Below are positions 1 to 64,000 of a DNA stretch of 64,000 nt, piece by piece (positions within the stretch are counted from its first letter, which is position 1; each line of letters starts with the position of its first letter). The stretch comes from Methanosarcina barkeri 3 (GTDB lineage Archaea > Halobacteriota > Methanosarcinia > Methanosarcinales > Methanosarcinaceae), in NCBI RefSeq assembly GCF_000970305.1, contig NZ_CP009517.1, forward strand, positions 2,480,001 to 2,544,000, given 5' to 3'. Below the pieces are notes generated by a model. That model did no database searches. It was not told where the DNA came from and saw only the letters and a list, made by a program, of their open reading frames with translations. A program made the position numbers and the translations under genes.

Positions 1-1080
1 TAATTCCTTGATGCGTGGATCATCCTTATATGTAGTATTGTCATCACCAAGAAGCAAAACCACAGGTTTCATTTCCATATCGAGGCAGAATTCAGCAAGA
101 CCGATGACAAGGTCTGGATTTCCGTAAATAGCAACCTTCTTGTCTGCGAAAAACATATGAGTAAGGTCAGTAATTGCATCGATTGCAATTCCTCTTTCGC
201 GAACAAGTGATTCTGGAATTGGTTTTCCTGTCATTTTCTTCAAATTTTGCAGGAAAGTGTCCGTGTTACGAATTCCGATAGGAGTTGGTCCTATTATTGC
301 AGGAACATTGAACTCGCTTTCAAGATATCGGGCAGCTTTCGCACCTTCATATCGGTTCAGTGCAATTGTTCCCATTGCATCCGCAGTTCCGGTCAGATCT
401 TCTATCGTTGTACTGCCATGGGCAAACCCACTTTTATCCGGCATCAAAGGAGAATCAAAGCTTTCGATTTCAAAAAGGACTGTTGCATCTATGTCCATTG
501 CTGACAGAAGGTGCTTAAGTGCTATAACATCTCCGGGATTGACCCATCCGGTGATTAGATTGATTTTTCCATTAGGTTTCTCTTTTTTTGCAAACGCCTT
601 TACTATATCATGGACCGCCACATCATATCCGGTTACCATACTTCCTTTAAAACTTGGAGTATGGATTGGAATAAGGTGTACTTCCCGGTCTGCATATTTT
701 TCTTTCAAAAGTTTTTTATTCAGCTTCCTGATAAGACCATCAATATCATCGCCAATAACTTCCGTCGAGCACGTCGTGATGATCGGTACGACTTTCACAT
801 GTGGATACCTCATCAAAAGAACATCTACAGCTTCCTCGACTCTATTAAGAGCCCCAAACACCGCACCGTCCTCGTGAAGAGACGAAGATGCAAGCTCGAA
901 GCTATCCTTGAAATGCTGTGCCAATAGCATACGAACAAACATTACGCATCCCTGTCCCCCATGAACAATAGCGATACAGTCCTTTATTCCTATACTTGCA
1001 TACTGTGCTCCGCAAGGCTGGCATGTGAATATAGGGTTGATAATTCCTGGACGCTCTCGTTGTTTTAGTTCACAAGACAT
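1..1080 (-). CDS. anfK: Iron-only nitrogenase beta subunit AnfK (partial, runs off left edge)
   Basis: Reading from the ATG at 1080 gives 360 codons without a stop before the window ends, so the last ~100 residues are missing. The N-terminus closely resembles AnfK: P-cluster cysteines occur in IFTCQPCGAQ, in GGQGC and in TTCSTEVIGDD, and blocks such as SLHEDGAVFG and INLITGWVNPGD match the AnfK family as I remember it. With AnfD it forms the catalytic core (with AnfG) that reduces N2 without Mo or V. It is the last visible gene of a minus-strand operon, 15 bp after anfG, with the Shine-Dalgarno AGAGGAAA in front. The Anf rather than Vnf assignment rests mainly on AnfD. Confidence 0.95.
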   Translation of the reverse strand, partial: MSCELKQRERPGIINPIFTCQPCGAQYASIGIKDCIAIVHGGQGCVMFVRMLLAQHFKDSFELASSSLHEDGAVFGALNRVEEAVDVLLMRYPHVKVVPIITTCSTEVIGDDIDGLIRKLNKKLLKEKYADREVHLIPIHTPSFKGSMVTGYDVAVHDIVKAFAKKEKPNGKINLITGWVNPGDVIALKHLLSAMDIDATVLFEIESFDSPLMPDKSGFAHGSTTIEDLTGTADAMGTIALNRYEGAKAARYLESEFNVPAIIGPTPIGIRNTDTFLQNLKKMTGKPIPESLVRERGIAIDAITDLTHMFFADKKVAIYGNPDLVIGLAEFCLDMEMKPVVLLLGDDNTTYKDDPRIKEL

Positions 1081-1095
1081 AATATTTCCTCTTAC

Positions 1096-1446
1096 TTAAT
1101 AAATCGGGTTAGTGAGTTCTTGGTTAAGTGACCCATTGATAGTTAAGTAATCTATACGCTCCTTGAGCCCCTGCATAAGCAGCTTGATGTCTTTTTTATC
1201 CATTGTGCCTAACCACGGGCACGTTTTTTTGAACCCATTTGCTAAATACACAGCATCTACCCAATAGCACCTATCTGAAGGTGTGCTGAGATTAACAGGT
1301 TCGTCGCACAATAACTGCATGGTTTTTGTAAGGATCTCTTCGTTTTGTCTCTCTCTGTCCCAGGCACGTGAATGAAACTGCCACAGGCACCATTTCATAA
1401 TAAAATCTACAAGCTGCTCTATCCTATCTTTCATAACGTCGTCCAT
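1096..1446 (-). CDS. anfG: Iron-only nitrogenase delta subunit AnfG
   Basis: This 116-residue protein has the hallmark delta-subunit block [16 protein letters not shown] and later [12 protein letters not shown] and [14 protein letters not shown]. Delta subunits exist only in the V and Fe-only nitrogenases, so the gene alone rules out a Mo enzyme. It is needed for the alternative enzymes to act as hexamers. The start was moved from a GTG at 1458 to the ATG at 1446, which lies about 9 nt after a GGAGGTG Shine-Dalgarno. It lies between anfD and anfK with gaps of 21 and 15 bp. Confidence 0.95.
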
Positions 1447-1467
1447 TAATGACCTCACCTCCCTCTA

Positions 1468-3054
<1,587 letters not shown>

Positions 3055-3432
3055 TTATAAAAGGGCACTGTCTCCCTGTTCATCCGTTCTTACTCTAATG
3101 GCATCATCAACAGGACAGATGAAAATTCTCCCATCGCCGATTTCACCAGTTTGGTTTACCTTAATAATTGTTTCAACAATTGTGTCAACGTCTTCATTAC
3201 AGGCAACTATGGAGAATAGGCGCTTGGGAATGTATTCCATTCTCCTTCCAGCCTTTATGCTCTGATCCAGAACTTCAGGGCGAATATCAATTTCAAGTTC
3301 GGTTGCAATGCCTTTTTGTTTACCTCTTCCAAACACCGGAAGCGCAGTTAAACTTGGAACACCGAGTTTTTCAAGGGCTTCTTTTGTAGGAATAACTTTT
3401 TTTGGACGGATAATTGCAATTATTTCTTTCAT
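3055..3432 (-). CDS. anfI2: PII-like nitrogenase regulator NifI2-type (AnfI2)
   Basis: A 125-residue GlnB/PII-family protein with KEIIAIIRPKK at the start, an extended T-loop (GRGKQKGIATELEID) and the B-loop TGEIGDGRIFICPVDDAIRVRT. NifI1 and NifI2 in methanogens form a complex that switches nitrogenase off when ammonium returns, relieved by 2-oxoglutarate. The longer T-loop region and position after the shorter paralogue fit NifI2. A GAGGAGG Shine-Dalgarno lies 11 nt before the ATG. It is 21 bp upstream of anfD, the usual nifI1-nifI2-D order. Confidence 0.92.
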   Translation of the reverse strand: MKEIIAIIRPKKVIPTKEALEKLGVPSLTALPVFGRGKQKGIATELEIDIRPEVLDQSIKAGRRMEYIPKRLFSIVACNEDVDTIVETIIKVNQTGEIGDGRIFICPVDDAIRVRTDEQGDSALL

Positions 3433-3445
3433 AATTGCCCCCTCC

Positions 3446-3763
3446 TCAAAGACCTACATCCCCTGTGCGTATCGTATATGCATTGTCAACGGGGATGACA
3501 AAAATTTTACCGTCCCCTTGATGACCGGTGTATGCTTTATATTTGATAATTTTAGCAACTTCTTCAACATGCTCATCTTCTACAACTAAAATAAGCATGG
3601 TTTTAGGAAGCTCATCATAGTGTACTGTCCCGATCGTGATTCCATTTTGTTTTCCACGGCCGAATACATCTATTTTTGTTAATGAAACAAATCCCCCCTC
3701 TGCAAGCCCTTCTATAACGTCATCAGCGGCTTCGGGACGTATTAAAGCTTTGATCATTTTCAT
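3446..3763 (-). CDS. anfI1: PII-like nitrogenase regulator NifI1-type (AnfI1)
   Basis: A 105-residue GlnB-family protein: KMIKALIRPE, GRGKQNGI (T-loop base) and TGHQGDGKIFVIPVDNAYTIRTG (B- and C-loop). An upstream in-frame start at 3790 is rejected because an AGGAGG sits 7 nt before the ATG at 3763. It is the first gene of the visible anf operon. In related operons nifH normally precedes nifI1; here it does not. Expected role: post-translational ammonium switch-off together with AnfI2. Confidence 0.92.
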   Translation of the reverse strand: MKMIKALIRPEAADDVIEGLAEGGFVSLTKIDVFGRGKQNGITIGTVHYDELPKTMLILVVEDEHVEEVAKIIKYKAYTGHQGDGKIFVIPVDNAYTIRTGDVGL

Positions 3764-3773
3764 ATTAATCCTC

Positions 3774-4195
3774 CTTTCACCGCCGGACAAACTTTGTCAC
3801 ACGAAACATCATTCGGCGGCAAATGAGGTTTTGTGGTGTACAATGAAGTTTTATGTTTTCTAGTGAATGAGATCTTATTCGTGAGATTTTGCAATGGTAT
3901 TTAAGTGATCAATCCTTGCCCAGATCTTGTGATTACTTTTTCTCCGTAATCCATATCCAGAAGCTTTATGGCAACAAAAGTTTCTTTTCGATAATTTCAA
4001 ATGCAAGCTTGCCTCTTCCTTTTTTTCGGTTACACAGATTATCGTAATCAACAAAAAGTCGGACTTTATTTCTGCAGCATTTTGTTCCGGCATATAGCGA
4101 ATTGTTCGAGTTTTAATAATCTTTCAATGTGTTTTAACCTCCTTTTGTACTTTTACTCGTTATGTTACTTTAGACATAATGTATATTTATAATAC
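3774..4195 (-). promoter_or_regulatory. Putative anf promoter and long leader without anfH
   Basis: On the minus strand a TATA-like box TTATAAATATAC lies at 4192-4181. Transcription would start near 4160 and run about 400 nt before anfI1. A strong Shine-Dalgarno AAGGAGGT at 4144-4137 is followed after 8-10 nt only by ATT or TTG: the TTG frame stops after four codons and the ATT frame after about 20. A 72-codon ORF at 4093-3875 has no recognisable features. The arrangement looks like promoter plus ribosome site with the first gene (expected anfH) missing. Box and start site are predictions. Confidence 0.45.
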
Positions 4196-5003
4196 AGGAA
4201 AGCAGTAACCTATTTCCTATTTATTAGTATATATAACTTCCCCCAATCTCGGGTTTGATATTGTTTACTCTTTAGAATAGGAACGTTACAATATTTTAAA
4301 TTTAATATAAAAGATGTGCTTAAAAATAAATTATGTACATTATTTAATTAGCATTTTAAGCTTATTTATTGTTAATTTAAAATGACTGGACATTCAAGTA
4401 GTTTAATAAGTCTTTACTTGTTAGTTCAATATAGAGAAAAACTAGATATGTTTGCATATACCGATCACATTTAACTATAAAAAGTCAAAATGAACGTTAA
4501 GGTAATTGATAATGTTTCCTCATTCAAAATACTTTTTTTTGAACATATCAGTCATTATGATCTCAGAATTTACCATTCAGGGGATAACACTTTTTAATTT
4601 TACCTTTTAAGGTATTTCATGTGCTTAGCTTCAGATTATAAATCTCGAGAATTTACTGAGGTTATTCCCTATGTAGTCAACTTATATATAATAATATAAC
4701 ACTTCTACTCAAAAAATTGATGTCGATATGTTTATATTTGAGTTGTAAATCTATTTCCTAATACAAGTTCTTCATACAAGTCGTATGAGTTTGAACGAGA
4801 AGACAGTTTACTGGTGACAAGCGTGAATCTGAAAATCTACTAACTGGTAAACTACAGCAAAAACTTGAACACGGTTTTTTTTCTATTGGGATCTGGAAAG
4901 TTATGGTCTCTCCTGAATTCCCCCACCCGTCTTCCAGGATGCAGGGAAAAAGGCGTATTCCTGAAAACCTGTTGACATTGAAGTACTAGTTCATAAAAAT
5001 GGT
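4196..5003. other. AT-rich intergenic region
   Basis: About 0.8 kb of very AT-rich DNA between the divergent anf operon and the fwdB-like gene. I see no convincing ORF, tRNA or long repeat. It probably contains promoters in both directions. Confidence 0.6.
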
Positions 5004-5062
5004 ACAGTGCTGTGAAATTACTGTGCACTGTTCATTGGCATGAAAGTGAACTGCTGTACAGC
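5004..5062 (+). promoter_or_regulatory. Inverted repeats upstream of fwdB-like gene
   Basis: Two symmetric elements lie 115-175 nt before the fwdB-like start. The first has arms ACAGTGC (5004-5010) and GCACTGT (5025-5031) with a 14-nt spacer. The second is a perfect 10-bp palindrome GCTGTACAGC at 5053-5062. They could be operator sites or leader RNA structure; no known regulator is recognised. Confidence 0.35.
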
Positions 5063-5177
5063 AAACAGAACAATGTTGAGAGGTCAGTAAAATGCAAGAT
5101 GAGAAGTTACTATCGATTTTTTTTGAAGAATACACCGAAAATACAATATCAAGGTTTTGTTCCGGAGAGCAGAGAGT

Positions 5178-6581
5178 ATGATTCACAAAAACATAGTCTG
5201 TCCGGTTTGTGGAGCTGCCTGCGACGATATCCAGATTGAAATCAAGGATGGAAAGATTGAAACGAAAAACGTATGCAAGATGGGAATTTCCAGGTTTAAG
5301 GAGATTACAAGTCCCAGGCGGTTTAAACAGCCCCTTCTAAAGTTCGGAGGGAAATTAAGACCGGTTTCCTGGGACGGGGCCCTTCAAATAGCTGCAGACA
5401 TTCTGACTTCGGCGAAGCGTCCTCTGATTTACATAGGCAGTGAAACTTCCTGTGAAGCATATGAAGTTGGGCTCATGATCGGAGAATATCTTGGCGCAAT
5501 TGTTGATACAGTCGGCAATGGGGCCATAGTGATGGGAACTCAGGAAGCCGGAAAAGTCGGTGCTACTGAAGGACAGAAGAAAAACAAGGGAGATCTTATG
5601 GTTTACTGGGGAACAAACCCACTTGAATCCATGCCCAGACAGATGTCCAGATATGGGGTTTTCCCCAGAGGTTACTGGACAAAGCGAGGGCGTTTTGACA
5701 GGACAATCCTTACTGTAGACCCAAGAAAAACACTAACTGCTAAAGCTTCTGACCTTCAGGTGCAGCTTAAACCCGACTCAGACTATGAACTGGTAAGTGC
5801 ACTGTTGACACTTTTGAACGGAAGAGTTCCCCATCATTCAGTAGAGGAAATCACAGGAGTTTCCGTTCATGTTATGGAAGAGATGCTTGATTTGATGAAG
5901 AACTGCAACTTTGGGACTATCTCAGTAGGGGCTGGACTGTCTTCATCTCCTGGGAAGTACAGGAATATCGAAATTGCCATGAGCCTTGTGAAAGAGCTGA
6001 ACAAATATTCCAAATTTACCCTTGGAATTATCCGCAGTCACTGCAACGCGGCAGGCTTTAGCCAGGTTGCTTCCTACATGTACGGTTACCCTTTCGGGCT
6101 TGACTTCATGCGAGGCCACCCGCGTTATAACCCTGGAGAATTTACAACCGTAGATTTGCTTCGAGAAAAAGACATAGATGCAGCTTTTGTAATATGTGCC
6201 GATCTTTTGAGTCAGATCCCGCCTGACTGTGCAACTTACCTTGAAGAAATTCCTTTGATCTGCCTGGATACAATTCCCTGTCCAACTACGTCTCTCTCAG
6301 ACATTGTACTCCCTGGAGTCATTGACTCTATGGAGTGTGAAGGGACTTTCTACAGACTTGACGATGTGCCTGTTTATTTTGAACCGTTCCTTGATTCACC
6401 GTTTAAATTCACCCAAAGTAACGAAGACACCTTAAAACAGCTTTTTGAAAAAATAAAAGAGAAAAAAAATCAGGATAGTATTTTTCAGGACAGTGTTTTT
6501 CCGTTTACATATATTGATGATCTTAAAACTCAAAATTGCTCTTCGAGATCTTATACTTCGAGCGGCCAGTTAAGTTTTTGA
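5178..6581 (+). CDS. Formylmethanofuran dehydrogenase subunit B paralogue (orphan)
   Basis: A 467-residue protein of the FwdB/FmdB (molybdopterin oxidoreductase) family. It has an N-terminal [4Fe-4S] motif C8-x2-C11-x3-C15 and C33, then WGTNPLESMPRQMSRY and PRGYWTKRGRFDR, which match pterin-binding blocks of FwdB. FwdB normally binds the W/Mo bis-pterin with a Cys or Sec in a VCHG-like segment; here the aligned segment at residues 111-117 reads TVGNGAI, so the ligand appears to be Gly. No other fwd/fmd subunits are nearby. The ATG at 5178 is chosen over a TTG at 5157 because of the purine-rich GGAGAGCAGAGAG just before it. It may be a non-catalytic or altered-specificity paralogue. Confidence 0.82.
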   Translation: MIHKNIVCPVCGAACDDIQIEIKDGKIETKNVCKMGISRFKEITSPRRFKQPLLKFGGKLRPVSWDGALQIAADILTSAKRPLIYIGSETSCEAYEVGLMIGEYLGAIVDTVGNGAIVMGTQEAGKVGATEGQKKNKGDLMVYWGTNPLESMPRQMSRYGVFPRGYWTKRGRFDRTILTVDPRKTLTAKASDLQVQLKPDSDYELVSALLTLLNGRVPHHSVEEITGVSVHVMEEMLDLMKNCNFGTISVGAGLSSSPGKYRNIEIAMSLVKELNKYSKFTLGIIRSHCNAAGFSQVASYMYGYPFGLDFMRGHPRYNPGEFTTVDLLREKDIDAAFVICADLLSQIPPDCATYLEEIPLICLDTIPCPTTSLSDIVLPGVIDSMECEGTFYRLDDVPVYFEPFLDSPFKFTQSNEDTLKQLFEKIKEKKNQDSIFQDSVFPFTYIDDLKTQNCSSRSYTSSGQLSF

Positions 6582-6681
6582 TAATGAAAATAATTCTGAA
6601 ATCACTGGTTTCGGAATAAAATTATTTTGGAGATTAGCTATATAATAAGTTAATTTTTGATACATAAAAAGGAGAGATTTG

Positions 6682-7203
6682 ATGATAACGAGTTATAAAG
6701 ACAAAAACCCGAAAATCTCAAAGACAGTTTTCGTTGCAGACTCTGCTGATATCATCGGAGATGTAGAAATTGGGGATTCTTCAAGTATATGGTTTAATGC
6801 TACGCTTCGAGGAGACCAGAATAAAATAAAAATCGGAAACCGAACAAGTATCCAGGATAATGTGGTAATTCATGTAGATTCTACTAATGAAGTACAAATC
6901 GGGGATAATGTCACTATAGGACACGGTGCAGTACTCCATGGTTGCAGAATCGAAAATAATGTGATTATAGGAATGAACTCTACAGTATTGAACGGTGCTG
7001 AAATAGGGAAAAATTCCATTGTCGGTGCAAATGCACTAGTTCCTGAAGGAAAAAAATTTCCTGAAAGAAGCCTGATCATTGGAGTTCCGGGAAAAGTAAA
7101 AAGAGAACTCGAAGAAGTAGAAATCGAGGCTATATTAAGAAATGCTGAAGAGTATGTAGAACTTACAAAGGAGTACAAGGAAAAGAGTAAAGTTAATGTT
7201 TAA
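6682..7203 (+). CDS. Gamma-class carbonic anhydrase, CamH-like
   Basis: A 173-residue left-handed beta-helix protein built from hexapeptide repeats (IGDVEIG, IQIGDN, IGHGAVLHGC, VIGMNSTV, SIVGANALV). Putative zinc ligands H64, H81 and H86 and the supporting R43, D45 and Q58 are all present. It lacks the N-terminal acidic loop extension of Cam, which fits the shorter CamH type known in Methanosarcina. Likely reaction: reversible CO2 hydration as a trimer. A GGAGAG Shine-Dalgarno at 6671-6676 favours the ATG at 6682 over the TTG at 6679. A more general YrdA/PaaY-like transferase fold protein is the alternative. Confidence 0.8.
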   Translation: MITSYKDKNPKISKTVFVADSADIIGDVEIGDSSSIWFNATLRGDQNKIKIGNRTSIQDNVVIHVDSTNEVQIGDNVTIGHGAVLHGCRIENNVIIGMNSTVLNGAEIGKNSIVGANALVPEGKKFPERSLIIGVPGKVKRELEEVEIEAILRNAEEYVELTKEYKEKSKVNV

Positions 7204-7300
7204 GTCAATAAGCTTTTCTTTAAGCTTATAACTTAAATATTCGCTTTTTTTAGGCTTATAACTTAAGTATTCGCTTTTCTCAGCTTTTAACTTAAAAATC
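7204..7300. repeat. Short direct repeat after camH-like gene
   Basis: Three imperfect copies of a ~33-nt unit with the core AAGCTTATAACTTAA followed by TATTCGCTTTT, at about 7210, 7245 and 7275. It sits between the camH-like stop codon and the long dispersed repeat. Confidence 0.6.
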
Positions 7301-7304
7301 AACA

Positions 7305-8115
7305 CCCAGGGCGGTGCTACTACCTCTTCAGCTCTTTTCTCTCTGGTGTGACAGGCCATTTTACTTTTTGTCAAGCCTTATGGGTGCCCTGGAGGTTGTT
7401 CACTTGCTTTAATTTGTCAAGGTTTTAAAAAGAAAGGCGATGCGTGCACGTCTTTCCGTCGTGGCGAACTGTACCAGTTAACCTTTAAAAAGAGCATGAC
7501 ATTCATCAGAATGTGATGCGTTTCGTTTCTTTTTTCGGATGAGCCTGTTCCTGAGTCTGCAAATGGCGAAAGAAAAAGCCTGCCCTGAATTCTTGTTGAG
7601 CATGGGTGTTTCTTAGGCATGGCGAAGCCTATCTGCCGTTAACACCTATGCGCTTTTATTCAATTGTAAGAAATTGTTTTCCATTATTTTCTTTGTCGTG
7701 GAGAAATTTTACTTTGCTGAAAATTTCTCCGGGAAATTTTCCTGAAATTCAAGGGAATTGTTCTAAATTTTTCTGAAAAAATGGTGAAAATTTTCTCCTC
7801 CTCTAGGCTATTAGTAGATAGTAGCTTTTTGTCGCCAATTTTTGGAGACAACTTTTTTTTCGGCTCTTGTTGCTGGTTTCATTCTTCTCAAATATTTTGA
7901 CCTCGATATCACATAAGTATAATTTTGCTAACAAAATACTATGTTTTTGTATGATTGGGTTAATTTACTATGAAAAGATTAAGCAAATTTTGCTTAAATC
8001 CGTTTTTCGAGGTTCTTGCTATCGAATTTTTATTATCTACTTTCAAAATATATAATTAAAAAACAGTATGAGAAGGTTCAACGTAAAGATTAAGTAAATT
8101 TTGCTTAAAACCTTT
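7305..8115. repeat. Long dispersed non-coding repeat, copy 1
   Basis: A block of about 0.8 kb shared with 14375-15290. Shared parts in order: CAGGGCGGTGCTACTACCTC, GGTGCGTGCACGTC-like sequence, a hairpin at 7494-7519 (arms GCATGACATTC and GAATGTGATGC, one mismatch), a purine/T-rich stretch with repeated GAAATTTTCC, CTCTAGGCTATTAGTAGATA, and a 3' part containing AAGATTAAGCAAATTTTGC. The middle (about 7590-7790) differs between copies. No convincing protein is encoded; ORFs over it are not conserved in frame. It could be an IS-less mobile element or a structured RNA locus. Confidence 0.8.
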
Positions 8116-8224
8116 TTTTGGGGAACTTGCTATCGAATTTTTATTATCTACGAGCCGATCCCAAAACTCAAAATTGGTTTCCATAATATCAAACTTTAAA
8201 TAATTAATTAGGTTTCTTGCCATG

Positions 8225-8345
8225 AAAATATAATTAAGAAACTTTTATGGTTTTGTTGCAAAAGTATTATGAAAGAGATTCACTAAACTTGATTTTTCAG
8301 GATGTTTGATATCCGAACTTTATGAGATAAAAGGTTTGTATTTCA
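8225..8345. repeat. Second dispersed repeat family, copy 1
   Basis: The core TTTTTCAGGAT, then CGAACT, then TGAGATAAAA and GTTTGTATTT is found again in the same order and spacing at 12230-12290. Both copies are preceded by a GTTGCAA motif. No coding capacity is seen. Confidence 0.6.
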
Positions 8346-8387
8346 CTAAAGTACGAGTATTCTATGGCAAAACGTCGGATATTTTAG

Positions 8388-8474
8388 GGTTCTGTCAAGT
8401 CTATGAGGAATAGAGAATTTATGGGTTTGACAGTAGCTGAAAAAACTCTTCTCTCTCAATGACTTGACAGAACC
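8388..8474. mobile_element. Solo MITE with perfect 14-bp terminal inverted repeats
   Basis: An 87-bp element with perfect ends GGTTCTGTCAAGTC (8388-8401) and GACTTGACAGAACC (8461-8474). No transposase is present. A related end sequence, GGTTCTGTCAGGTC, occurs at 33847, so this is a multi-copy family probably mobilised by a full-length IS elsewhere. Confidence 0.75.
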
Positions 8475-8633
8475 TGGTTATCGTAAACCCGACGTGGATG
8501 ATATTTACAAAGGCTTAATTGCATTTGAAAATGGATAAAGATTGAAATCCGAAAATTAAATTAAAATAGTTAGTAATTTACTGTCAGGTTTGAATACAGG
8601 TTATCTCTATTCTCATATTGTTCTTCATAGCTT

Positions 8634-9074
8634 TTAACCCATAATAGGTTGTGGTTTGAAGTTTTTCGAAAATTCTGCATATTGTTTAGCTATCTCTTGA
8701 GCTTGGTTATCACTTATCACTTTTTGAGCAGCAGGAAACACCTTGTTTTCTTCTTCTTCCACATGATGGCTTACTACTTTATCTAAAGCATGGACTGTAG
8801 CAATCCAACTTCTATCTCCTTCACTACTGTTGTCCAGTTCTTGCAGTATTGTCTTTATTTCTTCGTGTTCGTCATAAGCATGATTAACAAGCTCAATTAA
8901 CTCTTCATTTTCTTCAAGCGCAGGATAGAAAAGTTCTTCTTCACCAAGTAAGTGAGGTTGAAGTTTAGCTTTTATCTGATTAAAAGTATTCTTTGTATCA
9001 TCCTGCGTTGCTTTCTTTATGAGTTCAGATACTTCACTGTGTTCTTTAATCAATATGTCATAAATCTTATCCAT
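8634..9074 (-). CDS. Hemerythrin-like (HHE domain) protein
   Basis: A 146-residue four-helix HHE protein. Putative diiron ligands are H12 (KEHSEV), H41 with E45/E46 (HLLGEEE), H70/E71 (DEHEE) and H103/H104 with E108 (HHVEEEE). Such proteins bind O2 or sense or detoxify oxidants and NO in anaerobes; the exact role here is unknown. A strong GGGAGGGG Shine-Dalgarno precedes the ATG. It stands alone between repeat-rich gaps. Confidence 0.88.
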   Translation of the reverse strand: MDKIYDILIKEHSEVSELIKKATQDDTKNTFNQIKAKLQPHLLGEEELFYPALEENEELIELVNHAYDEHEEIKTILQELDNSSEGDRSWIATVHALDKVVSHHVEEEENKVFPAAQKVISDNQAQEIAKQYAEFSKNFKPQPIMG

Positions 9075-9485
9075 ACTTCCCCTCCCTCATATGAGGTATA
9101 CGTATTAATATTCGTAAAAGCATATATATTTAATTATTACTTCTAATTTATAAAAAAGTGGAAGCAGTAGCTAAAAACATTAACCAATGTTGAATCCGTT
9201 CAAAAGCAAGGACGTGCGATGTAAAAGTTTCCCAGAAGAGACTAATAATGTTCTTGCTATCTATACAGTGTTTTTTAGACAAACTATTGTATAAACTTAA
9301 TTATGATCACAATGAAATTACATCAAATTTCATTTCTTTTATTTGATTCGTTTATATATAATAGATAATATATTAAAATTAACGGAAAATTGTCCGTTAA
9401 TCGTGTATTTATAAAATGTGGTTAATAAAAGTAGAAATAATCCGTACAATATTGAAAACGGACTTAAAACATAAGGGGAAAAGTT
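9075..9485. other. AT-rich gap with divergent promoters
   Basis: About 410 bp of AT-rich DNA between divergent genes. TATA-like runs at 9352-9375 (TTATATATAATAGATAATATA split over the stretch) probably serve the downstream small gene. No ORF or RNA gene is recognised. Confidence 0.5.
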
Positions 9486-9689
9486 ATGAGAGCAAGTATG
9501 GCTGATGTTGAACATGCATTGAAAGGTATCGATTTTCCTAAGAATAAGAATGAAATCATTCAGTATGCTAAGCAGAACAATGCTAGCAACGAAATAGTTT
9601 CCGATTTACAGGACCTTTCTGATCGTACGTATAACAATGCTGCTGATGTTGCTAAAGAGTTCAGCGGGAAGAAACTGAAAGGAGAATAA
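9486..9689 (+). CDS. Small DUF2795-like protein
   Basis: A 67-residue soluble protein with MADVEHALKGIDFPKNKNEI, a run resembling the DUF2795 family (helix-loop-helix, often annotated in archaea and bacteria without function). Composition is charged with no signal peptide or membrane segment. The start is the ATG at 9486, with AAGGGGAAAAG before it as a weak Shine-Dalgarno. A single-gene unit flanked by AT-rich gaps. Confidence 0.7.
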   Translation: MRASMADVEHALKGIDFPKNKNEIIQYAKQNNASNEIVSDLQDLSDRTYNNAADVAKEFSGKKLKGE

Positions 9690-10350
9690 AAATAAAAAGT
9701 ACCTATTATCGTGTTTAATTATTTTTTTGCATTATTTTTTGACAAAGAGCACAACACTTTTATGATAAGCTCTATAAAGAAGTTAATCTAACTAATTTTT
9801 AGAACAATTGCTTACAGTGGTAGCATACCGAAAGCTCTGTAAAATTAAAAATATTATAAAGTTTGTGGTTTGAAAAGCCCCTAGCAAGACAACTGAATTT
9901 GTTCAGTAAACAAAAATTTGGTTTTGAATTTACAAAACTTTCGGCACACTGCCGATTTTGTCAAATTTTTAATATGTAGGTTTACATATTTATTTTAATA
10001 TTTTTGCAATTCAACCTCCTCTTTAGATATACATTTTGTATTTTGCTCTAGTCTACTATTTTTATGAGAAAACTTAATTAATTTTTGATCAGTAAATAAA
10101 AAAATCGAAAAATTTAATAATAATGAAATAACCTATTTGAAATATTTTTAGTTATATAATTAAGTACTTTATCACATACTTCCGAAAGAGAATTCTGAGT
10201 TTCTCTTAATTCTATTCATTGATTAATATGCTATCAAATATATTAGTTTCTTAACTATATAAATAATTTTTATTTGGAGAGGACTCTACAAAAACGGATT
10301 TAAAATATGACTCTTTGGGACGTAAACTTATCGACAAAAATGGTGACTAA
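9690..10350. other. AT-rich gap
   Basis: About 660 bp without a credible ORF. A small GC hairpin (CGGCA/TGCCG) lies near 9950-9962, and the word CCGAAAG/CTTTCGG recurs at 9828 and 9947. Nothing else is recognised. Confidence 0.5.
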
Positions 10351-11388
10351 ATGACAAAAATATCTACAAAAATCTTAGGCATGGCTTTGTTTTTGATTTT
10401 CACGGTAATAATTACATGTGGATTTGCATTTGCAGATGATAATAGCCAGAGTAATGAAAATTATGGTATAATTGAACCTGCAAATTATACATATTATTCC
10501 ATGATGATTAACCAGAGTCTAGATTCTCAAAGCTATATTTATGCTGGAGAAAACAATCAACATTATTTTGCTTCTTATTATATACCTCTTATGAAAGGAG
10601 ATTCATTATATCTAAACCTTAGCACAGATGCAAACGCTACATATCAAGCTGTAGATATGACAGGAGCCTCTTTGCTGCTAGCAGGTAATAACTCCACTGA
10701 AACCGGAGAACAAATACTTAATCATACTATTTGGAATCTTACTTTAGTCAATTCATCAAATTATGATGGGTATGTAACTGCATCAGAAGACACCTGGTTG
10801 TGTTTAGTGGTTTGGCCCAATGATCCTGCAAATTCTCCCTCAGGAAACATTAAAGCTATTCGTTATACTCAATCAAATCAAAATATAGGACCTGGTTTGA
10901 ATACTACAGAATTCTTGAATTATTGCAATGAACTAGCAGAACAACAGTATGAGAGTGAATCTTCACAAGGAGATGATCTTAGTTGGGTTCCTAATACTGA
11001 TCAAATATCTACAGATGGAATTACAGATGATCCATTCAATAACGAAGCAATTGATTGGGTGCCTGATATGAGTGTTCCAGATTATTCAGATGTATCCCAA
11101 AATGACGGATTTGATAGTTGGGGACCTATTGTTCCAAACATTTCATATTCAATGCCAGATAGTATCAATTCTTCTAATACAGATATGGTTCTTCCAAGCT
11201 TTTCTTCAAGTACCAACTTTACAGGAAATATAACTGAATTAGCTGGTAAATATATTCTACCTTCAGATGATATCGTTAATAAAATGAATGATGATGCTAA
11301 CAATGCTTACAATAGATGGTCTAATGCTGTTACTACTGGAAATGGCTACGGTGTGTCCGATGAATATCATCTAGACATTATGCCTTAA
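10351..11388 (+). CDS. Secreted protein of unknown function
   Basis: A 345-residue protein with a clear signal peptide (hydrophobic stretch at residues 9-27, cleavage probably after FAFA). The mature part is rich in Asn, Ser, Asp and Tyr and has many Asn-x-Ser/Thr sites that could be N-glycosylated. The first ~170 residues look like a beta-sandwich (YYSMMINQ, GENNQHYFASYYIPLMKGDSLYLNL); the rest is low-complexity. There is no C-terminal anchor, so it may be released or bound to the S-layer. I do not recognise the family. Confidence 0.75.
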   Translation: MTKISTKILGMALFLIFTVIITCGFAFADDNSQSNENYGIIEPANYTYYSMMINQSLDSQSYIYAGENNQHYFASYYIPLMKGDSLYLNLSTDANATYQAVDMTGASLLLAGNNSTETGEQILNHTIWNLTLVNSSNYDGYVTASEDTWLCLVVWPNDPANSPSGNIKAIRYTQSNQNIGPGLNTTEFLNYCNELAEQQYESESSQGDDLSWVPNTDQISTDGITDDPFNNEAIDWVPDMSVPDYSDVSQNDGFDSWGPIVPNISYSMPDSINSSNTDMVLPSFSSSTNFTGNITELAGKYILPSDDIVNKMNDDANNAYNRWSNAVTTGNGYGVSDEYHLDIMP

Positions 11389-11573
11389 TTTCTGTAAAAT
11401 TGACCATTGACTTTGTATCCTTTTACTTTACTACCAAAAACAGGATGCAGAGCCAATGGTTGGCTACTCTTCTGGCTCCTTGACTTCTTAATCTCTTCTG
11501 TGCTGGCCTCTAATCGCCTGTACTCAAAGCTCTTGAAGAATTGAGCATAGAAGTCAATGCAGGAGTGAGAGAG
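11385..11573 (-). pseudogene. Degraded C-terminal ORF fragment
   Basis: The minus strand is open for 62 codons between an in-frame stop and the TAA at 11387-11385. It encodes a plausible basic peptide containing CIDFYAQFFKSFEYRR and VFGSKVKGYKVNGQFYRN, but has no start codon. It ends 4 bp inside the 3' end of the secreted-protein gene. It is most likely the 3' remnant of a lost gene; family unknown. Confidence 0.3.
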
Positions 11574-11578
11574 CTAAT

Positions 11579-11610
11579 TATAAATATTATAATCATTATA
11601 ACGAGTATTA
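11579..11610 (+). promoter_or_regulatory. Leaderless-type promoter of toxin-antitoxin pair 1
   Basis: A TATA box TATAAATA at 11579-11586 is centred 27 nt before the antitoxin ATG at 11610. That is the normal TATA-to-start distance in archaea, so the mRNA probably begins at or next to the start codon. No Shine-Dalgarno is seen. Confidence 0.5.
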
Positions 11611-11825
11611 TGCAAGACGGAACCACAATTCAAATTTCAAAGAAAAACCGAGATGAATTGAAAAAAATCGGCTCGATGGGTGATGACTACAATACCGTCA
11701 TTGAGAAATTAATCAGAGAGCATAAGGATCATGAATATAGACTGAAAATCGATCGAATAGCGGAAGAAGCAAAAAAACACTTTAAAGAACACAGTGAAGA
11801 ATACGTGAGCGTGGATGACCTTTAA
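11610..11825 (+). CDS. Antitoxin of RelBE-like pair 1
   Basis: A 71-residue protein, TTIQISKKNRDELKKIGSMG then DDYNTVIEKLIREHK, the ribbon-helix-helix pattern common in archaeal antitoxins. The charged C-terminal tail (EEAKKHFKEHSEEYVSVDDL) would bind the toxin. An upstream in-frame start at 11541 is rejected because the paralogue at 13814 aligns from this ATG. The 3' end overlaps the toxin gene by 11 bp, indicating translational coupling. It should repress its own promoter. Confidence 0.85.
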   Translation: MQDGTTIQISKKNRDELKKIGSMGDDYNTVIEKLIREHKDHEYRLKIDRIAEEAKKHFKEHSEEYVSVDDL

Positions 11826-12081
11826 AGTCTTCATTAACGCAAAAGTTCTTGATGGCCTGCCACAAGGTAGAAAAAAACAAGTTGCTGAAGCTTTAAAAGA
11901 TCTAAAAAACGGGTTTCAGGGCGGTAATAAGTGCAGAATAGAAGGTTATAAAGAAGATGTGTACCGCCTTCGAATCGGGAATTACAGGGCGTTCTATGCC
12001 GTTGATTTCGAAGAGAATGCAATTGTTGTTTTTGACATCCTGACACAAGAGCAAGCCCATAAGAAGTACGACCGCCTGTAA
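11815..12081 (+). CDS. RelE/ParE-family toxin of pair 1
   Basis: An 88-residue RelE-fold protein: LDGLPQGRKKQVAEALKDL, then YRLRIGNYRAFYAVDFE and VVFDILTQEQAHKKYDRL. The YRLRxGxYR block is the usual substrate-binding strand of RelE-type mRNA interferases. It overlaps its antitoxin by 11 bp. Closely related in sequence and layout to the pair at 13814-14267. Confidence 0.88.
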   Translation: MTFKVFINAKVLDGLPQGRKKQVAEALKDLKNGFQGGNKCRIEGYKEDVYRLRIGNYRAFYAVDFEENAIVVFDILTQEQAHKKYDRL

Positions 12082-12229
12082 TTCTCATTTTCTACTTTTC
12101 TGAAAAAAATGTGGATTTGCACTTACATGATGAAGCAATTTTAGGGATTCCGTTGCAAAAATTTGACTGTTATACAAAATAAGTGAAAAACTTCACAATT
12201 AGAAAAAGTTACTTATTCTGGTTCCGTTG

Positions 12230-12300
12230 CAACAATCCTATTTTTCAGGATACTTCAATATACGAACTCTTTGAGATAAAAAGTTTGTATTTTATCCCTC
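12230..12300. repeat. Second dispersed repeat family, copy 2
   Basis: Matches 8290-8340: TTTTTCAGGAT, CGAACT, TGAGATAAAA, GTTTGTATTT in the same order, preceded by GTTGCAACAA. Lies between toxin 1 and the integrase. Confidence 0.6.
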
Positions 12301-12349
12301 ATAGAATATGCGTAGATCTACAAAGCGAAATTATTTTGTGATAAAACAC

Positions 12350-12889
12350 TTAAATTCCCCTTCTAAGAATTCCCCACTCAGTAAGTCTCTTTTCAATATC
12401 TCTCATTTCATAATCTGTAAAACTTAAACTCTGGTAGTGCCTCAATGACGTTACTGGGTCGTGTCCCTGTCTACTGTAAATCTCAATTTCCGGTACTCCG
12501 GCTTTAAGCATCCATGACTCTATTGTTTTCCTGGGAGTCTTCGGGCCGACTTTCGGGCTTATATCTGCTTTCTCAGACCACCTGCTAAGGTTATCCCACC
12601 AACTTGTACGATCCGGTGGTCTCCTGCCTTCCTGAAATGCCTTAATCAGATATGGAAAAGTAGTGGGAAGTTTGTCAATAGTGCGCTTTGGTGCTTTCTG
12701 TTTGACCTTTTTGTGGGCTTCCCTTGGGAGTATTATTTGATTCCTGCTCTCAATGTACCAGGATGGATTATAATATAATCTTTGTAATTCAACATAGCGA
12801 AGCCCAGTAATTGTGTTAAGTTCAAAGATAGGCTTAAACTTTGCAGGTATCGCCTTAACAAATCGATCATACTCTTCGACAGTTAACAC
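12350..12889 (-). CDS. Small tyrosine recombinase (integrase) catalytic domain
   Basis: A 179-residue protein from a GTG at 12889 that covers only the catalytic domain. Visible residues: R31 (ITGLRYVEL), K117-x2-R120 (KTPR in the box II position), H143 (RQGHD) and Y152 (RHYQSL). The frame stays open for 22 codons upstream of the GTG but without a better start before a stop, so the gene is either a short stand-alone integrase or has lost its N-terminal DNA-binding arm. It lies between two paralogous toxin-antitoxin pairs, suggesting remains of an integrated element. Confidence 0.75.
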   Translation of the reverse strand: MLTVEEYDRFVKAIPAKFKPIFELNTITGLRYVELQRLYYNPSWYIESRNQIILPREAHKKVKQKAPKRTIDKLPTTFPYLIKAFQEGRRPPDRTSWWDNLSRWSEKADISPKVGPKTPRKTIESWMLKAGVPEIEIYSRQGHDPVTSLRHYQSLSFTDYEMRDIEKRLTEWGILRRGI

Positions 12890-12948
12890 TTTAGTGCCGT
12901 CTGCTGTTATTAATCTATTTTCTATAAAAATCCCTTCAAAAAGTAGTA

Positions 12949-13076
12949 TACCAACGTTCTATAAATAAGTTGGTGTTTTCTATACTTTGTCTTCTAAATC
13001 AGTATTAAAAAGATACTTGATTTTTACTTGTTGCTATCGTTTTTGCTCTGTCACTATAATCAGAAATACCAACGTT
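12949..13076. repeat. Direct and inverted ACCAAC repeats by the integrase
   Basis: TACCAACGTT occurs at 12949-12958 and again at 13067-13076. The first copy also forms an inverted repeat with GTTGGT at 12969-12974. Placement directly upstream of the integrase suggests recombinase-binding or attachment sites, but I cannot identify a full att pair. Confidence 0.35.
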
Positions 13077-13352
13077 TTAGTACAAAGGTTCGTATTTCAA
13101 TGCATCCTGATTAATATAATACTAACTTTTCAAATAAATTAATAAAATTTATATTGAGAATAATTATTTCGTAAAGAGGCAATCCCAGCGTCGATTAAAT
13201 GAGATGCAAAGTCAATAACATATTCACGGAAAAAATTTTGAAATCAATCTCAAGAAGCTTAATTAGAATTAATATTTAGGAGTTCTCAGCATCAATTTAA
13301 TTCTAAATTTTGGAAAAATACAATCGATAAAAAAATAAAGGATTCAAAGTAG
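13077..13352. other. AT-rich gap
   Basis: AT-rich DNA without ORF, repeat or RNA gene that I can support. Confidence 0.5.
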
Positions 13353-13739
13353 ATCTTTGACTGGTCCCTGAACAATGAGTCCATTGCTGAGGATCTCATC
13401 AACTTCGTACATTTCAACCTGGGATTGTATGACATCAACGTAGACCGATATGACCGTTCTCTTGATGACGTTGTATGCTTTCTGGCAAAGGCTCTGAAGG
13501 AACCTGAGGACCTGGTTTATCAGCTAAAGGGTCTCATTGTTTTTGAAACTTGTAAGGCCAGTAGCAATGTGCAAAAATGTCTTACAAGAAAAGGTATTCT
13601 GGTTAAGCTTGTAGATTCAGATGGAATTCAGAAGAGAGGCCAGTACATTGTCAATCCGATAATTCGGGAATTCCTGAACATGTACCGGGCAAAAAGCAAT
13701 GAGCATTTTGTAAAGAAATCTTTGTATCCGGGGTTATGA
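13353..13739 (+). pseudogene. 5'-truncated gene fragment, unknown family
   Basis: An open frame of 128 codons begins right after an in-frame TAG at 13350. No ATG precedes the conserved-looking start IFDWSLNNESIAEDLINFVH; the only usable start is a TTG at 13425 in mid-domain. The protein part looks like a real, folded C-terminus (LVYQLKGLIVFETCKASSNV, KGILVKLVDSDGIQKRGQY). The gene has probably lost its 5' part by insertion or deletion near the integrase. Family not recognised. Confidence 0.45.
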
Positions 13740-13755
13740 TGCCCCGGTTCTGTTA

Positions 13756-13805
13756 TTTCCTTTTAGTATGCTAAAAGGAAACTATAAATGCTATACTCGC
13801 TATAG
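13756..13805 (+). promoter_or_regulatory. Palindromic operator and leaderless-type promoter of toxin-antitoxin pair 2
   Basis: A perfect inverted repeat with 11-bp arms, TTTCCTTTTAG (13756-13766) and CTAAAAGGAAA (13771-13781), ends 1 bp before a TATA box (TATAAA, 13783-13788). The box is centred 28 nt before the antitoxin ATG, so the transcript should be leaderless. A second small palindrome, CTATA/TATAG, spans 13791-13805. The large palindrome covers the BRE position and is a good candidate for the antitoxin operator. Confidence 0.5.
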
Positions 13806-13813
13806 TGCGTATT

Positions 13814-14008
13814 ATGGCAGAAACAACAACTATTCAGATCACAACCGACACTCGTGATCAGTTGCGGGAATTAGGGAAAATGGGTGAAGATTACAACACT
13901 GTAATAAGAAGATTAATCGCAGAACATAATCTTGATAAGCTTATCGAAAAAGGAGAAAAAAGAATCAAAGAGCATCGGGATAAGTTTGTTGATATAAATG
14001 ACCTTTAA
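13814..14008 (+). CDS. Antitoxin of RelBE-like pair 2
   Basis: A 64-residue ribbon-helix-helix type antitoxin: TTIQITTDTRDQLRELGKMG and EDYNTVIRRLIAEHN, parallel to the antitoxin at 11610. The C-terminal tail (KRIKEHRDKFVDINDL) is shorter than in pair 1. The ATG at 13814 fits the TATA spacing better than the start at 13805. It overlaps the toxin gene by 11 bp, exactly as in pair 1. Confidence 0.85.
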   Translation: MAETTTIQITTDTRDQLRELGKMGEDYNTVIRRLIAEHNLDKLIEKGEKRIKEHRDKFVDINDL

Positions 14009-14267
14009 AGTTCTTATCGATTCTGATATTTTTTATAATATTCCTGCAGAAAGAAGAAGTCAATTTAAAGAAGCTCTCAAGGAACTTGAAAATCCATTAC
14101 CCGGAGGTAGAAAGAAAAAGGTAAAGGGGCATGTAAAAGGAGCTTATCGGCTTCGTGTCGGTGATTTCAGGGTAATGTATAAAATTGATTTTGAGACAAA
14201 AGAGGTTTACGTTTTTGATATCTTGACTGCAGAGCAGGCGCATAAAAAGTATGATCGATTAATCTGA
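13998..14267 (+). CDS. RelE/ParE-family toxin of pair 2
   Basis: An 89-residue RelE-like toxin: IPAERRSQFKEALKELENP, YRLRVGDFRVMYKIDFE and YVFDILTAEQAHKKYDRLI. It is clearly homologous to the toxin at 11815, with the same C-terminal AEQAHKKYDRL block. Ancient duplication or two independent arrivals are both possible. Confidence 0.88.
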   Translation: MTFKVLIDSDIFYNIPAERRSQFKEALKELENPLPGGRKKKVKGHVKGAYRLRVGDFRVMYKIDFETKEVYVFDILTAEQAHKKYDRLI

Positions 14268-14374
14268 TTTTCTTGTATTTTCCAGATTGTATTTAAAAAA
14301 CTTTAAATAATTATCAGTTTATTTTAAATTGCAATTTGTTTCAAGCACCGCCCCTTCTTACCTAGTTTCTTCAG

Positions 14375-15290
14375 GGCGGTGCTACTACCTCTTCAGCTCT
14401 TTTCTCTCTGGTCTGACAGGCCGTTTTACTTTTTGTTAATTCTGATGGGTGTCCTGGAGATTGTTCACTTGCTTTAATTTGTCAAGGTTCTAAGAAGGAA
14501 GGCGGTGCGTGCACGTCCTTCCGTCGTGGTGAACTGTACCAGCTAACCTTTAAAAAGAGCATGACATTCATCAGAATGTGATGCGTTCCGTTTCTTTTTT
14601 CGGATGAGCCTGTCCCTGAGTCTGCAAATGGCGAAAGCAAAAGCCTGCCCTTCAGGTTCTAAACTGGTTTCTTTTTTCGTATATCGCCTAAGTCCCATCG
14701 CCTGCAAGCGTCATTTGGAGCGTTGCCGTATTCATGGTTTGTCGAAGGGCACCCCGAAGGGGCAAAGCTTGAATTCGGCAGAGCGGAGTAGTGCGCAGGC
14801 ACAAGGGCGATATAGCGAAGAGTTCACTTTCTCTTAACATAATTTCCAGAGAAACTTCTCTTAAATTCCTGGTGAAATTTTCCTTGAATTTCCAGAGAAA
14901 TTTTCCTTAAAATTTTCCCGGGAAAATTGCTCTGAAATTTGCCTGAAAAATTTGCCTGAAAATTGGTGAAAATTTTCTCCCCCTCTAGGCTATTAGTAGA
15001 TAGTAGCAAAATATACGCAAATTTTACGTACAACTTTTTTTTGGTTCTACTGTTGCTGGTTTATATCTGTTCAAATAATTTTACTCAACTGGTATAAATG
15101 TACAATCTTACTAACAAAATTCTATGTTTTTGTACGATTGGGTTAATTTACTTTGAAAAGATTAAGCAAATTTTGCTTAATTCTCTCTTGACGGGTCTTG
15201 TTATTGATTCTTTATTATCTACATTAAAAATATAAAATTCAAAAACAATATGCGAAGGTTCAGCGTAAAGATTAAACAAATTGTGAAACA
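14375..15290. repeat. Long dispersed non-coding repeat, copy 2
   Basis: Second copy of the block at 7305-8115, with the same hairpin at 14559-14584 and the same order of conserved segments (CTCTAGGCTATTAGTAGATA at about 14983-15002, AAGATTAAGCAAATTTTGC at about 15159). It differs by carrying a GC-richer insert at about 14655-14825. A third, short piece of the 3' part occurs at 16225-16290. It follows toxin pair 2. Confidence 0.8.
14680..14814. other. GC-rich segment with nested stems (possible structured RNA)
   Basis: Within the repeat copy 2 insert, an outer stem pairs TATATCGCC (14680-14688) with GGCGATATA (14806-14814). An inner stem pairs GCCTGC (14700-14705) with GCAGGC (14795-14800). 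A terminal hairpin CCCC-GAA-GGGG lies at 14752-14762. The nesting is colinear and symmetric, which suggests a folded RNA. Not matched to any RNA family I know. Confidence 0.35.
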
Positions 15291-15346
15291 TTGCCACATT
15301 TTTTCTGTTAGTAAATGATAAGTAGGTATAGGACCAAATTTAATTC

Positions 15347-16060
15347 ATGCAGGGAGAAAAATTAAAGGGGAAAATAATACAGGGTTTTGAGATAATTAAA
15401 CTCTGGAAAAAGGACTTAGAATGTTTAGCTCTTGATGTAAAAAGAGAACAAAAAGATTTGTATGAATTTGTCATGATTGAGACTAGCATTGGAAGAGTAG
15501 ATTGTGCTTATTACAAGGCAGAAGGCACGGATAAAGGAGTAATTATGGTTACAGGGGTAACCGGAGACTTTGATTCTCCTGCTGATAATCTATACCCACG
15601 TTTATCTGCTGATCTAAAGGATATAGGTATAAGTGCGTTAAGGATCAAGTTCAGAAATCCGACAAGATTAGCAGATTCTGTCCTAGACACTCTTGTAGGG
15701 ATTGAGTTTTTAAAGTCGGAAAATATAATGAATTTGGGCTTAATAGGACATTCTATGGGGGGTGCAGTTGTTGTTCAGGCTGCGTTTAACGAAGAGAACG
15801 TAAAAACAATAGTCACGCTTTCAACACAGGGATATGGTATTGATCCAATCTCCATTCTGCCTAAAAATACATCAGTTTTCCTGATACATGGAGAGGAAGA
15901 TGAAAAATTATCTCCGGATATTTCGGTACAGGCATATGAACTTGCACATGAACCTAAAAGAATAGAGGTAATGGACGCAAAAGCAGGACATGAATTAGAT
16001 GAAGTAGCAGATGATGTCTACGTACAAATTAGAGATTGGGTTCTAAAGCACTTAGCTTGA
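15347..16060 (+). CDS. Alpha/beta hydrolase
   Basis: A 237-residue alpha/beta hydrolase with nucleophile S136 in GHSMGG, acid D185 (LIHGEEDEKLSP) and base H215 (AGHELDE). These form a full catalytic triad. No signal peptide, so it acts in the cytoplasm. Substrate unknown; the family includes dienelactone hydrolase-like and BAAT-like esterases. Stands alone after the repeat. Confidence 0.85.
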   Translation: MQGEKLKGKIIQGFEIIKLWKKDLECLALDVKREQKDLYEFVMIETSIGRVDCAYYKAEGTDKGVIMVTGVTGDFDSPADNLYPRLSADLKDIGISALRIKFRNPTRLADSVLDTLVGIEFLKSENIMNLGLIGHSMGGAVVVQAAFNEENVKTIVTLSTQGYGIDPISILPKNTSVFLIHGEEDEKLSPDISVQAYELAHEPKRIEVMDAKAGHELDEVADDVYVQIRDWVLKHLA

Positions 16061-16224
16061 ACAGTTATTTACTAAACCCCCATTTGACTTAAGGTATCTC
16101 TAACTTCCATAGTCCATTTTTTTATAAAAGTATTTTCCGTTTAATTATATCTTCTTCATATTCCTAAAGACATAATGGTAAATTTTATAATTTCAACATA
16201 ATTGCTTTTGGGATAGGTTCTACT

Positions 16225-16292
16225 TTTCAAAACATAAAATTCAAAATAAGTATGCTAAGGCTCAGCCTAAAGATTAAGCAAATTTTGCTTAA
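16225..16292. repeat. Partial third copy of the dispersed repeat 3' end
   Basis: The words ATAAAATTCAAAA, TATGCTAAGGCTCAGC and AAGATTAAGCAAATTTTGC match the 3' ends of the repeats at 8050-8110 and 15230-15280. Confidence 0.6.
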
Positions 16293-16354
16293 TTAAGAAA
16301 ATTGAGTATGTTTAAGTCAACTATTGAACTATTTTTAATAGGAGGCTTCGTACT

Positions 16355-16558
16355 ATGGGCGATATAACTACTGATGGTGGATTTAATACGTATGGCTTTA
16401 AAGATCTGAAATTTTCCAATGGATATGGCAAAATCGGGAACAAAATCGTTAAGGTAAGCATTTACTGTCCTGCAAAAAATGAAAATTCCGAGAGTGAAAG
16501 TACTGAACTTTTCCCCAAGCTGAATATCTCCGAAAAAGACGGGGATTTCTGGAGTTAA
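16355..16558 (+). CDS. Small protein of unknown function
   Basis: A 67-residue protein preceded by a good Shine-Dalgarno (AGGAGG, 11 nt before the ATG). The N-terminus MGDITTDGGFNTYGFKDLKF is Gly/Phe-rich and the C-terminal half acidic. No signal peptide, membrane segment or cysteine motif (one Cys only). The clear ribosome site argues for a real gene. Family not recognised. Confidence 0.55.
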   Translation: MGDITTDGGFNTYGFKDLKFSNGYGKIGNKIVKVSIYCPAKNENSESESTELFPKLNISEKDGDFWS

Positions 16559-16736
16559 AAGATTCATAATGTTAATATGAAATAGTTTTGAAAAGCTTTT
16601 TTATTTGTGTTAAAGGCACTGTCTGATAATTATTTTTAAGAAAAAATGTATAAAATGAATTATTTTAGAGAAACAAGTTATAAAAAAGGGTTTTTTTGCT
16701 TGATCGATGTTAATCGAGCTTTAATTCGACAAATAA

Positions 16737-16820
16737 CGCCCAGGGCAGGATTTGAACCTGCGCTCTCCCAAAGAAGAAACGGTTTTCGAGACCGTCGCCT
16801 TACCACTAGACTACCTGGGC
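16737..16820 (-). tRNA. tRNA-Ser (anticodon CGA)
   Basis: On the minus strand the acceptor arms GCCCAGG (16820-16814) and CCTGGGC (16744-16738) pair fully, followed by G73, the usual serine discriminator. The anticodon loop is CTCGAAA within stem ACGGT/ACCGT, giving anticodon CGA (reads UCG). The T-arm has GGTTCAAATCC and a long variable arm is present, as in serine tRNAs. CCA is not encoded. Confidence 0.95.
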
Positions 16821-16962
16821 ATTTTTTAGAGTATGTATAATTTCCGGGCGCTGCCCGATGTTTTTGACACAACGTGTTTCAGATGCAGGGTTAGTGAATA
16901 TACTTTCTTTCTTATATATTTTGTCATAAAAGGAGCTACTTCAAAACTTGAAAAGTAACATC

Positions 16963-18336
16963 TCAAAAGTCAAAAAGTGAACTCTGGCCTGCATCATCAG
17001 TTTCTCCATTATTCGATTTTTGATTTTCCGATACTTCTTTTTCGGTTTCGCCGGTTTCTTTCCTGGGCCTTTTTTCTCTCTTTTTTTCGGGTTTACTTGC
17101 TTTCTTGGGATTTGTTTTCTCAAGATCTGCAAATGAAAGCTGTCCTGTTTGCCGAATTTCCTCATTTTTCAGGTTTTCGGGAAGCTCAAGCCAGCCGTAC
17201 TGGCCACCTCCACCCGGATGAATTATGACGTTTCCTTTTCTGAAGGCCAGGATCGCGTTTACTATCCTATCGTCACCCACAACTTTCAGGTCTTCAGGCT
17301 CGGAGTAAATGAGAGCTTTGACTTCGTTTCCGAAGCGTTCTATAAGTTTACTCCAGGCCGTTTGTACGCCTTTTGTCTGAACGCTTGCATGGCCGAGCGC
17401 CATCTGGATAATCTCGGCAAGAGGGATGAGATGCAGGTAAGGAGGGCGGTAATCGGGGTGTTCTGGCTCTTTGAAGTCTGCAAGTTCATTAACGCGGTCG
17501 AATACTCCTTTCTTTATAATGCCTCCGCAAATAGGGCAGCGCCACTTATTCTCAACGGCTTCGGACAGCAAATACTGGGTAAAACACTTAATACAGGCTG
17601 ATCTATTGTATTTTCCTTCTTCGGGAAAGAATCCTACGTTCAAAGTAGCTTTATATCCCTGTTGCCTGAGTATTGCTTTTTTCAAGCCATCAAAGGTAAT
17701 CTCAGGCAAATCAAACTGCGTAAACTCCCTTGCCAGTTTATTGGTCGAAGGAGAATGAGCATCGGAATTTGAAAGAAATGTCAGACGGTGTAGCTCTTCT
17801 ATCCGATCTGCATAGTCACTGTCTGCACTCAGGCCAAGTTCCAGAAAAGAAATATAATCTGTCATATCTCCATAACAGCTTTTCAGGCTGTCATGATAAC
17901 CGTAAAGTGCAGTCCAGGGAGTAAAGGCATGACAGGGACCGATAAGGGCTCCAAGATCTTTTGCAATTTCTGCAATTTCACTGCCATCCAACCTGATACT
18001 CGGGCGCCCGTCAGCTTCAAGATTGCCGAAAGGAGCAATGCGCTCGGCCAGCTCTTCAGCTTTTGAAATCGAAGGCAAAATAAGGAGATGGTGTACACGG
18101 TTGCTGTCTTCTATCTCGGTAGTTGGGATGAAATAAATCTCATCTATGCGGATTTCTTCATCCGAAACAGATGCTCTTTTGATCTCTTCCAGCCACTTCG
18201 GATGAGTGCAGTCTGCAGTACCGATTAATTCCATCCCTTTTTTTGAAGCCTCCCTGGCAATCGTCGGCAGTTCCATTTTTTTGGAAGACGCCATGGAGTA
18301 CTTTGAATGGAGATGGAGGTCTGTATTGACTTTCAT
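16963..18336 (-). CDS. Endonuclease Q-like PHP-domain protein (TIGR00375 family)
   Basis: A 457-residue protein with an N-terminal PHP metal-binding site (TDLHLHSKYS: D6, H8, H10; later SNSDAHSPS) and a four-cysteine zinc finger (CIKC then CPIC, about residues 249-272). The block VIIHPGGGGQYG follows. This matches EndoQ, which nicks DNA 5' of deaminated bases such as uracil and hypoxanthine. A Lys/Glu-rich linker leads to a C-terminal PCNA-binding motif, Q451-SSLFDF-457. A second QLSFADL motif lies upstream of the linker. It heads a minus-strand block but is separated by ~95 bp from the PAC2 gene. Confidence 0.85.
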   Translation of the reverse strand: MKVNTDLHLHSKYSMASSKKMELPTIAREASKKGMELIGTADCTHPKWLEEIKRASVSDEEIRIDEIYFIPTTEIEDSNRVHHLLILPSISKAEELAERIAPFGNLEADGRPSIRLDGSEIAEIAKDLGALIGPCHAFTPWTALYGYHDSLKSCYGDMTDYISFLELGLSADSDYADRIEELHRLTFLSNSDAHSPSTNKLAREFTQFDLPEITFDGLKKAILRQQGYKATLNVGFFPEEGKYNRSACIKCFTQYLLSEAVENKWRCPICGGIIKKGVFDRVNELADFKEPEHPDYRPPYLHLIPLAEIIQMALGHASVQTKGVQTAWSKLIERFGNEVKALIYSEPEDLKVVGDDRIVNAILAFRKGNVIIHPGGGGQYGWLELPENLKNEEIRQTGQLSFADLEKTNPKKASKPEKKREKRPRKETGETEKEVSENQKSNNGETDDAGQSSLFDF

Positions 18337-18430
18337 TTCCTTCCCTTTACCGGAAAATCCAACTTTTAGTAAACATTTAATTAGATAGCTTTAGCTAAAT
18401 CTTTAATTCCTGGTCGTCTCTAAGACCGTA

Positions 18431-19201
18431 TCATCCTATATAGCGCAGGTCTTCTTCAGTAGGTTTGACTTCCTGGAATGCCTGTTGCTCTTCTTTTTCC
18501 TTTAGCTTCTCAAGGATGCTTTCCATTTCCTCGGCCTTTTTCTCAAGAGACTCCATGTTTACCTCAATCCCGAACATTCTACAGAGCACCTTTAGAAGGG
18601 ACTGGGCACTTTTAGGATCCATTAAATATCCGGGTGTCATACCCATAAGGCAGGCAGCATCAATACCTCGCATTTTACTGAAAGCTACGAGCAGGCCTGA
18701 TGCTCCAACTATACCACCGCTGGGTTCGGATTCCCTGAACTCTACCCCATATTCTTTAATTTCTTCGATCAGTTTTGTGTTATTGGCAACCCCAAGGACG
18801 GTTTCCTCATAGGTCAGTTTGCCTGTGGGATACCCTCCGAGCGTGTAAACTCTCTGCACTCCAAACTCTTCTGCAATGTCGAGATAAAGCGAACAGAGTT
18901 CATAGTGTCCCTGCGAAGTTGTACTCTGATGATCTCCTACAAGGAAAAGGATGTCATTCTCTTTTGCTTTTGTGTAGTATATAGTGTTGCTCACAGGACG
19001 GACCGTACAGTCTTTATTGACCAGGACTTGAGGTGGAAAATGCGGAGAATAAACCTCTATTATTTTTTCTGCTCCAAGTTCGTCCACCAGATGCTCTGCC
19101 ACTAACTTGCCTACGAGTCCTACTCCTGGAAGTCCCACTACAAGGATTGGTTTTTTGAGTTCAAGATTTTCTTTCAGGCGGACAAGTGTACTTTGTTGCA
19201 T
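18431..19201 (-). CDS. PAC2 family protein (proteasome assembly chaperone-like, DUF75)
   Basis: A 256-residue protein of the PAC2/PbaB type: LVVGLPGVGLVGKLVAEHLV at the N-terminus, LFLVGDHQSTTSQGHYELC and TLGGYPTGKLTYEETVLG in the middle, then GGIVGASGLL and MTPGYLMDPKSAQSLLKVL. The C-terminus is a charged coiled coil (about residues 215-240). Archaeal relatives bind or chaperone proteasome parts. It lies 9 bp downstream of Nop10 in a translation operon, a common archaeal arrangement. Confidence 0.9.
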   Translation of the reverse strand: MQQSTLVRLKENLELKKPILVVGLPGVGLVGKLVAEHLVDELGAEKIIEVYSPHFPPQVLVNKDCTVRPVSNTIYYTKAKENDILFLVGDHQSTTSQGHYELCSLYLDIAEEFGVQRVYTLGGYPTGKLTYEETVLGVANNTKLIEEIKEYGVEFRESEPSGGIVGASGLLVAFSKMRGIDAACLMGMTPGYLMDPKSAQSLLKVLCRMFGIEVNMESLEKKAEEMESILEKLKEKEEQQAFQEVKPTEEDLRYIG

Positions 19202-19210
19202 AACAATTCC

Positions 19211-19366
19211 TTATCCTTTCTTTGCCATTCTGCGGTACCTGCCATAAGGGTCCTGAGGAGAAAAGCGAACCGGATTTGGGGAGGCAGTTTTTCCCCCGCA
19301 AACCGGACAAATTTCCCTTAAAGTGTACCTACCGCAATTTTTGCATTTGCGGATCTTTTGTCCCAA
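19211..19366 (-). CDS. nop10: rRNA pseudouridylation protein Nop10
   Basis: A 51-residue protein starting at a TTG (19366) that begins 7 nt after the aIF2-alpha stop. It reads MGQKIRKCKNCGRYTLREIC then PVCGGKTASPNPVRFSPQDP and ends YGRYRRMAKKG. The C8-x2-C11 and C20-x2-C23 pairs form the Nop10 zinc ribbon. Nop10 is a core protein of H/ACA guide RNPs that make pseudouridine in rRNA. The gene order aIF2-alpha-Nop10-PAC2 is typical in archaea. The start has no ATG alternative in frame. Confidence 0.95.
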   Translation of the reverse strand: MGQKIRKCKNCGRYTLREICPVCGGKTASPNPVRFSPQDPYGRYRRMAKKG

Positions 19367-19372
19367 AGGGTA

Positions 19373-20179
19373 TCACGCCTTTGCTGATTCGATATGCCGC
19401 TTGAATGTCCCATGTCCGCCAAGTTTGGTAATACTATCAACTGCTGTCTGGGCAGATTTTTTAAGGACTGATTCAGCTTTCTTGTAATCCGGGGCAATTA
19501 CCTTAATTCGGTATCTTGGAGCCCCTGTGTAACTTATTTCGAGCCTTATGTCTTTTCCATCAACGTCACTTATGGAATTTGCAGCACTGAGGGCTTGCTT
19601 TATGACTTCTATGCCGTTTGGAAGGTTACAGGTAAGATCCACATAGCCTGCAATGTCTACAAAAGGCAGTTTGATGTTTTCTCCTGCGATTTTGATTATA
19701 CTTTTTAAGTATTTTTTATTGACTTTGACTGCTTTGAAGGCTCTCTCCCCTTCGATAGCAGCTTCTTCAAAGGCTGAATATGCACTTCCGAACTCTTCTA
19801 CGAGTTTTTCGTGCAAATCTTCCAGGTTACTTTCCTCAGTTTTTGTCTCTTCAGCCACGAACTGGAGCCATTTGGCGGCTTTCTGCTCATTTTTCCATTC
19901 CTGGATTTTAGCGCGCCTCTGGTGTTCGTTTACGTCTTTCAATGAAAGGTCTATATGGCCGCGGGAAGGGTCCACGTTAAGAACCTTACAGACTATCTTC
20001 TGTCCTTCCCTTACGTAGTCCCTGACGTACTTGACCCAGCCTGCTTTAATTTCGGAGATATGGATAAAACCTTCTCTTCCTCCGAACTCCTCAAGCTCGA
20101 CATAGGCTCCGAAATCCGTCACATTCTTTACAGTACAGACAACAAATTCTCCGACTTCGGGCCAGTTATCGTTTCCCAT
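19373..20179 (-). CDS. Translation initiation factor aIF2 subunit alpha
   Basis: A 268-residue protein: S1 RNA-binding domain first (EVGEFVVCTVKNVTDFGAYV to GHIDLSLKDVNEHQRR, about residues 9-85), then the helical domain and the C-terminal alpha/beta domain (RYRIKVIAPDYKKAESVLKK). It is part of the heterotrimer that brings initiator Met-tRNA to the ribosome. An ATG at 20179 preceded by GGTG is chosen over a GTG at 20188. It follows eS27 and precedes Nop10 in a translation operon. Confidence 0.95.
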   Translation of the reverse strand: MGNDNWPEVGEFVVCTVKNVTDFGAYVELEEFGGREGFIHISEIKAGWVKYVRDYVREGQKIVCKVLNVDPSRGHIDLSLKDVNEHQRRAKIQEWKNEQKAAKWLQFVAEETKTEESNLEDLHEKLVEEFGSAYSAFEEAAIEGERAFKAVKVNKKYLKSIIKIAGENIKLPFVDIAGYVDLTCNLPNGIEVIKQALSAANSISDVDGKDIRLEISYTGAPRYRIKVIAPDYKKAESVLKKSAQTAVDSITKLGGHGTFKRHIESAKA

Positions 20180-20252
20180 TCGCACCACTTCTCAAGTTTT
20201 ATCTCTTTATTACGTGTTACTCTAGTGCTGTAAAGTGCTTTTATCTGTTTGG

Positions 20253-21222
<970 letters not shown>

Positions 21223-21945
21223 TTAGTTCCTTCTGGGAAATTGGTCTTTTCCAGTGTCATCCTGCCCGACAATCAGTTTAGCTGCATTTCGCTTTATCAG
21301 CCCTGTAGCGTTGAGCTGCGGCAAAACAACGACTTCTTCGGCACTGACAGTATAGTTTCGGCCGTCTGTACCTGTGAAGGTCGGCAGATCTTTCAGTATT
21401 CGGACAACAACGTATTCATCATTTATATTGTTTTTGTCTGGGACTATTCCTGTTTCCCCTCTAGCTGCAATAACGGGAATACCCATTTTTGATTCCGGTT
21501 CTCCTTTAAAACCGGCAGGGATTTGCCTTTCCACAATTTCAGGCCAGACTGTGGTATTCTCGGAACCAGGGTACAGGATAGGACCTAAAAGTTCGGTTTT
21601 TGCGGCTTTAATTCCCTGCAGTACAAGATCATAAAGTCTCTTTTCCACAGGAAGTAATTTTTCGATGTCCTTTGAAATAGGTTTATTTGCATTAGACTGA
21701 ATTGTTGCCCTGGTTATAACTTTTCCTATCCGTTTCATGAAGATAGTCTCAAGGTCCGAAAGTGCTCTTTCATGTTCATCATGGAGCATCTTGAACTCAG
21801 GAGAACGGGAATTGCCTAATTTTTCAATTTCTTCTTCAAGCTTCCGGACATATTTCTCAGCCTCCAGGTAAAAATCAGCCGGAATTGTCTTTATTGTCTG
21901 GTTTTTTTCCTTATACAGGACCTGGCTGATTTCTTCTATGTCCAT
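21223..21945 (-). CDS. GINS complex protein (Gins15/51 type)
   Basis: A 240-residue protein: an N-terminal helical A-domain (LYKEKNQTIKTIPADFYLEAEKYV and KMLHDEHERALSDLETIFMKR) and a small C-terminal beta B-domain (EYVVVRILKDLPTFTGTDGRNYTV then EEVVVLPQLNATGLIKRNAAKLI). The A-before-B order marks the Gins51 class. GINS links MCM and Cdc45/GAN in the replicative helicase. It overlaps the 3' end of priS by about 35 bp, a frequent archaeal pairing. Confidence 0.93.
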   Translation of the reverse strand: MDIEEISQVLYKEKNQTIKTIPADFYLEAEKYVRKLEEEIEKLGNSRSPEFKMLHDEHERALSDLETIFMKRIGKVITRATIQSNANKPISKDIEKLLPVEKRLYDLVLQGIKAAKTELLGPILYPGSENTTVWPEIVERQIPAGFKGEPESKMGIPVIAARGETGIVPDKNNINDEYVVVRILKDLPTFTGTDGRNYTVSAEEVVVLPQLNATGLIKRNAAKLIVGQDDTGKDQFPRRN

Positions 21946-23155
21946 ATTCAGCAACACCTCTACAAATTAAGTACACTGCTGCATACTCAGGAACTTCCTG
22001 TATGCCCTCTTCTACTTTTAAGTCCTTGCCCTTTAACTGCACCGAGAAAGGTTTTATAACTGTTACCTTTACCGGTCTTTCGCCAAAGACAACAGCATCG
22101 GTAAGCGGGTCAAACTTCTCTAACTCGGACAAGGCAAGTTTCTTTACCAGCATCCCTGACCCGCCGTGCAATGAGCCCGGCACTCGTATCAAACGTTTGA
22201 TATCCGCGGTCACTGGTTCGTCAACGCTGGCTCCGAATCTGTGCAGGAAATCTTCAACAGACTCTCTCATAAAATAGGCAGCAATATCTTTAAAGTTTCT
22301 GACGTCAAAATCAAGCCTTCCTTTCTCCAGGATATCCTTTAAGCCATTTTCACTGTTCGAAAGGCTTATTAATTTTTTTACTGTAGTGTCTCCGACTTTC
22401 TCGTATTTGCGAAGTTCGGGAAACATATCTTTTTTGTACCTTTTTCCGCATTCGGCTTTCATATAATCCGTAAGATAGAGAGCAATCCTTCTTCCCCAGC
22501 CCGAGTCGTGTCCCACAAGTGTGCATTTCAAAGGCACATTTTTCATTCCTTTAAATATCTTTGAGCCAGTTCCGAATTCTCCATCCATAGGGACTTCTTT
22601 GAAAAAGTATTTAAAATCAAGATCTCTGCCGCTAAGATAATTTACGATTTCCCTTCTTTCAGCACTTCCAAGCTTCAGGACTTTTGGGCTTCTGACATGG
22701 AAATGATACCCTCTTCCTCCGGAGAATACCAGCTCAATTTCCTGCTCCGAAAACCCGAAATCGTCTAAAAGGAAATCCATAAGCTTGAAAGTTTCCTTCT
22801 TTACAAGCTCCAGCATATCCGCATAGTTTTTTGGAGCATCTGGCAGGTGGTCTGCATCAAGGTCAAAAATCAATTCAGCTCCTAACCAGTTCTTCTCATT
22901 CATTTTCCGCGCGTCAGGGTATTCGTAATATGCAGTTGAATTGTAAACATGCGCAGGAGCCATGCCGTAAAGATAGTCAAGAGTTTCACCAGGTGAGCCG
23001 AAAGCCTTGTGCCTGTGCATCATCTTATCAGGCATATCGTCAAAGAAGATAAAAGCCCATTCTCTATTAGGCAAGTGGTCAGGAAGGCCTATTTCGGCAT
23101 TTTTGTAATAGTTCTGGAAGCGAGTTTTCAAAAAGCGGGCAGTTCGATTGTCCAT
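21911..23155 (-). CDS. priS: DNA primase small (catalytic) subunit PriS
   Basis: A 414-residue archaeo-eukaryotic primase. The catalytic acids lie in LIFDLDADHLP (D98, D100). The block VFSGGRGYHFHVRSPKV (about 165-180) and ERPVKVTVIKPF near the C-terminus are family signatures. It makes primers for DNA replication with PriL, which is not in the window. The last ~12 codons overlap gins, so the two are translationally coupled. Confidence 0.97.
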   Translation of the reverse strand: MDNRTARFLKTRFQNYYKNAEIGLPDHLPNREWAFIFFDDMPDKMMHRHKAFGSPGETLDYLYGMAPAHVYNSTAYYEYPDARKMNEKNWLGAELIFDLDADHLPDAPKNYADMLELVKKETFKLMDFLLDDFGFSEQEIELVFSGGRGYHFHVRSPKVLKLGSAERREIVNYLSGRDLDFKYFFKEVPMDGEFGTGSKIFKGMKNVPLKCTLVGHDSGWGRRIALYLTDYMKAECGKRYKKDMFPELRKYEKVGDTTVKKLISLSNSENGLKDILEKGRLDFDVRNFKDIAAYFMRESVEDFLHRFGASVDEPVTADIKRLIRVPGSLHGGSGMLVKKLALSELEKFDPLTDAVVFGERPVKVTVIKPFSVQLKGKDLKVEEGIQEVPEYAAVYLICRGVAEYGHRRNQPGPV

Positions 23156-23640
23156 AATTTCAGGGCTTCTGGGGGTTTTGGATCTTAATTTATTGATTCT
23201 TATGAGAGCATAGATTAGAGATTCTGACCATTTACGGAGGTAGAGACTATGACCATGATTATGGTTAAGGAAGTCTGATCAGATTATAGTTTAAGGATTA
23301 TGACTGGAAGTTCTGACCCGGATTATAGTTTAGTAATTCAATCAAGGGTATTATAGCTAAGGGTATTATAGCTTAAGGATTTTAATCGGTCTTGTCCAAT
23401 GTTTTCGATGGGGGATTTTAATTAATTTTTCGATTTGGGATTTTTTAACTTTGATAACTGATTTAATAAGAAATTCTGGCTGGGTTTTCCTATGAGAAAT
23501 CAATCTCATATTTTACTTTTGGTTATATGAGTTTTTTTAAAAACGTTTAACAGTCTATTTAAGTTTAAATAATTCTTTATTATGATGGGATAAGTAAAGA
23601 CTTTCAATCCAGGTATTTTATGGCAGTAAAGTTTAATTTC
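23156..23640. other. Intergenic region upstream of priS
   Basis: AT-rich DNA with short irregular repeats of GGATTATAG, AAGGGTATTATAGCT and AAGGATTTTAAT-like words (about 23270-23390). No ORF is credible. Confidence 0.5.
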
Positions 23641-23649
23641 AACCGAAAA

Positions 23650-23925
23650 AACAATATGCAACAACAATATCAACAACAATATCAACAACAATATCAATAA
23701 CAGTATCAATAGCAGTATCAATAGCAGTATCAACAAACGTACTAGCGACAATATACAACAATCGTATCAACAGCAGTATCAACAATATCAACAACAATAT
23801 CAATAACAGTATCAATAGCAGTATCAATAGCAGTATCAACAAACGTACTAGCGACAATATACAACAATCGTATCAACAGCAGTATCAACAATATCAACAA
23901 CAATATCAACAATTGTGTCTACAAC
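23650..23925. repeat. 12-bp minisatellite with 106-bp higher-order duplication
   Basis: Tandem units of the form ATCAACAACAAT, with drift to ATCAATAGCAGT, fill about 270 bp. A 106-bp block containing AACAAACGTACTAGCGACAA is itself duplicated (copies start near 23701 and 23807). ORFs across it read as Ile/Leu repeats and are not genes. It lies just upstream of the FGE-like gene. Confidence 0.85.
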
Positions 23926-24073
23926 TGTATTGAAAAACGGAAATTGGCAAATGAAAATTTTAAAAACGAAAAAAAACAAGAACTAAAAGTGAAAATAGAC
24001 AAGCAATAACCTAAAATAGAAATCTAAAAGTAAAAACGGACAACCTTTAAATTATAACCAAGGAGTGGGGCTT

Positions 24074-24889
24074 TTGGGAAATAAACTGAGTATTAAAAAT
24101 TACATTAATACGGTTCGATACTACCTGAAAACTGAGGAAAATGAAGAATCATCTATCCTTGAACTGACTGATAATCCGGATGATACTAAAACCTTTATCA
24201 GCTCTTTTACAGGGATGCAATTTGTACTGATTCCGGCTGGCGAATTCGATATGGGATCGCCTTTAGAAGAAAAGGACAGATCAGACTCCGAATCTCCGGT
24301 TCATAAAGTAAAAATTAACACCTCTTTTTATCTGGGTAAAGCGGCTGTCACACAAAGGCAGTGGAAAAAAGTAATGGGCAGCAATCCTGCATACTGCAAG
24401 GGTGAAGATCACCCTGTTGAGATGGTTTCCTGGAGAGACGTTCAGGAGTTTATTACAAAGCTGAATGAAAAGGAAGAAACTGACAAATACCGCTTACCCT
24501 CAGAAGCAGAATGGGAATACGCTTGCCGTGCCGGCACACAAACCAGGTGCTTCTTTGGTGAGGATGAGTCAAAACTAGATGAGTATGTCTGGCATGCCGG
24601 AAATGCCGGCAATAAGACTCATGTAATTGGTTGCAAGAAACCAAACCCCTGGGGACTTTATGACATTAACGGAAATGTCTGGGAATGGGTGCAGGACGAG
24701 TGGCACGAAAATTACAATGGAGCCCCTTTGGATGGGAGCGCGTGGGAAGATGGAAGTAGCCCTGACCATATTTCTCGTGGGTGCAGCTGGCTCTGCGATA
24801 CATGGTTCTGTCGTTCATCCGGTCGTTTCAGGCGCAAAACCGAGAATCGACTTGCCAATCTTGGTTTTCGTCTGGTGAGGAAATTATAA
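24074..24889 (+). CDS. Formylglycine-generating-enzyme (FGE/SUMF1)-like protein
   Basis: About 271 residues. After a ~45-residue variable head comes a complete FGE-sulfatase domain: TGMQFVLIPAGEFDMGS, HKVKINTSFYLGKAAVTQRQW, YRLPSEAEWEYACRAGTQT, NPWGLYDINGNVWEWVQDEW and a final NLGFRLVRKL. In the C-terminal loop a C-x4-C pair (C241 and C246, LCDTWFC) matches the two catalytic cysteines of true FGE. Most prokaryotic FGE-like domains lack the first. The TTG at 24074 is preferred, as AGGAG ends 8 nt before it; a GTG at 24065 is possible. Together with the caspase fragment downstream it resembles conflict-system modules. Confidence 0.85.
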   Translation: MGNKLSIKNYINTVRYYLKTEENEESSILELTDNPDDTKTFISSFTGMQFVLIPAGEFDMGSPLEEKDRSDSESPVHKVKINTSFYLGKAAVTQRQWKKVMGSNPAYCKGEDHPVEMVSWRDVQEFITKLNEKEETDKYRLPSEAEWEYACRAGTQTRCFFGEDESKLDEYVWHAGNAGNKTHVIGCKKPNPWGLYDINGNVWEWVQDEWHENYNGAPLDGSAWEDGSSPDHISRGCSWLCDTWFCRSSGRFRRKTENRLANLGFRLVRKL

Positions 24890-24892
24890 CTT

Positions 24893-25020
24893 TCTTCTTT
24901 AAGGGAATTCTGATTTTCTTCTTTAAGGGAATTCTGATTTTCTTCTTTAAAGGAATTCTGATTTTCTTCTTTAAGGGAATTCTGATTTTCTTCTTTAAGG
25001 AAATTATGATCCTCTTCCTT
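24893..25020. repeat. 24-bp tandem repeat after FGE-like gene
   Basis: Five to six copies of a 24-bp unit (core TTCTTCTTTAAGGGAATTCT) directly follow the stop codon, the last copies decaying. The period is a multiple of three, but the repeat lies outside the gene. Confidence 0.85.
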
Positions 25021-25165
25021 AAGCTAATTATAATTTTTATACAATTAATGCTTAAACCTTCAAATTATCTTCAAAATTTTTGAGGAACCTCCACTTTTTT
25101 CGAGCTTCTTATTTCTTACAAAACAAAAATCTTAAATCATATATCCCCTAAAGAAAACCTAAGTC

Positions 25166-25621
25166 TTAGATTGTGGAACAGTTGGTGGTAGAATACAGCA
25201 AGTTCTCGATAAGTCTAATTTCTCTATTGTACTCACGTCTGAAGACGTTGAAGCTTCTTCGGAACATTGGCAGGAGCAGTGCTGTCAGCTATACAGTTCA
25301 ATTTGCACGAGTATACCTGACGGCTGGATCGAGCCTTTAAAATCAAATTGTTCTGAAGGAGAAAAAGCTGATCTGGCAACTATTTTCAGCACACTTGCAG
25401 TTTTCGGCATAACCGGAAAGGTTTTTGCAGAGGTTATTCTTGAAGCAATGAAAACCTGGCTGGAGTACAGGCCAACTGCCGAAATCGAACTAAAGTGCCC
25501 TGACGGAAACACGGTTAAAATTTCCAAATTGCCTCTTACAGAATTATCTAAATTTTTTGAAGAAAACCCGCAACTATCAGTCTGCGAAGGTCTGAGTAAT
25601 TTCATGAGCTCTAATAAATAA
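25166..25621 (+). pseudogene. EACC1-like effector-associated protein, start missing
   Basis: An open frame of 151 codons follows an in-frame TAA and has no acceptable start before codon 106 (an internal Met). The second half, TLAVFGITGKVFAEVILEAM, then TWLEYRPTAEIELKCPDGNT and VKISKLPLTELSKFFEENP, resembles the effector-associated constant component EACC1 (helix, WL-x-R, beta strand with DG). Such proteins sit next to caspase-like or trypsin-like proteases in conflict systems. The caspase gene starts 16 bp downstream. The gene has probably lost its 5' end. Family match is from memory of the pattern. Confidence 0.45.
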
Positions 25622-25637
25622 ATCGCGCATTAGCATC

Positions 25638-26019
25638 ATGACTGGCAAAAGAGTCGGGCTTGTTATTGGAAATAATTATCCAGATTCTGATAAACAACTG
25701 AGGTTTGCAGTAGCTGATGCTCTCGCAATGAAGGAGGTTCTGCTGAATAAGGATATTTGTGGGTTTGATGAAGTCGAAGAATCAATAGATGATACCTTGT
25801 TAGACGCAAGGATCAAAATTGAAAAAATACTGAAGAATGCAAACCGTGACGACCTTGTTTTCATTTACTTTTCCGGCCATGGGAAAAAACATCTGGACAA
25901 TGGGTTACGTTTGCTGTTTAAGGATGCTAGAGAAGATTACCCTCTGGCAACGTCGTTGAATTTTGATTACATCAATAGGTGCATGAAATATCCATCACTT
26001 AAATCAGTTATTACCTAAG
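25638..26019 (+). pseudogene. Caspase-like (peptidase C14) protease, truncated by mobile element
   Basis: The first 126 residues of a prokaryotic caspase: GKRVGLVIGNNYPDSDKQLR, FAVADALAMKEVLL, then DLVFIYFSGHGKK with catalytic H81. The catalytic Cys normally lies 40-60 residues later in a DxCxSG motif. Here the frame ends at a TAA (26016-26018) formed inside the terminal repeat of an inserted element at 26014. No continuation is seen after the element. An EACC1-like gene precedes it by 16 bp. Confidence 0.75.
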
Positions 26020-26406
26020 TTTGACAGTTAGATAAAAATAAGTGCTCTTTCTTTTGTTTTATTCGGTTCAATAATATAAAAACAAAAATAAGAGCATTTC
26101 CAAGTATTCCCAACAAGAATATATGTGTTTCTATCGGGTCTATGCTTGCTGTCCAATACTTTTATGAAAAACTTAATTTCTCGGGTATTTTTAGCAAGCA
26201 TAAAAGTCGGGGTTTAGATCTCAATAGCTTATTAATAGGCTTGGTGAGCTACAAGCTCACCGAGAATTTTAATATTAAAGAAGCTGGTAAGGTTAAACCA
26301 GGAAGAAATTGTAAAATTAGATGAATTAATAAATTGTGTCAAATTGATTTGAGCTAAAAATGGGATAGACTGACAATATCAATTAGTGGATACTGTCAAA
26401 CTTAGG
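26014..26406. mobile_element. Deleted IS copy (MITE) with perfect 15-bp inverted ends
   Basis: A 393-bp element bounded by CCTAAGTTTGACAGT (26014-26028) and ACTGTCAAACTTAGG (26392-26406). It keeps an N-terminal transposase piece, 26142-26324 (FYEKLNFSGIFSKHKSRGLD then LNSLLIGLVSYKLTENF), as in IS1634-like transposases, but the catalytic part is deleted. No clear target duplication is visible. It terminates the caspase gene. Confidence 0.8.
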
Positions 26407-26586
26407 ATATATAACTTTTTTGGCCAAATAATCGCACGACCAAAAATTAAGGAATTTACTTCAAGCAAAATAAGTATGAAAATTGTATTGTTAATCGACT
26501 TGATCGAAAAATTTACAAACAATGGGTGAAAATAAATTCATGGAGTTCAAGAGTTTTCCAAGACCAACTTAACTCCATAATATACG
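26407..26586. other. Short gap after the MITE
   Basis: AT-rich sequence; no trace of the missing caspase C-terminus is recognised here. Confidence 0.4.
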
Positions 26587-26649
26587 CCCAAGAGGCATGA
26601 TTAAGTTAACTTTGCATATATTAAAGTTTACCTAATTCTGCCTCCTGGG
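26587..26649 (+). promoter_or_regulatory. Long imperfect hairpin before the phospholipase-like gene
   Basis: Outer arms CCCAAGAGGCA (26587-26597) and TGCCTCCTGGG (26639-26649) pair with one mismatch. Inner arms TTAAGTTAACTTT (26601-26613) and AAAGTTTACCTAA (26623-26635) continue the stem with two mismatches. The loop is about 9 nt. It ends 10 nt before the AGGAG Shine-Dalgarno of the next gene, so it could be a leader RNA switch or a small inverted-repeat element. Confidence 0.5.
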
Positions 26650-26671
26650 TAAAATAAACAGGAGTGAATAA

Positions 26672-27835
26672 ATGATAAAAAAATTTAGAGCCGGAATTTT
26701 GCTTGTGACAATATTTTTGGCGAGTTTTGTTCTTGTACCAGCTACGAGTGCGGCTGCCGAGGATGCAAGTGTAAACAATTTCTCTGATAGTGAGGTTGAA
26801 ACTTACGGCATCGATGGGCTAACTCCCCAACAGGTAGAAGAAATAGAATCTGAAATCAACCGTATAAGGGACATGCCAGATATTGTCAACAACTGCCCTT
26901 ATATGCCTCTGCTTGTGGCCACTGACGAGCAAAAAGAGATTTTCTTAGGGTATATAGACAATTTATCAGTCTCGAACTCTGAGAAAAAGGAAATGAAAAA
27001 AGAATTGAAAGATATTTGGAGTCGTGTTCCAGACAAAATCACGGAAAAAGATTATCTAGTGATAGAAAAAATCGGAAAGGCAATAACTACACATGTTGAA
27101 GAGACATATTGGGCAGACGATCAAAGTGTTAGATGGATGTCATATGCACACCGTAATTTAATTTCTGCCGGTGTCAATTTGGTTTATGGAAATCCTACTT
27201 GGGCAGGCTGGGCTTATAATACTGCTATGGATCCTGATACCACTATCGATACAGGTTCAATCTCTGTCTATGTACCTACTCCATTGGGTTTTGTACCTAT
27301 TTCGCTTCCTAAAAAATGTTACTACCATTATTATAACCCGGATCTCAGTTTCGGGGGAGCTCCAGGGAAATGTTCTTCTTACGCAGCACAAGCAAAAACA
27401 TATTATGGGAATCAGGAATACCAAAATGCTTTTGGAACCCTTGGAATAGCCAGCCACTATCTTTCAGATGTAGCGCAGCCAATGCACTCGGGTGGAGAAC
27501 TAGGGTCGCTTGTGGATTATTTGCAAAATTGGGATATTACTTACCATATCAGATACGAACAATATGTGAACAATAATTGGAACACTGGACGTAATTTTGG
27601 AAGATGGGTTACTCAAAACACCAATGTAAATACTGTAACCGACCCCGCTGAAGCAGTAAGATCCATGGCAGCATATAGTAATCCTTACTCCTCTTTATTA
27701 TGGGACGAAATTTATGCTCATCCAAACTTTGATGTACCAGGTCAAGATACGACATATATACAGTACGTAACGATAATTATGAATCAGGAGGCAGCAAAGT
27801 ATAATGCAGGTCTAGCAGAGTATATAAGTAGTTAA
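26672..27835 (+). CDS. Secreted zinc-dependent phospholipase C-like protein
   Basis: A 387-residue protein with a signal peptide (residues 1-29, ending ATSAAAE). The segment AFGTLGIASHYLSDVAQPMH (about 253-272) matches the metal site of zinc phospholipase C/S1-P1 nuclease enzymes. A further His is in DQSVRWMSYAHRNLI. A GGAGTG Shine-Dalgarno precedes the ATG by 6 nt. The protein should act outside the membrane on phospholipid or phosphodiester substrates; which one is unknown. It stands behind a leader hairpin and close to the broken caspase module. Confidence 0.75.
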   Translation: MIKKFRAGILLVTIFLASFVLVPATSAAAEDASVNNFSDSEVETYGIDGLTPQQVEEIESEINRIRDMPDIVNNCPYMPLLVATDEQKEIFLGYIDNLSVSNSEKKEMKKELKDIWSRVPDKITEKDYLVIEKIGKAITTHVEETYWADDQSVRWMSYAHRNLISAGVNLVYGNPTWAGWAYNTAMDPDTTIDTGSISVYVPTPLGFVPISLPKKCYYHYYNPDLSFGGAPGKCSSYAAQAKTYYGNQEYQNAFGTLGIASHYLSDVAQPMHSGGELGSLVDYLQNWDITYHIRYEQYVNNNWNTGRNFGRWVTQNTNVNTVTDPAEAVRSMAAYSNPYSSLLWDEIYAHPNFDVPGQDTTYIQYVTIIMNQEAAKYNAGLAEYISS

Positions 27836-28181
27836 TAAAGCAGATCATGGAAACTGAAAACAAAGATATCATTCGACTTATGAGCTGAAAAATCAGACTC
27901 GATTTTTTCTATTTTTTATTTTTTAAACAGTTTAACATTATGTAACTATACGAATGAATCGAATATCAATGAGTAGATAGGCTACTTAGCTATAGGTTTA
28001 GCCATATCAGGCTCCTAGTCGACAAGAAGGAATGTTTTATTGTCCAGACACTTTCGGATCTGATTTTAATCTTATATTAATCACAACAGATGCTCTATTG
28101 AAAAAGTAAGCACAATACGGAACTCATAAAGTATTAGTGAAATAATTCCTATACTTTCTAAAAATATAAGGTAGGGTAAAC
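27836..28181. other. Intergenic region
   Basis: Contains a T-rich stretch at 27901-27925 that may end the phospholipase-like transcript, and a probable promoter for the next gene. No ORF is seen. Confidence 0.4.
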
Positions 28182-29051
28182 GTGACAAGAAAAAATCTAC
28201 TGCTCATTCCTATCTTTTTTGCCCTTTTTGTTATAGGCATACTATTTTTCTATGTTGTTTATGCCATAAACACGGGTACGTACCTTAACAGGGAGCCGGT
28301 TGAAAGATACTATTTTGAGTATGATATCAAAGTTACAGGACTTTCCGGAAAGGAAGTGAATGGAACGACTGTGATAATGGTTCCTATCCCTGCATCTAAG
28401 GAAGGCAAATTTTTTACTCCCTTTACGCAGAAACCTGATTTTATCCAGAAGTTTCTACTTAAAATCATGCACAAACCTGAACGAGATCATATAGGTCCTT
28501 ATTTTAGAAATATGAGTGAAACACTTGATAATAAAGAAATAATGGGGGACTGGGTAACTTTCATTGAAGAAACTGATAAAGGCTATATGCTTGGATTCAG
28601 AACCAATGAGACTAGGCTCGAGGATATCTCGTATGGTAACTCGTTTGTTGCAGATTATTTTGATATTTTTGATCCTATAAATAATGGAAGTCCAATGTTA
28701 TTTCCTGTCGAAAATGTATCTAATATTTCTTCTGTCTCTTATGGAGACTACACTAAGTATGCCTCAAATCCAAAATATGATACTTATATCTACTTAAGCG
28801 ATAATCTAAAAGGAGGAGAAAATGTATCTTTCTTTGTCTACTTGGCTGCAAATAATGATCCATATGAGTGGCCTGAAAAATACAGAGGTAAGTACGATAA
28901 TCTACTATTGGCAAAGGTTAATGACACAGGCTATGTAAAAGTCAGGACTATTATGGGACAGGAAGTACCATGGGGAAATGACAGTCTTGAAGTAATGAGT
29001 ACTCAGTATTTTTTAGATTTTTATGCTGATGGAACATCTAACAATTCTTAG
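28182..29051 (+). CDS. Membrane-anchored extracellular protein of unknown function
   Basis: A 289-residue protein starting at a GTG. One N-terminal transmembrane helix (about residues 6-29, LIPIFFALFVIGILFFYVVY) is followed by an outside domain rich in aromatic and acidic residues and Asn-x-Ser/Thr sites (VNGTTVI, MSETL, NVSNISS). The pattern EYDIKVTGLSGKEVNGTTVI and SFFVYLAANNDPYEW suggests a beta-sandwich. I do not recognise the family. Confidence 0.7.
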   Translation: MTRKNLLLIPIFFALFVIGILFFYVVYAINTGTYLNREPVERYYFEYDIKVTGLSGKEVNGTTVIMVPIPASKEGKFFTPFTQKPDFIQKFLLKIMHKPERDHIGPYFRNMSETLDNKEIMGDWVTFIEETDKGYMLGFRTNETRLEDISYGNSFVADYFDIFDPINNGSPMLFPVENVSNISSVSYGDYTKYASNPKYDTYIYLSDNLKGGENVSFFVYLAANNDPYEWPEKYRGKYDNLLLAKVNDTGYVKVRTIMGQEVPWGNDSLEVMSTQYFLDFYADGTSNNS

Positions 29052-29132
29052 GACTAACTATCAGAATCCATCTTCTGTGAAGCAAGTTGATTTAACGATA
29101 TGTAGTTTCTTAGAATCTCTTCTAAATAACGA

Positions 29133-29991
29133 ATTTCGGTTGATAATTATATTGAAGCTGTACAGAGTCTTAAAGGAATTAGTATAAGCACTACAGTTCT
29201 TCAAAATAAAAACATTGGTAGTATCTCGAAACCAGAGGTTCCAGATATTGAAAATACAGAGATTTACGAGGAATCCAAAAGATACGCAATTCCCAAAATC
29301 TTCACCAGCCCTTCTACAGGTATGGAATTTGTACTTATTCCAGCCGGAAACTTTATGATGGGATCTCCTTCTGGTGAAGAGGTCATATATGATGAAGCTC
29401 CAATCCACAAAGTAACAATTGAGGATTCGTTCTATATGGGTAAATATCCCGTTACTCAGAATCAATGGAAAAAATTCAAGGGTCTAATCCTTCGTCCCTC
29501 AAGGGTGAAGATTGGCCGGTTGAGATGATTTCCTGGGAAGACGCTCAGGAGTTTATTCAAAAGTTAAATGAAAAAGAAGTAACTGAAAAATACCGTCTAT
29601 CTTCAGAAGCCGAATGGGAATACTCCTGCCGAGCCGGTACGCAAACAAGGTATTCTTTTGGCGAAGATGAGTCAAAGCTTAATAAATATGCGTGGTATGA
29701 AAAAATTCTAGTTCTAAAATTCATCCAGTTGGCCAGAAGAAACCTAACTCTTGGGGTCTCTATGATATGCATGGGAATGTCTGGGAATGGATTCAAGATA
29801 GGTGGCATGAAAACTATGAAGGTGCTCCTTCTGATGGCAGTATCTGGGAAAATGGAAATAGCCCCAATCGTGTGATACTTGGTAGCGGCTGGAGCAGCCT
29901 TGCCAGGGGCTGCCGGTCAGTTAACCGCTTTAGGAGTGGCTCCGACCGCCGCAACAACTTCGTTAGCTTCCGTCTTCTGAGGAAACTGTAA
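29133..29991 (+). pseudogene. FGE/SUMF1-like gene with two frameshifts
   Basis: Three reading frames join into one FGE-sulfatase domain: GMEFVLIPAGNFMMGSPSGE in frame 1, SNPSSLKGEDWPVEMISWED to ESKLNKYAWYE in frame 2, and NSWGLYDMHGNVWEWIQDRW to SFRLLRKL in frame 3. Both shifts fall in an A6 run within GAAAAAATTC (about 29469-29477 and 29699-29708); one more A would restore each frame. The C-terminal loop has only the second cysteine (SLARGCRSVNRF). A variable head (SVDNYIEAVQSLKGISISTT) precedes the domain. Pseudogene, sequencing error in A-runs, or slippage are all possible. Confidence 0.75.
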
Positions 29992-30163
29992 CTACTTTCT
30001 ACTTTACCACTAATACTGAATATCGAAAACAATCCCTGTGAAGCTCGAAGGCTCGAAGCGTGCGAAGCCGCCGAGTCTGAGTACTGAGCCGCTTCATTTT
30101 ATATCTAATTCCACTAAATTCTTCAGTAATGCTTATACCAAAAGCCTCTATTATATCCACTTC

Positions 30164-32629
30164 ATGAAACAGGATATGTCAAGCGCCGACGTTGCTGCAG
30201 TTGTTGCCGAATTGTCAGCAGGTCCCAAATCCATTATTGATGCGAAGATCGGGAAGATATATCAGCCTGCGAACGAGGAGATTCGCATCAACCTTTACGT
30301 TTTTCACCAGGGCAGGGACAACCTGGTTATTGAGGCTGGGAAGCGCATTCATTTAAGTAAATACCTCAGGGCAAGCCCGACGCTTCCCCAGGCTTTTCCA
30401 ATGCTGCTTAGAAAATACCTGATGGGAGGCAGGATTACATCCGTTGAGCAGCATGAGTTTGACAGGATAGTGAAAATCGGAATTGAAAGAGCCGGAGTCC
30501 ATAATACTCTTATTGTGGAGCTTTTCGCGCCAGGAAACATACTTATTGTAGATTCGGAAAACAAAATTATTCTGCCTATGAATCCTGTAACCATGAAGGA
30601 TAGACGGCTTAGGAGTGGAGAAATTTACGAACTGCCTGAGGCACAGATAAGTCCTCTCAAGGTTAAGGTTTCTGACCTTATGGAGGCTTTTTCCAGGTCT
30701 ACGGCTGATATTGTGCGGACGGTTGCCACAAGGTTCAATTTGGGAGGAGTTCTGGCAGAAGAAGTCTGTGCCAGGGCAGGAATTGACAAATCAAAGCCTT
30801 CAAAGGAAGCAACTGAAGAAGATGCCTCCAGGCTCTGCAATGCAATGCACGGTCTTTTCTCCCCGCTTTTGAGGATCGGGGCCGAAAGTAAAGGTCTCGA
30901 AGAAGCTGAAGCCGAAACTGAACTTAAACCAGAAACCGAATCAAAACCCGAAACTGAACTTAAATCCGAGACCGAATCAAAACCCGAAACCGAAATTAAA
31001 CCCGAAGCCGAGGTTGAAGGCGAGGCTCCCAAGCTCAGGCCTCAGCATGTAAAAAAGGAAATCAACGGAACGCTGGAAACTTTCGACGTACTTCCTTTTG
31101 ACCTCATTCGCTATTCAGGGTTTGAAAAAGAATATTTTGATTCTTTTAACACGGCACTTGATGAGTTTTTTGGAAAAAAGGCACTTGAGCAGGTTGAAGA
31201 GGTAAAAGCAGCTCAGAAAAAGGAGAAAAACCTTGGTGTTTATGAACGGCGGCTTCTCCAGCAGGAAGAGAGCCTTGCAAAGTTCGAAAAAGAAATCGAG
31301 AAAAATAATACCCTTGCTGAGACAGTCTATGCAAACTACCAGGTTATCGAAGAGCTTCTTTCCGTGCTCAACGGCGCAAGGTCAAAGGGATATTCCTGGG
31401 ACGAGATCCGCTCTATTCTGAAGCAGGCCAAAAAGGCCGTACCTGCTGCGCAAAAGATAACAAATATCGACCCAAGGACAGGGACTGTAGCTGTGAACCT
31501 TGACGGGAAGAGCGTTAATATTGACATCCGTAAGACAGTGCCGCAGAATGCTCAGGAATACTACGAAAAGGTTAAGAAATTTAGCAAGAAAAAAGATGGT
31601 GCTATCAAAGCGATCGAAGATACCAGGAAAGCTATGGAGAAAAAAGCTGTCGCAAAGGCTGCAAAGGCAGGAAGGAAACTTCAGGCGTCTAGGAAAAAGC
31701 ACTGGTACGACAGGTTCAGGTGGTTTGTGTCTTCAGATGGCTTCTTTGTTGTGGGAGGCAGGGATGCAGACACTAACGAGGATATCTTTAAGAAATATCT
31801 GGAAAAAAGAGATCTTGTCTTCCATACCCAGACTCCGGGTGCCCCTCTCACAGTTATCAAAACCGGCGGAGAAGAGGTTCCTGAATCCACATTATACGAG
31901 GCTGCACAGTTTGCTGTATCTTATTCCAGCCTCTGGAAAGCCGGACATTTCAGCGGGGACTGCTATTGGGTTAAAGCCGAACAGGTTAGCAAAACTCCGG
32001 AGTCAGGAGAATACGTGAAAAAAGGAGCTTTTATTATCCGCGGGGAACGTAATTATTTTAAGGATATTCCGCTAGGCGTTGCAGTCGGGCTTGAACTCAA
32101 AGGTGAGACAAGAGTTATAGGTGGCCCTGTTTCTTCTGTCAGGAAACATGGGGATTATATTCTCGAAATTGTCCCTGGGGCTTTTAATCAGAATGATATC
32201 TCTAAAAAAATCTACAGGATTTATGCTGATGAACTCAATGACCCCCGTTTTGTGAAGCAGATCGCTTCTCCTGACCAGATAGCTATGATGGTCCCACCCG
32301 GAGAATCGGATTTAAAGAGCCAGAAACCTGAAAGGAAGGGAGAAAGGATCGAGGATGAAAGAGAAGAGTACGGAGTTCCTGAAGTAGAGGACGAACCTGA
32401 AGATGAAGAAGAGGAAACTGAACAGGAATTAGGACGTAACCCAAGGGAGGGAACTGAACAGAAATTAGGAAATGACCTTAGGGAGGGAACTGAACAGAAA
32501 ATGGGAAATGACCTAAGTGAGGAAACTGAGGAAGAGTTAAGGGATAAACTTGCCAACCAAGCCACGGAAATAAAAGCAAAGAAAGGAATGGAAGAAGGGA
32601 TTGAAATGCATGGAGTGAAAAAGGCATGA
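30164..32629 (+). CDS. RqcH/NEMF-family ribosome quality control protein (NFACT)
   Basis: About 821 residues. The N-terminal NFACT-N region (SSADVAAVVAELSAGPKSII, NLVIEAGKRIHLSKY) leads to coiled coils and the NFACT-R domain (WYDRFRWFVSSDGFFVVGGR, then AGHFSGDCYWVKAEQVSK). The family binds split 60S/50S-peptidyl-tRNA complexes and recruits tRNA for C-terminal tailing. Two low-complexity inserts: Glu/Thr/Pro/Lys repeats near residues 245-285, and acidic EGTEQKLGNDLR-like repeats near the C-terminus. The ATG at 30164 is chosen because the 42 residues before it are low-quality. The stop overlaps the pelota start (ATGA). Confidence 0.93.
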   Translation: MKQDMSSADVAAVVAELSAGPKSIIDAKIGKIYQPANEEIRINLYVFHQGRDNLVIEAGKRIHLSKYLRASPTLPQAFPMLLRKYLMGGRITSVEQHEFDRIVKIGIERAGVHNTLIVELFAPGNILIVDSENKIILPMNPVTMKDRRLRSGEIYELPEAQISPLKVKVSDLMEAFSRSTADIVRTVATRFNLGGVLAEEVCARAGIDKSKPSKEATEEDASRLCNAMHGLFSPLLRIGAESKGLEEAEAETELKPETESKPETELKSETESKPETEIKPEAEVEGEAPKLRPQHVKKEINGTLETFDVLPFDLIRYSGFEKEYFDSFNTALDEFFGKKALEQVEEVKAAQKKEKNLGVYERRLLQQEESLAKFEKEIEKNNTLAETVYANYQVIEELLSVLNGARSKGYSWDEIRSILKQAKKAVPAAQKITNIDPRTGTVAVNLDGKSVNIDIRKTVPQNAQEYYEKVKKFSKKKDGAIKAIEDTRKAMEKKAVAKAAKAGRKLQASRKKHWYDRFRWFVSSDGFFVVGGRDADTNEDIFKKYLEKRDLVFHTQTPGAPLTVIKTGGEEVPESTLYEAAQFAVSYSSLWKAGHFSGDCYWVKAEQVSKTPESGEYVKKGAFIIRGERNYFKDIPLGVAVGLELKGETRVIGGPVSSVRKHGDYILEIVPGAFNQNDISKKIYRIYADELNDPRFVKQIASPDQIAMMVPPGESDLKSQKPERKGERIEDEREEYGVPEVEDEPEDEEEETEQELGRNPREGTEQKLGNDLREGTEQKMGNDLSEETEEELRDKLANQATEIKAKKGMEEGIEMHGVKKA

Positions 32630-33678
32630 GGGTTACAAACCGTTCCCTTAAGGGAAGGGAAGGGGAGATTGCAGTAACAGCCGAAACCCTTGATGACCTC
32701 TGGCACCTCAAATATATAATCGAAAAAGGAGACCTTGTTTTTGCGGTTACCAAACGAAAAGCCGATTCGGCAAGTGACAAAATCCGCCCTGAAAAGGTTG
32801 AAAAGGTAAAGGTCAGGCTCGGAATCAGAGTTGACGATATCGAGTTTCACAAGTTTGCAAACCGGCTGCGAATACATGGGATGATAGAGCATGGGATGGA
32901 TGTAGGCTCTTATCATACTCTCAATGTCGAGATCGGATCCAATCTTTCTATCGTTAAGGAACACTGGAAGAATGACCAGTTCCAGCGGATCCAGGATGCT
33001 GAAGAAGCCTCGAAGCGGCCTAAGGTTGTTATGGTCGCAATAGAAGAAGGTGATGCCGATATCGGTTTTGTTCACCATTATGGAATAGAGATCTATTCTC
33101 ACATCCGACAGTCCTCAGGAAAGCGAGAAACTGGCTTGAGGAATGAGTTTTTCAGGGAGGTTGTAGAACAGCTTAAGCATGCCGTTCCTGAGGAAGCATC
33201 CATAGTTATTGCCGGGCCCGGATTTACTAAAGAGGATTTCATGAAATATTTCCAGGAAACCGAACCTGCTATGGCTTCAAAAGCCCTTGTCGAAGATACC
33301 TCCATGATAGGAATGTCCGGTTTTCAGGAAGTTCTGCGCAGAGGTGCAGTGGACCGCATTATGCAGGAATCACGTATAGCCCGTGAATCCGCCCTGATGG
33401 AAGACCTGATTCGTGAGATTTCAATGGACGGCAAAGCTGCTTATGGTCTTGCTGATGTTAAGAATGCCCTTAATTACGGAGCTGTCGAAACTCTGCTTGT
33501 TGCAGATGAAACCCTTCGGGAAGGACGGGAAAAAGGAGAGGACATCGATAAGCTCCTGATGGAAGTCGAACAGTCCCAGGGAAAGATTGTCGTTTTCAGC
33601 ACGGCCTTTGAGCCCGGAGAAAAACTTCATAAATTGGGAGGAATCGCAGCTCTGCTTCGTTTTAGGGTTACAGGCTAA
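32626..33678 (+). CDS. pelA: Ribosome rescue factor aPelota (Dom34)
   Basis: A 350-residue protein with the three Pelota domains. The N-terminal Sm-like domain includes VTAETLDDLWHLKYIIEKGD and RLGIRVDDIEFH. The central domain has VVMVAIEEGDADIGFVHHYG, and the C-terminal eRF1-like domain ends KLHKLGGIAALLRFRV. Pelota with aIF/aEF1A and ABCE1 rescues stalled ribosomes. Its ATG overlaps the last codon of the RqcH-type gene, so stalled-ribosome splitting and nascent-chain tagging are encoded as one transcript. Confidence 0.97.
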   Translation: MRVTNRSLKGREGEIAVTAETLDDLWHLKYIIEKGDLVFAVTKRKADSASDKIRPEKVEKVKVRLGIRVDDIEFHKFANRLRIHGMIEHGMDVGSYHTLNVEIGSNLSIVKEHWKNDQFQRIQDAEEASKRPKVVMVAIEEGDADIGFVHHYGIEIYSHIRQSSGKRETGLRNEFFREVVEQLKHAVPEEASIVIAGPGFTKEDFMKYFQETEPAMASKALVEDTSMIGMSGFQEVLRRGAVDRIMQESRIARESALMEDLIREISMDGKAAYGLADVKNALNYGAVETLLVADETLREGREKGEDIDKLLMEVEQSQGKIVVFSTAFEPGEKLHKLGGIAALLRFRVTG

Positions 33679-33900
33679 TTTTCGGTCAAGCTTTTTTTAA
33701 AAGGATTGCAGGGTAGTTTTTGGTCAATCCTTTTTTAAAAACTTTGCAGGTCTGCTTCGTTTTAGGATGACAGGTTGAGTTAATCAGACGGACTATCTTG
33801 TTTTTATTATTACATTTTTTCTTACTTTCCGACCCAGTGCTCTCATGGTTCTGTCAGGTCTATGAGGACTACTAATTCCCCCAGCTACTGTTGGGTCTAT
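33679..33900. repeat. Duplicated 3' segment and MITE end after pelota
   Basis: Two ~60-nt copies (about 33680 and 33712) share GGTCAA, a T-run, AAAA and GCAGG, each with oligo-T tracts that may end transcription. At 33847 a MITE-like end GGTTCTGTCAGGTCTATGAG resembles the element at 8388; its partner end is degraded (near 33921). Confidence 0.5.
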
Positions 33901-34160
33901 AAAAACTTCAACTTTTGTAGACTTGAAACAATTCTAAATACAAAATTATTTATAGTATTATTAGGAAATAGGATTCCGTATTCCTTTAAACGCATTAAAT
34001 AAGCCTAAGATAGAGGAAAGTCAGTTGATTAATAAAACGGTAGGAAAGTCAGTTGATTAATAAAACGGTAGAGAAGAAGCTTTCAAATCAAATTTTACAC
34101 CTTTGTTCGAGAGTGGCATGCTTTTAACTTCTGACGAAATTTATGGGATATTTGAGGGCA
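33901..34160. other. AT-rich gap with short duplication
   Basis: The words GGAAAGTCAGTTGATTAATA and AAACGGTAG occur twice in tandem (34016-34071). No ORF is seen. Confidence 0.5.
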
Positions 34161-34166
34161 GTTTGA

Positions 34167-34342
34167 GAGAAATCTAAGGGAGATTTAAGAGAAATCTAAG
34201 GGAGATTTAAGAGAAATCTAAGGGAGATTTAAGAGAAATCTAAGGGAGATTTAAGAGAAATCTAAGGGAAATTTAAGAGAAATCTAAGGGAAATTTAAGG
34301 GAAGTTTAAGGGAAATTTAAGGGAAATTTAAGGGAAATTCAT
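34167..34342. repeat. 22-bp self-complementary tandem repeat
   Basis: About eight copies of a 22-bp unit GAGAAATCTAAGGGAGATTT(AA). Each unit carries arms AAATCT and AGATTT around AAGGG, so every unit can fold alone. The last units drift to AAGGGAAATTT. It lies ~300 bp before the S-layer gene. Confidence 0.85.
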
Positions 34343-34643
34343 ACAACACCAATCAAAAAACTCATCCTAAAACCAGGTTTCTTCTCAAATATAAGTTTTA
34401 TAACTGCATTCCGTGACAAAAAGCTCGATTGATGGTTTAAAAGTTTCATTGCCCAGTAAAGGGCTGCATTTGAGGTTTGAGAAATCGATTTAAAGTTTCG
34501 GAATGAATTATTTAGTAAAATTTATTAACTACTTCGAATTATTTGTTGTTACTTTTTATATAATAAATATTACTACAATTGATATTTTCTTGCTTATTGT
34601 GTTTAAGTATATGGTAACAAATGAAAAAGAGTGATAATCCTTT
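34343..34643. other. Upstream region of the S-layer gene
   Basis: AT-rich; TATA-like TTTTTATATAATAAATATTA-type sequence lies at about 34553-34572. Probable promoter of the S-layer gene with a leader of some 50 nt. No repeat beyond the one before it. Confidence 0.4.
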
Positions 34644-36890
34644 ATGAGACCCTATATTCAAAGGACTTTGATTTCCTTGCTTGTTTCGCTTACGGTTTGT
34701 TTGCTGATCATTCCTTCGGGTTTTGCAGCTCCAGCGCCAGTTATCTCTGGTTTTCCCCTCGATACAAACGAAACCTTATCCGATGGTTTCTGCTGGAATG
34801 CGACCACTTTTGGCGGCTTTAACTATCCTGTAAACAAACACAAGGACTTTGTAGCGTCTGAAAACTGGTGGGGCGAACGCCTTCAATATATCGAAAAAGA
34901 CGGACAGGATGAACTTGGCAAAAATCACCCCGGAAACCATGTAATAGGTGAAGATGAACTTGTATATACCACCCATCCTTTCTCTAACAAATATGAACTT
35001 GTTTCCGACCTTGAACTGACCGCCAATACAACTCCTAAGGAACTTGGCGGGATGTTCTACTATAAGCTCCCCTTGTTTGGAAAACCGTATGTTACCGTTG
35101 GAAATGACTCTACCCGGCTTGCAAATCTTGTAATGTCTCAGAAATCTGACGATAAGGAAACATTAAAGGCCGGGGATTCCTGGGACCTTGGGAGTAATTA
35201 TTCTCTGGTAGTTAACCAGGTTGATGTAGATGGCGAAAAGGTATGGTTTTCACTGGATAAAGATGGGAAAGAAGTTGAGTCCGGAATTGTAAACACAAAT
35301 GGAAATGTTGCTGATAAAACCTTTACTGCAACTGCGGATTTCGGAGGTAAGAAAGACCAGCTTTACTTTATAACCTATGTAGATTCCGTATTCACAAGTG
35401 CTACCGATTCCTTTGCAGTCTTTAAGTATACCTGGCTCATTGATAAAGATAAAGTAATGGTCATCGAAAACGGAGACGAATACGAGGGATTTGAGGTAAA
35501 GGAAGCTTCTGAAAACGAAATTGTCCTTAAGAACTCAGATTCCATCACCTTAAACCTTGACAAAGATAAAAAGAACTACTTTACCGATTCCTGGTATTTC
35601 CAGACCTCAGACGAAGGAAAAGGGAGCACTTCTTCTGAAGGATATATTATCTATCCGGCAAAAGAGCTTAACAGCTCTGGAAACTATACCTTGAGAGGTT
35701 TGCCTTTTGACACTAACGAAACCTTATCCGACGGTTTCAGCTGGAATGCAACCACTTTTGGCGGTTTTAACTATCCTGTGAACAAACACAAGGACTTTGT
35801 AGCGTCTGAAAACTGGTGGGGTGAACGCCTTCAATATATCGAAAAAGACGGACAGGATGAACTTGGCAAAAATCACCCCGGAAACCATGTAATAGGTGAA
35901 GATGAACTTGTATATACCACCCGTCCTTTCTCCAGCAAGTATGAACTTGTTTCCGACCTTGGACTGAATGCCAATACAACTCCTAAGGAACTTGGCGGGA
36001 TGTTCTACTATAAGCTTCCCTTGTTTGGAAGAACAGATGTCACCGTTGGAAACGACTCCACCCGGCTTGCAAACCTTGTAATGTCTCAGAAATCTGACGA
36101 TAAGGAAACATTAAAGGCCGGGGATTCCTGGGACCTTGGGAGTAATTATTCTCTGGTAGTTAACCAGGTTGATGTAGATGGCGAAAAGGTATGGTTTTCA
36201 CTGGATAAAGATGGGAAAGAAGTTGAGTCCGGAATTGTAAACACAAATGGAAATGTTGCTGATAAAACCTTTACTGCAACTGCGGATTTCGGAGGTAAGA
36301 AAGGCCAGCTTTACTTTATAACCTATGTAGATTCCGTATTCACAAGTGCTACCGATTCCTTTGCAGTCTTTAAGTATACCTGGCTCATTGATAAAGATAA
36401 AGTAATGGTCATCGAAAACGGAGACGAATACCAGGGATTTGAAGTAAAGGAAGCTTCTGAAAACGAAATTGTCCTTAAGAACTCAGATTCCATCACCTTA
36501 AACCTTGACAAAGATAAAAAGAACTACTTTACCGATTCCTGGTACTTCCAGACCTCAGACGAAGGAAAAGGGAGCACTTCTCCTGAAGGATATGTTATCT
36601 ATCCCGCAACCGACGTTACTGTAGAGGACAAAACCGTTTCAGGTGTCAATAAATCTAAAAAAGCCTCGAATGATCCTGCCTCGAATGAATCCATCTCGAA
36701 TGAGTCTGCATCTTCTACACCCTCTGCTCCTCTTCTCGAGAGTCAGGCTGACGATCCAAAAGATATCAACAGTAGTCTTCCTGATGAAAAAGCCGAAACA
36801 TCAACCTCCGCAAAAACTTCTGGGTTCGAGTTGCTCGCAGCGGTTCTCGGAATAACTTTTTGTCAGTACTTTATCAAAAGGAGAGGTTAA
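34644..36890 (+). CDS. S-layer protein with two near-identical S-layer domains
   Basis: A 748-residue secreted protein. Signal peptide at 1-28 (cleavage near GFAA). Two S-layer duplication domains (PF07752/DUF1608 type) at about 36-340 and 352-656 are almost identical, e.g. GFNYPVNKHKDFVASENWWG and TADFGGKKDQLYFITYVDS in both. Then follows a Ser/Asn/Pro-rich stalk (about 660-720) and a C-terminal membrane anchor (FELLAAVLGITFCQYFI) with a KRRG tail. This is the layout of the Methanosarcina S-layer protein. A single gene with its own upstream region. Confidence 0.95.
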   Translation: MRPYIQRTLISLLVSLTVCLLIIPSGFAAPAPVISGFPLDTNETLSDGFCWNATTFGGFNYPVNKHKDFVASENWWGERLQYIEKDGQDELGKNHPGNHVIGEDELVYTTHPFSNKYELVSDLELTANTTPKELGGMFYYKLPLFGKPYVTVGNDSTRLANLVMSQKSDDKETLKAGDSWDLGSNYSLVVNQVDVDGEKVWFSLDKDGKEVESGIVNTNGNVADKTFTATADFGGKKDQLYFITYVDSVFTSATDSFAVFKYTWLIDKDKVMVIENGDEYEGFEVKEASENEIVLKNSDSITLNLDKDKKNYFTDSWYFQTSDEGKGSTSSEGYIIYPAKELNSSGNYTLRGLPFDTNETLSDGFSWNATTFGGFNYPVNKHKDFVASENWWGERLQYIEKDGQDELGKNHPGNHVIGEDELVYTTRPFSSKYELVSDLGLNANTTPKELGGMFYYKLPLFGRTDVTVGNDSTRLANLVMSQKSDDKETLKAGDSWDLGSNYSLVVNQVDVDGEKVWFSLDKDGKEVESGIVNTNGNVADKTFTATADFGGKKGQLYFITYVDSVFTSATDSFAVFKYTWLIDKDKVMVIENGDEYQGFEVKEASENEIVLKNSDSITLNLDKDKKNYFTDSWYFQTSDEGKGSTSPEGYVIYPATDVTVEDKTVSGVNKSKKASNDPASNESISNESASSTPSAPLLESQADDPKDINSSLPDEKAETSTSAKTSGFELLAAVLGITFCQYFIKRRG
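34750..36608. repeat. Near-identical internal duplication of about 0.9 kb
   Basis: The two S-layer domains match at DNA level with an offset of 948 bp (for example AAACCTTATC at 34771 and 35719). Long blocks are identical even at third codon positions. Confidence 0.85.
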
Positions 36891-36917
36891 GAGAAATATC
36901 TTGAGAGTTATAATTAA

Positions 36918-37090
36918 AAATGATTAATTTTCTTCCATTTTCCTCTCTTGTTTCTCTTTTTCTTTTCTCTTTTTTTCTTCCCTTTTTCTTTTCTCTTTTT
37001 TCTTCCCTTTTTCTTTTCTCTTTCTTTCTACCCTTTTTCTTTTCCTTTTTCCTTTTCAGTTCATTTTCTTTTACATTTTTATCCCTATTT
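36918..37090. repeat. Polypyrimidine (TTTTCTTTTC/CCC) tract
   Basis: About 170 nt with almost only C and T on the plus strand, built from TTTTTCTTCCC and TTTTCTTTTCTC units. Lies between the convergent S-layer and DUF1614 genes. The Lys/Arg-rich ORF on the minus strand is an artefact of this composition. Confidence 0.8.
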
Positions 37091-37225
37091 TTAGCCTTAT
37101 ACTGTTTTCTAATCACCGTTAGCCAGTGTTGAGTAAACAGCAGAATATCATATAAAATCGAGTGCAATCATTTGGAATAATTGATTCCCTAATGACTCAA
37201 CATAGTCCTGTTAACTGATTTTTTG

Positions 37226-37945
37226 TTAGATCAGAAGAAGAGCAATGAATCCGCTCAGGAAGATTCCGTCAAAGGTTCCTGCCCCTCCTATGCTTGCAAC
37301 CGGAGCACCAAGGTTCTTAATTTTTCCCAGGTTAAGAAGATCGGCTCCAATAAGGGTTCCGAGTACTCCTCCTGCATAAGCAGTGACAACGCGGCATTGG
37401 TCAATTGGACAATCCGGGATATGGATTATCGACGTCAGCAAAATCGCAGCAAGGGCAGCTGCAAGGGGTGGAACCAGCGCCGGTGTTGCAATACCTATTC
37501 CACGAATTGGTTTTGCTACGGAATGAGTTATGATTGTAACTATTAAAATGCCGGCTCCTGCAAGCAGGAGGGAAGAAGGGAATTTCATAAGAAGGTAAGC
37601 TGAAATTAGAATTGGAATAATCGCTCCTCCTACATTCACAGCAATTGTTGTTTCGTTTCTTATAACACGCCTGAACGGAACCCTGTAAGATACGCCAAAA
37701 ACACGGACATATGTATCTCTAACTACCGGAGCATCGGATCTAAGGGTTGCCAGAGGAATATTAATGCTACTTCCGAGGAGGGACAGTAAAAGGATAAGGA
37801 GCGCATCCTCTATAGAGAAGCCAATCTTCATAAAGGCGGAAACAACTATTCCAAAAAAAAGAAAACCAAGCCCGAAAATTAGAATAAAGATTAAAAGAAG
37901 AAGGAATGTAAGGCTAAAAGGAATGTAAAAAAGTTGCCTTCTCAT
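37226..37945 (-). CDS. DUF1614 family integral membrane protein
   Basis: A 239-residue protein with six to seven hydrophobic helices: a N-terminal pair (residues 8-40), one at 45-65, and others between 105 and 235. Signature blocks SSINIPLATLR, ETTIAVNVGGAIIPILISAY, GIGIATPALVPPLAAALAAI and YAGGVLGTLIGADLLNL fit DUF1614, a family of unknown function common in methanogens. It converges with the S-layer gene. Confidence 0.85.
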   Translation of the reverse strand: MRRQLFYIPFSLTFLLLLIFILIFGLGFLFFGIVVSAFMKIGFSIEDALLILLLSLLGSSINIPLATLRSDAPVVRDTYVRVFGVSYRVPFRRVIRNETTIAVNVGGAIIPILISAYLLMKFPSSLLLAGAGILIVTIITHSVAKPIRGIGIATPALVPPLAAALAAILLTSIIHIPDCPIDQCRVVTAYAGGVLGTLIGADLLNLGKIKNLGAPVASIGGAGTFDGIFLSGFIALLLI

Positions 37946-38069
37946 GGAATCGCCCCGCTTTCTTTATTTTCCCGCATATTTAGAAATATACTTTCTTTAT
38001 TTATGAGTTTATGTGCTATCCCTCTCTTTATATGTTTAAGTGAAGACTTTGTCTTAAAAAGTAAGCAAT
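37946..38069. other. Gap before tandem repeat
   Basis: Probable promoter region of the DUF1614 gene (minus strand); no further features. Confidence 0.3.
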
Positions 38070-38262
38070 TCAACACTTAGGGGATAACTCAACACTTTGA
38101 GGATAACTCAACACTTTGAGGATAACTCAACACTTTGAGGATAACTCAACACTTTGGGGATAACTTCAATACTTAGAGGATAACTCAACACTTTGAGGAT
38201 AACTCAACACTTTGGGGATAACTTCAATACTTAGAGGATAACTCAACACTTAGAGAATATAA
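38070..38262. repeat. 19-20 bp tandem repeat
   Basis: About nine copies of GGATAACTCAACACTTTGA with a variant GGATAACTTCAATACTTAGA, arranged partly in a higher-order pattern (five plus variant, twice). Lies between DUF1614 and dacZ. Confidence 0.85.
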
Positions 38263-38304
38263 TTAAAATTTCTAATCCTGTGTAAAAAGTTCTGATTTTC
38301 AGGA

Positions 38305-39180
38305 TTAGATATATCTTACAGCAGGCTTCAGGCATTCCATGCAGATTATTTCTTTCGCGTCTTTATATACCCTTAAAATTCCTCCAGACTCGGATACCGT
38401 AACCGCGATCGCAACCGTATCTCTGCTAATTGCGGCTGCTGAAACATGCCTGCCTCCCAGTCCTTTCTCTATATCCACATTTTTCGCATCAACGTCAAGG
38501 TAGCGACCTGCGGCCTGGATTATTCCGTTTTCGTCTACCACAAAAACTCCGTCAAGCTGGGAAAATTCCTTTATGGACTCCCAGTTTCTTTTGTCAAGGA
38601 TATTCCGGTAAATTTCATCGTGGCCTGCGTAAGGGTTCAATATTAGCTGGTGAGAACGTTTCAGAACCTCTTCGGAATCGCCTATTATAAAGGCAGCTCC
38701 TATTTTTTTGCCTTCCCTGCCTGTCAGGACAATATCAAAAGAAATTTTCATAATTGCACTCATTACTTCAGACCTTATCCTTTCCTGGCATTCCTTCATG
38801 GCCTTTATAAGTGGATTTTCGTCGATATTATGTACAATAATCGAACTGGAGCTGCGGGTTTCGACCACACCTACTATAATCCCTTTCTCCAGTTTTCCAA
38901 GCACGTATTCTATGGCAGCAGCTTGCTGAAGATGATCAGAGTTGCTTGCAGCTTCGCGGTTTATCTGGTCTCCGAGTTCCTTTAGAGGATTTTTTCCATC
39001 TTTTCCAGTGGAAACAAGGTGGTCTATTATGCTTTTAGGACGCATGGAGATGTAGTAGACCGGAATTCCCCCAGTTTCGATCCCTTCAAAACTCAACTCT
39101 CCGGAAACCATAATTGCGGCAGCATCAAGTTCTCTGGAAATACGGGCTGCCGTCTCTGCAATTATACGTGCTCTATTCAT
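38305..39180 (-). CDS. Diadenylate cyclase, archaeal DacZ type
   Basis: A 291-residue protein. The N-terminal part (about 1-130) is an alpha/beta domain seen in euryarchaeal DacZ (ARIIAETAARISRELDAAAI, VVETRSSSSIIVHNIDENP). The C-terminal DAC domain has QLDGVFVVDENGIIQAAGRY and GLGGRHVSAAAISRDT, matching the DGA- and RHR-type motifs of cyclic di-AMP synthases. It should convert two ATP to c-di-AMP, linked in archaea to osmotic balance. The ATG at 39180 has GGTGG 6 nt upstream. Monocistronic. Confidence 0.85.
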   Translation of the reverse strand: MNRARIIAETAARISRELDAAAIMVSGELSFEGIETGGIPVYYISMRPKSIIDHLVSTGKDGKNPLKELGDQINREAASNSDHLQQAAAIEYVLGKLEKGIIVGVVETRSSSSIIVHNIDENPLIKAMKECQERIRSEVMSAIMKISFDIVLTGREGKKIGAAFIIGDSEEVLKRSHQLILNPYAGHDEIYRNILDKRNWESIKEFSQLDGVFVVDENGIIQAAGRYLDVDAKNVDIEKGLGGRHVSAAAISRDTVAIAVTVSESGGILRVYKDAKEIICMECLKPAVRYI

Positions 39181-39597
39181 ATGATCCACCGCTTTTTATT
39201 TGTGCAGCAACCGATTTGCGGTTCCACTTTTTATTTTAAGTTATCGTTTTTTGAACTCACTTTATTTTCTTAAATCAGGATTATTATTTTTTAACTTAGC
39301 GTTTTTTCCAGGCTAAAACTCTTGTCCTCAGGTTAACATTGAGGCCAACTTTATAAATACTTAAGCTTATTTCCTTCTCTGTACTTATATCTTATATATT
39401 ATAATTGCCCTGTAATCCCTTTGATCTGTCCTTTTTTCTTCCTGTTCTTTTTCATTGCTGCCTTTTTCATATTTTTTTAAAAAAGTTTGTGGAGGGTTTA
39501 CAATTCCTTTGAAAAAGTATCTAAATTCAGTTTTACCAGACGATAATTAATAGGAAGATTTTTCTGGTTCGCTTTTCAATTAATATTGGTGAATGCT
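39181..39597. other. Divergent promoter region
   Basis: AT-rich region between divergent dacZ and thpR. TATA-like words are present (TTTATAAATAC at about 39350, TATATATTATAA at about 39392). No ORF or repeat is supported. Confidence 0.4.
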
Positions 39598-40143
39598 TTG
39601 ATCAGGACATTTATAGCAGTGGAACTAAATCCAGGTTTTGCGGAGAAAATTCGAGAGCTTCAGTCCAGATTTTCCGGTTTTGATCTGAAGTTTGTTGATC
39701 CTGAGCTCATTCACATAACTCTAAAGTTCCTGGGGAATGTGGACGAATCAAAAATTTCCTCACTCTCTGCAGCTCTGGATTCCATTACGTGTGAGCCTTT
39801 CGAAGCAAAAATAGGGGAACTTGGAGTTTTTCCCAAACCTTCGAATCCCAGAGTCCTCTGGCTTGGTTCAACTGGAAATTTCAGGGCGTTACATGACAAC
39901 ATAGAAAAGTTGCTGGAGCCTTTTAAATTCGAAAAAGATGACAAGGAATTTACTGCCCATGCTACTCTTGCCAGGGTAAAATACCTCAAGAAAGATCAGA
40001 AAACGGCATTTATAAACACAGTAAAGGAATTAAAGGATACCGAAATCGGCACTATGTGCGTAAACAAAGTACTTTTAAAGAAAAGTACACTGACTCCGAA
40101 AGGGCCAATCTATGAAACTCTGCATACTGTCCACATGGACTGA
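39598..40143 (+). CDS. thpR: RNA 2',3'-cyclic phosphodiesterase ThpR (LigT)
   Basis: About 181 residues of the 2H phosphoesterase family with both HxT motifs: HITLKFLGNVDES and HATLARVKYLKK. The N-terminus IRTFIAVELNPGF is the usual start of ThpR. It opens 2',3'-cyclic phosphates in RNA. The start is uncertain: TTG at 39598 has GGTGA 5 nt ahead; GTG at 39589 and TTG at 39586 are alternatives. Confidence 0.9.
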   Translation: MIRTFIAVELNPGFAEKIRELQSRFSGFDLKFVDPELIHITLKFLGNVDESKISSLSAALDSITCEPFEAKIGELGVFPKPSNPRVLWLGSTGNFRALHDNIEKLLEPFKFEKDDKEFTAHATLARVKYLKKDQKTAFINTVKELKDTEIGTMCVNKVLLKKSTLTPKGPIYETLHTVHMD

Positions 40144-40352
40144 TCTCTGTTATTGTTTTTCTTTAACCTTTCTACTTTAAAGTCGCCATTTCTCTTCTCT
40201 TGTTATCTTTTATTCCGAGCTTTCTATACATTTATATATTGGTTGTATCCTGGCTGTAACGCACAAACTTTATTTTGAAATGCAGTTAAACATACAACTC
40301 AGAACATTCAAAAGTTTAAATATAATCTTCTCTAAATATGGTGCAAGCATGA

Positions 40353-41357
40353 ATGGAGGACTCTACGATTAAAGAAGAGATCTGGATTGAGAAGTATAGG
40401 CCTGTGAGGCTAGACCAGGTGGTGGGGCAGGAAGAAACAATAGAACGTCTGAAGTCCTATGTTGCAACGAAAAATCTTCCCCATCTGTTGTTTTCCGGGC
40501 CACCGGGAGTCGGGAAAACCGCTTCTGCCGTCTCGATTGCAAGAGAAATTTTCGGGGAAGACCTGTGGCGTGAAAACTTTACCGAACTTAATGCGTCGGA
40601 TGAAAGAGGCATTGACGTTGTCCGGACAAAAATTAAAAACTTTGCAAAAACTGCCTCTATTGGAGGAGCCGAATTCAAGATTATCTTCCTTGATGAGGCT
40701 GATGCGCTGACCTCAGATGCCCAATCTGCGCTCAGGCGGACAATGGAGCGTTTTAGCAATAACTGCCGGTTTATTCTGTCCTGCAATTACTCTTCCAGGA
40801 TTATCGAACCTATCCAGTCCCGCTGTGCAGTCTTCAGGTTCAGGCGACTTTCCGATGAGGCTATCAGGAAACGCCTTGAATACATAGCTAAAGATCAGGG
40901 GCTGTCCGTTACTGAAGACGGATATGAAGCTCTTATTTACGTAGCTCAGGGAGATATGAGAAAAGCCGTAAATTCTCTCCAGGCTGCTGCTTTCGTTGAG
41001 CCGGATAAGCCTATATCCAGGGAAACCATCTATAGGACTACAGCAACTGCAAATCCGGAGGATATCCGAAATTTGATAGAAACTGCCCTAAGTGGGAATT
41101 TCAGGGCTGCTAGAAAAGAACTTAACAGGCTGCTCTATGAAGAGGGGCTCTCCGGAGAAGACATAGTTGGACAGATTTACAGGGCAATCTCCGAAATGGA
41201 TAACCGGATGATTCTGGACCTTGGGCTCTCTGAAAAGCGCATTGTCGAACTCGTGGATATAATAGGTGAGACTGATTTCAGGCTAACTGAAGGAGCGACT
41301 GAAAAGATCCAGCTCGAAGCTTTACTCGCGCATTTTGCGCTTTCTAACCCGGATTAA
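40353..41357 (+). CDS. rfcS: Replication factor C small subunit
   Basis: A 334-residue AAA+ clamp loader. Walker A GPPGVGKT (residues 49-56), Walker B IIFLDEADAL, sensor LSCNYSSRIIEPIQSRCAVF with the SRC motif. The collar domain follows to IQLEALLAHFALS. It loads PCNA onto primed DNA with RfcL. No rfcL gene lies nearby. Monocistronic, with divergent-free upstream gap of ~200 bp. Confidence 0.97.
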   Translation: MEDSTIKEEIWIEKYRPVRLDQVVGQEETIERLKSYVATKNLPHLLFSGPPGVGKTASAVSIAREIFGEDLWRENFTELNASDERGIDVVRTKIKNFAKTASIGGAEFKIIFLDEADALTSDAQSALRRTMERFSNNCRFILSCNYSSRIIEPIQSRCAVFRFRRLSDEAIRKRLEYIAKDQGLSVTEDGYEALIYVAQGDMRKAVNSLQAAAFVEPDKPISRETIYRTTATANPEDIRNLIETALSGNFRAARKELNRLLYEEGLSGEDIVGQIYRAISEMDNRMILDLGLSEKRIVELVDIIGETDFRLTEGATEKIQLEALLAHFALSNPD

Positions 41358-41478
41358 GAGTTTTGATGACTCGGAATAAGGCTTCTCTCCACCTCAGGTC
41401 TCTCAAGAACGGTTGAAAGGGCTTGAATTTGGCCTTTTTTAAATATAATCATGCGGAATTTATAAATCCTTGATTACC

Positions 41479-41991
41479 ATGTCTGTTGAAATAACATTAG
41501 TAGAAATGTTGGGGTCTGTTCCCCACTGGCTTGCAGTTTTGATTATGGGAGCTATACCTGTCTCCGAACTGAGAGGGGCAATCCCTATTGCAATGGGTAT
41601 CTATGGAATGGACCCCTTCGAAGCCTTCTTCTTCTCAGTGCTTGGAAATCTCCTTCCTGTGATCCCCCTTCTGCTCTTTCTTGAGCCGGTCTCGAATTAT
41701 CTAAGACGTTATTCAGTCTTTGATACTTTCTTCACATGGCTCTTCTCAAAGACTCGCCGGAACCATACAGAGAGTTTTGAAAAATACGGACTCCTTGCAC
41801 TGACCATATTCGTAGCTATACCCCTGCCGGTTACCGGAGCCTGGTCTGGCTGTGCAGCGGCATTTGTCTTCGGAGTCAAGTTCAGGCACGCTTTGCCTGC
41901 AATTGCTGCAGGGGTGGTGATAGCAGGAATTATAGTAACTGCCGTTACTGTAACGGGTTTAGGTCTTTTTGACATGATTCTGGGAGCATAA
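41479..41991 (+). CDS. Small multidrug export family membrane protein (COG2426)
   Basis: A 170-residue integral membrane protein with four to five helices. Signature blocks AIPVSELRGAIPIAMGIYGM, SVLGNLLPVIPLLLFLEPVS, FEKYGLLALTIFVAIPLPVT and GAWSGCAAAFVFG match the Sm_multidrug_ex family. Transport substrate is not established. Start at the ATG (41479), not the TTG at 41470. Confidence 0.85.
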   Translation: MSVEITLVEMLGSVPHWLAVLIMGAIPVSELRGAIPIAMGIYGMDPFEAFFFSVLGNLLPVIPLLLFLEPVSNYLRRYSVFDTFFTWLFSKTRRNHTESFEKYGLLALTIFVAIPLPVTGAWSGCAAAFVFGVKFRHALPAIAAGVVIAGIIVTAVTVTGLGLFDMILGA

Positions 41992-42035
41992 TTTCCTTCT
42001 GCTCAAAGATTTACTCTATAAGATCTCTAGTCGTA

Positions 42036-42160
42036 GCAAATCTGGAAACCGACAATTTATAATTAAATCATACATAAAAATATGGGAACTGGCAATATAT
42101 AATTTAATCACACATAAAAGTCTGGAAACTGACAATATATAATTTAATCACACGTAAAAA
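42036..42160. repeat. Three-copy ~41-nt tandem repeat
   Basis: The unit CTGGAAACTGACAATATATA then ATTTAATCACACATAAAA occurs three times (about 42040, 42083 and 42122) with small changes. Lies downstream of the membrane protein gene, between convergent genes. Confidence 0.75.
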
Positions 42161-42255
42161 TAAGAAAATGCTGGGTACCAGCATTTTATTTTCTGTTTTA
42201 CCCTGTAAAGCAAGAAGCCATTGGTAAATAGCATTAAAAAGTAGTAAGTCTTAAC

Positions 42256-42465
42256 TTACAGCATTTCTTTTGCTAATTTTATGTCTTCAGCTTTTACAGT
42301 TTTTCTGCCTGCGTGTTCTGCAAGTTTTATTGCTTCTCTTGAAATCTCAAGTCCATATTCTTCCAGAATTTCCGTAAGGGCCATTCCCGCACTCTCACTA
42401 ACTCTATGAGCGCCTGCGGTTCTTATTAAACGCTCAATTGGTGCAAATGGTATTACTTTTGCCAT
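42256..42465 (-). CDS. Archaeal histone (HMf-like)
   Basis: A 69-residue histone-fold protein: AKVIPFAPIERLIRTAGAHR, VSESAGMALTEILEEYGLEI, REAIKLAEHAGRKTVKAEDI and KLAKEML. Full length for the family, without tails. It wraps DNA as dimers and larger multimers. The ATG at 42465 has an AGGAGG-type Shine-Dalgarno about 6 nt upstream; the ATG at 42477 is not used. Confidence 0.97.
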   Translation of the reverse strand: MAKVIPFAPIERLIRTAGAHRVSESAGMALTEILEEYGLEISREAIKLAEHAGRKTVKAEDIKLAKEML

Positions 42466-42477
42466 ATTATCCTCCAA

Positions 42478-42815
42478 TCTTCTTTGTTTGTTAATATATA
42501 TCCTTATAACTCCTGATTTTGTAATCAGATTCTATAAATAACTTTGCTTATATTGGGGTTTTTACGTCCTTTCCAGCTTTTAATACCTTTTTCTTCTTTA
42601 TTTCACTTTCCAGAGCCTTATCATTTGTTTTTATTTATACTCTGAATTTCGCTTCGGACCCTGTATTCGTTTTGCTCTCTTCTCTCACTCAAAAAGACTG
42701 ATATATACGAGTTCTGCTTAGTGAGTACAGAAAATTGAAAATTTACTGAAGTTATAAAATATCCCAATTTCACTGGCGCTTTCGGAAGAGTTGCGGCTCT
42801 CCAGCCCGAGTTCCG
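42478..42815. other. Upstream region of the histone gene
   Basis: AT-rich, with the histone promoter expected near 42500-42560. The right half leads into the 84-bp repeat. No ORF is supported. Confidence 0.4.
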
Positions 42816-43080
42816 TCACCCGAGTCCCGTCTCGGGAGGACGGGGCCCTTTTCGCTCACTTCGTTCGCTCAAGAGGGCTGAATTATAATGAAAACACTGA
42901 AACCCTAGTTCCGTCTCGGGAGGACGGGGCCCTTTTCGCTCACTTCGTTCGCTCAAGAGGGCTGAATTATAATGAAAACACTGAAACCCTAGTTCCGTCT
43001 CGGGAGGACGGGGCCCTTTTCGCTCACTTCGTTCGCTCAGGAGGGCTGAATTATATGAAGATTCTGAGTTGAGGCAAGGG
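42816..43080. repeat. 84-bp tandem repeat, three copies
   Basis: GTCTCGGGAGGACGGGGCCC starts at 42829, 42913 and 42997, an exact 84-bp period. Each unit also has TCGCTCACTTCGTTCGCTC. A decayed fourth trace (TTTCGTTTCGGGAGTAAGC, CGCTCACATAA) follows to about 43150. The repeat is GC-rich in AT-rich DNA. ORFs in both strands are repeat artefacts. It precedes the methyltransferase gene. Confidence 0.88.
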
Positions 43081-43268
43081 AGAAGATTTAAGTGAATTTC
43101 GTCTCGTCCAAATTTCGTTTCGGGAGTAAGCTGAATATTTCGCTCACATAATAGCAATCAAATGAGTTTTTTGGCAGGTATGGAGTTTACGGTTATTGGG
43201 TAGGAGTAAATACAGTGTAGATCTCTTTTTCGAAATATTGATATGAGATCATCCGAATCTAAACGGAT

Positions 43269-44225
43269 ATGCTTTTACAGGAACTCCTTGGCATTAGTGA
43301 AGACATTTATTTTGTAGAGGAAAGCTATCTCGCCCAGAGGACTATTGAGCGTACACTTGACTATCTTAACGGAGTCAGGAGGTTTGCAGAGACAGGGAAG
43401 GTGAGGCTCCTGAGAGTTCATGAAGGTGAGCACACACTCGGGCTTTTTCTTTTTAATTCTGCAGACGAAGAAGTCTCTGTAGATTTCTGGTCGGTTTTTA
43501 CGGGAGCTCTTGCAGAAGCTCGCTCAAAAAAGGATTTTGAGATCCTTGTAGATCCTCTTCTTACATTTAATCCTCCTGAAAGAGAGGTTGAAGTTTCTTC
43601 GGAAATATGGCGAGATGCCGTCAATGAGTACTACTCGCTTATGCTTGTAAACAGGAACCTTTGCCTGGGTTGCGCGGTCAAACCCGAGTCTTATGGGAGT
43701 GTTTTTTCTGAAAATCGTGTACGAAGGGTTGAAGAAATCTTCGATATTCTTCAAAAAAAGGGGATTTTTCCTGAAGGCAGGCTTCTTGAAGTCTGCTGTG
43801 GAAACGGGATGTCTACACTTGCTCTCTACAGGCTCGGACTTAATCCGCTGGCTGTAGAGATTAACAAATGTACAGTCTGCCAGGGGCTTGAACAGGGAGT
43901 TTTAAACCCTCAAAGAACGGTTGTAATGGATGCAACGGCTCTTTCCAGATATTTTGAGCCCGGAAGCTTTGATGGTGTGATGGGGTTTATGCTGGGGCTT
44001 GTCTATGAATTTAATAAAGATATCTGGGTAAATATTATGAAAGAGGTGGTCTCGGTTTCAAATGAAGGCGCTCTCATGCTTTTTACAGTTAGCAGCAAGC
44101 CTGAGGCTGAAATTCTTGCTGGAGCTCTACTCAGAGCAGGAGTTAAAGGTGAGATCGTAGATAATACCGATTCCGAAGGGACTTACGATCAGTGGCTCTT
44201 TATAGGAGAAAAACAAAAAGCTTAA
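43269..44225 (+). CDS. SAM-dependent methyltransferase (class I), unknown substrate
   Basis: A 318-residue protein. The C-terminal Rossmann domain has motif I LLEVCCGNGMSTLALYRLGL (about 177-196), an acidic residue in LAVEINKC, VVMDATALSRYF and PGSFDGVMGFMLGL. The N-terminal ~150 residues are specific to this family (LLQELLGISEDIYFVEESYL, NRNLCLGCAVKPESYGS) and hold a CxxC-like LCLGC. The target is unknown. Confidence 0.75.
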   Translation: MLLQELLGISEDIYFVEESYLAQRTIERTLDYLNGVRRFAETGKVRLLRVHEGEHTLGLFLFNSADEEVSVDFWSVFTGALAEARSKKDFEILVDPLLTFNPPEREVEVSSEIWRDAVNEYYSLMLVNRNLCLGCAVKPESYGSVFSENRVRRVEEIFDILQKKGIFPEGRLLEVCCGNGMSTLALYRLGLNPLAVEINKCTVCQGLEQGVLNPQRTVVMDATALSRYFEPGSFDGVMGFMLGLVYEFNKDIWVNIMKEVVSVSNEGALMLFTVSSKPEAEILAGALLRAGVKGEIVDNTDSEGTYDQWLFIGEKQKA

Positions 44226-44394
44226 TCTGGAAGCTGTAAACTCAAGGGAATTGCTATTTTTCAGTTCAGACAAGTATATTTTTTATTTCCAGTTCTCTAA
44301 AAATTTTAATTTTCTATTTTCTAACCCATAAATTTTCAGATAAAGCTTATAATTGTATCAGGAACCTGGAACTTTTTTAAAACTACCCTTCTAA
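44226..44394. other. Gap upstream of the pyc operon
   Basis: AT-rich sequence without ORF; leads into the BirA-box-like site. Confidence 0.3.
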
Positions 44395-44440
44395 TGTTAA
44401 CAGGCGAAAAGTATATACTTGTTAACAATTGTATATTAAA
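44395..44440 (+). promoter_or_regulatory. Putative BirA operator and promoter of pycBA-birA
   Basis: TGTTAACA (44395-44402) and TTGTTAACA (44419-44427) form a spaced pair with 19 nt between the inner bases. They resemble the BirA box halves TGTWAAC/GTTWACA, whose usual spacing is 16-17. A TATA-like GTATATTAAA follows at 44431-44440, about 300 nt before pycB. A BirA with a DNA-binding domain is encoded in the same operon. Confidence 0.45.
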
Positions 44441-44739
44441 GAATTCTTATCAATGAAGATATATTAAGTACTTCATTTAAGTCAGTAATATTGATTTCCT
44501 CCGATTGCGGTTCCGGAATGTCAGTCAAATATAAATGAAAAACCCCTCTTTCCGGTAAAAGAGTAGAAAATTGTATTAAAACTGCAATATGAGGGCTTAT
44601 GTACTTTACTCAAACGGATCAAAATCTTAACCCTGATAATTCCGGAATATCAAATGAAACCCTCCGGAATGACTGTTCAAAGTTTGCTATAAGGAATAGT
44701 AAATCCGGTTATTTTGATTCGATTTTAAGAGGTTCATCC

Positions 44740-46461
44740 ATGAGTGTAAAAATTACCGAAACCATCCTCCGAGATGCACATCAATCTCTCCTGGCAACCA
44801 GAATGAGGACAAGAGATATGCTCGAAGTGGTTGAACAACTGGACCAGATAGGGTATTTCTCCCTTGAAATTTGGGGAGGTGCCACCTTTGACAGCTGTAT
44901 CCGCTACCTTAACGAAGATCCCTGGCAGCGCCTGAAGGATATCAAGAAAGAAATGAAAGACACCTACGCTCAGATGTTGCTTAGGGGCCAGAACCTTGTA
45001 GGGTACAGGCACTATTCGGATGACGTGGTCGAGAAATTCGTTACTAAATCCTACCAGAATGGAATTGACATTTTCCGGATATTTGACGCTGTCAATGATA
45101 TCCGGAACATGGAATTCTCTATCAAAGTGGCAAAAGGTCTTGGTGCGCACGTACAGGGTACGGTCTGCTACACCATAAGTCCGGTACATACCGTTGAGAA
45201 ATATGTTGAACTTGCAAAACAGCTTGAAGAACTGGAGTGCGATTCCATCTGTATCAAAGATATGGCAGGTCTTCTTTCCCCAAATGATGCCGCACATATA
45301 ATAAGTGCCATGAAAAAAGAAATCTCAATTCCGATTTCTCTACACTGCCACTGCACTTCTGGAATGGCTCCAATGAGCTATATGGCAGCCTGTGAGGCAG
45401 GAATCGATATTCTGGACACTGCACTTTCTCCCCTTGCCTGGGGAACTTCTCAGCCTCCAACCGAAACAGTAGTAGCCGCTCTCAAAGGCACTCCTTATGA
45501 TACCGGGCTGGATCTGAATGCTTTTAAAGAAGCAGTTAAATATTTCAAAACATTAAAAGAAAAATACCGGGGCATACTCGATCCTATTACCGAACAGATC
45601 GACACTAACGTGCTCATTTACCAGATCCCGGGCGGAATGCTCTCTAACCTTGTATCTCAACTAAAAGAACAGAACGCTCTTGACAAATATGATGCGGTAC
45701 TTGCTGAAATGCCCAGGGTTAGAGAGGAGCTTGGATATCCGCCTCTTGTCACTCCTACAAGCCAGATCGTGGGCACTCAATCAGTTCTTAACGTGCTCAT
45801 GGGCGAACGCTACAAAGTTATTCCTAAAGAAGTAAAAGATTACGTTCGCGGTCTTTACGGGCGCCCTCCTGCTCCAATAAGCCCGGAAATAATAGGCAAG
45901 ATAATCGGGGACGAAGAGCCTATTCACTGCCGTCCTGCCAATCTCCTTAAACCTGAATATGAGAAAAGGAAGAAGGAAGCCGAAGAAATAGGTATTGCTA
46001 AATCTGAAGAAGATATACTTACCTATATTCTCTATCCGGCTATCGCTCCCAAGTTCCTGAAGGGAGAAATGGAAGAAGAAGCTCTAGCAGTAGTTGCATC
46101 TGCACCTGCAGTCCAGCAGGAACACAAAGTCCCAACTCATTTCAAGGTCGAAGTGGATGACGAAATCTATGAGGTCAGGATCGAACCTCTCGGCGGGGAA
46201 GTATCCATATCTGAAGCTTCTCCCAAAAAGCCGAGTGTAGAGTCCGTTAAAGGAGCTGTGAGCGTTTCAATGCAGGGCATGGTTCTCTCTCTTAAGGTCA
46301 AGGTCGAGGATACTGTTGCAGAAGGTGACACGATTGCTGTTATCGAAGCTATGAAAATGGAAAACGCTGTTCATGCCGCCCATTCAGGCATTGTAAGAGA
46401 GATTTTTGTTTCCGAAGGGGACACTGTATCTCCTGGCGACATAATCATGTCAATCGAATAA
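44740..46461 (+). CDS. pycB: Pyruvate carboxylase subunit B
   Basis: A 573-residue protein. The carboxyltransferase domain (TETILRDAHQSLLATRMRTR, LEIWGGATFDSCIRYLNEDP) is followed by the conserved domain to about residue 460. The C-terminal biotinyl domain has EAMKMENAV with biotin on K539. It transfers carboxyl from biotin to pyruvate, giving oxaloacetate for 2-oxoglutarate and aspartate synthesis. The length matches the two-subunit methanosarcinal enzyme. The ATG at 44740 is used; a 47-residue in-frame extension from 44599 is not family-like. Confidence 0.97.
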   Translation: MSVKITETILRDAHQSLLATRMRTRDMLEVVEQLDQIGYFSLEIWGGATFDSCIRYLNEDPWQRLKDIKKEMKDTYAQMLLRGQNLVGYRHYSDDVVEKFVTKSYQNGIDIFRIFDAVNDIRNMEFSIKVAKGLGAHVQGTVCYTISPVHTVEKYVELAKQLEELECDSICIKDMAGLLSPNDAAHIISAMKKEISIPISLHCHCTSGMAPMSYMAACEAGIDILDTALSPLAWGTSQPPTETVVAALKGTPYDTGLDLNAFKEAVKYFKTLKEKYRGILDPITEQIDTNVLIYQIPGGMLSNLVSQLKEQNALDKYDAVLAEMPRVREELGYPPLVTPTSQIVGTQSVLNVLMGERYKVIPKEVKDYVRGLYGRPPAPISPEIIGKIIGDEEPIHCRPANLLKPEYEKRKKEAEEIGIAKSEEDILTYILYPAIAPKFLKGEMEEEALAVVASAPAVQQEHKVPTHFKVEVDDEIYEVRIEPLGGEVSISEASPKKPSVESVKGAVSVSMQGMVLSLKVKVEDTVAEGDTIAVIEAMKMENAVHAAHSGIVREIFVSEGDTVSPGDIIMSIE

Positions 46462-46482
46462 TATAGTGAGGTGGAAGGCATT

Positions 46483-47964
46483 ATGTTCAAAAAAGTACTC
46501 ATTGCAAACCGCGGTGAGATTGCAATCAGGGTTATGCGTGCCTGCCGCGAACTTGGAATTTCCACGGTTGCGGTCTGTTCAGAAGCTGATAAAAATGCCC
46601 TTTTTGCCAAGTATGCAGATGAGGCCTACCTGATAGGCCCGGCCCCTTCCAGCCAGAGCTATCTGAATATGGAGGCTATTCTTGCAGTTGCAAAAAGCAC
46701 GGGAGCTGAAGCAATTCATCCGGGTTATGGCTTCCTCTCCGAAAACCCTGTCTTTGCAAAACGCTGTGAGGAAGAAGGAATTGTTTTCATAGGTCCTCCA
46801 AGCCATGTGATTGCCGAGATGGGAAGTAAGATCAGAGCCAGAAACCTTATGATGAAGGCTGGCGTTCCTGTTGTGCCTGGGACGAAAGATGCGGTTGAAG
46901 ACCCTGTTGAGGCTGTAAAAATTGCAGAAGAGATCGGCTATCCTGTTTTGATTAAAGCTTCGGCAGGCGGCGGCGGAATTGGAATGAAAGTGGTTGATTC
47001 CAGCGATGAACTTGCTGCTGCACTCAGCTCTACCAGGCAAATGGCTGGCTCAGCTTTTGGTGATTCCTCAGTTTTCATTGAAAAGTATGTAGAGGAACCC
47101 AGGCACATAGAGATTCAGATTCTGGCAGACGGATATGGAAACACAATTTATCTCTCAGATAGGGAATGCTCCATTCAAAGAAGGCATCAGAAACTTATTG
47201 AAGAAGCGCCTTCCCCTATCATGACTCCTGAACTAAGGGCCCAGATGGGAGAAGCCGCGGTCAGGGTAGCAAAGACAATTGGTTATGTAAATGCAGGGAC
47301 AGTGGAGTTTCTTTATTCAAAGGGCAACTTCTATTTCCTTGAAGTCAATACTCGCTTGCAGGTCGAACACGGAATAACTGAGATGGTTACAGGTGTTGAT
47401 ATTGTAAGAGAGCAACTCAGGATAGCCTGGGGAGAAAAGCTTGAATTTAATCAGGAAGATATCATTATTGACGGGCATTCTATTGAGTGCAGGATCAATG
47501 CAGAAGATCCGTTAAATGATTTTGCTCCTTCCCCCGGAAAAATCCGTGGATACCGGTCAGCAGGTGGGCCTGGAGTTCGAGTGGACAGTGGAGTACATAC
47601 AGGTTATACCATTTCACCTTACTACGATTCAATGATTTCGAAACTTTGTGTCTGGGCAAAGACAAGAGACGTAGCGATTGCCAGGATGGAAAGGGCGCTT
47701 TACGAGTATGTGGTCGTTGGAGTAAAAACTAATATCCCCTTTCATAAAGCGGTTATGCGCAACCCTGCTTTCCGCAGAGGCGACCTTACAACGGCTTTTA
47801 TTGAAGACCATAATATTCTGGAAGCCGTTGAAGAGGTTGTCAAAGCAGATGCTGAAAAAGGAGCTACTCTGGCTTCGGCTCTTCAAGCAAAAGACAAAAA
47901 AGTTGCGGCTATTACAGCTGCCGTGCACGCCTATGTGAGCATGGCACAGAATACACAGCGATGA
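46483..47964 (+). CDS. pycA: Pyruvate carboxylase subunit A (biotin carboxylase)
   Basis: A 493-residue ATP-grasp biotin carboxylase: [35 protein letters not shown], the Gly-rich loop [22 protein letters not shown]-type block ([18 protein letters not shown]) and [16 protein letters not shown]. It carboxylates the biotin on PycB using ATP and bicarbonate. It lies 21 bp after pycB; start ATG at 46483, with GTGAGGTGG ahead. Confidence 0.97.
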
Positions 47965-48074
47965 CATGTATCCTCCTTGTAAACAGGAATAGGATTCAGG
48001 TCAGTTTGATGTAAAACGATTTAGACTAAAAAAATATATACGGTGTAACGCATACATCTGTATGGGGTACGAGG

Positions 48075-49052
48075 ATGGGAGATAAAAGATCTCGAATTAT
48101 CAAGGCACTTAAAGATGCACAGGAAAGTCCTGTTTCCGGAGAGGAATTGGGGCTTAAGTTAGGGATCTCAAGGACAATGGTCTGGAAATATATCAAGTCC
48201 CTTCAGGCTGATGGTTATGAGATAGAATCATCCCCGAAAAGGGGATATGTCCTGAAATCCGTACCTCAACTTCTGTACCCGGAAGAAATCCAGATGGGGC
48301 TTAAAACAACTCTTCTAGGTAAAAAAATCCACTATTTCGAAGAGGTAACTTCTACAAACAGTATTGCAAAAGAAATCGCGGTATCGGAAGAAGAAGGCAC
48401 GCTTGTAATTGCCGAAGTGCAGAAAGGAGGCAGGGGTCGGATGGGCAGAGAATGGGTCTCACCTCATGGTGGGATCTGGATATCTGTGATACTGAAACCC
48501 GGAATCCCTCTAAGGCATGCCTCAAGGCTAACTCTGGTTGCAGGGCTTGCAGTTGCAAACGTTATTCGCAATATCGGCCTTGATGCACGTATTAAATGGC
48601 CAAATGATGTCCGTATTAACGGGAAGAAAGTCTGTGGAATTCTTACCGAAGCAAAGGCCGAAGTGGATAGGGTAGATTATGTTGTGCTGGGAATAGGAAT
48701 TAATGTAAACATGGATTTGAAAGATATCCCTGAATCTTTCCGTGCAGGCTCTACAACTTTGAAAGCCGAACTTGGAACGCATATAAAAAGGGTTTCGTTC
48801 CTGCAAGATTTCCTTTTTGAACTTGAGCAACAGTATATACTCTTTAAGACCCAGCCTTTCTCACACATTCTCAATGACTGGCTTGCTCTCTCCGACACCA
48901 TAGGAAGAGAAGTAAAGGTCACGACGCCCTCACGAATTATAGAAGGCAAAGCCGTAGGAGTAACCCCGGACGGAGCTCTCGTAATAAGAAAAGCTGACGA
49001 TACTAAAGAAGAAATCATTGCAGGCAGATGCATTTATGCGCGTTCCAGATGA
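48075..49052 (+). CDS. birA: Biotin-protein ligase with N-terminal HTH (BirA)
   Basis: A 325-residue bifunctional protein. The N-terminal winged helix (SGEELGLKLGISRTMVWKYI, then KSLQADGYEIESSPKRGYVL) is followed by the ligase domain with KGGRGRMGREWVSPHGGIW, LDARIKWPNDVRINGKKVCG and the C-terminal SH3-like cap. It makes biotinyl-AMP and attaches biotin to PycB, and the HTH suggests it represses the pyc operon when biotin is ample. It follows pycA by ~110 bp and overlaps the next ORF by 17 bp. Confidence 0.96.
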   Translation: MGDKRSRIIKALKDAQESPVSGEELGLKLGISRTMVWKYIKSLQADGYEIESSPKRGYVLKSVPQLLYPEEIQMGLKTTLLGKKIHYFEEVTSTNSIAKEIAVSEEEGTLVIAEVQKGGRGRMGREWVSPHGGIWISVILKPGIPLRHASRLTLVAGLAVANVIRNIGLDARIKWPNDVRINGKKVCGILTEAKAEVDRVDYVVLGIGINVNMDLKDIPESFRAGSTTLKAELGTHIKRVSFLQDFLFELEQQYILFKTQPFSHILNDWLALSDTIGREVKVTTPSRIIEGKAVGVTPDGALVIRKADDTKEEIIAGRCIYARSR

Positions 49053-49692
49053 AAAGAGAAGAAAGGAAATTAAGGGGATAAACCTTGTTTCCATGTTTTC
49101 TTTTTTCCTTCTTATTTCCTTATGCTTCTCAGTCTTTTACTCGATATCACCTGCTTTAGCTGCTGCTGATAAAGAAAAGAAACTTTCCATTATTCCTGCC
49201 GATAAATCCAGTCTTTCCATTATTGCTATCAATGGAGAGGAGATTTATATCAGGTCAGGGTATTCCCATGACTTTTTACAGGATTATCAACTTTACGTAA
49301 AAGGTGCGGATACCGAAGGCAAAAGAATCTGGATTGAACTTAGTAGAAACGGAGTTCCCCTTCAGGATGATATCGTTACTGAAGGTTCTCAGTTTGTATA
49401 TTCTCAGAACTCTACCGAAATTCTTAACCTTACCGTAGATACGATATACGAAGGAGCTGACGGGGTACTTGTAAAATTTTCACCTGTGTACCAGTATATT
49501 GATCCCAAGCTTCCTATACCTCAAACACCGACTGAATCTATTGACAACTCTTCGAACAATAATACTTCCTCTTCCGCCGACCCAGAATTGGAAACTCAAG
49601 CTAAAGGTTTTGATATGCCTCTCTTCCTCCTTGGAATGGGAGCCATGCTTCTGGTAACAGGTTTCTTTGCAGGAAAAGTAAGGAGAAAATAA
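49036..49692 (+). CDS. Single-domain S-layer-like secreted protein with anchor
   Basis: About 218 residues: basic N-terminus, signal sequence (LVSMFSFFLLISLCFSVFYS then SPALAA), one partial S-layer-type domain (GYSHDFLQDYQLYVKGADTE, GKRIWIELSRNGVPLQDDIV), an Asn/Ser stalk with many glycosylation sites, and a C-terminal membrane helix (LFLLGMGAMLLVTGFFAG) with a KVRRK tail. It resembles half of one domain of the protein at 34644. The start overlaps the birA 3' end by 17 bp, so it may be read through from the pyc operon. Confidence 0.8.
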   Translation: MRVPDEKRRKEIKGINLVSMFSFFLLISLCFSVFYSISPALAAADKEKKLSIIPADKSSLSIIAINGEEIYIRSGYSHDFLQDYQLYVKGADTEGKRIWIELSRNGVPLQDDIVTEGSQFVYSQNSTEILNLTVDTIYEGADGVLVKFSPVYQYIDPKLPIPQTPTESIDNSSNNNTSSSADPELETQAKGFDMPLFLLGMGAMLLVTGFFAGKVRRK

Positions 49693-50006
49693 AGTTGACT
49701 TTATAGGAAAACTGGTTTAAGAAAAATCGATTTACTAAATAACAAAGGATTTCAATCCAGCAGTAAAATAAAAATATTTAAATAGAGTAAATGGAAAGTC
49801 ATTTTTGTAGATACAAATAAAAATACTAAATAGAGTAAATGGAATAAAAATATTTAAATAGAGTAAATGGAAGGTCAATTTTTATAGATATAAAGAAAAA
49901 GTCATTTTTTTGTATAATATAAAGGAAAAATTATTTAAATGGAGTAAAACGGAGACATTTTCAATGAAACTGACTTTTGTCTCCTGCCTCTGAATTTCAC
50001 GAATTT
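49693..50006. repeat. Imperfect repeats after the S-layer-like gene
   Basis: The phrase AAAATATTTAAATAGAGTAA followed by ATGGAA recurs three to four times (about 49767-49800, 49822-49845, 49847-49873, 49930-49945), alternating with GTCATTTTT-like and GATATAAAGAAAAA words. No ORF. Confidence 0.65.
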
Positions 50007-50966
50007 TTAATCGTTAGAGAATTTAACGTCCCCTTTCTCGATAAGGAGCTTAAGATCTTCAAGGCTCATACGAGCGTTTTTCTGAAGTTTTTCACGGGCA
50101 TCGTTATGTTTCTGGCTTACTTTGTGTTCTTCTTTTGTAAGCTGCAGGTCTTTTAACCTTTCTAAATATAAAGAGAGTTCCTGCCGGTTATTAGCAATAC
50201 TGGTTTTAAGCGGGTCAATTTTTTCTTTAATCATATTTATACTTGTGATTTTATCCGTAAGCTGGGCATGGTATGTATTTGCTTCTTTGCGGATTTCATC
50301 CGCAAATTTGAAATTTTCTAGCATTTCCAGGTGGCAAGCTTGAGATTGGTCTGAGAGAGCCTGGATTTTTTCATGGAGTTCGTCTCCTCTCTTATGTATT
50401 CCTTTTGACTCTTTATAACTTTCCTGGATTTGCGCATGCAGTTCATTTGCCTTCTTTGCAGCTTGCAGGCGTTTACTTATGTCAGTCAGTTTCTGGAAGA
50501 TTTTGATTTCCACGGTAAGAGGCAGTTCTTTATTAAAAAAAGCGTCAAGTTCGGCTTCATAAGCCTTTGTGAGAGATTCCACACTCCCATGGGAACATTT
50601 ATTGTATTCGTCCCGCTGTTCCTTGAGTCCAGCAATTCCTGAAAACAGTTCCTGCGTCTTTAAGTTCACATTACTTCTTTTTCCTTTGTACTCACCGATT
50701 TCTTTGTTAATCTCGTCCCGCTTGTCTCTTAGTTCCTGTGCTTTTGCAACCCTTTCCTTAACCTGCTGGTTCAGAGAGTCTCTCTTTTCTTTCAGCTCGT
50801 CGATATCGGTCCTGTTAATCTTCAGTTCCCTAAAAATCGATGCCAACTGCCTTTCGCTTTTCTCTATCCTGCTCCTGAGCTCGTTTACCTTGCCCTTCAG
50901 CTCCCGTTCGTTAAGGTTTGAAAGGTCGGCCGTTGCAATTTCTGTGCTTGAAACGTCGTTGGTCAT
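50007..50966 (-). CDS. Coiled-coil protein, COG1340 type
   Basis: A 319-residue protein that is nearly all heptad-repeat coiled coil (RELKGKVNELRSRIEKSERQ, SLNQQVKERVAKAQELRDKR, LHEKIQALSDQSQACHLEML). The tail (SLEDLKLLIEKGDVKFSND) is short and acidic. This is the archaeal coiled-coil family often labelled COG1340 or wrongly as a phosphatase. Function unknown; structural or scaffold role likely. It lies 31 bp after a second coiled-coil gene. Confidence 0.85.
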   Translation of the reverse strand: MTNDVSSTEIATADLSNLNERELKGKVNELRSRIEKSERQLASIFRELKINRTDIDELKEKRDSLNQQVKERVAKAQELRDKRDEINKEIGEYKGKRSNVNLKTQELFSGIAGLKEQRDEYNKCSHGSVESLTKAYEAELDAFFNKELPLTVEIKIFQKLTDISKRLQAAKKANELHAQIQESYKESKGIHKRGDELHEKIQALSDQSQACHLEMLENFKFADEIRKEANTYHAQLTDKITSINMIKEKIDPLKTSIANNRQELSLYLERLKDLQLTKEEHKVSQKHNDAREKLQKNARMSLEDLKLLIEKGDVKFSND

Positions 50967-50997
50967 GTACTATCACCCGTATGTTTTCGAAAAAGGG

Positions 50998-51621
50998 TTA
51001 TACTTTTAATTTTTCCCAGTAGCTCAATGCTTCTTCATGGTTTTTTATTCTGGTGCTAAGCCACTTATGCTGGGATTTGCTTTTAGAAATCTCTTCACTT
51101 TTGCTGCTGTCATCCTCTACAAACTGTTTTTCTGAATTTCTTATTTCTTTTAAATCAATATTAGATTTCCTGGCTTCCTCCATTCTGGCATTCGCCTGCA
51201 GGAGAACAGTTTCTCCAAGTCTAGCTGCCAGAGTAGTTTCACGCAGGTTTTGCATAAATAAATCTTTAAGTTTCTGTTCCTCTTCAGGTTCGATCTGCCC
51301 TTTGAGTTTTTTAAGCTCTTCCCTGAGTTTGCTTGCAGTAGTCGGGTCCAGTTTTGGGAAGATTTCTTTTTCAAGGATTGCTTCGGTCTGATGGTAGAAT
51401 TGCTGGCGTTTTTCCTTGAGGACTTCCTTTCTCTCTTCCATCCGGGTTCTGAAGTTCTTTGCATTTTTTATATTTTCTTCGACCTGGTTTAACCTGCTGT
51501 CCAGTTCTACAAATTCCTTTTTATTTTCTTCCAGAAACCGTCTGTGTTTTTCCACAACTGCGGAGATCAGTTCCTCTTCTGTCAGCAATCTGATTCCGGC
51601 TTCGTCGATGTTCTCAGTCAC
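50998..51621 (-). CDS. Coiled-coil protein, partner of the COG1340 gene
   Basis: A 207-residue coiled-coil protein (VEKHRRFLEENKKEFVELDS, LRRELKKLKGQIEPEEEQKL-type segment, KHRIKN-like C-terminus). It is encoded directly upstream of the COG1340-like gene in the same operon and shows similar helix-rich composition, so the two may form a complex. Family not named further. Confidence 0.8.
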   Translation of the reverse strand: MTENIDEAGIRLLTEEELISAVVEKHRRFLEENKKEFVELDSRLNQVEENIKNAKNFRTRMEERKEVLKEKRQQFYHQTEAILEKEIFPKLDPTTASKLREELKKLKGQIEPEEEQKLKDLFMQNLRETTLAARLGETVLLQANARMEEARKSNIDLKEIRNSEKQFVEDDSSKSEEISKSKSQHKWLSTRIKNHEEALSYWEKLKV

Positions 51622-51744
51622 TATATCACAATCTATGTTTTATTTTATACATATGTTGTTCTGTTCCGGTATATAATCAGCCCTGAAAGCCAGTGATTTG
51701 GCTTTCGCTGACTCAGCTTCTTAAGGGTTAATTAAGCAATTGGA

Positions 51745-52035
51745 TTAAACCCTGAAGATCTGGGCATGAGGTACGCCGTCAATTATTATTACGGAGTCCG
51801 GATCGATTAACCCGCATTTTATAGCAAAATTGATTGTTTTTTCTCCAAAGAGATTTGCAGTCGTAGCTTCCTCAAGAGCTTTTTTGAATTCTTCTTCGGA
51901 AACATATTTCCCTTCATAAAAGGCCCTGCTGATCTCCACTACGGTCTTGCCGTGTTTCAGGGTCTTACCGAGCACTTCCTTATCGCAGGCTGCAACAAGC
52001 ACATGCTCCCCATTTTTATATATCTTTATATACAT
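51745..52035 (-). CDS. DUF424 family protein
   Basis: A 96-residue protein: MYIKIYKNGEHVLVAACDKE, VVEISRAFYEGKYVSEEEFK and NLFGEKTINFAIKCGLIDPD, ending VPHAQIFRV. This is the archaeal DUF424 pattern, found near translation genes; its function is not established. It stands ~290 bp downstream of MCM on the same strand. Confidence 0.88.
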   Translation of the reverse strand: MYIKIYKNGEHVLVAACDKEVLGKTLKHGKTVVEISRAFYEGKYVSEEEFKKALEEATTANLFGEKTINFAIKCGLIDPDSVIIIDGVPHAQIFRV

Positions 52036-52189
52036 ATTCTCCCTTTTAAATAGTATTGCCCTTTTAGTATTTACAGCTTAACCGTCCTCACATAATCGCT
52101 ATGTATGTGTTGTGCAGGCTTTTTTTGCTTTCCCAGGGATCTGGAAAAAAGATCCTGGAACTTTCAGCGTTTTGCTTCGTTTCGTTTAA

Positions 52190-52330
52190 ACAAACCTTAA
52201 ACTTAAACAAACCTTAAACTTAAACAAACCTTAGACTTAAACAAACCTTAGACTTAAACAAACCTTAAACTTAAACAAACCTTAGACTTAAACAAACCTT
52301 AGACTTAAACAAACCTTAAACTTAAACAAG
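52190..52330. repeat. 17-bp tandem repeat
   Basis: About eight copies of AAACAAACCTTAAACTT (variant ...TTAGACTT) end exactly at the mcm stop region. The last copy contains the first codons of the minus-strand stop side of mcm. Confidence 0.88.
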
Positions 52331-54424
52331 TCTTATATGGTTTTGATCCGGAGAAAGCAGGTCTCCCCTTTGCTTCATTTTCTTAATGTTCTCTTCAGCA
52401 TGAACTCTATCAATCCCATGTTCACTTTCAGCTATTGCATAAACCTCTTCGAGAGGGGCTTTAGCTCCCGGATGTTTTTCACTTACTTTTTTAATTATAT
52501 CTCTGAGGATTTTTATCTTGTTTCTCTGGCTCATACTTGTGCCAGATGCAAGTATATCTGCATCAAGAACTCCGGTCTCAGGGTCGACACCTACATTTTT
52601 CAAGCAGTTCATAGTGATTCGGATAGTTCTTTTTGCGTCATCAAGTGTAACTGTATTGCTAAGGCGGACTCTTGCACTTGCTTCCGAGAGACGGACAAGT
52701 GCTTCAAGCTGCCTGGCAGTTACGGGTACAGGAGTGTTTTTGCTCTCTCCGGTTTTCCTGAGGTCCGTATAGAATTTTATAAGATGGGCCCTTGCATCTT
52801 CTTCCATTACAGGAAAAACGTTTTTCCGGGCATATGCAACGTATTTTCTCATTATTTCAGGCTGTATGACGGGTTCAATTACCTCCATTTCGGCTTCGAC
52901 AAAATCTTCCTTTATATGGGACCCAGGAAGTTTTTCACGCTGCTCAAAGAGTTCTCCTGCATAATGAGACTGTAGAATATGGTTCGCAATTTTTGTGTCC
53001 AGGTTATGGTCAGGAGTATCGAGCAAAACAAAGATAAGGTCAAAACGTGAAAGCAGTGCAGGCGGCATACTTATCTGCTCTGCAAGGCCTTCATACCGGT
53101 CAAAACGCCCGTACTTCGGATTTGCAGCTCCCAGAAGAGCACATCTGGATTTAAGCGTAGCAATAATTCCCGCTTTGGCAATACTTATCGTTTGCTGTTC
53201 CATTGCCTCGTGCAGGGCGCTTTTATCCTCGGTTTTCATTTTGTCCATTTCGTCAACAGCAGCAATACCCATATCAGCCATGACAAGGGCACCGCCTTCG
53301 ATTGTCCATCTTCCATCGTTGAGGTCGTCTTTTACGGCAGCCGCAGTCAAACCGCTTGCTGATGCACTCCTTCCTGAAGTAAACACGCCTCTTGGGGAGA
53401 GTTTGACAACATAGCGTAAGAGCTGGGATTTTGCAATTCCAGGGTCTCCTACAAGCATAATATGTATATCGCCCCTTATTCTGGAACCGTCAGGAAGGTT
53501 TTTCACAACTCCAGAAAACAGTTGAAGGGCGAGTGCCTCTTTTATGTCCTCGTATCCGTAGATCGAAGGTGCAACAGAGCTAACAATTTTACCATAGATT
53601 TCAGGATCACGGGAAAGTTCAAGGATCTCTTCTTCATCTTCAGAAGTTATTTCGAGTTCGTCATAGTCCTTATCCAGGTGCTCTATGGAATTTGCTTCTA
53701 ACACAAGATCATAAAAGGTAGATTTCCCATCTTTGAGAGTACGCTGTCTGGATTTCAGGATTCCGTTAATTATAACCCTGTCTCCTGGGGTGACATCTCC
53801 TGTCAGGTCGTCTTCGGAGTCAATCTCAAGACTCTGGGGTTGGGAACCTCCTTTCAGGTTTTCGGGTGACTCCTGGATTTGCAGTTTCTGCGCATCTATA
53901 AAGGTAGAGTCCTCTATCCTTATCTTAAAGGGCCCTTTCTTTCCGCAGTTCTCGCCTTCGCAACCTGCAAATGGCTCCTCGAACTTGAAGCTGTTTTGGT
54001 CCACAAAAGTAAGATATCCGCACCTGAGGCATTCAAAAGCTGCTTTGGTAATTCTTGGTCTAACCTCAGTTGCTTTCCTTATCATGCCCTCGATTGCAAT
54101 AAAGCGTGAGAGGTGCTTGCTCCTCAACTCCCTTATAGATATTCGGTTTGGAGTTTTTATTACCCTTACATGAGCCTCTTCCAGGTTTTTTTCTACAGGA
54201 AGGTCAATTTCTCTCAGGGCAGCTTCAGCCGCCTTTATAAGTTCTTCCGGGTGGTCAAGAAATTCTTTTGAAAGCTCTCTATCAAATTTTTCAATATCCG
54301 TAAAATCCACGCTAAGGCTTCGCTGATCCGGATACTCATTTGCAAGCTGGAGGATTTCATTCCAGTAGTAGTCTTTAAAAAACCTCTTTAGCTTTTCATC
54401 CCACTTGCTTTCTGTTTCAGTCAT
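52322..54424 (-). CDS. mcm: Replicative helicase MCM
   Basis: A 700-residue MCM. The N-terminal zinc ribbon has CLRCGYLTFVDQNSFKFEEP followed by CEGENC. The AAA+ core has GDPGIAKSQ (Walker A), DEMDKM (Walker B) and an arginine-finger block SRFDLIFVLLD. The C-terminus has the winged helix (DIIKKVSEKHPGAKAPLEEV). It unwinds DNA ahead of the fork with GINS, which is coded at 21223. The first ATG has a stretch of acidic residues after it. Confidence 0.98.
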   Translation of the reverse strand: MTETESKWDEKLKRFFKDYYWNEILQLANEYPDQRSLSVDFTDIEKFDRELSKEFLDHPEELIKAAEAALREIDLPVEKNLEEAHVRVIKTPNRISIRELRSKHLSRFIAIEGMIRKATEVRPRITKAAFECLRCGYLTFVDQNSFKFEEPFAGCEGENCGKKGPFKIRIEDSTFIDAQKLQIQESPENLKGGSQPQSLEIDSEDDLTGDVTPGDRVIINGILKSRQRTLKDGKSTFYDLVLEANSIEHLDKDYDELEITSEDEEEILELSRDPEIYGKIVSSVAPSIYGYEDIKEALALQLFSGVVKNLPDGSRIRGDIHIMLVGDPGIAKSQLLRYVVKLSPRGVFTSGRSASASGLTAAAVKDDLNDGRWTIEGGALVMADMGIAAVDEMDKMKTEDKSALHEAMEQQTISIAKAGIIATLKSRCALLGAANPKYGRFDRYEGLAEQISMPPALLSRFDLIFVLLDTPDHNLDTKIANHILQSHYAGELFEQREKLPGSHIKEDFVEAEMEVIEPVIQPEIMRKYVAYARKNVFPVMEEDARAHLIKFYTDLRKTGESKNTPVPVTARQLEALVRLSEASARVRLSNTVTLDDAKRTIRITMNCLKNVGVDPETGVLDADILASGTSMSQRNKIKILRDIIKKVSEKHPGAKAPLEEVYAIAESEHGIDRVHAEENIKKMKQRGDLLSPDQNHIRLV

Positions 54425-54544
54425 ATCATTCTCTATCTGGCTTTAGGCAAAACTTTCATTTGTCGTTACGGTTTTTGTCTGAAAAAAGATTTAAAAAAAG
54501 TAATAATAAGTATCACAAGTTCTGATGTAAAAACAGGTTTATTC

Positions 54545-55312
54545 TCATATGAACTTTTCTATACTTGCCGAAGCTTCTGTTTCCTGGCCCTCAGGCTCGT
54601 TTAATGCGCATCCCATTTTTCGCTCGGTTTTTCTGATTATACCTCTCAAAGTCTGAACTTCCCTGGGAGTTAAACCTGCCCTTCCAAAAATTCTCCGCAG
54701 CATCAGAAAAGTTTTATCTTTTTTATGAGGAGGATAATCGATTTCCTCCAGCAGTTCCTCCAGATGCTCGTATAAAAGCTGGAGGTCAAATCCGTTGGCA
54801 AGGGGACTGTTTCCTCCTTCCAGGTCCGAGAGTTCGTAAAGCACCACTGCAACAGCATGTGAGAGATTCATTATCGGATATATATCAGAAGTTGGAACTG
54901 TAAAGAGCATATCAAAACTTTTGAGCTCATCGTTCCGGAAACCGGCATCTTCACGTCCGAAAAGGATTGCAATTGTTCCGCTGTAATCTTTCAGTCTCTC
55001 TTTCAGTTCTCTGGAAGTATAAAGCGGCAGACGGATATGTTCCCCGGTTTTCAGGCTTGCCACCCCTGTAGTTCCTATCATCAGGTTTGCGCCTTTTACA
55101 GCCTCTTCTATCGTTGAGGCAATTCTTGCTCCTTCAAGGATATCTCTTGCATGCGATGACATGGCTCTTGCTTCTCCTTCAAGTTTACAGGGATTTACAA
55201 GCACCAGGTCGGTATATCCAAAGTTTTTCATTGCTCGTGCAACAGATCCGACATTTCCCTGATACATGGGCTCTACAAGTACTATACGAATCTTAAGTGA
55301 CAAATTTCTCAA
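54545..55312 (-). CDS. trmJ: tRNA/rRNA 2'-O-methyltransferase, TrmJ type
   Basis: A 255-residue SPOUT protein: IRIVLVEPMYQGNVGSVARA, MKNFGYTDLVLVNPCKL, AILFGREDAGFRNDELKSFD and YPIMNLSHAVAVVLYELSDL. These are the three knot motifs of the TrmJ/LasT group. It likely methylates a ribose in the tRNA anticodon loop (position 32). The C-terminal tail is helical. Upstream of it lies a broken ferredoxin gene. Confidence 0.9.
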   Translation of the reverse strand: MRNLSLKIRIVLVEPMYQGNVGSVARAMKNFGYTDLVLVNPCKLEGEARAMSSHARDILEGARIASTIEEAVKGANLMIGTTGVASLKTGEHIRLPLYTSRELKERLKDYSGTIAILFGREDAGFRNDELKSFDMLFTVPTSDIYPIMNLSHAVAVVLYELSDLEGGNSPLANGFDLQLLYEHLEELLEEIDYPPHKKDKTFLMLRRIFGRAGLTPREVQTLRGIIRKTERKMGCALNEPEGQETEASASIEKFI

Positions 55313-55326
55313 TCCTTTTTTAAAAA

Positions 55327-55522
55327 TCAGTTTTCAAGGGTGGTTGTATCTTCCATACAGACAGTTACACACATTCTGCAACCCAGGTAATAAGATGGTT
55401 CTTTAAAACGCAAGACTTTGCTTCTGTCTTTTTTGCTACTGGATAAAACCTGAGTCTTTTGGGCAGGCAGCTTTGCATTTACAACAGCCTGTACATTTCT
55501 TCTCATCAATATATATTTTCAT
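55327..55522 (-). pseudogene. Frameshifted 2[4Fe-4S] ferredoxin
   Basis: From the ATG at 55522 the frame gives MKIYIDEKKCTGCCKCKAAC then PKDSGFIQ and a stop; in another frame it continues to PSYYLGCRMCVTVCMEDTTT and ends LEN with TGA at 55327. Total span is 196 nt, one more than a multiple of three. Both cluster motifs (C-x2-C-x2-C-x3-C and C-x2-C-x3-C) are recognisable. The break lies near 55430-55445. The stretch looks like a small ferredoxin gene with a one-base indel. Confidence 0.6.
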
Positions 55523-55544
55523 GCAGATTATTTTTAGTGTGTTC

Positions 55545-55680
55545 TGGCTTCATTTCGGTGTGCTATGGTCTTATTATGCTTTATTCTTATTGTGTTCCGT
55601 TCTTATTATGCTTCGTTCTTATTACGCTTCGTTCTTATTATACTTCGGTCTTTTTGTAGTTTATTTCGGTTTTATTATCA
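55545..55680. repeat. TTCTTATTATGCTTCG-type irregular repeat
   Basis: The words TTCTTATTATGCTTCGTTCT and variants recur about seven times between 55560 and 55655. T-rich, no ORF of quality. Confidence 0.7.
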
Positions 55681-55825
55681 TTTCTTTTTCTCATTTCAGT
55701 CCTTCCTGTTTTAACTTTTGCTTTTTGTTTTTTCTTTCTTGTAGTTTCTTCATTGTTCTAGTTCAGAAACATTATTCTTCCTCACATTACTACCAGATAT
55801 TTTAGTCTTAAGTCGTTGTTGAGAT

Positions 55826-55910
55826 AGAAAGATGGGATAGAAAGATGAGACAGAAAGATGGGATAGAAAGATGAGACAGAAAGATGGGATAGAAAGGATG
55901 AGACAGAAAT
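55826..55910. repeat. 26-bp tandem repeat
   Basis: About three copies of AGAAAGATGGGATAGAAAGA then TGAGAC, upstream of the rubrerythrin-like gene. Confidence 0.8.
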
Positions 55911-56017
55911 AAGATTAAGTTCTGGTATTGACATCGACTGTGGCTAAAACTTAAATTCAAAGACTACTCTATGTCTAAACTATAAAATTGGTTATCTTAA
56001 AAAGAAATGGTGATTTA

Positions 56018-56401
56018 ATGACTCTTGAAGAAATCTTAAAAAACACATTTAAAGGAGAAACTACTGAAGTTGGCTGGTATCTTGCAATGTCAAAGATCGC
56101 TGAGCGGGAAGGATTTCCGGATGTTGCGGTTTATCTTCGTCAGGTCGCCATGGACGAAGCCTGGCACGCCACCGAGGTAGCTGAAATCCTGGGACTTGTT
56201 AAAGAAACAACCCTTGAAAATCTGGAAATGATGTTTGAAGGAGAGAGTAAAGCCGAAATTGAGAAAGCTGAAGCTGCAGAATTAGCCAGAAAGGAAGGCA
56301 ATACAAAAGCTGCTCTTTTCTTTGAGAAGGCATCTCTGGATGAAGCCAGGCATAAAGCAGGGCTTAACGGATTTCTGGAAAGGATGAGAAAACAGCAATA
56401 A
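56018..56401 (+). CDS. Rubrerythrin-like ferritin-family diiron protein
   Basis: A 127-residue four-helix protein with two ExxH motifs, E47-AW-H50 and E109-AR-H112, plus E14/E17 as further diiron ligands. It is close to the erythrin part of rubrerythrin and has no rubredoxin domain, so it would need a separate electron donor. Likely role: peroxide reduction in an anaerobe. The ATG at 56018 aligns with the family start; an upstream start at 55988 is not used. Confidence 0.85.
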   Translation: MTLEEILKNTFKGETTEVGWYLAMSKIAEREGFPDVAVYLRQVAMDEAWHATEVAEILGLVKETTLENLEMMFEGESKAEIEKAEAAELARKEGNTKAALFFEKASLDEARHKAGLNGFLERMRKQQ

Positions 56402-56700
56402 GAAAGGATCCTTTGATCCTTTTTCCGTTTTAAGTTACTAAACTGGCGTTTTTGATTGCTAACATTTTTTATCGTTAATTACTATGCTTGTCGAATTAAG
56501 CTGGTTAATTCACTAAAGATTTTAAAATTTTATTACAGCCTGCGATTTTTAAAAACTTGTGGAGCTATATTAAACTCAGGCATTACGCCAATGTAATTTC
56601 CAGTTATGCAGTTAATACTCGATTTATAACGTTATGACAATTCTATAGAAATATACCCGATTTATAATGTTATAACAGTTCCGTAGAAACATAAAAAGCT
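56402..56700. repeat. Gap with 38-bp duplication
   Basis: The segment CGATTTATAACGTTATGACA (56620) recurs as CGATTTATAATGTTATAACA (56658), offset 38 bp. A hairpin/T-rich region right after the rubrerythrin-like stop (GGATCCTTTGATCCTTTTT) is a likely terminator. Confidence 0.5.
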
Positions 56701-57137
56701 GAATTCTCTCAGGCATGCAATTTTATATTATTTCGAGAAATATAGTTTGGGTCTGAAAACTCTTCCTGGATTCCGTATGTATTTTAATCAGAAAAAACGG
56801 TAGAATATCGGGTTCTTCACCTTCTGCATTGGGGTCTAATTTCAGGGGAAGCTGAACTAGAACCAGGGGGAACTAAACCAGAACTTGCTTTATCTGCTAA
56901 CTGGTTCAGTAATTTATCGGCTCTAATCTATGAACTTAGCTTTTGCTTCCTATTTTCAATACCAGTAGGTTAAGTTATTGTATTAAATCCAAGACAGGCA
57001 GTAGTAAAACTGTAAAAAAGACATCAAATGAAGTAAATTTTGAAAAATAACTATTAAATCGAGAAGATTCAAATTAAAGATTAAACTAAACAATCCAGAA
57101 GTAGATATGAGTTAACTAAGTTAAAGGAGTGTATAAT
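56701..57137. other. Gap upstream of sulfite-reductase-like gene
   Basis: AT-rich, no ORF. Should contain the promoter of the next gene. Confidence 0.35.
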
Positions 57138-57815
57138 ATGGTAAGTCGTGAGTATGTGAAAGGGGATCTTCCCGAAAAAGCTGCAATTCTGCAAAGAGAT
57201 GGTGAAACGTATGCAATTGCTCCCCATATTCCTGGAGGAATCGTATATCCGGAAACTCTTAGAAAAATAGCTGACATTGCAGAAAAGTATGGGGCTGCTG
57301 CCCTTAAGATTACCTCGGCGCAGAGGATTGCAATTGTAGGGTTAAAAGAAGAAGATCTGGATGCAGCTTGGGGAGAGCTGAATCTACAACCCGGAGCTGC
57401 TATAGGACTTTGTGTCCGCAGCGTTAAGATTTGTCCCGGAACTACGTTTTGCAAGAGAGGTAAACAGGACTCAGTCGGGCTTGGATTAAAACTTGATGAA
57501 AAGTACCATGGGATGCAGCTTCCGTCCAAATTTAAAATGGGGGTTTCCGGCTGCCAGAATTCATGTTCCGAACCTATGATAAAGGATATAGGGCTAATGG
57601 GCACGGCAAAAGGCTTTACTTTGTCCGTAGGGGGAAGCGCAGGTCCCCGTCCGAGACTGGGGAGCATAGTGGCAAAAGATCTCACCGAAGAGCAGGCCCT
57701 GGATCTTGTTGAAAGGATAATCAATTTCTACAAAAAATATCCGAGGCCAAGAAGAATCGGAGAAGTTATCGACGAGATCGGGCTTGAGAAATTCAAAGAA
57801 GAAGTAGGATTGTAA
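57138..57815 (+). CDS. Small siroheme/[4Fe-4S] sulfite reductase-like protein
   Basis: A 225-residue protein with the coupled siroheme-[4Fe-4S] motif C99-x5-C105 (CPGTTFC) and C139-x3-C143 (CQNSC). The first half (AIAPHIPGGIVYPETLRKIA, ALKITSAQRIAIVGL) is the ferredoxin-like half domain. This matches small assimilatory-type sulfite reductases of methanogens, much shorter than 400+-residue enzymes. No extra ferredoxin domain is fused. Start ATG at 57138, with AAGGAG ~9 nt ahead. It may reduce sulfite or nitrite, or a related substrate; not decided by sequence. Confidence 0.85.
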   Translation: MVSREYVKGDLPEKAAILQRDGETYAIAPHIPGGIVYPETLRKIADIAEKYGAAALKITSAQRIAIVGLKEEDLDAAWGELNLQPGAAIGLCVRSVKICPGTTFCKRGKQDSVGLGLKLDEKYHGMQLPSKFKMGVSGCQNSCSEPMIKDIGLMGTAKGFTLSVGGSAGPRPRLGSIVAKDLTEEQALDLVERIINFYKKYPRPRRIGEVIDEIGLEKFKEEVGL

Positions 57816-57878
57816 AAAGCTCTCTTAGTTTTCAAAGGTTAATTTTCAAAGGCGTTTTTATTTTAGCCTATATTTGTC

Positions 57879-58192
57879 GATCAACCGTTGCGCCGGTTGA
57901 TCACGCCGATAGGGTTTGGGGATAAGATTTCCAAATTCAAATGTCATTACGGTTCTCGATCAACCGTTGCGCCGGTTGATCACGCCGATAGGGTTTGGGG
58001 ATAAGATTTCTAAATTCAAATGTCAGTACGGTTCTCGATCAACCGTTGCGCCGGTTGATCACGCCGATAGGGTTTGGGGATAAGATTTCCAAATTCAAAT
58101 GTCATTACGGTTCTCGATCAACCGTTGCGCCGGTTGATCACGCCTATAGGGTTTGGGGATAAGATTTAAAACTCAAACGCAACCGCTGAGTT
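57879..58192. repeat. 79-bp tandem repeat, four copies, each with a long palindrome
   Basis: GATCAACCG starts units at 57879, 57958, 58037 and 58116 (exact 79-bp spacing). In each the arms GATCAACCG and CGGTTGATC enclose TTGCGC. The spacer contains ATAGGGTTTGGGGATAAG. A decayed fifth copy of the palindrome (CAACCGCTGAG, TTGGTTGATC) lies at 58180. It separates the sulfite-reductase-like gene from the IS. Confidence 0.92.
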
Positions 58193-58218
58193 GGTTGATC
58201 AGCTGTCATGACTGTTTA

Positions 58219-59691
58219 GAGACTGTTTCATGCGTCATCGGTTAAGCATTAAATTCCCTCTCTTGTACATGTTTTTATAATAATACCTAAATATCTCTGT
58301 ATCTATGTCTCCTCGTCCCCTACCTACTCTTGAAGACTCTCTTCGGGAAATGTTTCCCGAAGAGTGGTTAAGGCAAACTGCCAAAGAAACTGGTCTTATA
58401 GTACGTGAACGTAAAATTGACCCTGTCATTATCTTTTGGGTTTTAACTCTCAGTTTTGGTGTACGCTTGCAGCGTACACTTGCCAGTTTAAAACGAGAAT
58501 ATGAAACTGAGTCACAAAAAACCATAAGTGATAGCAGCTGGTACTATCGTTTTACTCCAGAACTTGTTGAGTTTCTTCACCAATGTGTAATTCATGGCAT
58601 GGAAGAACTTGCAAAAGAACCTGGTAGGAAACTTAGCAAGAAACTCGAAACCTTCCAAGATGTTGTCATTCAGGACAGCACAATTGTTCGTCTCCATTCC
58701 TCGTTAGCAGACAAGTTTCCGGCAGCAAGATCAAGAACAGTAGCTGCAGGAGTAAAAGTTGGAGTTATGGTAAGTGCAGTTGCTAATGGACCTAGAACCG
58801 TTGCTCTGTACTCTGAAAAAACAGCTGAGGTAAAGACATTAAAAATAGGTCCCTGGATCAAAGATCGTATTCTCCTTGTTGATCTTGGTTTCTACAAAAC
58901 TCAAATGTTTGCAAGAGTTGAAGAAAATGGGGGATATTTTGTATCAAGAATTAGGAAGAATATGGACCCTATTCTTGTTTCTGTTGAAGAGGGACTTTCT
59001 AAGACAAAAAGCAAAGAGTTCGCTGGAAAACCTGTTAGTGAATGTATTAAGCAACTTTCTGGAAAAGATATTGACGCAGTTGTAAAAATAGCATTCAAAA
59101 GAAGAGCGTATAAAGGCAAGCAAAAACCGGATGAGATGAGTGTACGTCTTGTTGCGGTATATAATGATGAGGACGAAAAGCACCACATATATATCACAAA
59201 CATTCAGAAAGATGTTTTGAATGCAAAAGACATTGCAAAATTATATGGGGCAAGATGGGATATAGAATTGCTGTTTAAGGAGATGAAAAGCAAATACGCT
59301 CTGGACGTTCTTGAAACAAAGAATGTGCAGGTGATTGAAGCTCTAATTTGGACAGCAATGTTGACACTAATTGTTAGCAGAAGAATTTATTCTCTTGTAA
59401 GAAACTCAACAGCTCATCCTGAAAAAATGGCTAGATATACGCAGTTACGTTGGAGTACAATATTTGCAGAGAATGCATCAGATTTGTTGACAGTAATTCT
59501 GAATAGATGTGGAATTCAGAGAACTTTTGAAACGATAATGAGTGTATATGAAAGTCAAGCATTGGATCCACATGTAAACAGAGAAAGGTTTAGAGATGAA
59601 TGGTTTGAGTAAGAAATGAAGAGACTGAATCAAAAAAAGAGTGAGAGGAGAAGGAAATAATTCCTTAACCGATGACCAATGGAGACTGTTT
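58219..59691. mobile_element. Intact IS4-family element with 10-bp target duplication
   Basis: Element ends CATGCGTCATCGGTTAAG (58229) and, on the other strand, CATTGGTCATCGGTTAAG (59681), matching at 16 of 18. Both flanks carry GAGACTGTTT (58219-58228 and 59682-59691), a 10-bp target site duplication. The element itself is 58229-59681 (1453 bp) and holds one transposase gene. Confidence 0.92.
58305..59612 (+). CDS. IS4-family (ISH8-like) transposase
   Basis: A 435-residue DDE transposase. First acid in VIQDSTIVRL, second in LLVDLGFY and the YREK-type signature YGARWDIELLFKEMKSKYAL with the third acid. Full length with a proper stop, inside an element with complete ends, so it is probably active or recently active. 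The N-terminus starts LPTLEDSLREMFPEEWLRQT. Confidence 0.93.
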   Translation: MSPRPLPTLEDSLREMFPEEWLRQTAKETGLIVRERKIDPVIIFWVLTLSFGVRLQRTLASLKREYETESQKTISDSSWYYRFTPELVEFLHQCVIHGMEELAKEPGRKLSKKLETFQDVVIQDSTIVRLHSSLADKFPAARSRTVAAGVKVGVMVSAVANGPRTVALYSEKTAEVKTLKIGPWIKDRILLVDLGFYKTQMFARVEENGGYFVSRIRKNMDPILVSVEEGLSKTKSKEFAGKPVSECIKQLSGKDIDAVVKIAFKRRAYKGKQKPDEMSVRLVAVYNDEDEKHHIYITNIQKDVLNAKDIAKLYGARWDIELLFKEMKSKYALDVLETKNVQVIEALIWTAMLTLIVSRRIYSLVRNSTAHPEKMARYTQLRWSTIFAENASDLLTVILNRCGIQRTFETIMSVYESQALDPHVNRERFRDEWFE

Positions 59692-60160
59692 AGATTTAGC
59701 AGTTATTTTCGCTCAAGCTTTTTTAAAAGGCTTGCGGGCAAGCAGTTTTTTTAGAAGGATTGTTAGAAAAATCTCGTTTGAAAATTGCATTTTACTTTTT
59801 CTTTTCCTTCACTTTTACTTTTTACTTTTTTGCCGTTTAATTTCTTATTTTACCGTCAGGAAGAATTCTATAAGATCTTAATATCCTCATTATATTATAA
59901 TTTTACTATTATTATTTGTACTTTCACTTTTTTCTTTCTCGTTTGATTGCTTTTACTCAACTCATTTTTGCAACTCAGTGGGCTTTTTAATATGTCGTTT
60001 AATAAAGATAATGTTTAAATATAATAGATACAAACACTAACAGACTATACTAACCTTATGTAGACAGTCGCTACGGCTATCATTCTGTGTTTACTATCAT
60101 TGATGTCCTGTAACGTGACAATTGTAAAAGAAGTATTGTTCCCAGTTTTTGATCCATACA
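59692..60160. other. Gap before hdrE
   Basis: AT-rich region with a T-rich stretch at 59790-59830 and a TTTAAATATAATAG TATA-like box at about 60014-60028, a likely hdrED promoter giving a leader of ~150 nt. No ORF or repeat is supported. Confidence 0.45.
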
Positions 60161-60161
60161 T

Positions 60162-60188
60162 AGGAGGAATAAATTATTAGTGAGGAAA
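60162..60188 (+). promoter_or_regulatory. Shine-Dalgarno before hdrE, spaced for an ATT start
   Basis: AGGAGGA at 60162-60168 lies 8 nt before an in-frame ATT (60176) but 20 nt before the first ATG (60188). The frame ATT-AGT-GAG-GAA-ATG is open, which would give an N-terminus MSEEMLYF. Confidence 0.5.
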
Positions 60189-60967
60189 TGCTTTATTTTT
60201 CTGGGCTCTCGGATGCATTAAGGATGACGTTTGTCCAGATTATGATATTCAGCACAATAGCTATTTTAATTTTCTTATATGGTCTGATAGGTAACTTCCA
60301 GAAATGGGGGGCAGGAGTCACAGGCTATGGTCTTGAGCCTCAGGAAGGAAAAAAAGGAAGTGCAATCACATTCTTAAAAACCTGGTGGAATCAGGTAACA
60401 GCAGAATCTCACCATCATGGAAAGCCTATTCTGGAGGTTCTTATACTTGATATCGTTTTCCAGAGGAGAATTCTCAAGAGAAGTCCTTTCCGCTGGTTCA
60501 TGCACATATTTATTTTTGGGGGCTGGATGACCCTCTTTGCTCTATCAGGAATGATGTTTGCAGTTGAAATGACCGAAAAAATCGGAATTGAACTCCCATT
60601 CACCCCCGCAGAATTTAGAGATTTTCTCTCAATTCCAAACTATATCTTCGGGTATATCCTGCTTATCGGAGTTCTTATAGCATTAGTAAGAAGACTGTTT
60701 GTCTCTGAAGTCAGGGAAGCTTCTATTATGTATGATTGGGTTTTGATCGGAGTAGTTTTCTTAGTTACTATTTCCGGTTTTATCGCCGATGGTATCAGAA
60801 CAGGTTTTATCTGGAGCTTTGGGCTTGACCCCTCAGCAGCACCACCGGCCGCTCTCTTCCACTCCATAATTTCCCTGCTCTTCTGTATCGCATTTATACC
60901 ATACAGTAAATATATTCATGTAATCGCCATACCGCTTGCACTTCTTGCAAACAAAGGAGGCGAATAA
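60188..60967 (+). CDS. hdrE: Heterodisulfide reductase subunit HdrE (membrane cytochrome b)
   Basis: A 259-residue membrane protein with about five helices (near 17-37, 112-130, 158-178, 194-212, 230-250) and His residues for heme binding ([30 protein letters not shown]). It takes electrons from methanophenazine and passes them to HdrD in the CoM-S-S-CoB reductase, a step that drives ion gradient formation. Start uncertain: ATG as given, or ATT at 60176 (see the Shine-Dalgarno entry). hdrD follows after 4 nt. Confidence 0.95.
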
Positions 60968-60971
60968 AAAT

Positions 60972-62201
60972 ATGGCAAAACGTACCCCTTCAATCGATAC
61001 GAAGAACGTTACCGCAGTCCAGCTCATGGAACTCGATTCCTGCGTTCGCTGCGGTGAATGTGTAAAATGGTGTCCGACTTATGCCGCTTCCGGTGAGAAA
61101 CCAGGATTAGCTCCCAGAGACAAGATCCTGCGCTGGAGGCAGTACATGAACAAGTCCTATGGATTTAAAGCAAAGATCTTTGGTCCAGAGGAAATCCCTC
61201 AGTCAGAACTCGAGCAGTTTAAAGACGATGTCTATGGCTGTACTACATGTGGTGTCTGTGCAACAGTTTGTGAAGCAGGCATTAACACTGTTGAACTCTG
61301 GGAAGCTTTAAGGACAAACCTTGTCAAGAAAGGAATTGGACCTTATGGAAAGCTGGGCACGATTCCGAAATTGATAAAGCAGTACCATAACGCTTACATG
61401 CTTGACCAGAAGGACAGACTTGCCTGGGTTCCGACCGATGTTAAAATTGCAGATAAAGCAGACATCCTTTATTTCACTGGTTGTACTGCAGGATACAAGC
61501 AGCTATCTCTTGCCTTTGCGACTTCACGTGTACTTAACAAACTGGGTATTAAATTCTCCATGCTTGGAGAAGAGGAATGGTGCTGTGGTTCAAACCCTAT
61601 CAGGACAGGCCAGATAGATTATGAAGACGTAGCTCGTGAAGCTGCAAGGCATAATGTCGAAGCCATCCAGAAAAAAGGCGCCAAAAAGGTTCTCTTTGCA
61701 TGTGCAGGCTGCTTCCGTGCTGCAAAAGTCGACTGGCCCAGGCTTCTCGGCAAAGAGCTGCCTTTTGAGGTTATTCACATTACGCAGTTCCTTGCAGACC
61801 TTATAAAAGAGGACAAAATCAAATGGGAGAAGCCGATCAACAAGACGGTTACCTATCACGACCCCTGCCACCTTGGTCGCCACGTTGGTGTCTTTAATGC
61901 TCCCAGGTTTGTTCTTTCCCATATTCCGGGTGTTAAATTCGTTGAAATGGAAAGGTCAAAAGAATTCCAGCGCTGCTGTGGAGCTGGTGGTGGTGTAAAA
62001 GCAGGAATGCCTGATCTTGCTGTGGCAATTGGAGAAGCTAGAGTTAAGGACGCTCTTGAAACCGATGCAGATATCCTCTCGAGTGCATGTCCCTTCTGTA
62101 AGAGGAACCTCTCGGATGGTCGTGATTCTCTTAAAGCCGATATTGTTGTAGAGGACGTCATCGAGCTTGTTGCAGAGGCTCTGGGCCTTAGCACTACATA
62201 A
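60972..62201 (+). CDS. hdrD: Heterodisulfide reductase subunit HdrD
   Basis: A 409-residue iron-sulfur protein. Two ferredoxin-type motifs ([22 protein letters not shown]) are followed by two CCG domains: CTAGYK...[14 protein letters not shown], and [11 protein letters not shown]...[14 protein letters not shown]. The CCG cysteines bind the noncubane [4Fe-4S] cluster that reduces the mixed disulfide of coenzymes M and B. An in-frame upstream start at 60936 is not used: the ATG at 60972 has AGGAGGCGAATAAAA ahead. Pairs with HdrE. Confidence 0.98.
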
Positions 62202-62307
62202 GCGTGAAAATGAAGGCTGGATTTCCAGCTTTCTTATTCTTTTTTCTTTCTTTCTTTTTATTGTTATATAGCAAAACTTAAATATCGATACTTACCTCCC
62301 CTTGAAC

Positions 62308-62943
62308 ATGTATATTCCTTACGAATTTCTAGGAAAAATATTCACATATCTGGTTCTTTTTGCTCTTGCAGGAACAGGGATCGCTCTGCTCTTAGGGGCA
62401 TATTCCTTTAAAAAACGCAGGATAATCTTTCCGGGGTTCGTGCTGTTTACTCTTTATCTTTTCTATTCTCCTTCAAAATTATTGTGCAGATTTTTTAGAA
62501 TCAGGGAAAATCTTGTGGATGATATTCTTATAGATTTAAGAAATGCCTTAATGTTGGATCGCTTTGTTCACACAAAAAAGAACAGGGTTGTGTTCCTTCC
62601 TCAGTGTATGAGACACCCGGAATGCAGGGCAAGGTGTGACCCCATTCATGGTTATGAATGCAAACGTTGTGGGAAATGTGATATTTCAAAGATATATGAG
62701 GCTGCAGATAGGTACAATTTCAAGGTTTTTATAATTCCTGGAAGTAGCTTTGTAAAAAAAATCTTTAAAGAATACAGGCCTCAATCTTGCCTGGGTGTAG
62801 CCTGTTACAATGAGCTTGCAGAAGATATGCAGGAAGTATCTTTTATCCCTGTTCAGGGCGTTCTTCTCCTTCGGGATGGTTGTTTCAATACCAAAGCTGA
62901 TGTAGAAGAAATTATCCGAAAAATGGAGATGTGTAATGTATAG
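62308..62943 (+). CDS. DUF116 family protein (first of two)
   Basis: A 211-residue protein with two N-terminal membrane helices (about 10-33, 43-60) and a cysteine-rich cytoplasmic part: CMRHPECRARCDPIHGYECK, RCGKCDISKIYEAADRYNFK, CLGVACYNELAEDM. This is the DUF116 pattern, seen in methanogens; function unknown. The Cys spacing suggests metal or iron-sulfur binding. ATG at 62308 preferred to TTG at 62302. The next gene overlaps its end by 8 bp. Confidence 0.8.
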   Translation: MYIPYEFLGKIFTYLVLFALAGTGIALLLGAYSFKKRRIIFPGFVLFTLYLFYSPSKLLCRFFRIRENLVDDILIDLRNALMLDRFVHTKKNRVVFLPQCMRHPECRARCDPIHGYECKRCGKCDISKIYEAADRYNFKVFIIPGSSFVKKIFKEYRPQSCLGVACYNELAEDMQEVSFIPVQGVLLLRDGCFNTKADVEEIIRKMEMCNV

Positions 62944-63565
62944 TTTTATAGGAAAAGCTCTGCTTTTTACCATAACTTTTTCGATTTTAATCTCGATGTT
63001 TGCTCTCATAGTGAGTCGAATTAGCCTGAAAAAGAATGTATGGCTTGCAGGTTTCTTTTCAAATGTACTTGATTTTTTTTATTTGCCCATAAAATACTTT
63101 TTCTGTAAACTATCAGATCCACGAATCCTGGATAAGTGGATAGTATCTTTGAAGAACATAGCTAATGCCTCAGATTTCTCAAAAACTAAAAATCGCATAA
63201 TTATTGTTCCGCATTGTGTGCGTGCGTTAGATTGCCCTGCGTCGTCAACAGTCTTAGGAATTCAATGCCGGGACTGCGGGAAGTGCATTGTATCTCAATT
63301 AAGAAAAGATGCCAAAAAATATGGATACGACTTATATATAACTACCGGCTCTTCAGCTATTGCTAATATCCTTAAACATAAACCTGCAGATGGTATACTT
63401 GGAATAGCATGTGATTACGAAATAAACAAAGGAATGTGCGCTTTAAATGGGAAAAAAGTTGTGACTTATGGTGTCCCTCTGTTGAACGATGGTTGTTATA
63501 ATACGAAAGTGGACTATGAGAAAGTAATTGAAATGCTCGAATACTTTGACAAGAAGAAGATATAA
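62936..63565 (+). CDS. DUF116 family protein (second of two)
   Basis: A 209-residue paralogue of the protein before it: two N-terminal helices, then CVRALDCPASSTVLGIQCRD, CGKCIVSQLRKDAKKYGYDL, GILGIACDYEINKGM and PLLNDGCYNTKVDYEKV. Same cysteine layout. It overlaps the first gene by 8 bp, so both are translated together and may form a heteromer. Confidence 0.8.
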   Translation: MYSFIGKALLFTITFSILISMFALIVSRISLKKNVWLAGFFSNVLDFFYLPIKYFFCKLSDPRILDKWIVSLKNIANASDFSKTKNRIIIVPHCVRALDCPASSTVLGIQCRDCGKCIVSQLRKDAKKYGYDLYITTGSSAIANILKHKPADGILGIACDYEINKGMCALNGKKVVTYGVPLLNDGCYNTKVDYEKVIEMLEYFDKKKI

Positions 63566-64000
63566 CTAAAAACTTCTCTTATCGTTATGCAAGACTGTAA
63601 CCTTTTCAATTATTGGGATTTACTTACTTCTTTTTTATTAGTGGAATTTACTTACTTCTTTTTTATTAGTGGAATTTACTTACTTCTTTTTTATTATTGG
63701 GACTTACGCACTGATGTACAAAATCAACTTCAATAGCCATAATTGTTCAGTACTTGGTATAAGTGATGTAAGGATGAGTTTTCGATCAGAAGTACAGCTT
63801 CATTAGTTTACCGTATCTTGAATAATGGTTTTCTTTTTATATTTTTATATATAATGAAATTATCTACCAGGACCTGAGCATCTATCATGGCATGGTCACT
63901 CTTCTTTATTTAAAGATATTCCGAAAATGTTATCAATAAAAACATTGATTTTTCAAAAACAATGCAGACAATCGTTTATAATCATTTAGTCTGTTTATTT
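63566..64000. repeat. 28-bp tandem repeat and AT-rich end of window
   Basis: Three copies of ATTAGTGGAATTTACTTACT then TCTTTTTT at about 63609, 63637 and 63665, with a partial fourth at 63693. The rest to the window end is AT-rich with no supported gene. Confidence 0.75.

Follow-up and report, generated by a model that had tools for sequence, protein, structure and literature searches.

The fmdB3 gene of Methanosarcina barkeri 3 encodes a paralogue of the FmdB/FwdB subunit that has lost the Mo/W-ligating Cys and several other active-site residues. Judged from its pattern of change, FmdB3 is best read as a non-catalytic FmdB pseudo-subunit, possibly working in an Fhc-like formyl-methanofuran-hydrolysing complex with shared A, C and D subunits, a reading to which we assign a probability of roughly 40%. 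The gene was found in the window, i.e., the whole 64,000-nucleotide stretch of DNA that was analyzed, as an ORF with an ATG at 5178 and its end at 6581. The 467-residue product matched the NCBIfam model TIGR03129 (FmdB/FwdB) over the full profile (1–421/421) with 586.8 bits, against a cut-off of 327.8, and it was nested within Methanosarcina FmdB in the tree. It could also be aligned with the solved FwdB chains in the PDB. The same genome encodes two operon FmdBs (loci L005 and L006), to which FmdB3 is 75–76% identical, and one W-type FwdB with Cys (L007). The first-pass annotation, made from the letters alone, had described an orphan FwdB paralogue without the metal-ligating Cys, and the PDB alignments and the genome's own paralogues agree with that description. 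An AlphaFold model of FmdB3 had a mean pLDDT of 65.8, lowest in the cofactor loops; the pocket and interfaces were not readable from this weak model, and a fold search with it gave FwdB kinship only. The features in the coding sequence are:

5178–6581, + strand: fmdB3, Cys-less FmdB paralogue, 467 aa, TIGR03129 match, 14 intact orthologues
5199–5276, + strand: N-terminal [4Fe-4S] motif, Cys 8, 11, 15 and 33, all four present in 14/14 FmdB3
5505–5528, + strand: former metal-ligand loop, D110-TVGNGAI (111–117), with Cys replaced by Gly113, His by Asn114, and three residues deleted after D110 (from alignments)
6033–6041, + strand: R286-S287-H288 motif (canonical RGH, 288–290 in M. wolfeii), Gly replaced by Ser
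6213–6215, + strand: Gln346, where His is found in 39/39 diverse canonical FwdB

The ligand loop reads DSNATVCHGP and DSNATICHGP in the operon FmdBs (L005 and L006, respectively) and D---TVGNGA in FmdB3 of the window, which thus also has Ala for Pro. The sequence TVGNGAI at residues 111–117 is as originally reported; the PDB alignments and the paralogues place Gly113 opposite the ligand Cys and Asn114 opposite His119 (M. wolfeii numbering). The three-residue deletion before TVGNGA had gone unnoticed. A shifted Cys or Sec as ligand was ruled out, as residues 103–122 contain no Cys and the ligand codon is GGC; the alignment offers no different Cys in the loop for the ligand position, and it was the presence of such a Cys that the first-pass annotation had named as fatal to its claim. 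A sequencing error was likewise ruled out, since the deletion occurs in nine genomes (eight besides the window) and Gly-Asn without the deletion in five intact orthologues. Canonical sequences had Cys-His at this site in 112 of 112 cases, whereas none of the 14 FmdB3 proteins had the Cys. The ligand position was occupied by Gly, Asp or Val in the copies with the deletion (clade A) and by Gly in those without it (clade B), followed by Asn in place of His in all 14.

The losses extend to other parts of the active site. In the numbering of the genome's operon FmdB, Cys116, His117, Gly290 and His349 were altered in 14/14 FmdB3. By alignment, C116 matches the metal ligand, H117 the M. wolfeii gate His119, and 289–291 the Arg-Gly-His near the metal. 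In M. wolfeii FwdB, His119 is the proposed gate, and His290 has been named as a metal-surrounding residue (PMC11656701). Most FmdB3 proteins had R-S-H in the latter motif, and the Gly expected of a competent FmdB was lost in all; Arg289 and His291 were mostly kept in clades A and B, with erosion in single members. The scaffold fared differently. From 39 diverse canonical sequences we defined 66 invariant columns, and FmdB3 retained the family residue at 55 of them. Within FmdB3, these columns were more constrained than the others (57/66 vs 195/364, Fisher p 2.6e-7). The four FeS cysteines and the pterin-region blocks were intact, as first described. Such a pattern of change suggests a pseudoenzyme that has kept its fold and probably still holds some cofactor, and FmdB3 is unlikely to act on CO2 or formate by the known mechanism.

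Molybdenum can be held without a protein ligand, as in the arsenite oxidase AioA, and FmdB3 might be an active Mo/W enzyme with such altered coordination and a new substrate. The kept pterin-region blocks, FeS cysteines and, for the most part, Arg289 and His291 would suit such an enzyme, as would the invariance of the Asn that replaces His. However, the ligand position varies between Gly, Asp and Val, so that no substitute ligand is conserved, and the loop deletion, the universal loss of Gly290 and His349, the erosion of Arg289 and His291 in single members and the absence of a D subunit of its own make this explanation improbable. The earlier suggestion that the metal is bound differently is weakened in the same way, since all copies have replacements opposite His119 and Gly289 and at another invariant His.

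The survey covered 31 Methanosarcina genomes and the species-wide genome collection. The orphan copies formed a single clade of 14 intact orthologues, found only in Methanosarcina. Clade A comprises the nine copies with the deletion, including that of the window, and clade B the five intact copies with Gly-Asn, plus one frameshifted copy (L064). In the maximum-likelihood tree, A and B were monophyletic (SH-aLRT 99) inside Methanosarcina FmdB. A third clade, with Tyr at the ligand position, from two bog/fen genomes, was sister to A+B with an SH-aLRT of 85, a moderate support to which long branches could contribute. Clade B presumably includes the M. acetivorans copy, and we take the previously listed fmdB3 genes of M. 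acetivorans and M. barkeri to belong to the same family as the window gene, going by presence and genome. Rohlin and Gunsalus, who made that listing, gave both M. acetivorans and M. barkeri a stand-alone "fmdB3", and M. mazei none (PMC2838876). The name is thus known; in the passages of that paper on the gene, fmdB3 is a presence/absence entry only and the missing Cys goes unremarked. Published RNA-seq of M. barkeri MS includes several fmdB copies, among which fmdB3 was not told apart.

The median dN/dS was 0.157 in clade A and 0.137 in clade B, compared to 0.039 and 0.089 in two sets of operon FmdB. By region, it was 0.10–0.16 in the core and 0.65 in the C-terminal tail (431–467). The gene is therefore relaxed but clearly under purifying selection, and the dN/dS of about 0.15, together with the intact ORFs, disfavors a pseudogene. 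A slowly decaying duplicate without present function is a related alternative. The two- to fourfold relaxation relative to the operon copies would be consistent with it, as would the losses: an N-terminal remnant in one genome (G006), a frameshift in another (G002), and no copy found in 13 genomes. However, a dN/dS of 0.14–0.16, intact ORFs in 14 genomes from across the genus, the invariance of all four FeS cysteines and an upstream element that has changed less than synonymous sites (see below) argue that slow decay is quite unlikely. The extra FmdB copy is probably a non-catalytic helper rather than junk. Two kinds of degraded copies were seen in passing. An N-terminal fmdB3 remnant (L137, 7198–7452; 85 aa, 62% identity), which adjoins an intact modABC, is a recent loss, and a separate fmdB pseudogene with several stops (L114, 8001–9357; L122, 6558–7914) still has Cys-His at the ligand site.

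The DNA directly upstream of fmdB3 records the origin of the gene:

4926–5102, + strand: remnant of the fmdE 3′ end and the fmdE-fmdF junction, frame broken, ~70% DNA identity to canonical operons
5092–5181, + strand: short ORF (MQDEKLLSIF...) with an FmdF-like start, ending at the old fmdD-fmdB junction and overlapping the fmdB3 start
4866–5102, + strand: conserved non-coding leader, in the same 15 Methanosarcina genomes as fmdB3
4806–4852, + strand: predicted stem-loop with compensatory base-pair changes (RNAalifold)

In addition, 5163–5200 matches the fmdD-fmdB junction of canonical operons, and two other loci (L128 and L064) had recognizable FmdE sequence or translation upstream of fmdB3. 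The matches show fmdB3 to be the remnant of an fmdEFACDB operon after internal deletion of F-A-C-D; since the arrangement is common to all copies, a single ancestral deletion event is inferred. The original statement that no other fwd/fmd subunit is near thus holds for the 64-kb window as far as whole genes are concerned, but overlooked the remnants of fmdE, fmdF and fmdD. No fmdA, fmdC, fmdD or fmdF was found in the window or near any FmdB3 locus scanned, and FmdB3 may still use A, C and D partners encoded elsewhere.

Highly similar copies of the leader were present in the 15 genomes that carry fmdB3, including the frameshifted G002, and in no others. Its core had a p-distance of 0.02–0.05 within clade A, compared to an fmdB3 dS of ~0.4, and the dead fmdE stretch, now non-coding, is more conserved than fmdB3 itself. 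The alignment fold (RNAalifold) contained a long, nearly invariant helix at ~4968–4980/5071–5083. When the leader was folded as a single sequence, the result was not significant (z −1.3 and −0.4), so it is the alignment from which the proposed RNA structure derives, and an Rfam search of the leader returned chance-level matches only. The simplest guess is that the dead-fmdE element acts as a 5′ leader.

Two neighbors of fmdB3 in the window are relevant to its possible partners:

6682–7203, + strand: gamma-class carbonic anhydrase homologue, His 64/81/86, the downstream neighbor in some strains
3446–3790, − strand: nifI1, first gene of a divergent nif cluster, named by resemblance

The gene described at first as CamH-like is a genuine gamma-class carbonic anhydrase neighbor, but the link is only occasional: it lies downstream in the window and in L037, L038, L118 and L121, and nearby in L130. 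As a general key partner it was rejected, since other fmdB3 orthologues adjoin modABC or fdhAB. The nif cluster adjoins fmdB3 in the window, L037 and L117. In two genomes, fdhA-fdhB follow 89–91 nt downstream on the same strand (L116, 3762–7138; L117, 3427–6740), and fmdB3-fdhAB is likely to be one transcription unit there. The FdhA proteins of both loci scored over their cut-off and kept the Cys-His pair.

An association with modABC was frequent; it lies divergently upstream of fmdB3 in six loci (L116, L117, L118, L123, L128 and L130). Further, a modC remnant lies by fmdB3 in L121, and in L137 the fmdB3 remnant is the partner of the intact modABC. In L123 and L130, modA is absent or fragmentary, while fmdB3 still has modC and modB (fragmentary in L130) beside it. 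This association raises the possibility of a regulatory or cofactor-handling pseudoenzyme that binds FeS and possibly bis-PGD, and that senses, stores or delivers Mo/W-pterin, thereby adjusting either the uptake of Mo or the canonical fmd operons. Continued constraint on the FeS and pterin-region residues and the conserved, possibly structured leader would agree with such a role, and the genus offers a precedent in CdhA3, an orphan paralogue suggested to be a CO sensor and regulator (PMC4652020). On the other hand, FmdB3 lacks a DNA-binding domain or any other effector domain, modABC is not next to the copy in the window, and the linkage may simply be inherited, as modBC also adjoin a canonical fmd operon of this genome (L005). 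We consider a sensor or carrier somewhat unlikely; a ligand-free Mo enzyme and slow decay are both less likely than this or the hydrolase complex.

The sister clade provides a second Cys-less FmdB, here within a complete fmdFACDB operon, in two bog/fen Methanosarcina MAGs, which may miss another fmd operon. The Tyr codon TAC occupies the ligand position (fmdB at L058, 7995–9302, and L125, 922–2229; also L063 and L126). Tyr-FmdB has lost the Cys, Arg289 (His or Asn instead), Gly290 and His349. The other subunits encoded at L058/L125 kept nearly all invariant residues (FmdA 110/111, FmdC 76/77, FmdD 33/34) and FmdF all seven cluster motifs, and a comparison of the two genomes gave a dN well below dS for each of the four genes. 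The second genome (L063/L126) has one in-frame TAA, at fmdA codon 448 (L126), which may reflect decay or a sequencing or assembly error.

In the favored reading of FmdB3 as a pseudo-subunit, the protein would fold as FmdB and hold on to its [4Fe-4S] cluster, perhaps also to the pterin, but be unable to interconvert CO2 and formate. It would then associate with A, C and D subunits from the canonical operons, giving a complex with a working FmdA and a dead redox site; this is the least certain step. As happens in the bacterial Fhc complex, whose FhcB has lost the metallopterin and does not oxidize formate (PMC11656701), formyl-methanofuran would be hydrolyzed to formate and methanofuran rather than oxidized to CO2. 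The focus of the losses on the active site, with the scaffold kept, speaks for a pseudo-subunit, as does the Tyr operon, where a dead B site lies beside a conserved hydrolase FmdA. Hydrolysis by FmdB3 with shared A/C/D is proposed tentatively, as it fits the Tyr operon, the fdhAB linkage, the sharing of an A subunit in M. marburgensis, where FwdA is also used by the Mo enzyme (PMC3087415), and the formate made by M. acetivorans, which has no formate dehydrogenase genes (PMC4652020). Against it, FmdB3 has no A/C/D of its own and is linked to fdhAB in two genomes only; unlike FhcB, it retains the FeS cysteines and pterin-region residues; the Tyr operon has an intact polyferredoxin, superfluous for a pure hydrolase; and the modABC linkage and conserved leader would be just as well explained by a role in regulation or cofactor handling. 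In its fullest form, the proposal would make both the Tyr-FmdB operon and an A/C/D-borrowing FmdB3, the latter under a structured RNA leader derived from dead fmdE, archaeal formyl-methanofuran hydrolases that could explain formate release by species without formate dehydrogenase, which we regard as unlikely in its entirety.

FmdB3 shares the FeS motif, most invariant residues and the overall fold with canonical FmdB/FwdB (TIGR03129; 5T5I, 8RJA, 7BKB), and differs in lacking the ligand Cys, the gating His and operon partners and in having Gly290→Ser, His349→Gln and the loop deletion. FhcB of the methylotroph formyltransferase/hydrolase complex (6S6Y) is also a non-catalytic FwdB homologue with a lost metal site; however, it has lost the cofactor entirely and sits with FhcACD, whereas FmdB3 stands alone, and the two are only 14–15% identical (a fold match), FmdB3 being closest to FmdB. 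The Cys118-less "Molybdop" clade of HdrA-FdhB clusters (PMC12054007) is another Cys-less MopB-family group of Methanosarcinales predicted to be non-catalytic, but it groups near FdhG/FhcB rather than FmdB and is linked to hdrABC-mvhD-fdhB. CdhA3 of M. acetivorans resembles FmdB3 as an orphan paralogue of a catalytic subunit with a suggested regulatory role, but it belongs to the CO dehydrogenase family and has no sequence relation to FmdB3.

The FmdB3 proteins score above the equivalog cut-off and are automatically annotated as FmdB even though the known mode of metal ligation is not available to them; gene counts therefore overstate CO2-reducing capacity. The Tyr-FmdB operon constitutes a natural experiment on the need for a Cys ligand. 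If FmdB3 is a regulator, Methanosarcina would have a second orphan paralogue of a catalytic subunit serving as a sensor; if FmdB3 is part of a hydrolase, it would provide a directly testable origin of formate in the genus.

Follow-up and report, generated by a model that had tools for sequence, protein, structure and literature searches.

A 35-bp inverted repeat, ATGTTAAC-AGGCGAAAAGTATATACTT-GTTAACAA, was found at positions 44394-44428, ahead of the pycB-pycA-birA genes, in the 64-kb stretch of Methanosarcina barkeri 3 DNA analysed here (hereafter, the window; 2,480,001-2,544,000 of a 4.56-Mb single-contig genome). This site is probably the operator through which the operon's own BirA represses pycB-pycA-birA, by a block of TBP and TFB, and the same protein would repress bioY (the biotin transporter gene) via an ordinary BirA box. 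Comparison of the sequences thus suggests that the cell shuts down the pyc-birA operon when biotin is plentiful.

The paired motifs which the original prediction had placed ahead of pycBA-birA are real: in the whole window, the exact word TGTTAACA has just two copies, at 44395-44402 and 44420-44427. With one mismatch allowed, this word matched 38 times (33.5 expected) and was not enriched. Each of the two exact copies is a palindrome by itself. The left half-site of the dyad, ATGTTAAC (44394-44401, + strand), and the right half-site, GTTAACAA (44421-44428, + strand; part of the 10-bp palindrome TTGTTAACAA), show 1 mismatch of 16, and the form ATGTTAAC-N19-GTTAACAA is conserved. The gap was measured between the 8-mers TTGTWAAC and GTTWACAA, and was 19 at the pyc site of the window. 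The spacer contains, on the same strand, the BRE-like CGAAAA (44405-44410), which is a putative BRE, and a probable TATA box, GTATATAC (44411-44418), which adjoins the right half-site. A TATA-like box had been predicted just after the pair of motifs; the TATA-like word that is conserved among the species, preceded by CGAAAA, sits inside the pair instead. A second TATA-like stretch (44430-44436), 3' of the box, was partly conserved in the species with a gap of 19, and could be the promoter element in use instead.

The pycB upstream scan covered 72 regions (the window and 71 of 78 fetched loci, which contained pycB), and the dyad was searched with two or fewer mismatches and with gaps of 15-22 at pyc and bioY alike. 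Five genera had the pyc dyad, in 36 of their 38 sequences: Methanosarcina (g1; 26 of 28), g4 (2/2), g5 (4/4), g6 (3/3), and g8 (1/1). The lack of conservation that had been named as a reason to give up the original prediction was therefore not seen in Methanosarcina. The two sequences of this genus that were missed (L042 and L092) have ATGTCAAC 27 bp from GTTAACA, and the genomes G097 and G098 show a pyc gap of 27 and a TGTCAAC half. In the 26 Methanosarcina sequences with the dyad, the left half was ATGTTAAC (22 sequences) or ATGTCAAC (4), the right half GTTAACAAT was invariable (26/26), and the gap was 19, 20, or 21. Inside the spacer, and thus flanked by both half-sites, lay a conserved BRE/TATA-like part, CGAAAAGTATATAC, with CGAAAA in 22 of the 26 spacers and the TATA-like word GTATATAC (18), GTATTTAC (7), or GTATTTAG (1). 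In full, this part reads GTATATACTT or GTATTTACTT, with a single GTATTTAGCT, and lies beside the right half-site, as does the corresponding TATTTATA of g6 and g8. A TATA-like word was found in the spacer of all 36 pyc dyads (loose test, run without a control). Within the 430 non-coding bp that precede pycB, conservation in the 28 Methanosarcina rows was highest over the 34-35 bp of the box and promoter (mean majority share: 0.95 for the box, 0.70 for the 430 bp).

In the other eight genera (g3, g7, and g9-g14), the pyc dyad was found in 1 of 34 sequences, the single case (L120) being without the TATA-like word; this is not beyond chance, as shuffled pyc upstream regions gave the dyad with two or fewer mismatches in 18 of 1440 cases. 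With one or no mismatch, the level of the window, the dyad appeared in 1 of the 1440 shuffled regions. In other families of the class, 20 stretches ahead of pycB were scanned (two of them shorter than 400 bp); none had the dyad with two or fewer mismatches, and the best (L320) had three. In the PycB+PycA tree (34 rows, 6 outgroup rows), labelled by genus, the box-bearing genera formed one clade (support, 100/99) and the remaining genera a weaker sister group (81/74); one branch likewise separated the box-bearing from the box-less genera in the 52-row tree to which BirA was added. The simplest account of these trees would be that the pyc dyad was gained once, by the common ancestor of Methanosarcina, g4, g5, g6, and g8. 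As a separate observation, a 16-mer, ACCAGAAACTACATAA, was present in exactly one copy in each of 38 of the 111 family genomes, always just upstream of pycB (about 90-150 bp; for example, L060, L077, L080, and L120). All of the 38 genomes belong to g3, g7, g10, g11, and g14, genera without the BirA-like pyc box, in which the 16-mer may take its place as an operator or a promoter element; both the box and the 16-mer are absent from g9, g12, g13, and part of g7.

The bioY gene was matched in 102 of the 111 family genomes, and the dyad with two or fewer mismatches was present in 67 of 70 bioY upstream regions, from 10 of the 11 genera sampled (shuffled regions, 14 of 1400). The misses were L177 (g1), L170 (the sole g4 row), and L201 (g5). 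In the genome of the window, the bioY box (4099660-4099691; gap, 16) and the bioY domain (4098870-4099301) are on the minus strand, and AATGTWAAC and GTTAACAAT are common to the pyc and bioY sites. For the comparison of the flanks in Methanosarcina, the rows without a box (two for pyc and one for bioY) were left out; at bioY, the left ATGTWAAC was found in 25 of 25 rows and the right GTTAACAAT in 24 of 25. It is chiefly this agreement of half-sites and flanks that points to a single protein for both sites, and BirA, a candidate with the appropriate domain and regulon, would be this protein. The targets are biotin genes, as pycB and birA lie downstream of the pyc dyad and the sister site lies before bioY. 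The two sites differ in three respects. The gaps did not overlap (19-22 in the 36 pyc boxes and 15-18 in the 67 bioY boxes), an inner C (left) and G (right) pair was present in 54 of the 67 bioY boxes but in none of the 38 pyc sequences of the box-bearing genera, and in Methanosarcina the bioY half-sites are located just 3' of the TATA-like TTTTAAAT, not around it. The typical bioY box of the genus is ATGTAAACC-N14-GGTTAACAA, directly 3' of GGAAAGTTTTAAAT, which is likely to be the BRE/TATA of bioY.

The bare pair of half-sites is not more frequent than expected by chance. The pattern TGTTAACN{8,38}GTTAACA was found at 3 places in the genome, as was the reversed pattern, and TTGTWAACN{17,22}GTTWACA at 1 place (the pyc site) as against 2 for its reverse; in the family, the latter pattern gave many scattered matches, in 49 of 111 genomes. 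Our confidence in repression by BirA through this operator is slightly lowered, since the looser patterns were no commoner than their reversed controls. The fuller pattern, ATGTWAACN{15,22}GTTRACAA, had 2 matches in the 4.56-Mb genome (the pyc site and the bioY upstream region) and none when reversed. Over the genus (30 genomes) it had 52 matches, assigned by coordinates to regions before pycB (22), before bioY (25), or elsewhere (5), and the reversed control had 13. What stands out from chance is the fuller pattern with its place and conservation, not the bare pair. The five matches elsewhere (two in G087 and one each in G091, G093, and G094) were not counted as BirA targets, because no biotin gene was recognised among the downstream open frames inspected; note that, in L301 and L304, the contig ends close to the dyad. 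The BirA-box-like dyads of L300, L301, and L302 (three sites, two in genome G087 and one in G091) have near-identical flanks and look like a dispersed repeat, and no biotin gene was recognised near them.

The operon encodes both a biotin enzyme and a BirA with an HTH domain, as had been predicted. The pycB gene (44740-46461, + strand; matching HMGL-like, PYC_OADA, and Biotin_lipoyl) encodes the biotin-carrier/carboxyltransferase subunit of pyruvate carboxylase. Its start was set at 44740, since strong conservation begins just before this position, at an SD-like AGAGGT; 44599, the beginning of the open frame, was rejected for the same reason. It is followed, on the same strand, by pycA (46483-47964; biotin carboxylase subunit), for which ATG at 46483 was preferred to GTG at 46471, and by birA (48075-49052; biotin protein ligase with an N-terminal HTH), assigned by domain profiles. 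BirA of the window matched HTH_11 (5.3e-17), BPL_LplA_LipB (2e-23), and BPL_C (1.2e-12), and thus has the HTH, BPL catalytic, and C-terminal domains of a Group II biotin protein ligase; the assignment is also backed by S. aureus 6ndl and E. coli 1bia. The protein is 99% identical to BirA of Methanosarcina spelaei MC-15. A relative of BirA was found in 104 of the 111 family genomes, most alignments starting at residues 1-7; the HTH profile itself was run, among the BirA proteins of the family, on that of the window. As BirA aligns through the HTH region in the eight genera without a pyc box, BirA need not control pyc. In L310 (G010, genus g6), a second BirA-box-like dyad (135-168; gap, 18) is located between pycA and birA, directly before birA. 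Upstream of the operon, a methyltransferase-like gene, for which the Pfam matches were just below the curated cut-offs, ends at 44225, and an 84-bp unit is tandemly repeated upstream of this gene (42818-43059; 2.9 copies, 97% matches).

The consensus BirA box published in PMC545781, TTGTAAACC-[N14/15]-GGTTTACAA, corresponds to a gap of 16/17 between the 8-mers, and the E. coli bioO (L336) has a gap of 18. The gap of 19 at the pyc site is thus 2-3 nt above that of the consensus, which agrees with the original prediction. The pyc site resembles bacterial BirA boxes and bioO in half-site sequence (inverted TTGTWAAC and GTTWACAA halves), in the inverted repeat, in a genome-encoded biotin protein ligase that carries an HTH, and in the biotin genes as targets, but differs from them in the gap (19-22, and 27 in two genomes, against 16-18), in the absence of the inner C/G (the CC...GG of the consensus), and in the core promoter nested in the spacer. 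The prediction of a BirA box therefore stands as to the halves and flanks, which are conserved as at bioY, but not as to the inner C/G pair and the spacing, which lies outside the 15-18 of the 67 bioY boxes; the geometry of binding may differ from that of the textbook box.

We infer the following course of events. With ample biotin and the apo-PycB consumed, biotinyl-AMP-charged BirA would accumulate and bind both half-sites around the BRE/TATA of pyc, so that the loading of TBP and TFB would be sterically blocked and pycB-pycA-birA repressed; bioY would also be repressed, via the ordinary box just 3' of its TATA. Since no protein of the genome other than PycB matched PF00364 (the sole biotin-domain model tried), repression would set in once apo-PycB is exhausted and biotin is left over. 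TBP/TFB occlusion is a common mode of repression in archaea. Once bound to biotinyl-AMP, E. coli BirA forms dimers, which then bind to the operator and repress it (PMC6391492), and B. subtilis BirA is reported to bind its own operators only with biotin and ATP (PMC4016012). The latter paper also reports weak binding of B. subtilis BirA to the differently spaced E. coli bioO, which indicates that spacing matters but is not absolute. From the distance of about 19-22 nt between BRE/TATA and the transcription start predicted for M. psychrophilus (PMC5378194), the transcription start of pycB would be near 44437-44441, which would give a leader of about 300 nt. A possible stem-loop of 7 pairs (44452-44477, + strand) lies near the predicted 5' end of this leader. 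In 13 Methanosarcina rows, selected by eye from the 28, 97.8% of its cells were paired; 8 cells (a value reached by 0 of 500 shuffles) and 3 pairs (a count reached by 143 of 500 shuffles) were changed on both sides. In a search of 44226-44760 against Rfam for a riboswitch, the sole match up to an E-value of 1 was a miRNA family (20.4 bits; cut-off, 50).

Since half-sites and flanks are shared with bioY, the dyad is conserved in the genus and in four related genera, and BirA bears an HTH, the comparisons argue well for a BirA site with biotin control of pyc. Against BirA stands the variable gap (19-22, and 27), which is awkward for a dimer that needs a fixed helical phase. This variability (19-27), the missing inner C/G pair, and the palindromic nature of each window TGTTAACA would suit another winged-helix/HTH regulator that binds each TGTTAACA separately, the likeness to a BirA box being convergence. 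We regard this as unlikely, because the halves in g6 and g8 are mostly TGTAAAC/GTTTACA (the E. coli type), which are not self-palindromic (left half, TGTAAAC in 3 of 4 rows; right halves, GTTTACA or GTTCACA); the self-palindromic reading of each TGTTAACA was thus set back. In addition, 11 of the 26 Methanosarcina rows have G directly after the left half and therefore lack the full palindrome, and the only other match to the fuller pattern in the genome of the window is the bioY box.

The variable gap, and hence the variable helical phase, would also be compatible with a BirA that binds the pyc site but activates or fine-tunes, for example as two monomers leaving room for TBP; sequential assembly of S. 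aureus BirA monomers on DNA is possible (PMC6391492). This seems improbable to us, as the 19-bp stretch filled by BRE/TATA abuts the half-sites, so that co-occupancy looks crowded, and as the known action of BirA is repression (PMC6391492, PMC4016012). It is slightly more improbable still that the stretch is a conserved core promoter only, with the flanking TGTTAAC/GTTAACA as promoter context and no operator. The BRE/TATA-like part is indeed conserved about as well as the half-sites, but the latter are kept while the spacer varies in length (19-22) and in sequence (GTATATAC, GTATTTAC, and, in g6 and g8, the TATA-like TATTTATA), and identical half-sites at bioY are 3' of TTTTAAAT. Repression by the operon's own BirA is thus the reading that we prefer.

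Rodionov, Mironov and Gelfand (2002; Genome Res 12:1507) reportedly proposed an archaeal BirA signal with co-regulation of a carboxylase, so that carboxylase control by BirA in archaea is an old idea. The same grouping of the M. barkeri pyc genes with bpl/birA was reportedly given by Mukhopadhyay et al. (2001; J Bacteriol 183:3804), together with a bifunctional BirA of the E. coli type; that paper is not known to describe an operator. A literature search at the level of titles and abstracts gave no report of BirA control of pyc in Methanosarcina among the matches listed. The pyc operator is counted as new for its geometry and not for its regulator, since it would belong to a class of wide operators that enclose the promoter.

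We tentatively propose, at somewhat less than even chances, a second class of BirA operator, in which the halves lie on either side of an archaeal BRE/TATA at a distance of 19-22 bp, or even 27 bp. BirA would tolerate this because its DNA-binding domains are not phase-locked, so that one repressor would use two geometries in one genome. The class would have arisen once, in a common ancestor of Methanosarcina and related genera, and acceptor, ligase, and transporter would share a single biotin switch. If this is true, the two BirA operators of different spacing in one cell would be a natural pair for a direct test of the rigidity of the BirA-DNA dimer. A bacterial-type repressor would have been adapted to an archaeal TBP/TFB promoter through the placement of TATA between its half-sites, and the sole PF00364-type biotin acceptor found in the genome of the window, its ligase, and its transporter would form one feedback loop read by free biotinyl-AMP, in a genus with genetic tools.
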